In this document: positions 1-20,767 of the stretch, piece by piece
How the letters are laid out: each line of letters begins with the position of its first letter
Position numbering within the stretch: position 1 is the first letter of the stretch
Translations under genes and position numbers: made by a program
The notes under the pieces: generated by a model
What the model saw: only the letters and a program-made list of their open reading frames with translations
The model's database searches: none
Told to the model about the DNA's origin: nothing
Virus record (IMG/VR): IMGVR_UViG_3300035698_018618
Coordinates: 1-20,767 of that record
DNA length: 20,767 nucleotides
From: a virus
Reading direction: 5' to 3' (one strand)

Positions 1-1224
1 AATGCTGGGCGTTCAACATCAAGAAAGTTCGCCCACTTATCTGAGGCAGCATTTTATAGATATGCAAATGAGATTGATGAGGGTGTTCAAAATTCTATTC
101 CATTGGCCGAGGGCACAGCAATAATTAAAGAATCAACAGCAAATGGCAAGGGTGGAATAGGTAAAGCATTCTATGAGGGCTATAACGCAGCAAAACGAGG
201 TGAGAGCGCATATAAAGCTTTTTTCGTTGCGTGGTATGAAATAGACGATTATGCCTTAGAACCTGAATATGGCTTTAGAAAGACCCAAGAGGAAATTGAG
301 ATACAACGCAATCATAAGGCCGTAACTGATGCCAATTTAATGTGGCGGCGATTAAAAGTATTAGAATATTCTAGTGATCCGAGCTCACTATTAAGCCCTC
401 AAGAGAGATTTAAACAAGACTTCCCTTTAAATGATATAGAAGCCTTTTTGTCTACAGGCTCACCAATATTCGATCCATTTATGCTTGAGGCATTACTTAA
501 AAGGTTACAAGATGCACCACCCAGAGATATCAAAGAAGTTCTGCAAATAAAATCGCACATAATAAAAATGTTTTTTAATAAGCTTAAGATATTCGCACCG
601 CCAAGAGAAGAGAGACAGTATTTTATTGGCGCAGATATTGCAGAGGGCTTGGCAGTTGGTGATAGCTCTAGTGTCTATGTTATGGACTCAGAATATAATC
701 AAGCCGCATGTTGGCATGGCAAAATTGATCCTGATTTGTTTGGTAACTTACTAATTGCATTAGGGATATTCTATAAAAACGCACTACTTATACCTGAAGT
801 TAATAATATGGGCCATACAACGGTTACAACTATCAGAAACGACGGCTACCATAAGTTATACAGAGAAGTGGTTGAAGATAAGATAACAAAAATAAAGACA
901 GAGAAGCTTGGCTGGAGAACTACTGAGAAGAGTAAAAATACAATGCTTAATGAGGCTGTCGCTCTATTTAGAGAAGGTGGTTTAAATATTAAAGACAAGC
1001 ACTTACTCGATGAGTTAGCTTTAATAACAAGAGAAGAAAATGGGAAAGTGGTTCTTAATGGCCGTGATAGGGTGGTTGCTTTTTGCCTTGCAATAATGGG
1101 TAGAAAGCAAATGGTTGAAATTACTGATAAACCTAGGAAACCTAGAGAAGTCACAGGAACTCTTGAAGAAAATATGAGAGCATTTGAATTAAAGAATAGA
1201 AAAAAAGATGATATGTTTAAATAA
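1..1224 (+). CDS. terL: Phage terminase large subunit (5' truncated by window)
   Basis: This is the DNA-packaging motor: an ATPase that drives DNA through the portal, with a nuclease that cuts it into genome units. The frame is open from base 1, so the N-terminal ATPase part with Walker A lies outside the window; 407 residues are visible. ESTANG (about residues 44-49) is the ATPase coupling motif after Walker B. The C-terminal RNase H-like nuclease shows its acidic residues: Asp in IGADIAEG (about 212), Glu in PEVNN (about 266) and Asp in GRDRVVAF (about 356). This motif order is characteristic of TerL. A TTG at 103 lies in frame, but upstream codons read NAGRSTSRKFAHLSEAAFY, typical TerL sequence, so 103 is not the start. 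The family is certain; the packaging type (headful or cohesive end) cannot be told here. Confidence 0.95.
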   Translation, partial: NAGRSTSRKFAHLSEAAFYRYANEIDEGVQNSIPLAEGTAIIKESTANGKGGIGKAFYEGYNAAKRGESAYKAFFVAWYEIDDYALEPEYGFRKTQEEIEIQRNHKAVTDANLMWRRLKVLEYSSDPSSLLSPQERFKQDFPLNDIEAFLSTGSPIFDPFMLEALLKRLQDAPPRDIKEVLQIKSHIIKMFFNKLKIFAPPREERQYFIGADIAEGLAVGDSSSVYVMDSEYNQAACWHGKIDPDLFGNLLIALGIFYKNALLIPEVNNMGHTTVTTIRNDGYHKLYREVVEDKITKIKTEKLGWRTTEKSKNTMLNEAVALFREGGLNIKDKHLLDELALITREENGKVVLNGRDRVVAFCLAIMGRKQMVEITDKPRKPREVTGTLEENMRAFELKNRKKDDMFK

Positions 1225-1233
1225 AGGAATGAT

Positions 1234-1326
1234 ATGAAAAACAGTATTTTACTAGTTATTTTAGTATTCGCATTCAAAACTTACGCTAATGTAAGATTCA
1301 GTGTGCACGAATACAAGAGGGATTAA
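1234..1326 (+). CDS. 30-residue peptide with Sec signal-like N-terminus
   Basis: This ORF has 30 codons, too short for most gene callers. An AAAGGA ribosome-binding site sits about six bases before the ATG, and the stop codon is followed directly by the ATG of the next gene. The N-terminus has a lysine, then a hydrophobic core (ILLVILVFAF) and a KTYA/N boundary that fits a signal peptidase I site, leaving a mature peptide of only about 12 residues. It could instead be a single-span membrane peptide. I do not recognise a family. The good RBS and perfect packing between terL and the next gene support it being translated; function is unknown. Confidence 0.5.
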   Translation: MKNSILLVILVFAFKTYANVRFSVHEYKRD

Positions 1327-1587
1327 ATGGAAGGGATACTTTTTAGTTTATTAATACTGCTAGTTATAATTATTATAGTGGGTATTTATACTTATAGATT
1401 GGCCAGTATGGTAGCTATAATCAGCGAGAGATTGGAGAGAAATAATGGAGTTGCACCACATAGCACCGATAGTAATATTTCTGATAATAGTATTGCTGTT
1501 AGAATAAAAAATAAGGGAAACGTATATAATCCAAGCAAAGATTTGGATTTTGTTATGAAGGGGAAATTAATAGATCCTTTTGATTAA
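1327..1587 (+). CDS. Small single-span membrane protein
   Basis: This 86-residue protein has one strongly hydrophobic segment at about residues 4-23 (FSLLILLVIIIIVGIYTY) and then a polar tail, so it is probably anchored in the inner membrane by its N-terminus. The start directly abuts the preceding 30-codon ORF, and GAGGGA upstream can act as RBS. Its last 4 bases overlap the 3' end of a convergent minus-strand gene. I recognise no domain. Its place between terminase and portal gives no functional clue. A lysis-related or superinfection role is possible for a phage membrane protein, but nothing here shows it. Confidence 0.7.
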   Translation: MEGILFSLLILLVIIIIVGIYTYRLASMVAIISERLERNNGVAPHSTDSNISDNSIAVRIKNKGNVYNPSKDLDFVMKGKLIDPFD

Positions 1588-1757
1588 TCCATGCAAGAAA
1601 GGATTTGTTCGGGGGTTGCTCTGGTGTTAATAAAGCCGTGATCTTCGCAAAAAATAATAGAGTTGCCGTTCTTGTCTGGAATTATATGAATATCTTCTAT
1701 AGCTATTTTGTATTCAAATCCTTTTGTGCAGATAATGGATAGTTTTATTTGATTCAT
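1584..1757 (-). CDS. 57-residue protein, FlbD-like pattern
   Basis: The ORF is on the minus strand with an ATG start and a good AAAGGG RBS six bases upstream; it ends tail-to-tail with the + strand membrane-protein gene, overlapping by 4 bases. The protein begins MNQIKLSI and ends TPEQILSCMD. The spacing of a hydrophobic N-terminal strand, a central IxxI/IIF pair and a terminal TPEQI helix resembles small FlbD-type proteins (IKL...G...I....I..I, then ESxEEI). FlbD proteins are tiny flagellar regulators, and similar one-strand proteins also occur in phages. The resemblance is by eye only and weak. The RBS, tight packing and same-strand neighbours support a real gene. Confidence 0.55.
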   Translation of the reverse strand: MNQIKLSIICTKGFEYKIAIEDIHIIPDKNGNSIIFCEDHGFINTRATPEQILSCMD

Positions 1758-1812
1758 TATTGCCCTTTTGATTTGTAGATGTTACTTATTAGCCCTCTAG
1801 GTTTATATATTA

Positions 1813-1855
1813 CCCGCACAGACCTAATCAGTCTTTTCCCGAGTGTGGGCTTTTT
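1813..1855 (+). terminator. Candidate rho-independent terminator (+ strand)
   Basis: CCCGCAC (1813-1819) pairs with GTGTGGG (1843-1849) through seven pairs including one G-U, with an inner AGAC/GTCT stem (1820-1823 with 1831-1834), followed by CTTTTT (1850-1855). The wobble pair forms only in + strand RNA, and the T-run follows the stem on that strand. It could therefore stop transcripts running out of the terL region before they reach the portal region. It overlaps the 3' end of a minus-strand gene. The large asymmetric internal loop (1835-1842) weakens the call. Confidence 0.4.
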
Positions 1856-2049
1856 ACCACCTTCATACTTTTCCTTAACATATTAGCTAGCCGTTGCTTT
1901 CTAAGCATAAGCATATAGGGATTGCCTTTTTCTTGGTAGTTTATTTGCTGGTTGGTGTATGAAATTCTATCTTGTATGTTTTGGAGTCGCTCTAATCCTT
2001 CGATGTCTTGAGTGAATTTTAAAGGGAAAAAAATAACCCTACATTTCAC
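1828..2049 (-). CDS. Hypothetical 73-residue protein
   Basis: A short basic, mostly helical-looking protein with many Q, N and R residues and no membrane segment or recognisable motif. The suggested start is GTG in a GTGA overlap with the stop of the upstream zinc-ribbon gene, so translation would be coupled; no ATG is available near the start in this frame. The RBS is weak. Together with the zinc-ribbon gene and the 57-residue gene it forms a three-gene minus-strand group inside the + strand structural region. Function unknown. Confidence 0.6.
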   Translation of the reverse strand: MKCRVIFFPLKFTQDIEGLERLQNIQDRISYTNQQINYQEKGNPYMLMLRKQRLANMLRKSMKVVKSPHSGKD

Positions 2050-2465
2050 ATATTATCCAATTCACCAGCTTTAAGGGCCGCTATTTCCCTTCCCGATAAA
2101 TATGCACCTTGTTCATGAAGTTTTAAGAGCATTTCATCATCCCAATAATTGTAAGAGCCATCTTCTTTTTCTGGCAATTCTTCATAACCTATTTCTAAGA
2201 GGCCCATTTTACTGAGCTCTCTTTTGTATTCCCCATAAGTATTACATACTTTTCTAATATTTCTTTGAAAGCCAGGGACAAAACCATCTTTAACATTTTG
2301 CATTGATTTCATCACGCCACATTTAGGAAAGCCACAGCCACCACAAGTTATACCGTTTTGTGATTGGTATTGCTGTTTTTCAAACTCAAATTGGTTCATT
2401 CTTTTAAGTTCTTCTTTGCCACATTTGGGATTTCTACATTTGACTCGATAGTTACTTGCGCTCAT
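2046..2465 (-). CDS. Zinc-ribbon protein, FmdB-like
   Basis: A 139-residue protein if started at the ATG at 2465; a TTG at 2492 would add nine residues, and neither start has a convincing RBS. Cysteines C10, C15, C41, C44 and C49 (KCRNPKC, then TCGGCGFPKC) make a zinc-ribbon-like arrangement at the N-terminus. The middle part, with CNTYGEYKRELSKMGLLEIG, follows the pattern of FmdB-type phage proteins found near portal genes, in which a zinc ribbon is followed by a short helical segment (ExRxL...G). The C-terminus is charged and helical. Such proteins are common in tailed phages, but their role is not established. Here the gene is divergent from portal rather than in its operon. Confidence 0.7.
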   Translation of the reverse strand: MSASNYRVKCRNPKCGKEELKRMNQFEFEKQQYQSQNGITCGGCGFPKCGVMKSMQNVKDGFVPGFQRNIRKVCNTYGEYKRELSKMGLLEIGYEELPEKEDGSYNYWDDEMLLKLHEQGAYLSGREIAALKAGELDNM

Positions 2466-2558
2466 AGGTATATAGTTACAAAAAACGCACAATTTCTGCT
2501 GTTAATTCCAAGTATGGAATAATTAGCAAGGATTGCGTTAATATCTTTACTGTAGGTT
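2466..2558. promoter_or_regulatory. Divergent intergenic region with inverted repeat
   Basis: These 93 bases separate the minus-strand zinc-ribbon gene from the + strand portal gene, so promoters for both directions would be expected here or in the gene ends. An inverted repeat, ATTCC (2505-2509) and GGAAT (2516-2520) around AAGTAT, with AT-rich flanks, is the only clear structure and could be an operator. I could not assign -35/-10 boxes with confidence. Confidence 0.3.
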
Positions 2559-4577
2559 ATGGATAAAAATTCAAAAGAAGAGAAAAGCGCCTTAGATATT
2601 GCAAAACAAGTTAAGACTGACTTAGCTAAGTACAGAAAGCAGTTTGAGGCCAATTGGAAAGAAGAAGAAAAAGCCTACCACGGCCAAATATGGTTAAATT
2701 CTGATGAGCACAAACCGTATGAAAATCATATATTCCAAACAATTGAAAGCGAAGTACCTATTTTAACAGATTCTTTGCCATCAACGACAGTAAAAGTATT
2801 AGATCCTGAGTTTGAAAAGCAAGCCGAGATTTTAAATAAATCCGTGTCTTACGTTCAAAAAAACCAAAAAATTGAATTGCAATTGCCTATGGTGATTAGA
2901 AATTCCCTTGTAAGTGCGCCAGGCTATTTGCACGTTTATTATGATGCAAATGCCAATGATGGTGATGGTGAAATAGTTCATGAAATCGTGGAGTGGAAAA
3001 ACGTCTATTTACACGGCGCTTCTTTGTTTGTTGAGAAATGTGACAAAGCTCGTATTGAGTTGAACAGATCAAGATCATGGTTAATTCAAAATTATCCTGA
3101 GTTTGAAAAAGAGTTAAAAGATGCTAAAGCGGAAGCACCTACTGATGACAATCAAAAAGAAGGAAGAGAAGATTTCGATTCTGGTAATAGTTATGCTCGA
3201 AGAGTCCCACCTAAGCCTTATAAAGATGATGATTCATTAGTATTAGTTAAAACATATATAAAAGATTATTCCATGGTTTCTATTCCAGAAGAAGAAACAA
3301 TGGAGGAATTACAACGTGAAGCTGAATCTTTGCCTAAAGGCGAGGGTATGGACGTAACCAAATATCAAGATCATGAAGCACATCTAGAATTTCATACGGA
3401 AGAAAGAGCCGCATTTTATAATGAATTGGGATTACCACCTGATGCAACATTAGAATTGGCAACACAAGCGGCTGAGCAATTAGCCCAAGAAACGCCTGAA
3501 TCTGGAGCAGAAGAACTTGTTTTACAAATTAAGATATTAGAAAACCATATGGAAGAACATGGCATTTTGCTTGAGGAAAATAAATCTAGTAAAAGACTTA
3601 AATACCCAGGCGCATTAAGGTGTATTGAAAATGTTGGCAAAATAAAGCTATACGATGGCCCTAGTCGCGATGATCATAATACAATCCCTCTTGTCCCGTT
3701 TTATTGTTATAGAAATGGCACGATTTATGGTTATGGAGAGATTAGAAATATTTTAGATTCTCAAAGAATGCAAGCTGTTATGGGTTATAAAGAGTATAAA
3801 GGCCTTCAAAAAGTAGCTAACCCCTCAGTCATTGTTGACAAAGAAACTGGCTTAACAACTGAAGATATAACTAACGAAGATGGTGCAACATATATCATCC
3901 CTCAAGGTTCAACTATTCGTCACTTACAGCCAGGCCAAATAAGCGAACAAGTATCAAGGTTCTCAAGCGATAAAACCCAAAAGATAAAAGATATTTCCGG
4001 CGTTAATGAAGCGACTCAAGGTGAGATGCCTAGTCCTAATGCAGCAGCGATCACAGTTAAGAGACTGAATCAGCAAGCTGTGGGCCGTATAAGGCTCAAG
4101 GATCGCCAAAACCAATACTACTCTATAAAGAGGCTGGGATATCTAGATGCTGCTCTTATAATCCAATACTGGACGGATGAGAAGGTTATTAGATTAGATA
4201 ATAGCGGCGAAGTACCTGAACAAGTTATTTTTAACCCGATCGAAATGGAAGATTTAAATTATGAAGTTGAAATAGATCAAGGATCAATGGCCGGTGTAGA
4301 CAAAGAATCATTTACTGCAATGATGTCAAATTTACTAATACAAGGACATATCCAATTTGATGAGTTTTTACAGGTTGCCGATATTCCAATGAAAGAGAAG
4401 CTAGCTAAGATGACTAGTAAGCGTTTTGATTTGGAAGGACAAATGCAAGAAATGCAACAAGAACTATTACTTAAAAAAGCACAGTTTGAGCCTGAACTAT
4501 TAACACCGGAAGAACAAGAGCAAGCACAAGAATTAATGATACAACAACAATCCGAACAACAAGCGGAAGTCAATTAA
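2559..4577 (+). CDS. Phage portal protein (podovirus type)
   Basis: This 672-residue protein would form the ring at the capsid vertex through which DNA enters and leaves and to which the tail attaches. Its length and position, after terminase and directly before scaffold and capsid genes, fit a podovirus portal. The N-terminus is charged and helical, followed by the portal-like segment YENHIFQTIESEVPILTDS (about 54-71). The central region carries YRNGTIYGYGEIRNILDSQ, and the SGVNEATQGE segment is typical of portals. The C-terminus is rich in Q and E (TPEEQEQAQELM), as in portals with a helical barrel. ATG is preceded only by a weak GTAGG. Family assigned by pattern, without alignment. Confidence 0.88.
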   Translation: MDKNSKEEKSALDIAKQVKTDLAKYRKQFEANWKEEEKAYHGQIWLNSDEHKPYENHIFQTIESEVPILTDSLPSTTVKVLDPEFEKQAEILNKSVSYVQKNQKIELQLPMVIRNSLVSAPGYLHVYYDANANDGDGEIVHEIVEWKNVYLHGASLFVEKCDKARIELNRSRSWLIQNYPEFEKELKDAKAEAPTDDNQKEGREDFDSGNSYARRVPPKPYKDDDSLVLVKTYIKDYSMVSIPEEETMEELQREAESLPKGEGMDVTKYQDHEAHLEFHTEERAAFYNELGLPPDATLELATQAAEQLAQETPESGAEELVLQIKILENHMEEHGILLEENKSSKRLKYPGALRCIENVGKIKLYDGPSRDDHNTIPLVPFYCYRNGTIYGYGEIRNILDSQRMQAVMGYKEYKGLQKVANPSVIVDKETGLTTEDITNEDGATYIIPQGSTIRHLQPGQISEQVSRFSSDKTQKIKDISGVNEATQGEMPSPNAAAITVKRLNQQAVGRIRLKDRQNQYYSIKRLGYLDAALIIQYWTDEKVIRLDNSGEVPEQVIFNPIEMEDLNYEVEIDQGSMAGVDKESFTAMMSNLLIQGHIQFDEFLQVADIPMKEKLAKMTSKRFDLEGQMQEMQQELLLKKAQFEPELLTPEEQEQAQELMIQQQSEQQAEVN

Positions 4578-4600
4578 GACCAAACCGCGTTAGGAGATAT

Positions 4601-5668
4601 ATGAAGATTAAAAGTAAAATGAACTTTGCCAAATTTTTCAACTCAGTGATTACTTCAGAAAGAGGTAATATGGATCTTTCTAGTGAGGATATACAAGAGG
4701 GTGGGGATTGGAGCGTTGGCGATCTTATGGATGATGACAATCTGGAAACAGAATCATTAAACGAAGATAGTTCGGAGAATGCAGAGCAAACTGAAGAGTC
4801 CTCTGAAGAAAATAGTTTAGAGCAACAATTAAATGAGTTTAATAAACCAGAGGAAGGCGAGGAAGCTCAAGTTGATCTATTAGGTCATTTAAATTCTTTA
4901 GGATTAACTAGGAATGGTTTACCAGTAGAATTTGATGACCTTGAAAAAGCGAAAGAAGTGATTTCGAAAGGATTTGATTACACTCAAAAAACGCAAGAAC
5001 TAGCAGATACTCGGCGAGAGCAAGATGAAATTTTCACTCAAAGAGAGCAGGAGATTGAAGCTAAGTTCAAAGAAGTTGATGAGTACAAAGAGCAAGTTAA
5101 CGACAAAATCTTAGAAAATGATGTAATGGGATTGGTATTAAATGAACTTAAAGCCAATGATCCGGACATTTTCAACGAACTTGTAAATGCCTATCAACAA
5201 AAAATGAGTGCATATTCCATGCAACAAAATAACCCCATGTTTAAGAACTTTGAGAGTAAAATTTCAAATCTTGAAAATCAGTTAAAAGAAACGTTCAGTC
5301 AAAAAGAAAAAGAAGTTTTAGATACAACTTTAAAAGATTGGGAAAATGGGATTAGTGAAGTTCAGCAAGAATTTGGAATGAAGCTCAAAAAACTCGGCAT
5401 AAGCCCGTCTTGGGATAAGGTTAAGGAAGCTTGGAGCGCAGATAGCACAGGTAGCTTAACAGTAAAACAAGCATTGTGGGCAGTCGAAGGTGACAAAATA
5501 CAGAAGTCTTTAGAGTCTCAAAATAGACTCGCAAAAACAAAAATGCAGAGCACTCGGAGAAGAGGCCCTGAAAATAATAATAATCAATCATTAGAAACTA
5601 TGGACGCTGGTGGGAGCAAAAGCGACTCTTACGTGGCTCATCTAATGGAAATAGCTAATACTTTATAA
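4601..5668 (+). CDS. Capsid scaffolding protein
   Basis: A 355-residue, highly charged, mostly helical protein lying between portal and major capsid genes, where the internal assembly scaffold is encoded in this phage type. The N-terminal third is strongly acidic (many D and E, residues about 25-95). Residues about 125-245 are long E/K/Q-rich helices suited to coiled coils. The C-terminus has a short basic patch (QSTRRRGPENNNN), the usual place for coat binding. No enzyme motif is visible. Start 4601 has a good AGGAG. A second in-frame ATG at 4670 also has an RBS-like AAAGAGG and would remove a 23-residue basic leader. Confidence 0.75.
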   Translation: MKIKSKMNFAKFFNSVITSERGNMDLSSEDIQEGGDWSVGDLMDDDNLETESLNEDSSENAEQTEESSEENSLEQQLNEFNKPEEGEEAQVDLLGHLNSLGLTRNGLPVEFDDLEKAKEVISKGFDYTQKTQELADTRREQDEIFTQREQEIEAKFKEVDEYKEQVNDKILENDVMGLVLNELKANDPDIFNELVNAYQQKMSAYSMQQNNPMFKNFESKISNLENQLKETFSQKEKEVLDTTLKDWENGISEVQQEFGMKLKKLGISPSWDKVKEAWSADSTGSLTVKQALWAVEGDKIQKSLESQNRLAKTKMQSTRRRGPENNNNQSLETMDAGGSKSDSYVAHLMEIANTL

Positions 5669-5684
5669 TTAGCAGGAGTATAAA

Positions 5685-6644
5685 ATGGCTTTTACTTATG
5701 GACAGATTACGGCCCTAACTAATAAAGGTATCGACAAGATGCTTAGTGAAGGGGTTTTTAACGGGAATGCTTACTTAAAGCGTTTAAGAGAAAAACAAGA
5801 ATTAGAAGATGGTGGAACTAAAATTACTTGTCCACTAATGACTGTTGATGATACCGGTACTACTGGTGAATTTTACAGCCCTAGAGATCCTTTATCTCTT
5901 GATGAGTATGACGGAATCTCAGCAAGTGAGCACGATTGGAAATACATTGTTGAAAACGTGGTTATTTATAAAGCTGATATTGCTAAAAACTCTGGAAAAT
6001 TTGGAGTTATTAAGCTTATCGATTCAAAACTTAAGCAATCTGAAAGAGCGCTTAAGCAAAGAATGCTAAAAGGTGCTTTATCTGATGGGACAGCAGCGAC
6101 AGGTGCTTTATCAGCTAAACAATTTGTTGGATTGAATGCAATTATTGCTGCCAGTGGTTCTTACGGTGGGATTGCTCCTGCTGATCTAGCAACATGGGTT
6201 TCTTATGTTGATGATAACAGTGGTACTCCTAGAGCACTTACACAAGCAATTGTTGACAAGGCTTATGACCAAACTGTAGAAGGTGAATTTGGAGCAACTT
6301 TAGGGCTTATGGATAAAAACGTATTCACAAAGTTTAAAGGTCTATTAACTCCACAACAAAGAACAACTAGAGAAAGTTCAGTCGGTGGTCAAGGTCATAA
6401 AGGGCAAGAGATTGTTTATAATGGTATTGATCATATTATCGACAATGAAATGCCATCGGCTACAATGTTTTATGTTGACGAAAGACACTACAAGCTGCGT
6501 GTTCATAAAGATCACAATATGCGTAGACAGTCTATCCAAGACCTTGAGACAGCAGATGCAATGCTTGAGAGAATTTTCCTTTACGGAGCTACAGTGGCAA
6601 GCGAAAGAAAATTTCATTCAAGAGTAAATGACATTACAGTTTAA
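5685..6644 (+). CDS. Major capsid protein
   Basis: A 319-residue protein with a strong AGGAG RBS, directly after the scaffold gene. The N-terminus (helix, then MLSEGVFNGNAYLKRLREK) and an EF-loop-like acidic stretch (about 45-80) suit HK97-fold coat proteins of podoviruses with a separate scaffold. The central segment with SKLKQSERALKQRMLKGAL resembles the long spine helix. The C-terminal part (FYVDERHYKLRVHKD, then a helical ATASER-like end) is also usual for this class. Only one cysteine is present. Position and length make the call fairly firm; the exact coat family was not determined. Confidence 0.85.
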   Translation: MAFTYGQITALTNKGIDKMLSEGVFNGNAYLKRLREKQELEDGGTKITCPLMTVDDTGTTGEFYSPRDPLSLDEYDGISASEHDWKYIVENVVIYKADIAKNSGKFGVIKLIDSKLKQSERALKQRMLKGALSDGTAATGALSAKQFVGLNAIIAASGSYGGIAPADLATWVSYVDDNSGTPRALTQAIVDKAYDQTVEGEFGATLGLMDKNVFTKFKGLLTPQQRTTRESSVGGQGHKGQEIVYNGIDHIIDNEMPSATMFYVDERHYKLRVHKDHNMRRQSIQDLETADAMLERIFLYGATVASERKFHSRVNDITV

Positions 6645-6669
6645 TATTAACTTTTTGTAAGGATAAGAA

Positions 6670-7176
6670 ATGAAAAACATTTTAATTTTTACCCTATTTT
6701 GCCTATCTAGTTTTGCATCTTTTGCAGACAATGGGCCTGTAGGAAGATCCGTTTCACTGGATAATACTGGGGCTGTTCAATCAGGTTCAGAGGAAAAATG
6801 GTTTATAAACGTAGTTAATAGAGATGGTGCAAGTGCTGCTCTTGGAACTCTAATGTGCTTAGACCTAGTAGCAGATGACGGATATAGCGTTCTCACTTGC
6901 CCAGTTACAGCTGGTGGGTTACCTGTTTGTTTTCTAGCAGAGGCTTGTGCTGATGATGCTGTTTGTAAGTGCCAAACTTATGGCGCGTTTGCTAGCTCAA
7001 TCTTTTCTAATCAAGGTGGCCCAGCAGTTGCAGGACAACCAGTTTATCTATCTGAAGATATTGCGGGCAATGTAATTGCTAATTCAAGTGCGGGCGGGGG
7101 AGATAATCCAGTTGCAGTTGCATATGATGCTGCGTCAGCAAGTGGAACACTTCAAGTGTTTATCAAACTAAGATAA
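6670..7176 (+). CDS. Secreted Cys-rich, capsid-decoration-like protein
   Basis: This 168-residue protein begins with a textbook Sec signal peptide: MKN, hydrophobic core ILIFTLFCLSSF, then SFA/D with cleavage likely after A19. The mature part is small-residue rich, probably beta, and has six cysteines (63, 77, 87, 93, 99, 101), an even number that suits disulfides. The pattern of the last half (GQPVYLSEDIAGNV, then PVAVAYDAASASGTLQVFI) recalls small phage head-decoration proteins encoded just after the coat gene. RBS AAGGAT. Its stop overlaps the ATG of the membrane-enzyme gene downstream (TAATG), so the two are probably coupled. A signal peptide on a virion protein is odd. It may instead be a periplasmic or surface protein, or the substrate of its neighbour. 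Confidence 0.65.
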   Translation: MKNILIFTLFCLSSFASFADNGPVGRSVSLDNTGAVQSGSEEKWFINVVNRDGASAALGTLMCLDLVADDGYSVLTCPVTAGGLPVCFLAEACADDAVCKCQTYGAFASSIFSNQGGPAVAGQPVYLSEDIAGNVIANSSAGGGDNPVAVAYDAASASGTLQVFIKLR

Positions 7177-8318
7177 TGCAAAGCTTAATACTTTGGGGGG
7201 TGTTTTTAACACTCCCCTTTATAACTAAAGTAAGTGGTGTTTTTGGGGGTAGTTTCGCCGCCGAATATGTTACGTTCGCAAAACAAGTTAGCGGAATGGA
7301 TCTAACTAGAATAGGAAGAGATTTCTATTTTATAATGCTATTTGTTTTAATGTTTATAAATTTTGAAAAAATAAATCAACTACCTAAAAAAATAAAATAT
7401 ATATTTAGCTACCTTTGTATTTCATCTTTCTTAGTTCAATTTGATTTCATGCTACCTAAAGTTTTTTATCAGTTTATTATGTTTTCAATTGGTGTTGGGT
7501 TTTTTGTATCCCTATACTCAACCCTAAATGAAAAAGTAATAAACAGAATATCCCTCATAATTTATTTATCTGGTGCTGTCGCTTCAATCGCTGTTATTTT
7601 AGAGAAATATGGGTTTGAGTATAAACAACTTCAGATGATGTTTTTTGGAGCCAAGAGCATGGCCTTAGAGCATCATAGCGAGATAGTTGGTGTGTTAGGG
7701 CAAGCGAGTCTAAGCGCGACTTACATAGCTCTCTGTGCGCCTTGTGCTTTGAAAAATAAAAGATGGTTGTTGTTACCTCTATTTATGGTGGCGATAGTTA
7801 TACTCAAAAGCTATATGGGTGCTATCTGTTTAGTTGCTGCAATTTGTTATTATATTTCAACTAGAAAAATTAAACCTGTTTTTATTTACATGGCTTCTGT
7901 AATTGGGATGGTTAGTATTTATTTTACAGGGCTTAATGGTTTAGACACGAGAAGATTCTCAATTTGGGAAAAATCTTTTGATACATTTCTAAGTTTTGAT
8001 CTTTTTGGCAATGGCCTTGGTTGGGCCGGTGTAATGTTACCTTTTTATTATGGCAAAGAACGCGCAGGAATATATGTAACAAACTTTCATAATGATTTTT
8101 TAAGTATATATGCAACATTTGGAGCTATTGGGTTGGTTTTGTTAATTGTCCTATTGAAAAATTCTATTTGTTTAAACAAAGAAATATCAGCAGGGGTATT
8201 TTGCTCATTTGTGGCCATGTATGGGAATTTTCCACTTTATATTGTGAGTACTTTTGTATTAGTGGCGTTCTATTTTGCCGCAGGAATTTATTTGAAAAAT
8301 CGGGAGATATATGGCTAG
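7176..8318 (+). CDS. O-antigen ligase/polymerase-like membrane enzyme
   Basis: A 380-residue protein with about ten hydrophobic segments, to be placed in the inner membrane. The C-terminal half has the order of PF04932 (Wzy_C) proteins: GVLGQASLSATYIAL (about 172-186), SYMGAICLVAA, then a hydrophilic loop with RR..IW (259-264), FGNGLGW (277-283), NFHNDFLSIYATFGAIGL (303-320) and final membrane helices. This family joins lipid-linked glycans: O-antigen polymerase, O-antigen ligase, or protein O-oligosaccharyltransferase (PglL/PilO type), with catalysis on the periplasmic side. Sequence alone does not separate these three. It sits between capsid and tail genes, coupled upstream by TAATG and overlapping the adaptor gene by 8 bases, so it is probably expressed late with the virion genes. 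Upstream RBS is weak. Confidence 0.8.
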   Translation: MQSLILWGVFLTLPFITKVSGVFGGSFAAEYVTFAKQVSGMDLTRIGRDFYFIMLFVLMFINFEKINQLPKKIKYIFSYLCISSFLVQFDFMLPKVFYQFIMFSIGVGFFVSLYSTLNEKVINRISLIIYLSGAVASIAVILEKYGFEYKQLQMMFFGAKSMALEHHSEIVGVLGQASLSATYIALCAPCALKNKRWLLLPLFMVAIVILKSYMGAICLVAAICYYISTRKIKPVFIYMASVIGMVSIYFTGLNGLDTRRFSIWEKSFDTFLSFDLFGNGLGWAGVMLPFYYGKERAGIYVTNFHNDFLSIYATFGAIGLVLLIVLLKNSICLNKEISAGVFCSFVAMYGNFPLYIVSTFVLVAFYFAAGIYLKNREIYG

Positions 8319-10419
8319 GTCATGGAATGGGAAAGCTTTAGTTGATTATTTAGGCGAAAGAATATGGAGTCCACAAGCTGGATTTAGGTCTAAAATTATA
8401 GGCTGGATAAATGAAATTCAGGACGATATTACTAGTGAAATACCGATTGAATATTTTAATTTCAAGCTTAAAAAGTTATTACCAACTCTCCAAGAAAAGA
8501 TTAATCTAGAGATTGAAAAACCAGCAGCACCGAGCATTGAAATAACTATTACAGAATCTACTATAAATTATAATACAACTACAGCGAGTAACTATACTTA
8601 TACGGCCGCAAGTTTTAATTTCTCATCAACTGATGTCGGATTAGGTGCTGGGCTTAATGCTAATGAAACTTTTAGAAATACTTTTTCTGTGGATGCTTCT
8701 TCTTTGCCAGAATTAGGAATAGGAACTTTAACATCAGCCGAAACGGGAACGCCTGTTATTGTTGACGGGGTTGCAAAACTTAATGCAGAATCTGAATATA
8801 TTGAATTTGACTCAGACAACATTGATTATGTAGATACTGGTTGTATCAGAATAGTCGGATCGCCTCAATATACTGGATCTCCTACCACTGATAGTTGGCT
8901 ATATAGTACGTCATCTGCTTTTGGTAGTGTAAATAACTCAGTGAATATTTCTCATTCACTGACTGGTAACTTAAGTCTACTTTTTTATGATAATTCGGGG
9001 AATGTAGCGATCAATCAGGGTGCTGCATGGTCACCAACATCAGGGCAAGAATACGAGATTGAAGTCAATTTCGATGTGGCAAATAATCTTTATTATGTAT
9101 TTATAGATGGTGTGGCTTTTGGTTCTTTTGCAGGGGCAGCCAGAAATAGAACATCAGCAAATAGTTTTTTTAGAATCGGAGCTGGTTTTTCTGGCGGGAA
9201 AGTATCACCTCTTGATTGGTGGGTAAGTAGTGTCCAAGTCTACAATGCTATTCAACACACTACTGCTTATACAGCGGTTGGAGTTTCACCATATGTAACA
9301 GATACGCCAAGAATAGCACTCACAACAGGTTTTACAGTTGGGGAATTACAGTCATTTGTAGAATCAGCAGTTAAACCAACAGGTACAGAAGTAAAATATG
9401 TTATAGATGTGGGCGGTGTTGAGAAATATTATGATGGTGCAGATTGGGTTGTCTCAAATGGCCTTTATGCTCAAGCAAATACAGCAACAGAGATAAATAC
9501 TAATGCAAGTGCTCTCTTGGCAGCGTCATCAACTGTTAAAATAATCGCACTTTTAAGCACGACAGATCCGGCTGTAACGCCGCAACTAACAAGCGTGACA
9601 ACTGGCGATTCTGGAGCATTAACAACCGGCACAACCTATAAAGCGACTGTGACATTTGAAATATTTGATGATGATAATGTTAAATCAATTGAGAGCGAGG
9701 CTGGTGATTACAGTAGTGAGGTTATTTCTGATTTAACTAATCAAACAATTAATTTATCAGGGATAAGTATTTTTACAGGATTAAACACCGTTGGCCCATT
9801 AACAATATATAGAAATATTTACCTGGCGGCAAAAACTTCAGGGGAAACGGAATTTGCTGAGCCATTTTTCAAATGTACATTAATGGACAACACGACAACC
9901 ACCGTTGTTATATCTGAAGATACGACAAGCACCATTACGCCGCCAAGTGATAGCGAATGTGATCAACTAACAAGCGATCATATGTATTTTGAGTCGGGAG
10001 AACGTAGGTTATATCAAGTTAATAAAAACAAGCTTAGAAGGTCAAATATAAATGCTGATGATTCTAGTACTCCAAGTACCTTTGATTTTTTAGGGCCTAT
10101 GAGTATCATTTTAAACCCAACTTTAAGTTCAGCAGCGACAGAGGGGCAAAAAACACTTTCATATAATGTGTATAGACGCCCTAAAGAGGTTTTTTATGAC
10201 ATCGATCGAAAAGTAGACCTTCCAATAGTTTTTAAAAAAGCTCTTTATGAGGGCGTAATATGGAAATCTTATGATTTTAAAGATAGAGATGGTTCGCAAA
10301 GTAAATTAGCTAATTACGAGAAATTTAAAAAAGATGCCATAAATAAATTAACAAGACAAAGAGGCGCTCCGTCCTCAGTTAGAGATGTCAATGGCGACGC
10401 TCTTGGGTGGGAGATGTAA
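8311..10419 (+). CDS. Head-tail adaptor with large lectin-like insertion
   Basis: A 702-residue protein. The N-terminus (about 1-75, with WNGKALVDYLGERIW and WINEIQDDI) and C-terminus (about 610-702, with YRRPKEVFYDIDRK and a helical end) look like the two halves of a podovirus head-tail adaptor, normally a small protein of under 200-odd residues. Between them lie about 530 residues of beta-rich sequence: a LamG/concanavalin-like jelly roll (about 120-325; YYVFIDGVAFGSF, FFRIGAG, WVSSVQVYN), a small domain (332-430), a fibronectin-like domain (about 435-545) and a propeller-blade-like stretch (553-595). Lectin-type domains bind glycans, so this ring may carry an extra surface-binding module. 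RBS GGGAG. Only three cysteines. An alternative is a tail component with no adaptor role. Confidence 0.65.
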   Translation: MARSWNGKALVDYLGERIWSPQAGFRSKIIGWINEIQDDITSEIPIEYFNFKLKKLLPTLQEKINLEIEKPAAPSIEITITESTINYNTTTASNYTYTAASFNFSSTDVGLGAGLNANETFRNTFSVDASSLPELGIGTLTSAETGTPVIVDGVAKLNAESEYIEFDSDNIDYVDTGCIRIVGSPQYTGSPTTDSWLYSTSSAFGSVNNSVNISHSLTGNLSLLFYDNSGNVAINQGAAWSPTSGQEYEIEVNFDVANNLYYVFIDGVAFGSFAGAARNRTSANSFFRIGAGFSGGKVSPLDWWVSSVQVYNAIQHTTAYTAVGVSPYVTDTPRIALTTGFTVGELQSFVESAVKPTGTEVKYVIDVGGVEKYYDGADWVVSNGLYAQANTATEINTNASALLAASSTVKIIALLSTTDPAVTPQLTSVTTGDSGALTTGTTYKATVTFEIFDDDNVKSIESEAGDYSSEVISDLTNQTINLSGISIFTGLNTVGPLTIYRNIYLAAKTSGETEFAEPFFKCTLMDNTTTTVVISEDTTSTITPPSDSECDQLTSDHMYFESGERRLYQVNKNKLRRSNINADDSSTPSTFDFLGPMSIILNPTLSSAATEGQKTLSYNVYRRPKEVFYDIDRKVDLPIVFKKALYEGVIWKSYDFKDRDGSQSKLANYEKFKKDAINKLTRQRGAPSSVRDVNGDALGWEM

Positions 10420-12321
10420 ATGCCTCAAGCACTCAGAGCAATGAAAAAATTTAAAAACTTTAACCAGCCCGTAAGTTATAGGCTAGATGTTGAAGATAAA
10501 ATGCGAGATGCTAGAAATATCATAAGCAATCAAGATAGGTTAGATACTAGAAATGGTGTGCAAAGATTTAATAATGTTGCAATTAATTCTGGTGCAGATA
10601 TACAGTCATTAACATTCTTTAAGAAAACAGATGGAACTTCATATTATATTGCAAAGGCCGGCACTTCATTATTTTCAGTTAGTGAAAGTGGTTCACATAC
10701 AGAAATAAAAACAGGCTTAACAGCCTCATATAAGCACAGATCAGTTAATTTTAATGATAGAGCAATTATTTCAATAGAAGGTGATGGCCTTTTTTCATGG
10801 GATGGCACAATTTTTAGTCAATTAGGACAAGTCCCGCCATCAGCACCTTCAGTTGCAGCAAGCGGTTCGGGAAATACATTGCCAGCAAGTAATTATCAAG
10901 TTGCAATAACTTATTACTCTAGCACTCTCGGGTTTGAAACAAATATAGGTGCAGCGAGTTCGACAGTAACAGTGGCCAGTGCTGAGCAAATAGATGTTAC
11001 AAATATACCAAACGCAGCAGCAAACGGTTTTATCGATAAGAAAAGAGTTTATTTAAAAGATATAACAGCTAACACCGAATGGATTTTCTGGGATGAAATA
11101 ACATTAGGAACAACCGTCGAAACAATTGATGAGCCGGTAAGTAGTACGTCAAATCCACCGACAACAAATGCTGCACCATTAGCGGGTGGTGGTAAATACT
11201 TAACTGTATTTGGAAAAAAGATTATCTATGCTGGAAGCTCTAGTTTTCCGAGTGATATATTTTTTAGTGAATCATATCTAGCCGATGCATTTGATGACTC
11301 CACAAGCGCAAGAATAGTTTTAAAAGCATCAGGGCAAGGGCCTGTTACTGGTTTAGCAGTTGGCTTTTACAGTGATTCAAACTTAGCGCCATATTTATGT
11401 ATTTTTAAGAAAAGCAATATTGAATTATATTCAGAAGTGGGTGGCTCGCCCTCAGTATCTATTGTCTCAAGTAGTGTCGGCGCAATAAGCCATGAAACTA
11501 TAAAAGAAGTCAATGGTGATATTTATTTCATGAGCGAGAATGGCTGGCATGTTATCTCGGATGGTAGAATAGTTAGAAAAGATAAAAAAGCTCTTAGATT
11601 AGGAAATGGGGATATTGACAATATTTTTACTGAAGAAGGCTATGTTTATGAGTTAAATAAGCAAAATTTTGATAACTTTTTTAGTGTTTATTACCCTACA
11701 TTAAACCAATATATAAGCTTCATCAGTGAAGGTTCGAATAATAGTATCAGCAAAGCATATAATTATGAGTTTAATATCGCAGGGTTTAGGCCTTTCGAGT
11801 TTCCGATTAGTTACACAAGCGGGTGTTTAGCGGAAGATGGCGATGGTGAAGATGTTGTTTTATTGGCTGGATCAGGCGGTTGGATATACCAACATGGAAT
11901 AAATGTAACTCGCCACGATGTTGATATAGATAATACGAGTGTGGCGATTGATGCCTTTGCACAATTATATTGGATAAATCATGATGATCTAGATGCTAAC
12001 CTCAACTTTGGAACTTTCATACTCAAAGCGTTGAAAAGCTCTGACAATATAACAGTGAAGTGCTTTTTTGACTACAATCTAACGGTTTCGGACGATAAGA
12101 CCTTTTTGTTTGATGCTGATGATTCTGGGGCAATTTGGGACGTTTCCGAATGGGATAATGCTATTTGGACAGATGGCCGAACAATAGTTAGAAAAGCGAA
12201 TATAGGAATATACAGATCAGCACAAAATGTACTTATAGGATTTTATCAGTCAATTATAGATTCAAATATAGGTTTACTCGGGGGACAAATAGATGTCAGT
12301 AAAAACGGTAATACTAACTAG
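10420..12321 (+). CDS. Tail nozzle/hub protein (podovirus tail tube type)
   Basis: A 633-residue beta-rich protein starting immediately after the adaptor stop, with GGGAG just upstream. The N-terminus has an ARN..SNQDRLDTRNGVQRF segment typical of podovirus tail-nozzle proteins, followed by repeated propeller-like strands (TFFKKTDGTSYYIAKAG, NDRAIISIEGDGLFSWDGT). A fibronectin-like domain follows at about 142-245. The second half contains further blades (VNGDIYFMSENGWHVISDG, VVLLAGSGGWIYQHG). Such proteins form the tube below the adaptor and hold the fibres. It overlaps the fibre gene by 29 bases. Assigned by pattern and gene order. Confidence 0.7.
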   Translation: MPQALRAMKKFKNFNQPVSYRLDVEDKMRDARNIISNQDRLDTRNGVQRFNNVAINSGADIQSLTFFKKTDGTSYYIAKAGTSLFSVSESGSHTEIKTGLTASYKHRSVNFNDRAIISIEGDGLFSWDGTIFSQLGQVPPSAPSVAASGSGNTLPASNYQVAITYYSSTLGFETNIGAASSTVTVASAEQIDVTNIPNAAANGFIDKKRVYLKDITANTEWIFWDEITLGTTVETIDEPVSSTSNPPTTNAAPLAGGGKYLTVFGKKIIYAGSSSFPSDIFFSESYLADAFDDSTSARIVLKASGQGPVTGLAVGFYSDSNLAPYLCIFKKSNIELYSEVGGSPSVSIVSSSVGAISHETIKEVNGDIYFMSENGWHVISDGRIVRKDKKALRLGNGDIDNIFTEEGYVYELNKQNFDNFFSVYYPTLNQYISFISEGSNNSISKAYNYEFNIAGFRPFEFPISYTSGCLAEDGDGEDVVLLAGSGGWIYQHGINVTRHDVDIDNTSVAIDAFAQLYWINHDDLDANLNFGTFILKALKSSDNITVKCFFDYNLTVSDDKTFLFDADDSGAIWDVSEWDNAIWTDGRTIVRKANIGIYRSAQNVLIGFYQSIIDSNIGLLGGQIDVSKNGNTN

Positions 12322-13297
12322 TTTATTATTTTTAATAACTAACTCAGCCATGGCAGTATGCTCTAGCGTAATTTCAAGGACTAACTTTAGCCCAAATACA
12401 GTTATTAGCTCAACAACTATGAATTCTCAGTTAAATACTGTTTTTAATAGAGCTAATGAGCTGCCAGGCGATTGTATAACTAGTGGCTCAATTACTCCGA
12501 CACAACTTGATCTAACAACTTTACAGCCTGTTTTAAAAGCTCCTAAAAATGGTTGTGTGGTTACAAGAACAGATGCAGCGACTCTTTCAATAGATGAATG
12601 TATTATTGCAGTTGGCGGTAATATGATCGAAACAACTGCGGCCACAAGTGTTACGTGGGGCTGTACTGGCTGTTCAAGCGAAGCAAGTGCCACAGTATTT
12701 TATTTATATGTAGGCTCAACTAGTGATGGCGCAACTATTGCTCCTATTATCAAAACAACTGCGCCTGATGGGAATGGTTATGAGTCTAATGATAGAATTA
12801 TAGCTAGTTTTTATAATAATGATGGTTCGGACATATCAGATTGCTCAATAGCTAATCATTCACAGTTTGGCCTTATTGAATCATGCAAAAGCTTTAGAAC
12901 ATATACACCAACATTTACAGGGTTTGGCACTGTCTCTGCAAGCGAGTTTGATTATAAAAGAGTGGGTGACTCGATAATTATAAGAGGCAGTCTTACTTGT
13001 GGAACTCCTACAGGGGTGGAAGCTCAGATTACTTTACCAGAGGGGCTTTTTGTCGCTACAGGGGTATCTTTGTCACCAGTAGGTGCTTATTTTAGAGATA
13101 CTAGTGCAACAGCAAGTGGCGGGCCTATATTAATAACGGCTGGGGATGCTTTTATAAATCTCGCCCATAGAGAAGTTTTTAGCGGAAGTGCCCAGTCTGC
13201 AACAACTCCCGCCGATGGTGACGAAACATGTGCATCATCAGGGCAAAAAATACAATTTACGACAGGACTAATACAGATTGAAGGGTTTTCAATTTAG
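12293..13297 (+). CDS. Tail-fibre-like protein with signal peptide
   Basis: A 334-residue protein. The N-terminus is a clear Sec signal peptide (MSVKTVILTSLLFLITNSAMA, cleavage after A21 by an AxA site). The mature start (FSPNTVISSTTMNSQLNTVF...N) follows the N-terminal pattern of phage fibre proteins (T.I....MN..F..V...N). The end contains FDYKRVGDSIIIRGSLTCG, a C-terminal pattern seen in phage receptor-binding proteins (RVGD..E.RG......A.I.LP). The mature protein has ten cysteines, an even number. The gene lies in the usual fibre position after the nozzle. A signal peptide is unexpected for a virion protein and implies passage to the periplasm, or an N-terminus used as a hydrophobic anchor. 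Confidence 0.65.
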   Translation: MSVKTVILTSLLFLITNSAMAVCSSVISRTNFSPNTVISSTTMNSQLNTVFNRANELPGDCITSGSITPTQLDLTTLQPVLKAPKNGCVVTRTDAATLSIDECIIAVGGNMIETTAATSVTWGCTGCSSEASATVFYLYVGSTSDGATIAPIIKTTAPDGNGYESNDRIIASFYNNDGSDISDCSIANHSQFGLIESCKSFRTYTPTFTGFGTVSASEFDYKRVGDSIIIRGSLTCGTPTGVEAQITLPEGLFVATGVSLSPVGAYFRDTSATASGGPILITAGDAFINLAHREVFSGSAQSATTPADGDETCASSGQKIQFTTGLIQIEGFSI

Positions 13298-13304
13298 GGG
13301 ATAT

Positions 13305-13625
13305 ATGTACGATTTATACTTAAAAGAGCGAGAAGGAAAAAGCTACACTGAGACAGGATACGGTTTCGCAGTTTATAAAATAACTGGCGACGAATGTTAT
13401 ATTAGTGAAATCTTTGTACAAAAAGAATATCGCAAAACAGGTGAAGCAAAAAAAATAATGGATTTAGTAAAAGAAATAGCGATTGCAAATAATTGCAAAG
13501 TACTAACAGGCTCATGTGTCCCGAGTTTAGCAGGGGCAACCACTTCAATAAAGGCAGCACTCGCCTATGGGATGGAAATAATGGGCGCTCACGATGATTT
13601 TATTACTTTAAAAATGGAGGTTTGA
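13305..13625 (+). CDS. GNAT-family acetyltransferase-like protein
   Basis: A 106-residue protein. The ATG at 13305 is preferred over an in-frame TTG at 13278, because AGGGG lies a few bases before it and it follows the fibre stop. The segment CYISEIFVQKEYRKTGEAKK carries the GNAT acetyl-CoA loop R43-x-x-G46-x-A48, preceded by the usual beta strand. The rest (KVLTGSCVPSLAGATTSIKA, AYGMEIMG) matches the end of GNAT folds. Small GNAT proteins encoded within podovirus structural clusters are known; their substrate is mostly undetermined. The gene ends two bases before the next ATG, whose RBS (GGAGG) lies inside it. Confidence 0.75.
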   Translation: MYDLYLKEREGKSYTETGYGFAVYKITGDECYISEIFVQKEYRKTGEAKKIMDLVKEIAIANNCKVLTGSCVPSLAGATTSIKAALAYGMEIMGAHDDFITLKMEV

Positions 13626-13626
13626 T

Positions 13627-14226
13627 ATGGGCGGAGGCGGCGGTGGATTAGGTAAGGCGGTTGGCGGCATTGTTGGTGGCGGTAAGGATTTGCTGTTTGG
13701 CAAAGAGGAAAAAGCTGGCATGATCGGACAAGACAAAAACTTATTAGCCTCAAGGAATAAGGGGTTAAAAAGACAAAATACTATTTATAAACAGTTTAAT
13801 GATCTAAGTAAAAAATCCCCTGATTTTCTACGCGGCCAAATAGCTAGAGAGCAAAAAGCGGCCGGAATTGGCGCTAGTGATGCAAAAAGAAAGCTAAAAG
13901 AAATGAGTGCAAGACGTGGCCTTGGAAATTCATCAATCGGTATTGGTTCGCTTATCGGGTTAGAGCGCGATACCGCCCAGAAAAAAGCAAATATTGGGGC
14001 AACTCTCGGTGAGCGTGAAAGAAATTTAAAAACACAAAATCTAAATAACTTAATGAGATTTAACGCTCCAACACTAGGTTTAAAGCCTGGCGGTGCTTAT
14101 AACCCTGGCGGGCGAAAAGGTGGAATTTCTGGAATAGTTGGTGCTGGCATTGGTGGTGCAATGGACGGCTCAGCCGGTGCAAAAATCGGTGCTGGTATTG
14201 GAACGGGTTTAACGGAGGTTTTTTAA
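13627..14226 (+). CDS. Internal virion / DNA-ejection protein, Gly-rich
   Basis: This 199-residue protein starts with a run of glycines, has a basic helical middle (KRKLKEMSARRGLGNSS) and ends in a glycine-zipper segment (residues about 165-195: GIVGAGIGGAMDGSAGA). Glycine zippers insert into membranes, and small podovirus ejection proteins (for example P22 gp7) carry similar segments; the position before two larger internal-type proteins fits. No cysteine. RBS GGAGG with good spacing. Homology is inferred from composition and order only. Confidence 0.65.
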   Translation: MGGGGGGLGKAVGGIVGGGKDLLFGKEEKAGMIGQDKNLLASRNKGLKRQNTIYKQFNDLSKKSPDFLRGQIAREQKAAGIGASDAKRKLKEMSARRGLGNSSIGIGSLIGLERDTAQKKANIGATLGERERNLKTQNLNNLMRFNAPTLGLKPGGAYNPGGRKGGISGIVGAGIGGAMDGSAGAKIGAGIGTGLTEVF

Positions 14227-15312
14227 ATGCAAATTTATAAAGATCCAAAAGCAACACTGAGACAGCAATCGCTTGGAATGGTTCTTGGTGGCATCAATGA
14301 TATGGGTGTAGCAAAAGAAAAAACACAGAGGCAAGAGGCGTTATCTCAAGATAAAAAAGATGCAAGATCATCACAAGCCTTCCAAATACAGCAAGATTTA
14401 GCTAGTAAAGGAATTGAGCTAAGCCCAGAGCAAAAAGAGGGTTTTGGCTCATTTATCGAATCTGGTGATTCTTCAAGTTTAAGCTCAATATTGCAGCCAA
14501 TTTCTCAGCAAGCACAAGAACAACAAATATATGCAAGGGATCAGAAGAGACTCGATAGAGAAGGTAAGCAACTTGATAGAGAGAGTAGACAAGCCTCTCA
14601 AAGCTTAGACGCACAATACAAACAAGCACAAATTGGGAAAATAAAAAAAGAAACCCAACCAGAAGGGGCAAGACAGAGACTCGCTGGTATGGGTGCAGAA
14701 GCTAAAAACAAGATTGGTTCGATGGTATCAGGGTTACAAGCACTAGATAGAGTTCAAGAGTCAATGAGTCAAGGCTATGGGCCCGAGCACGTCGATTCTA
14801 AAACTCCGTTTATCGGAAATTTTGTTTCTGACAATCCTTTTACAGAAAATCAAAGAGTATTATCTGAAGTAGTTGGAAGGCTGCAATCAGGTGGTGCAAT
14901 AAATGACAAAGAATTAGATACTTTTAACAGTATGGGTCCTAGAGCTAGTGATAATGCAAAAGCTCAGCAAAGAAAATTAGCGAATCAAAGAGAATTTCTA
15001 CAAAATAAATTAACATCATTCGGATTTAGAGCTGATGAATTAAAAGATGCTGGATTTGATTATAGTCCAGGGCAAAGACAAGAAGTGGCCCAAACACAAA
15101 ACAATCAATTGCCACCAAATTTTACTTCTTTAACAATGCCCGGCAATCAAGAGGCAATACCTTATAGACCTGATTCTGGCCAAATGCCAGGCCCATTAAA
15201 TATGAATGCAATGGCAGGACAGGACAATCAACAGGACATAATTGCGCCAGAAAGAACTCAATTTAGACAAAACAGAGTTCAAGAATTAAGAGCAAAAGCG
15301 GGAATGCAATAA
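14227..15312 (+). CDS. Internal virion protein, helical and Q-rich
   Basis: A 361-residue protein with no cysteine, mostly long Q/R/K/E-rich helices (about 30-160) and a proline/Q-rich end. No catalytic motif is visible. It starts immediately after the preceding stop with GGAGG upstream, and shares a TAATG junction with the next gene. In P22-like phages the middle of three ejection proteins has such a helical makeup, so that is the likely role, but I recognise no specific family. Confidence 0.6.
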   Translation: MQIYKDPKATLRQQSLGMVLGGINDMGVAKEKTQRQEALSQDKKDARSSQAFQIQQDLASKGIELSPEQKEGFGSFIESGDSSSLSSILQPISQQAQEQQIYARDQKRLDREGKQLDRESRQASQSLDAQYKQAQIGKIKKETQPEGARQRLAGMGAEAKNKIGSMVSGLQALDRVQESMSQGYGPEHVDSKTPFIGNFVSDNPFTENQRVLSEVVGRLQSGGAINDKELDTFNSMGPRASDNAKAQQRKLANQREFLQNKLTSFGFRADELKDAGFDYSPGQRQEVAQTQNNQLPPNFTSLTMPGNQEAIPYRPDSGQMPGPLNMNAMAGQDNQQDIIAPERTQFRQNRVQELRAKAGMQ

Positions 15313-17360
15313 TGTTAAGCCCCGAGGAAACACAAGAATTACAAATGCTCGAACAAGAGGAAGCTCAAGCTCAACAACTTATAGGCCAAGCTCAGGGTAT
15401 GCAACAACCAATGCAATCAGGCCTAACTCAACAAGAACAAGAAGAGTTAATGATGCTTGAACAAGAAGAGTCTGACGCTCAAAATATGCTAGCACAGCAA
15501 CCGCAACAACTTCCAATAAACAGAGAAGATGAGGTTGATCTTGGGTTTATAGACAGGACAAGATATTCAATAGAGCCACTTGAATCAAACAGAAGGGCTC
15601 TCCTTATTCAAAAATTTGGTGAAGAAAATATTGTCGAGGATAAAAACGGAGATGTATTTATTAACCAAGGCGGCACACTACGCCCCATAAATGAAGAAGG
15701 TTTTTCTTTTACTGATGCTACTAATTTTATGGGTTCTATCCCAGAAATGGCAGGGGCCGTTGTTGGTGGCATTGGTGCTGGAAGTGCCACAGGTGGACTA
15801 GGTGCTATTCCTGGTGCAATCGCTGGCGGTGCTGCTGGCTCAGCAATAAGGCAAGGCTTAAGCGCATCACTGGGAACTCCACAAGTTGCAGAGCTAAGCG
15901 AAAGAGCTGGCGAAGTTGCATTATCTGGCGCATTGTCAGGAGCAGGGGCAGGGCTTGGAAAAGTTGTAAAGGTAGGGTTTAAAAAAGCATTCCCGAGATT
16001 TAAAGTAGACAAGGCTTTAAAAGAAGTTGCAAAAAAGTTAAATATATCAGAGCCAACAAGCGGGCAATTGGCGGGGGGTAGAGATTTAGAAGTTGAGAAA
16101 GCCCTTGCAGAAACGCCTATATTTGGTAGAAAAATCCGAAAAAAAGTTGAACAACAAGTTAAGGATATAAAAAGAAATTTATCTGAACAGTTTGGAGATT
16201 TTACAGAAGTTGATTTTGATCGTGCTGGTTTCGGAAGTGCCTTAAAAGAAAAGGCCGTAAAATCAAACAAGGCTGTAAAAACAGCAGCTTCAGAATTATT
16301 TGATAAAGTTAGTGAACAAGGTAAATCTATAAATGTTCCTTCAGGCGAGTTTGAAAAAAGTTTAAGCAAACAATTTAAAGGGCTTGGGCTTATCGGGAAT
16401 AATGGCGAACTATTAGAACATTCTGCAAAAACAGGATTAACGGAAACGCAATTCATAAGATTACAAGGGATAGCGAAAAAAACACTTAACCAGGTAAGAA
16501 GATCGGGAGAAGTTCTTGATGACACTGTGGCGGGCGTTTCAAAATCTACAGATTTATCAATTGGTGGTCAGAATTTTGGCAAAGCTAAAGAATCTTTTAT
16601 AAATGCAACAGATGTAAATACTATTAGAAAATTCATAGATGCCAATATTAAAGAAGGTGCTCAAGCTGGTGTTGATGACATAGCTCTGATTAAACTTAGG
16701 GAAGGTTTAATGAATGTTACTGAAGAAATGCTAGGGGCACAAGATAAAAACCTTAAAAGAGAATTTAGGGCCGCAAGAGGGTTATGGAGCAAATACGTTA
16801 AGAATAGATCAATATTAGAAAAAGAATTAAAGCTTTCAGGTAAAAGCCCATTAAGCGACGAAAAAGTATTAGATCGTATTTTCAGAGATAAGAAAGGTGT
16901 TGATAAATTGCGCGAAATCATGGATGAGGAAACTATAAAAGATGCTGGCGATAATTATATTAAAAACTTGTTATCTAAAAAATTAGGTGGTGAAGATAAA
17001 ATTGGGGCAAGCGGCGCCTTAAGTGCTATTCGAGCAAAACGCGAAGCAATAAAAAGAGCAATAGGAAAAGATGGCTATCAAACAATGGTTGATAATTTGG
17101 ATTTTTTAGACCGCATAGGAAAACCCATTAATCCAAGTAAAACAGGTATATTAGGATTAAGAACAGAGCTTTTGAAAGGGGCTGGTCTTAGTATTAATAA
17201 AAAAGGAAGGGAAGTAACTCGAAATTTTGTAGAAGATCTTCCAAAAAGCATGGCAAAAAAAGCTAATCTACTAACAGACACGCAACAAAGAGCGATAAGT
17301 TTTGATAGTTTTGCAAGTCCGAAAGTGCCCTATAGAACTCCACAAGGAAGTGAGGAATGA
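15312..17360 (+). CDS. Large internal virion / DNA-ejection protein
   Basis: A 682-residue protein without cysteine. Residues about 4-28 and 40-64 are imperfect copies of a Q/E-rich unit (EELMMLEQEE, ELQMLEQEE). A glycine-zipper segment follows at about 141-188 (GAVVGGIGAGSATGGLG, AIAGGAAGSAIRQG), able to cross a membrane. The remainder is long basic helices with a K-rich C-terminus. This layout, hydrophobic zipper plus extended helices, is that of large ejection proteins which help build a channel for DNA entry. No transglycosylase or peptidase motif is apparent. It begins in the TAATG of the previous gene and ends in an ATGA overlap with the next. Confidence 0.65.
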   Translation: MLSPEETQELQMLEQEEAQAQQLIGQAQGMQQPMQSGLTQQEQEELMMLEQEESDAQNMLAQQPQQLPINREDEVDLGFIDRTRYSIEPLESNRRALLIQKFGEENIVEDKNGDVFINQGGTLRPINEEGFSFTDATNFMGSIPEMAGAVVGGIGAGSATGGLGAIPGAIAGGAAGSAIRQGLSASLGTPQVAELSERAGEVALSGALSGAGAGLGKVVKVGFKKAFPRFKVDKALKEVAKKLNISEPTSGQLAGGRDLEVEKALAETPIFGRKIRKKVEQQVKDIKRNLSEQFGDFTEVDFDRAGFGSALKEKAVKSNKAVKTAASELFDKVSEQGKSINVPSGEFEKSLSKQFKGLGLIGNNGELLEHSAKTGLTETQFIRLQGIAKKTLNQVRRSGEVLDDTVAGVSKSTDLSIGGQNFGKAKESFINATDVNTIRKFIDANIKEGAQAGVDDIALIKLREGLMNVTEEMLGAQDKNLKREFRAARGLWSKYVKNRSILEKELKLSGKSPLSDEKVLDRIFRDKKGVDKLREIMDEETIKDAGDNYIKNLLSKKLGGEDKIGASGALSAIRAKREAIKRAIGKDGYQTMVDNLDFLDRIGKPINPSKTGILGLRTELLKGAGLSINKKGREVTRNFVEDLPKSMAKKANLLTDTQQRAISFDSFASPKVPYRTPQGSEE

Positions 17361-17602
17361 AGTTAATTTTAGAGTGGGCATTCAAAGTATTCTCAACAAT
17401 AATAATGAGTGTAGCACTTTATATTTTTAACAATTTCCAAGCTTCTTTTGACGGTATGAAAAGCGATATTACAACAATGAAAGATAGTATTGTTGAGTTA
17501 AACACAAAATTTGCAGTATATAACGAGAAACAAATAAACTCTCAAAGAGAAAGAAATAGATTAGAAAAAAGAATCGAAAGGTTAGAAGTAAAAAATGATT
17601 AA
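17357..17602 (+). CDS. Small membrane protein with coiled coil, holin candidate
   Basis: An 81-residue protein with one hydrophobic segment at about residues 6-25 (AFKVFSTIIMSVALYIFNNF), then a coiled coil (about 33-78, SIVELNTKFAVYNEKQ, RLEKRIERLEVK). The ATGA overlap with the ejection gene and the 8-base overlap with the endolysin gene place it in the lysis region. The shape (one N-terminal membrane span and a long coil) resembles XhlA-type holin partners or an inner-membrane spanin. No specific family recognised, so the lysis role is inferred from position. Confidence 0.6.
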   Translation: MKLILEWAFKVFSTIIMSVALYIFNNFQASFDGMKSDITTMKDSIVELNTKFAVYNEKQINSQRERNRLEKRIERLEVKND

Positions 17603-18032
17603 TACCTTAATAACATTAATGGCAATTCAGTATCTAAACGTTCCTTATGTTTGGGCTGGAAATACTGCTAATGGCATGGATTGCTCAGGATTTGTGCTGA
17701 AAGTTTTACGTGATGTTGGGCTAGATTTGCCTGATATGACTTCACAGCAGTTGTTTGAATATTGCGATGATAATGGCGAGGCTACATATTCTGAAGAGTG
17801 TGATTCTCTTCTGTTCTTTGGGCCCGGGTTTGTTACGCACGTTGCAATATCTCTAGGTAACATTGATGGTACGCTTTATATGATAGAGGCTGGTGGAGCT
17901 GGGCGGGAGTCTAAAGATATGACAAAAGCACAGCTACTTGCAAAAGATGCGAGAGTTAGAATCAAGCCAATAAATAACAGAAAGGACTTAATAGCGAGTT
18001 ATCACTTACCATATATCAAGGAGCAGAAATGA
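17595..18032 (+). CDS. NlpC/P60 endolysin (cell-wall endopeptidase)
   Basis: A 145-residue NlpC/P60 peptidase. The core YVWAGNTANGMDCSGFV contains the nucleophile C30 in the DCSGF motif, and the catalytic His is H82 in FVTHVAI, after the usual LLFF strand. These enzymes cleave peptide stems in peptidoglycan. There is no signal peptide, so it would need a holin to reach the wall. It overlaps the membrane protein by 8 bases and the next gene by 4 (ATGA). The length equals the catalytic domain only, with no wall-binding domain, as common in phages of Gram-negative hosts. The third catalytic residue was not identified. Confidence 0.85.
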   Translation: MINTLITLMAIQYLNVPYVWAGNTANGMDCSGFVLKVLRDVGLDLPDMTSQQLFEYCDDNGEATYSEECDSLLFFGPGFVTHVAISLGNIDGTLYMIEAGGAGRESKDMTKAQLLAKDARVRIKPINNRKDLIASYHLPYIKEQK

Positions 18033-18298
18033 CTAAAAATGCAGAAAAGAACGTAGCGGAAAAAGATGTTGATAAACTTGAAAAGTTAGCATTTACACTT
18101 AATGGGCTTGTAGAAATTGGAGAAGAGATTTTCAAAGATGGGAAGGTCAATTTAGCTGATATGGCACAATTAGGCCCATTAGCATTAAGAATAAAAGAAC
18201 TTGTGGATCTAAGAAATGATCTAGCTGAAATGAAATCAGAATTTAAAAATGCCAATACAGCTCAAGCATTAAAAGTTATTCAAGCACTACTAGGATAA
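18029..18298 (+). CDS. Hypothetical 89-residue soluble protein
   Basis: A charged, helical protein with no membrane segment and no motif I recognise. It has a central FKDGKVNLADMAQLGPL stretch and repeated leucine-rich helices. It begins in an ATGA overlap with the endolysin gene, so coupled translation is likely and a lysis or virion role is possible by location. The start is the only reasonable one; GGAG lies upstream. Confidence 0.7.
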   Translation: MTKNAEKNVAEKDVDKLEKLAFTLNGLVEIGEEIFKDGKVNLADMAQLGPLALRIKELVDLRNDLAEMKSEFKNANTAQALKVIQALLG

Positions 18299-18305
18299 AG
18301 GAAAA

Positions 18306-18328
18306 CTGGCGGTTGTCATGATCGCCAG
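18306..18328 (+). promoter_or_regulatory. Hairpin around the next start codon
   Basis: CTGGCG (18306-18311) and CGCCAG (18323-18328) form a six-pair GC-rich inverted repeat with an 11-base loop. The loop contains the ATG at 18318 of the following gene. In an AT-rich genome this could hold the start codon in an RNA hairpin and limit translation. No T-run follows, so it is not a simple terminator. It could also mean that the real start of that gene lies elsewhere. Confidence 0.35.
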
Positions 18329-18521
18329 CAATCTAAAAACAGATAGCAAAGTAGGGAATTATGGCCGGTTTTCTTCTCCGATGTATTACATGGTTAAATT
18401 TAATGAACGCGTTCTTATTGATTGCTACCAGTGCGATGAAAATGAAACTATAAAAGAGGGTTATCAAAAAATAACTAGAGCAGCTTTCGATGATCTATTA
18501 AGAGAAGCACAATACATATAA
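18318..18521 (+). CDS. Hypothetical 67-residue protein
   Basis: A short soluble protein with aromatic residues (SSPMYYMVKF) and a helical end (ITRAAFDDLLREAQYI). No family recognised. The suggested ATG has no close RBS (AAAGGA is 16-20 bases upstream) and lies in the loop of a GC-rich hairpin; an in-frame ATG at about residue 22 is an alternative. The next gene begins eight bases after the stop with a clear AAAGGG, so an upstream gene here is plausible. Confidence 0.55.
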   Translation: MIASNLKTDSKVGNYGRFSSPMYYMVKFNERVLIDCYQCDENETIKEGYQKITRAAFDDLLREAQYI

Positions 18522-18529
18522 AGGGTAAT

Positions 18530-18754
18530 ATGGCGGCAAATATATGGGCATTAATAAAGGTTATCCCAAGTGTATTAAATATTTTTAAACAAATACAAGA
18601 ATTATATATTACTGAGATGATTGAAAAAATTGAACTCACGCATGTTACAAAAGAAGATGAAAGAAACGCTTTAATGGAGGCTATTATCAATGCCAGTTCT
18701 AATCAACAAATCGTGGCACATTCTACTACTCTTCACAGGCTTAATAACAACTAG
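18530..18754 (+). CDS. Small protein overlapping lipoprotein gene, possible spanin partner
   Basis: A 74-residue protein with RBS AAAGGG. The N-terminus is amphipathic and moderately hydrophobic (IWALIKVIPSVLNIFKQIQ), followed by charged helices. The last 65 bases overlap, in another frame, the start of the downstream lipoprotein gene, whose GGAGG RBS lies inside this gene. In lambda-like phages an inner-membrane spanin and an outer-membrane lipoprotein spanin (Rz/Rz1) are encoded as such overlapping pairs. The N-terminus here is not a clear membrane anchor, so this pairing is a suggestion only. Confidence 0.55.
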   Translation: MAANIWALIKVIPSVLNIFKQIQELYITEMIEKIELTHVTKEDERNALMEAIINASSNQQIVAHSTTLHRLNNN

Positions 18755-19022
18755 CTGTGAAAATGGTGATGCTTCAAATTACTTTAATAGGCCTAAAATA
18801 AATGAGTGTGTCACTTTAATTCAAGACGGTGCAACTCTTGGAATGATGGCCTGTGATGGAAAAATTACACCGATACCCGCAAGAATGGTTTTACCAAAAT
18901 CACAGAAAGATTATTCAAGAGCGCGTAAATATTATGGCGATAGAGAGCTAGGTCATTATATTTGTAGAAGGTATAAAAACAAATGTCCTAAAAAGACTTA
19001 TCAGAAGAAGAAAAATAGGTGA
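18690..19022 (+). CDS. Small lipoprotein, candidate o-spanin
   Basis: A 110-residue protein with strong GGAGG RBS within the preceding gene. The N-terminus MPVLINKSWHILLLFTGLITTSC is a lipoprotein signal with a lipobox-like TTSC, so C23 would carry the lipid. The mature part has four further cysteines and a strongly basic C-terminus (CRRYKNKCPKKTYQKKKN). Location after the endolysin and the overlapping arrangement point to lysis, where lipoprotein spanins help disrupt the outer membrane. It lacks the proline-rich stretch of Rz1. A superinfection-exclusion lipoprotein is another option. It joins the exonuclease gene by a GTGA overlap. Confidence 0.65.
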   Translation: MPVLINKSWHILLLFTGLITTSCENGDASNYFNRPKINECVTLIQDGATLGMMACDGKITPIPARMVLPKSQKDYSRARKYYGDRELGHYICRRYKNKCPKKTYQKKKNR

Positions 19023-19975
19023 ATCTTCATGAGATTGTTTCTATTTACAAGAAAATCTCAAAAGAAATAAAAAAAACACCTACCATTATCGAAATAGTAA
19101 AACACTCAGGCGTATCAAAAAGACAAATACAAAAGCATGGCCATAACGAACTTTGTAAGATGGCCGGACTTGTTCTTAATTTTAGTAGTCGCCAGCAAGA
19201 AAAAATCGAAATTGAATACAAGCCACCTAGAATATTAATATTAGACATAGAGACAGCCCCACTACTTGTAAGATGTTATGGATTATGGGATCAAAATATT
19301 TCAACGGGTTTTATTATTGAAGATTGGTATATGCTTTCATTCGCTGCGAGATGGGTGGGCGAGAAAAAATTTCACTACATAGATGCGCGAGATGATCACA
19401 AAAACGATTTCGAAATAGCTAAATTTTCATGGGAATTAATTAATAGTGCCGATATACTTGTGGGCCATAACCTTGACCGCTTTGATATAAAAAAACTTAA
19501 TACAAGATTTCTAAAACATGGCCTAGAGCCTATAGGTAAAAAACAAACAATCGACACACTAAAAATAGCAAAGCGGTATTTCGCCATAACATCAAATAAG
19601 CTCGACTATATTGCTAAATTCTTAGGTATAGAAGGAAAAAGAAAGTCAAAAAAATATAGTCAGCAAGAGATGTGGAACGGGTGCTGCGAAGGTGTTGTTG
19701 ATTGTTTTAAAGAAAACGAGAAATACAATAAACAAGATATAGCCGTAACAGAAAATGTTTTTGATAAGCTTAAAACATGGGATGAGTCACTTAATTTTCA
19801 AGCTTATTATGGTAATCAAACTTGCGTCTGTGGTAATGATAAATATATTAAAGATGGTTTGCGCTACTCTAAACAAGGTGCATTTCAGCGTTATAAGTGC
19901 GTTGAATGCGGTAAATCGACAACGGGCAAGGAAAACTTAATCAGTAAAGATATTAGAAAAACTTTCTCAAAGTAG
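19019..19975 (+). CDS. DEDDy 3'-5' exonuclease with HNR repeat and zinc ribbon
   Basis: A 318-residue nuclease. Residues about 18-52 (TPTIIEIVKHSGVSKRQIQK, then AGL) match the pattern of the homing-endonuclease-associated repeat (DNA binding). The exonuclease domain follows: motif I D76-x-E78 (LILDIETAP), motif II with D156 (LVGHNLDRFDIKKL) and motif III Y236-x3-D240 (YNKQDI), the DEDDy set of DnaQ-like enzymes. A zinc ribbon follows at C269, C271, C294 and C297 (YKCVECGK), resembling ribbons on transposases. Likely acts on DNA in replication, repair or host DNA breakdown. The GTG start lies in a GTGA overlap with the lipoprotein gene; the RBS is poor. Confidence 0.85.
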   Translation: MNLHEIVSIYKKISKEIKKTPTIIEIVKHSGVSKRQIQKHGHNELCKMAGLVLNFSSRQQEKIEIEYKPPRILILDIETAPLLVRCYGLWDQNISTGFIIEDWYMLSFAARWVGEKKFHYIDARDDHKNDFEIAKFSWELINSADILVGHNLDRFDIKKLNTRFLKHGLEPIGKKQTIDTLKIAKRYFAITSNKLDYIAKFLGIEGKRKSKKYSQQEMWNGCCEGVVDCFKENEKYNKQDIAVTENVFDKLKTWDESLNFQAYYGNQTCVCGNDKYIKDGLRYSKQGAFQRYKCVECGKSTTGKENLISKDIRKTFSK

Positions 19976-19980
19976 GAAAT

Positions 19981-20295
19981 ATGAAAAAATTTAATAACAA
20001 AACTATTAGTGTTTTTGGAAAGAAATTTAAGCTTAGATATAAGCCTGTCGTTGAATATGAAGGAAAAGAAGTTTACGGAACTTGCGATCATGAATTAAGT
20101 GAAATTGAGATATCTCTTGGATACGAAAGCAAAGACAGGATCGTTGAAACAATAATACATGAAATGGGACACGCTCTTTTTGAGAGAATAGGCATACACC
20201 ATAGCGAAGCGATCACTCATGAACTAGAGGAAATTATAGTTGATTCTTATGCTAAAATGATTAGTGAGAGTTTTAACATTGAGTGGAGAAAGTAA
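19981..20295 (+). CDS. Small zinc metallopeptidase-like protein (HEMGH)
   Basis: A 104-residue protein with HExxH at residues 60-64 (IIHEMGHALFERIG) and downstream glutamates (ELEEII, 81-84) that can give the third zinc ligand. The N-terminus is a short beta-rich segment. Size and motif resemble the minimal metallopeptidase domains in phages (SprT-like or ImmA-like folds). The substrate is unknown; such proteins are often near phage DNA-metabolism genes. RBS AGGA six bases before ATG. Only five bases after the exonuclease gene, so co-transcribed. Confidence 0.75.
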   Translation: MKKFNNKTISVFGKKFKLRYKPVVEYEGKEVYGTCDHELSEIEISLGYESKDRIVETIIHEMGHALFERIGIHHSEAITHELEEIIVDSYAKMISESFNIEWRK

Positions 20296-20332
20296 ACCTG
20301 TATATTTTGATTAATATTCTTACCTCTTTTAT

Positions 20333-20476
20333 TTACTGTGATAGCCTTGCGACATAGCATCTCGCTTCGGTATCGACACATATCTGCTGACTATCTGTCA
20401 AAACACAATCAATTGAGTTATCGGGTATTGACTTCATTAATTCTAAACAATCGCCATGTAGTAAATTTATTTCCAC
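20333..20476 (-). pseudogene. N-terminal fragment of an adenine DNA methyltransferase
   Basis: A 47-codon minus-strand ORF with GTG start and strong AAGGAG RBS. Residues 1-28 (from VEINLLHGDCLELMK to SIPDNSIDCVLTD) match the usual N-terminus of N6-adenine DNA methyltransferases leading to motif IV (DPPY). After the Asp the sequence changes to SQQICVDTEARCYVARLSQ and stops, so the PPY part, and everything after it, is missing. No frame downstream continues the methyltransferase. It looks like the remnant of a broken gene or a shuffled N-terminus joined to another small coding stretch. The intact RBS means a short peptide may still be made. Confidence 0.55.
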
Positions 20477-20508
20477 GCACTTCTCCTTAGTTTAGTGTTT
20501 TGTTAATA

Positions 20509-20652
20509 AGACCAAGACCAAGACCTAGACCCAGACCAAGACCTAGACCCAGACCCAGACCCAGACCTAGACCTAGACCTAGACCTAGACCCAGACCAAG
20601 ACCCAGACCCAGACCCAGACCTAGACCCAGACCAAGACCCAGACCCAGACCT
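20509..20652. repeat. Tandem hexamer array (AGACCN) x24
   Basis: Twenty-four perfect six-base units, AGACC plus one variable base, without any other change. The variable base is A five times, T eight times, C eleven times and never G. In the + strand frame AGA-CCN it encodes Arg-Pro throughout; on the minus strand GGT-CTN it encodes Gly-Leu throughout, so all variation is silent in both frames. The order T-C-A recurs at units 3-5, 13-15 and 19-21, which suggests growth by segment duplication. Possible roles: a length-variable coding tail, a slippage switch, or a structural site. Confidence 0.95.
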
Positions 20653-20678
20653 AACCCATTTTTGCCTTTTTCCTCTAA

Positions 20679-20767
20679 TCATTTTAATACACCAAAAGAC
20701 TCTATACAGTTCATAGCTATATAAAACTCTTCAACACATAAAGATTGTTCATCTTTATAGCTTTTAT
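20679..20767 (-). CDS. 3' end of a minus-strand gene (unknown)
   Basis: The minus-strand frame reads KSYKDEQSLCVEEFYIAMNC, then IESFGVLK and TGA; it is open to the window edge, with 28 residues visible. The balanced composition looks like coding sequence, though this is short. In the same frame, just after the TGA, the sequence continues LEEKGKNG into 24 Leu-Gly units from the hexamer array, then LINKTLN and a TAA that overlaps the RBS of the methyltransferase-like ORF. No function can be assigned. Confidence 0.4.
   Translation of the reverse strand, partial: KSYKDEQSLCVEEFYIAMNCIESFGVLK

Follow-up and report, generated by a model that had tools for sequence, protein, structure and literature searches.

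The locus described here raises the question of why a gene for a polytopic, O-antigen-ligase-like membrane enzyme should lie among the virion genes of a phage, and which molecule would receive the glycan that it transfers. The window, the whole stretch of DNA analyzed, is a 20.8-kb virus contig (20,767 nucleotides, IMGVR_UViG_3300035698_018618) from a podovirus-like phage. Its genes follow the order P22-type portal (2559–4577), scaffold, SU10-type capsid protein (MCP), a small cysteine-rich protein (SEC), the enzyme (ENZ), tail genes including a large tail protein (TUB), and a fiber (Table 1). No terminator-like site was found between positions 5500 and 8600, so the block from capsid through SEC and ENZ to tail fits a single operon. 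The 3' end of ENZ shares 8 bases (8311–8318) with the next ORF, a tail gene, and the junction between SEC and ENZ is a tight overlap or a very short gap in most relatives.

Table 1. Coordinates of the SEC and ENZ genes, their neighbors and their main sequence features in the window.
Feature	Coordinates	Strand	Basis or remark
Major capsid protein (MCP; SU10/HK97-type), directly upstream of SEC	5685..6644	+	PF17236, E 1.3e-5; phrog_9953 major head protein, E 7.7e-37
SEC, exported capsid-decoration-type protein (predicted), 168-aa precursor	6670..7176	+	Structure model, PDB matches, phrog_122 match of a relative
Probable Sec signal peptide of SEC, residues 1–19	6670..6726	+	Basic n-region, hydrophobic core, small-residue cleavage site; exact cleavage uncertain, placed after residue 16 by script
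Six mature SEC cysteines C63, C77, C87, C93, C99, C101; predicted pairs 63–77, 87–101, 93–99	6856..6972	+	Paired presence/absence in 27 homologues
SEC–ENZ stop/start overlap TAATG (translational coupling)	7174..7178	+	Sequence
ENZ, 380-aa polytopic glycan ligase of the Wzy_C type (WaaL/PglL superfamily)	7176..8318	+	PF04932; Foldseek match to WaaL
R260 of ENZ, corresponding to R288 of E. coli WaaL by motif/spacing	7953..7955	+	Invariant in 12/12
H305 in the HN motif of ENZ, corresponding to H338 of E. coli WaaL and H349 of PglL by motif/spacing	8088..8090	+	Invariant in 12/12
Tail/connector-type protein, next after ENZ	8311..10419	+	Neighbor kept in relatives
TUB, large tail-tube/stabilization-type protein, clade marker	10420..12321	+	Relatives 44–58% identical to the window protein
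Fiber-like protein with 10 mature Cys and a signal peptide; may be another exported virion component	12293..13297	+	Comparison of signal peptide and Cys number among relatives

SEC begins with a probable signal peptide, MKNILIFTLFCLSSFASFA, after which the sequence continues with DNG. The same layout of basic n-region, hydrophobic core and small-residue cleavage site was found by a simple script and inspection in 27 of 27 SEC homologues, whose mature sequences share 21–77% identity. The precursor contains seven cysteines, six of them in the mature part, and the cysteine content of SEC (2.8%) is about five times that of MCP and TUB (0.5–0.6%). The number of mature cysteines is even in all 27 homologues, compared to 12/30 for MCP, 14/28 for TUB and 9/25 for ENZ from the same genomes; given these controls, chance is an unlikely source of the parity. 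Furthermore, four cysteine pairs (alignment columns 62/84, 138/156, 148/154 and 103/128–129) are present or absent together, with zero discordant cases among the 27. The parity and pair counts are inflated by relatedness, yet the pairs come and go in lineages that are only distantly related. Such paired, even cysteines are the signature of disulfides that would form in an oxidizing compartment, and the sequence features together indicate that SEC is very probably exported. The first-pass annotation of the window had described a Sec-exported, six-cysteine protein joined to the enzyme by TAATG, and this is confirmed by the probable signal peptide, the six mature cysteines and the overlap of the two genes.

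The structure model of SEC (pLDDT 86) is informative about its likely role. The first ~23 matches in the PDB are phage capsid proteins, nearly all of them decoration proteins or head-fiber bases, and nearly all matches at a probability of ~1 are phage capsid decoration proteins. The matches include proteins from cyanophage Pam3 (the best, E 5.3e-5), HFTV1, Sf11, XM1, TW1, T1 and FCWL1, as well as the phi29 head-fiber base gp8.5, with lambda D as a weaker match. Many phage fiber proteins are among the matches to a library of viral models. Sequence libraries yielded no match for the SEC protein of the window; the SEC of one relative (L019), and of that relative only, matches phrog_122 'head decoration' (E 5.6e-5). 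SEC resembles known decoration proteins and head-fiber bases (Pam3, HFTV1, phi29 gp8.5, Sf11, T1, lambda D, phrog_122) in fold, size and position after the capsid gene. Unlike these, it has a signal peptide and one to three predicted disulfides; to our knowledge, known decoration proteins are cytoplasmic and are not paired with a ligase. Given this decoration-type fold in the model, SEC is probably itself part of the virion. The initial description of an exported, cysteine-rich neighbor of the enzyme thus stands, but it had missed the decoration fold.

A signal peptide and disulfides are unusual in a capsid protein, and could instead mean that SEC derives from a decoration protein but functions outside the virion, at the host surface, for example as a decoy or exclusion factor, with ENZ helping to anchor it to a surface glycan. 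We regard this as very unlikely in view of the decoration fold, the location directly after the capsid gene and the co-divergence of SEC with the capsid protein. With the tail protein controlled for, the divergence of SEC follows that of MCP (partial r 0.59, permutation p 0.0002); the corresponding value for SEC and the tail protein, with the capsid protein allowed for, is r −0.23. Such tracking would be expected of a protein that binds the capsid, although linkage between adjacent genes could contribute.

ENZ was assigned from its Pfam match and its predicted fold. It scores 34.5 bits against PF04932 (Wzy_C; cut-off 31.7, E 2.1e-8), and the same domain is matched by 7 of 8 aligned family members; in related records, 12/27 are above the cut-off and 22/27 reach E≤0.1. 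One relative also matches TIGR03097, 'putative O-glycosylation ligase' (E 2.8e-4). The ENZ model is of moderate quality (pLDDT 77). Its sole PDB match with E<0.4 in a Foldseek search is the O-antigen ligase WaaL (7tpg; E 8.8e-4, TM 0.47), aligned at ~13% identity. These results bear out the original assignment of a PF04932-type enzyme. A search with the single ENZ sequence gave no matches, and relatives emerged only through alignments. WaaL was found as a PDB sequence match with an 8-member profile (E 0.0034) but was lost with a 12-member profile, and we relied on the fold and Pfam instead. The invariant arginine and histidine of ENZ correspond by motif and spacing to R288 and H338, which are functional residues of E. 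coli WaaL (PMC3643930). Since the PglL_A motif (PF15864) reaches 12.0 of 25 bits (E 0.19), which is under the cut-off, ENZ cannot be classed as PglL from its sequence; PilO, an O-OTase, also does not have this motif (PMC3643930).

PF04932 is common to WaaL, Wzy and PglL. ENZ may be an O-antigen ligase or polymerase that is made late and acts on host LPS or another surface glycan, either preventing the trapping of progeny on debris or excluding other phages; its place next to SEC would then reflect no more than a shared site of action, the envelope. The identity of the best structural match and the low score of the PglL-specific motif are in keeping with such a function, and phage-encoded Wzy_C proteins involved in serotype conversion are known from D3 and VarioGold (p25). 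The latter genes, however, are thought to be active in lysogeny and are located outside the structural block (PMC9658991), whereas ENZ always lies within that block, linked to a single exported protein and never found without SEC. A late-operon gene would also make a poor exclusion tool in a lytic phage. Compared to WaaL, with which ENZ shares the PF04932 domain and the conserved R/H pair, ENZ is encoded outside any LPS locus, between capsid and tail genes, and its acceptor is presumably not the lipid A core. We consider modification of host LPS or another surface glycan, which includes the superinfection reading of the first-pass annotation, to be the main alternative, though rather unlikely.

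To place the SEC–ENZ pair in its wider context, 30 informative loci on distinct contigs, including the window, were gathered using capsid, SEC and tail queries. In 25 of them, the interval from the capsid gene to the tail genes contains SEC followed by ENZ, in agreement with the location noted at first for the enzyme; the same pair in the same place in so many related loci indicates a pairing beyond chance. Two loci (L002 and L003) have SEC alone, three (L010, L078 and L079) have neither, and none has ENZ alone; L059 and L062, which are cut off upstream, were left out of the test for ENZ without SEC. The suggestion that conservation of the pair should be checked in related phages is thus answered in its favor, and the two outcomes named as contrary to it, an enzyme without its partner and an enzyme outside PF04932, were not encountered. 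Fifteen loci were first met through the tail query, which is independent of SEC and ENZ; 13 of these contain both genes and two contain neither. Wzy_C genes occur at most once per record searched, always at this position.

In a tree of the tail protein, L003 and L010 form a sister pair within a set of loci that carry both genes (100/100), and L078 and L079 fall inside a supported group that otherwise carries both (95/96). This placement indicates that the pair is old, rather than in transit, and it is probably ancestral in the clade. No relatives of TUB, SEC or ENZ were detected in 50,697 annotated phage records, and alignments of MCP and TUB found no relative among GTDB genome contigs; hence, the clade seems to be uncultured. 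The capsid relatives in annotated phages are only distant, as for example in Mx9 and BUCT555. By inspection, the proteins encoded after the capsid gene in distant relatives of this type have no evident signal peptide at the start, and that of Mx9 matches a different family. Taken together, these results make it highly probable that the virion operon of this uncultured clade pairs an exported, disulfide-bonded protein of decoration fold with a ligase of the WaaL superfamily.

Several loci vary at the SEC–ENZ position. In L043, one small gene (4981–5238) separates SEC and ENZ and encodes a small protein without a signal peptide; a protein resembling it (L078, 5721–5993) is located alone in the position of the pair in L078. 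Three loci that do not encode ENZ (L002, 8320–8560; L003, 10543–10710; L010, 5610–5910) contain a terminator-like hairpin and, after it, a short conserved element, GGCCCTTG ... TTTCTTGCCATGT ... CAGGGGCC, with a potential stem. The copy in L010 reads as a 75-aa membrane ORF.

The simplest reading of the pair is that ENZ glycosylates SEC, since ENZ is always made with SEC. The same argument has been applied to bacterial PglL homologues: most genes for PglL-type ligases adjoin a gene for a likely exported, pilin-like acceptor and are located outside LPS loci (PMC3643930). The systems formed by PglL with ComP or a pilin, and by PilO/TfpO with PilA, are comparable to ENZ–SEC in that a Wzy_C ligase with a conserved Arg/His adjoins the gene of an exported acceptor, a role that is putative for SEC. 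The phage pair differs from them in its location between capsid and tail genes, in a putative acceptor with a decoration fold rather than that of a pilin, in the PglL_A score and in an activity that is predicted.

The evidence on glycosylation of SEC by ENZ is balanced, and we would put it at even odds; the interpretation in the first-pass annotation is supported in part. L002 and L003 retain SEC without ENZ, and in these phages SEC would have to work unmodified or be modified by a host enzyme. No co-divergence of SEC and ENZ beyond background was detected, with ENZ near saturation (median identity 24%), and a search of Ser/Thr conservation for acceptor sites found no column that separates ENZ-paired from ENZ-less SEC. 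These two results, like the PglL_A score below the cut-off and the moderate ENZ model, count against the assignment. As for the donor, no GT2 or GT4 glycosyltransferases were found in 13 phage records searched (most of 27–40 kb), so ENZ most likely uses a lipid-linked glycan of the host, as far as can be judged from gene content.

We propose the following mechanism. SEC would be a capsid decoration protein, of the cement or head-fiber-base type, that is made late alongside the capsid, leaves through the Sec system and gains its disulfides in the periplasm. ENZ would be a phage-encoded ligase of the WaaL/PglL superfamily in the inner membrane, dedicated to SEC, whose periplasmic Arg/His center accepts a host-made, undecaprenyl-linked oligosaccharide and moves it en bloc onto SEC, possibly also onto the exported fiber. 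When the membrane is breached at lysis, glycosylated SEC would dock on finished capsids, and the released particle would wear a sugar coat of the host type. We assign a probability of about 0.5 to this reading as a whole, in which SEC is a Sec-exported, oxidized decoration protein that is glycosylated by ENZ with a host glycan and docks at lysis. From the topology we infer the docking step; we know of no precedent for post-assembly docking of an exported decoration protein. The acceptor role of SEC, the en bloc transfer and any benefit in masking, stability or adhesion are likewise suppositions of the model. The arrangement of the locus suggests that these phages coat their own particles with host sugars.

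The fiber encoded further downstream may be a second exported component. It has a signal peptide and even cysteine counts in most relatives, so the early description of it as a signal-peptide protein holds. The fiber signal peptide is kept in L003, L010 and L079, with a weaker one in L078, all without ENZ, which indicates that export of the fiber is independent of ENZ. The fiber, or one of the small proteins with signal peptides, might nevertheless be the true acceptor, with SEC a mere neighbor of the enzyme. The signal peptide and mostly even cysteine counts would suit such a role, but the persistence of this signal peptide in phages that do not encode ENZ, the location of ENZ next to SEC rather than the fiber, and L076, where ENZ is present while the fiber has no signal peptide, make it improbable. 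The L076 fiber, the one clear case with no signal peptide, has a single cysteine. Additional small signal-peptide-like ORFs directly follow the fiber gene in L007 (about 15496–15807), L042, L063, L071 and L074.

Virion assembly in tailed phages is generally thought to be cytoplasmic. Returning to SEC as the acceptor, and with the fiber included, the outer surface of the virion would be built partly outside the cytoplasm: the decoration protein and, independently, the fiber would be exported by Sec and oxidized, the decoration protein would be O-glycosylated by a phage oligosaccharyltransferase using a host lipid-linked glycan, and both would be added at lysis. This broader proposal is tentative, and we hold it to be slightly short of an even chance. 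If true, passage of a decoration protein and a fiber through the periplasm would change the picture of cytoplasmic assembly, and a virus whose own oligosaccharyltransferase serves one of its virion proteins would have a new way of wearing host sugars for masking, stability or adhesion. The compact two-gene pair would make en bloc glycosylation of phage particles directly testable. Virion proteins that cross the inner membrane with a signal peptide are familiar from the coat proteins of filamentous phages, which belong to a different virus realm and assemble by extrusion; the phage here is tailed and has an NlpC/P60-type lysis candidate. A literature search, restricted to open-access papers and hence weak evidence, returned no paper describing a tailed-phage decoration protein with a signal peptide or a virion operon that contains a Wzy_C gene.

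Other features of the window are of separate interest. Two minus-strand ORFs (1828–2492) are located between terminase and portal within the plus-strand virion block; one has zinc-ribbon-like Cys-x2-Cys motifs, and a Pfam search of both gave no match. An AGACCC tandem array of 23.8 copies (20509–20651), read as an (Arg-Pro)n ORF, lies near the contig end and could be an assembly or a biological repeat. The fiber gene is followed by a GNAT acetyltransferase (13278–13625), and acetyltransferases are also annotated just after a tail gene in Mx9, Bradyrhizobium phage ppBjS10J-1 and one uncultured phage.

What the first reader, a model, noticed from the sequence alone, without database searches (positions are those of the whole stretch)
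20509..20652. Twenty-four hexamers whose only variation is codon-silent
Five of six positions are invariant over 24 units while the sixth takes A, T or C. In frames AGA-CCN (+) and GGT-CTN (-), every change is synonymous. Simple slippage followed by random drift should also hit other positions. Selection on an (Arg-Pro)n or (Gly-Leu)n product, or spread of unit variants by duplication, would explain it. A 144-bp array of this type is rare in phages, and length change by slippage could make it a switch.
Basis: partly seen in the sequence, partly recalled or inferred. Interest (0 to 1): 0.6.

Follow-up and report, generated by a model that had tools for sequence, protein, structure and literature searches.

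The report
Phage repeat peptide beside Sm-like protein
The repeat is the coding sequence of a small phage protein in which serine alternates with a shuffled mix of glycine, arginine and tryptophan; hundreds of uncultured phages carry such a protein directly behind a gene predicted to fold like the RNA-binding Sm/Hfq proteins, and neither gene matches a known family here.

Summary
The array is real: 24 AGACC[A/C/T] units at 20509-20652. The "codon-silent" reading is wrong. On the minus strand a 59-codon ORF (20682-20503, ATGA-overlapping the upstream gene) reads it as NGG-TCT, i.e. (Gly/Arg/Trp)-Ser, so every change is amino-acid changing. In 74 related arrays this frame has a nearby upstream ATG in 68 (other frames 5 and 7) and a stop within four codons after the array in 65/76 (15/75, 29/75). 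The upstream gene (only its C-terminus is in the window) belongs to an undescribed ~87-aa family predicted to have the Sm/LSm fold. Among relatives, 72/80 (family A) and 73/76 (family B) have a period-6 array just downstream. The hexamer differs between phages (NGG plus any of the six Ser codons, occasionally Thr or Ala) but is near-uniform within an array, so the peptide, not the DNA, is conserved. Gly, Arg and Trp each make up about 30% in near-random order, and order and length differ even where the Sm-like gene is almost identical. Proposed function (inferred): a disordered partner of an RNA-binding Sm-like ring, composition rather than order mattering. Closest precedent: Borg Sm proteins with repeat-derived disordered N-termini. 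No frame switch is possible with 6-bp units.

The parts
20509..20652 (-). Hexamer array, 24 units; coding strand NGG-TCT = [Gly/Arg/Trp]-Ser
   Evidence: coding frame inferred from relatives
20503..20682 (-). 59-aa ORF MIRGKRQKWVRSGSGSWSGSRSGSGSGSWSGSRSRSRSRSGSGSGSRSWSGSRSWSWSY: basic head, (X-Ser)n, immediate TAA stop
   Evidence: the same architecture in relatives
20679..20765 (-). C-terminal fragment (28 aa, KSYKDEQSLCVEEFYIAMNCIESFGVLK*) of the Sm-like-fold gene, cut by the contig end; its TGA overlaps the ATG of the next ORF (ATGA)
   Evidence: hits the family A profile with E=3e-6; fold from relatives

Best explanation
The array is the body of a short phage gene that makes a low-complexity, probably disordered protein: a head of about 9 residues followed by about 20-30 X-Ser dipeptides, X being Gly, Arg or Trp in roughly equal shares and shuffled order. 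It is the second gene of a two-gene module; the first encodes a small protein predicted to have the Sm/LSm fold. Most likely mechanism (inferred): the first protein forms an RNA-binding ring as Sm/Hfq proteins do, the head of the second binds it, and the Arg/Trp-rich Ser/Gly tail adds many weak RNA and protein contacts, acting as a detached version of the disordered tails of Hfq, eukaryotic Sm/LSm or Borg Sm proteins during infection. Composition, not order, is what is kept: arrays turn over quickly, are homogenised to one codon set, and selection keeps the Gly/Arg/Trp mixture. Shown here: coding frame, module, predicted fold, codon-independent peptide conservation, order turnover. Inferred: disorder, ring, RNA binding, contact between the two proteins, and the homogenisation process.
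For: Frame: upstream ATG in 68/74 arrays for NGG-TCT against 5 and 7 for the other two frames; stop within four codons in 65/76 against 15/75 and 29/75. Module: gene 1 lies in 56 of 78 relatives with mixed TCT arrays, always on the same strand; searched from gene 1 without assuming any codon, 72/80 family A loci and 73/76 family B loci have a period-6 array within 500 nt downstream, against 4/80 upstream. Codon independence: NGG plus TCT, TCG, TCA, AGC, AGT; the sixth Ser codon, TCC, was predicted and then found (16 mixed arrays, 10 with gene 1); the few mixed Thr arrays (2, both next to gene 1) and Ala arrays (4, one next to gene 1) keep G/R/W where checked. Arrays with at least three unit types carry gene 1 in 78/116 loci, arrays with fewer in 8/411, Fisher p 3e-54. 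Fold: AlphaFold pLDDT 86.6, Foldseek top PDB hits all Sm/LSm-type with E down to 1.6e-4, VIA Z about 10; family B likewise, weaker. Head charge differs with gene 1 subfamily, +3.3 against +0.6, p 3e-8. Order of X is near chance between loci even with gene 1 at 93-100% nucleotide identity. Start-stop overlap or close coupling is common.
Against: No expression, binding or oligomer data exist here. Gene 1 has no significant sequence match to Pfam, PHROGs or PDB sequences, nor to E. coli Hfq, so RNA binding rests on a predicted fold alone. 22 mixed TCT loci lack gene 1 in the fetched stretch, though many of these are fragments. No fusion of the two proteins was found in the loci examined. Under simple protein-level selection, synonymous changes (TCT to TCN, GGG to GGA, AGG to CGG) should be common, yet they are rare. 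Identical neighbouring units are not enriched, as single-unit slippage would predict. Relatives are not phylogenetically independent, so p-values are nominal.
Confidence: 0.5

Rival explanations
1. Same coding module, but the (X-Ser)n protein acts on its own as a cationic, Trp-containing membrane-active or toxic peptide (lysis aid, inhibitor of competitors, or toxin with the Sm-like protein as partner or antitoxin).
For: About 60% of X residues are Arg or Trp, order does not seem to matter, and heads are basic in family A; small overlapping gene pairs are typical of toxin-antitoxin loci.
Against: Half the residues are Ser, with no hydrophobic stretch evident by eye in most heads (no signal-peptide predictor was run); family B heads are not basic; the partner has an Sm-type predicted fold.
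Confidence: 0.15
2. The array order is actively re-randomised by a mechanism aimed at the base before GG (a diversity generator), and the module exists to display variable tails.
For: X order is close to random at lags 1-15, shares are near equal thirds, and dispersion is close to multinomial in 261 arrays of 6,364 units; non-synonymous variation is saturated while synonymous variation is rare.
Against: No reverse transcriptase in 30 records including the window (completeness unknown). Adenine-directed mutagenesis is excluded by the invariant A in NGGTCA and NGGAGC arrays. A block duplication is seen between close relatives (L181 against L185).
Confidence: 0.12
3. RNA-level function: the transcript of the repeat is the functional molecule bound by the Sm-like protein.
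For: An Sm-like neighbour suggests RNA; the repeat is likely in its transcript.
Against: The RNA unit changes from UCU to UCG, UCA, AGC or AGU between phages while the amino acid stays Ser; no Rfam match.
Confidence: 0.07
4. Ordinary microsatellite whose open frame and position behind gene 1 are incidental; any selection is on DNA (for example absence of GAGACC/BsaI-type sites or a protein-binding array).
For: Homogeneous AGACCN arrays without gene 1 exist (27 single-type loci); G is absent on the + strand in the window.
Against: Relatives with other hexamers (NGG-TCG, NGG-AGC, NGG-TCA) encode the same peptide in the same place; N=C on the coding strand occurs in many arrays; start and stop are fitted to one frame.
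Confidence: 0.03

Closest known systems
Borg Sm ribonucleoproteins with amino-acid tandem repeats (PMC9879509)
   Same: Sm-fold protein combined with a fast-evolving, in-frame DNA repeat that encodes a predicted disordered region, in an extrachromosomal element
   Different: In Borgs the repeat is fused to the Sm N-terminus with units of 4-17 residues; here it is a separate downstream gene, the unit is two residues, and one residue varies in near-random order among three kinds
Hfq with disordered C-terminal domain (PMC5606850)
   Same: Sm-fold core plus a disordered segment that tunes its action
   Different: The Hfq tail is part of the same chain; no detectable sequence similarity of gene 1 to Hfq
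Eukaryotic and archaeal Sm/LSm proteins, including RG-tailed SmD and LSm4 (tails recalled, not tested)
   Same: Predicted fold of gene 1; Arg/Gly-rich disordered tails
   Different: No sequence-level match; the tail here is a separate Ser-alternating protein rich in Trp
Diversity-generating retroelements
   Same: Variation concentrated at one position of a short unit
   Different: No reverse transcriptase in 30 records; other adenines in NGGTCA and NGGAGC arrays do not vary
Simple-sequence contingency loci (phase variation)
   Same: Coding short tandem repeat that changes length
   Different: A unit of 6 bp keeps the frame, so no on/off switch

Membership tests
Sm/LSm/Hfq superfamily (gene 1) | Sm fold: N-terminal helix and five-stranded barrel | tested here: met
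   AlphaFold model pLDDT 86.6 with H14-17 and strands 22-27, 30-39, 43-52, 73-76, 82-84; the 50 listed Foldseek PDB hits are Sm/LSm-type chains; VIA Z 9.6-10.5. Met by prediction only
Sm/LSm/Hfq superfamily (gene 1) | Match to a family sequence profile (Sm1/Sm2 motifs) | tested here: not met
   No Pfam or PHROG match better than E 0.01; no Hfq match by hhalign
Sm/LSm/Hfq superfamily (gene 1) | Hexameric or heptameric ring and RNA binding | not testable with these tools
   Needs protein; no complex prediction available
Borg aaTR Sm proteins | Repeat fused in one chain with the Sm domain | tested here: not met
   No fusion among the loci examined
Borg aaTR proteins | In-frame tandem DNA repeat encoding amino-acid repeats | tested here: met
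   6-bp units, two codons, frame kept
SR/RS-domain proteins | Runs made mainly of Arg-Ser dipeptides | tested here: not met
   Arg is only about 30% of X; Gly and Trp are equally common
Diversity-generating retroelement | Reverse transcriptase gene | tested here: not met
   0 of 30 records with PF00078 at E 1e-3; records may be incomplete
Diversity-generating retroelement | Adenine-specific variation | tested here: not met
   A of TCA and AGC Ser codons does not vary while N does
Phase-variable contingency locus | Unit length not divisible by three | tested here: not met
   6-bp unit

The most novel reading that the evidence does not exclude
A phage protein whose amino-acid order is kept random: a three-letter (Gly/Arg/Trp) copolymer alternating with Ser, re-randomised faster than neutral synonymous sites by a so far unknown, reverse-transcriptase-free process or by diversifying selection, and working with an Sm-like ring to form an RNA-protein assembly during infection.
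Probability: 0.15. Interest if true: 0.92.

Novelty: new variant of a known kind. Interest (0 to 1): 0.75.

Why it matters
It points to a widespread two-gene module in uncultured phages (317 family A and 277 family B relatives of gene 1 in one collection, as lower bounds) that the family libraries and annotations used here miss: both genes are unannotated in the one named genome that carries family A. It offers a natural experiment on disordered proteins, with hundreds of arrays that keep composition and change order, which makes the question whether composition alone specifies function directly testable. It also pairs phages with Sm-fold proteins, usually discussed as cellular RNA chaperones.

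Tried and rejected
(1) (Arg-Pro)n and (Gly-Leu)n products: no start or stop support. (2) Frameshift switch: 6-bp unit. (3) BsaI-site avoidance (no GAGACC in the window array): arrays with C on the coding strand exist. (4) Diversity-generating retroelement: no reverse transcriptase, non-varying adenines. (5) Single-unit slippage as main source of order: identical neighbours are slightly depleted, z -3.4. (6) Fusion of the two proteins: none found. (7) Membership of DUF6948, suggested by BFVD fold hits: Pfam scans of the members gave no hit; two guessed accessions turned out to be other families. (8) A conserved third neighbour gene: neighbours are diverse. (9) Known RNA family: none. (10) Literature: no paper found on such a protein or on DUF6948; the library holds open-licence papers only. 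A crystal structure of a cyanophage Sm-like protein is recalled from memory but was not found here, so it was not compared.

Full report
What is in the window. The array is exactly as described: 24 AGACC[A/T/C] units at 20509-20652, only the sixth base varying. The record is a 20,767-bp virus contig with phage genes: P22-type portal, SU10-type major capsid protein, NlpC/P60. On the minus strand the contig end holds the last 28 codons of a gene (20765-20679), whose TGA overlaps the ATG of a 59-codon ORF (20682-20503) that contains the whole array and stops with TAA just after it.

Which frame is coding. Of 74 arrays with at least three unit types and some upstream sequence (the window included), 68 have an ATG within 90 nt upstream in the NGG-TCT frame, against 5 and 7 in the other frames. 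After the array, this frame stops within four codons in 65/76 (median 1), against 15/75 and 29/75 (medians 12 and 8). So all variation at the sixth position is amino-acid changing.

The upstream gene. Many of these loci share the gene before the array: family A (about 87 aa...NYIYTGKLVGVN.TCV.LEDA.IVYETG...AIESFG.LK) and family B (...IRTVTM..G.L..V......ASWVADTGRF...), which are homologous by profile comparison (hhalign E 1e-9). The window fragment matches the family A profile at E=3e-6. No Pfam, PHROG or PDB sequence match is significant. AlphaFold gives a helix plus five strands at pLDDT 86.6, and the best PDB matches are all Sm/LSm-type chains (Foldseek E down to 1.6e-4; VIA Z 9.6-10.5). 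Family B gives the same fold class with weaker scores (best E 2.4e-3). RNA binding and ring formation are not shown.

The module from the other side. Searching viral contigs with family A gave 317 relatives, with family B 277. Looking for any period-6 array within 500 nt downstream, with no codon assumed, 72 of 80 family A loci and 73 of 76 family B loci have one; upstream of family A gene 1 it is 4 of 80. The hexamers are NGG followed by TCT, TCG, TCA, AGC or AGT, all Ser, with a few odd ones. I then predicted that the sixth Ser codon should also occur. TCC arrays do: 16 are mixed, 10 of them with gene 1. As controls I took Thr and Ala: 2 of 54 and 4 of 120 arrays are mixed, and 2 and 1 of these sit beside gene 1, encoding (G/R/W-Thr)n and (G/R/W-Ala)n. 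Over all five pattern classes, arrays with at least three unit types carry gene 1 in 78/116 loci, those with fewer in 8/411 (Fisher p 3e-54, nominal). What is conserved is therefore the peptide pattern, not the DNA hexamer.

Composition and order. Among 204 distinct arrays (selected for being mostly G/R/W and S), X is Gly 31.5%, Arg 29.6%, Trp 28.6%; 191 contain all three; 139 use a single Ser codon throughout; most use only AGG or only CGG for Arg. In 261 arrays with 6,364 units the order is close to a random shuffle at lags 1-15, with a slight deficit of identical neighbours, and per-array shares vary little more than multinomial sampling. Where gene 1 is 93-100% identical in nucleotides, X order is near chance similarity and length can differ (24 against 10 units in L133 and L134). 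L181 and L185 differ by a block duplication. Synonymous changes are far rarer than changes at N. This combination is not explained by protein selection alone; the best account is rapid turnover by recombination and homogenisation with selection for a mixed composition, but targeted diversification is not excluded. Diversity-generating retroelements are not supported (and the non-varying A in TCA and AGC arrays).

Head and partner. The short head differs with the type of gene 1: net charge +3.3 beside family A, +0.6 beside family B (p 3e-8, not corrected for relatedness). This fits, but does not prove, a head that docks on its own Sm-like partner. The start of the second gene overlaps the stop of the first (ATGA/GTGA) in 61 of 192 distinct loci and follows it within about 30 nt in another 82, suggesting coupled translation.

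Distribution. One of 50,697 named phage records has family A (circular MW202825.1 from Manatee Spring, both genes unannotated), one has family B, no plasmid has family A, and one of about 85,000 species genomes has it, a Patescibacteria metagenome bin, where the contig may be viral. Neighbours of the module are diverse.

Closest precedent. Borg elements carry Sm proteins, 5 of 19 with repeat-derived disordered N-termini (PMC9879509). Hfq has a disordered tail that may tune it (PMC5606850, abstract). The phage module works like these if the inference is right, but the tail is a separate protein with an alphabet of three residues alternating with Ser.

Limits. All is sequence and prediction. Many relatives are metagenome fragments, arrays are prone to mis-assembly, several contigs end inside arrays, and the array sets used for composition were chosen by a pattern that favours G/R/W and S; the frame, period-6 and codon tests were not.

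Noticed in passing
20333-20476 (-): Start of a DNA methyltransferase-like ORF (VEINLLHGDCLELMKSIPDNSIDCVLTD...) that runs into an unrelated tail and stops: it looks like a truncated remnant directly after the repeat gene (recognised by eye, no family search).
   Followed up: partly
7176-8318 (+): Membrane protein matching Wzy_C O-antigen ligase (Pfam E 2e-8) inside the structural gene region; possibly changes the host surface polysaccharide.
   Followed up: no
19981-20295 (+): Small protein with HEMGH motif, weakly SprT-like (E 4e-4, below the curated cut-off).
   Followed up: no
L117, L090, L047, L068, L137: Several (X-Ser)n ORFs in tandem with similar heads in one phage, as if the gene had been duplicated.
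   Followed up: partly
L162, about 135-290 nt downstream of gene 1: Variant tail rich in Tyr (YSRSGSYSRS...), with a different unit (CTCGNG), next to family A gene 1.
   Followed up: no
L081 and L200: Tail with repeated ECWSGS blocks, i.e. regular Cys residues, beside family A gene 1.
   Followed up: no
L011 and L185 downstream: Proteins with repeats of the type GDARVSGNAQVSG near the module; not identified.
   Followed up: no
L151, L160, L169: Contigs that end inside or next to the array, suggesting that these repeats often break assembly and that the module is undercounted.
   Followed up: no
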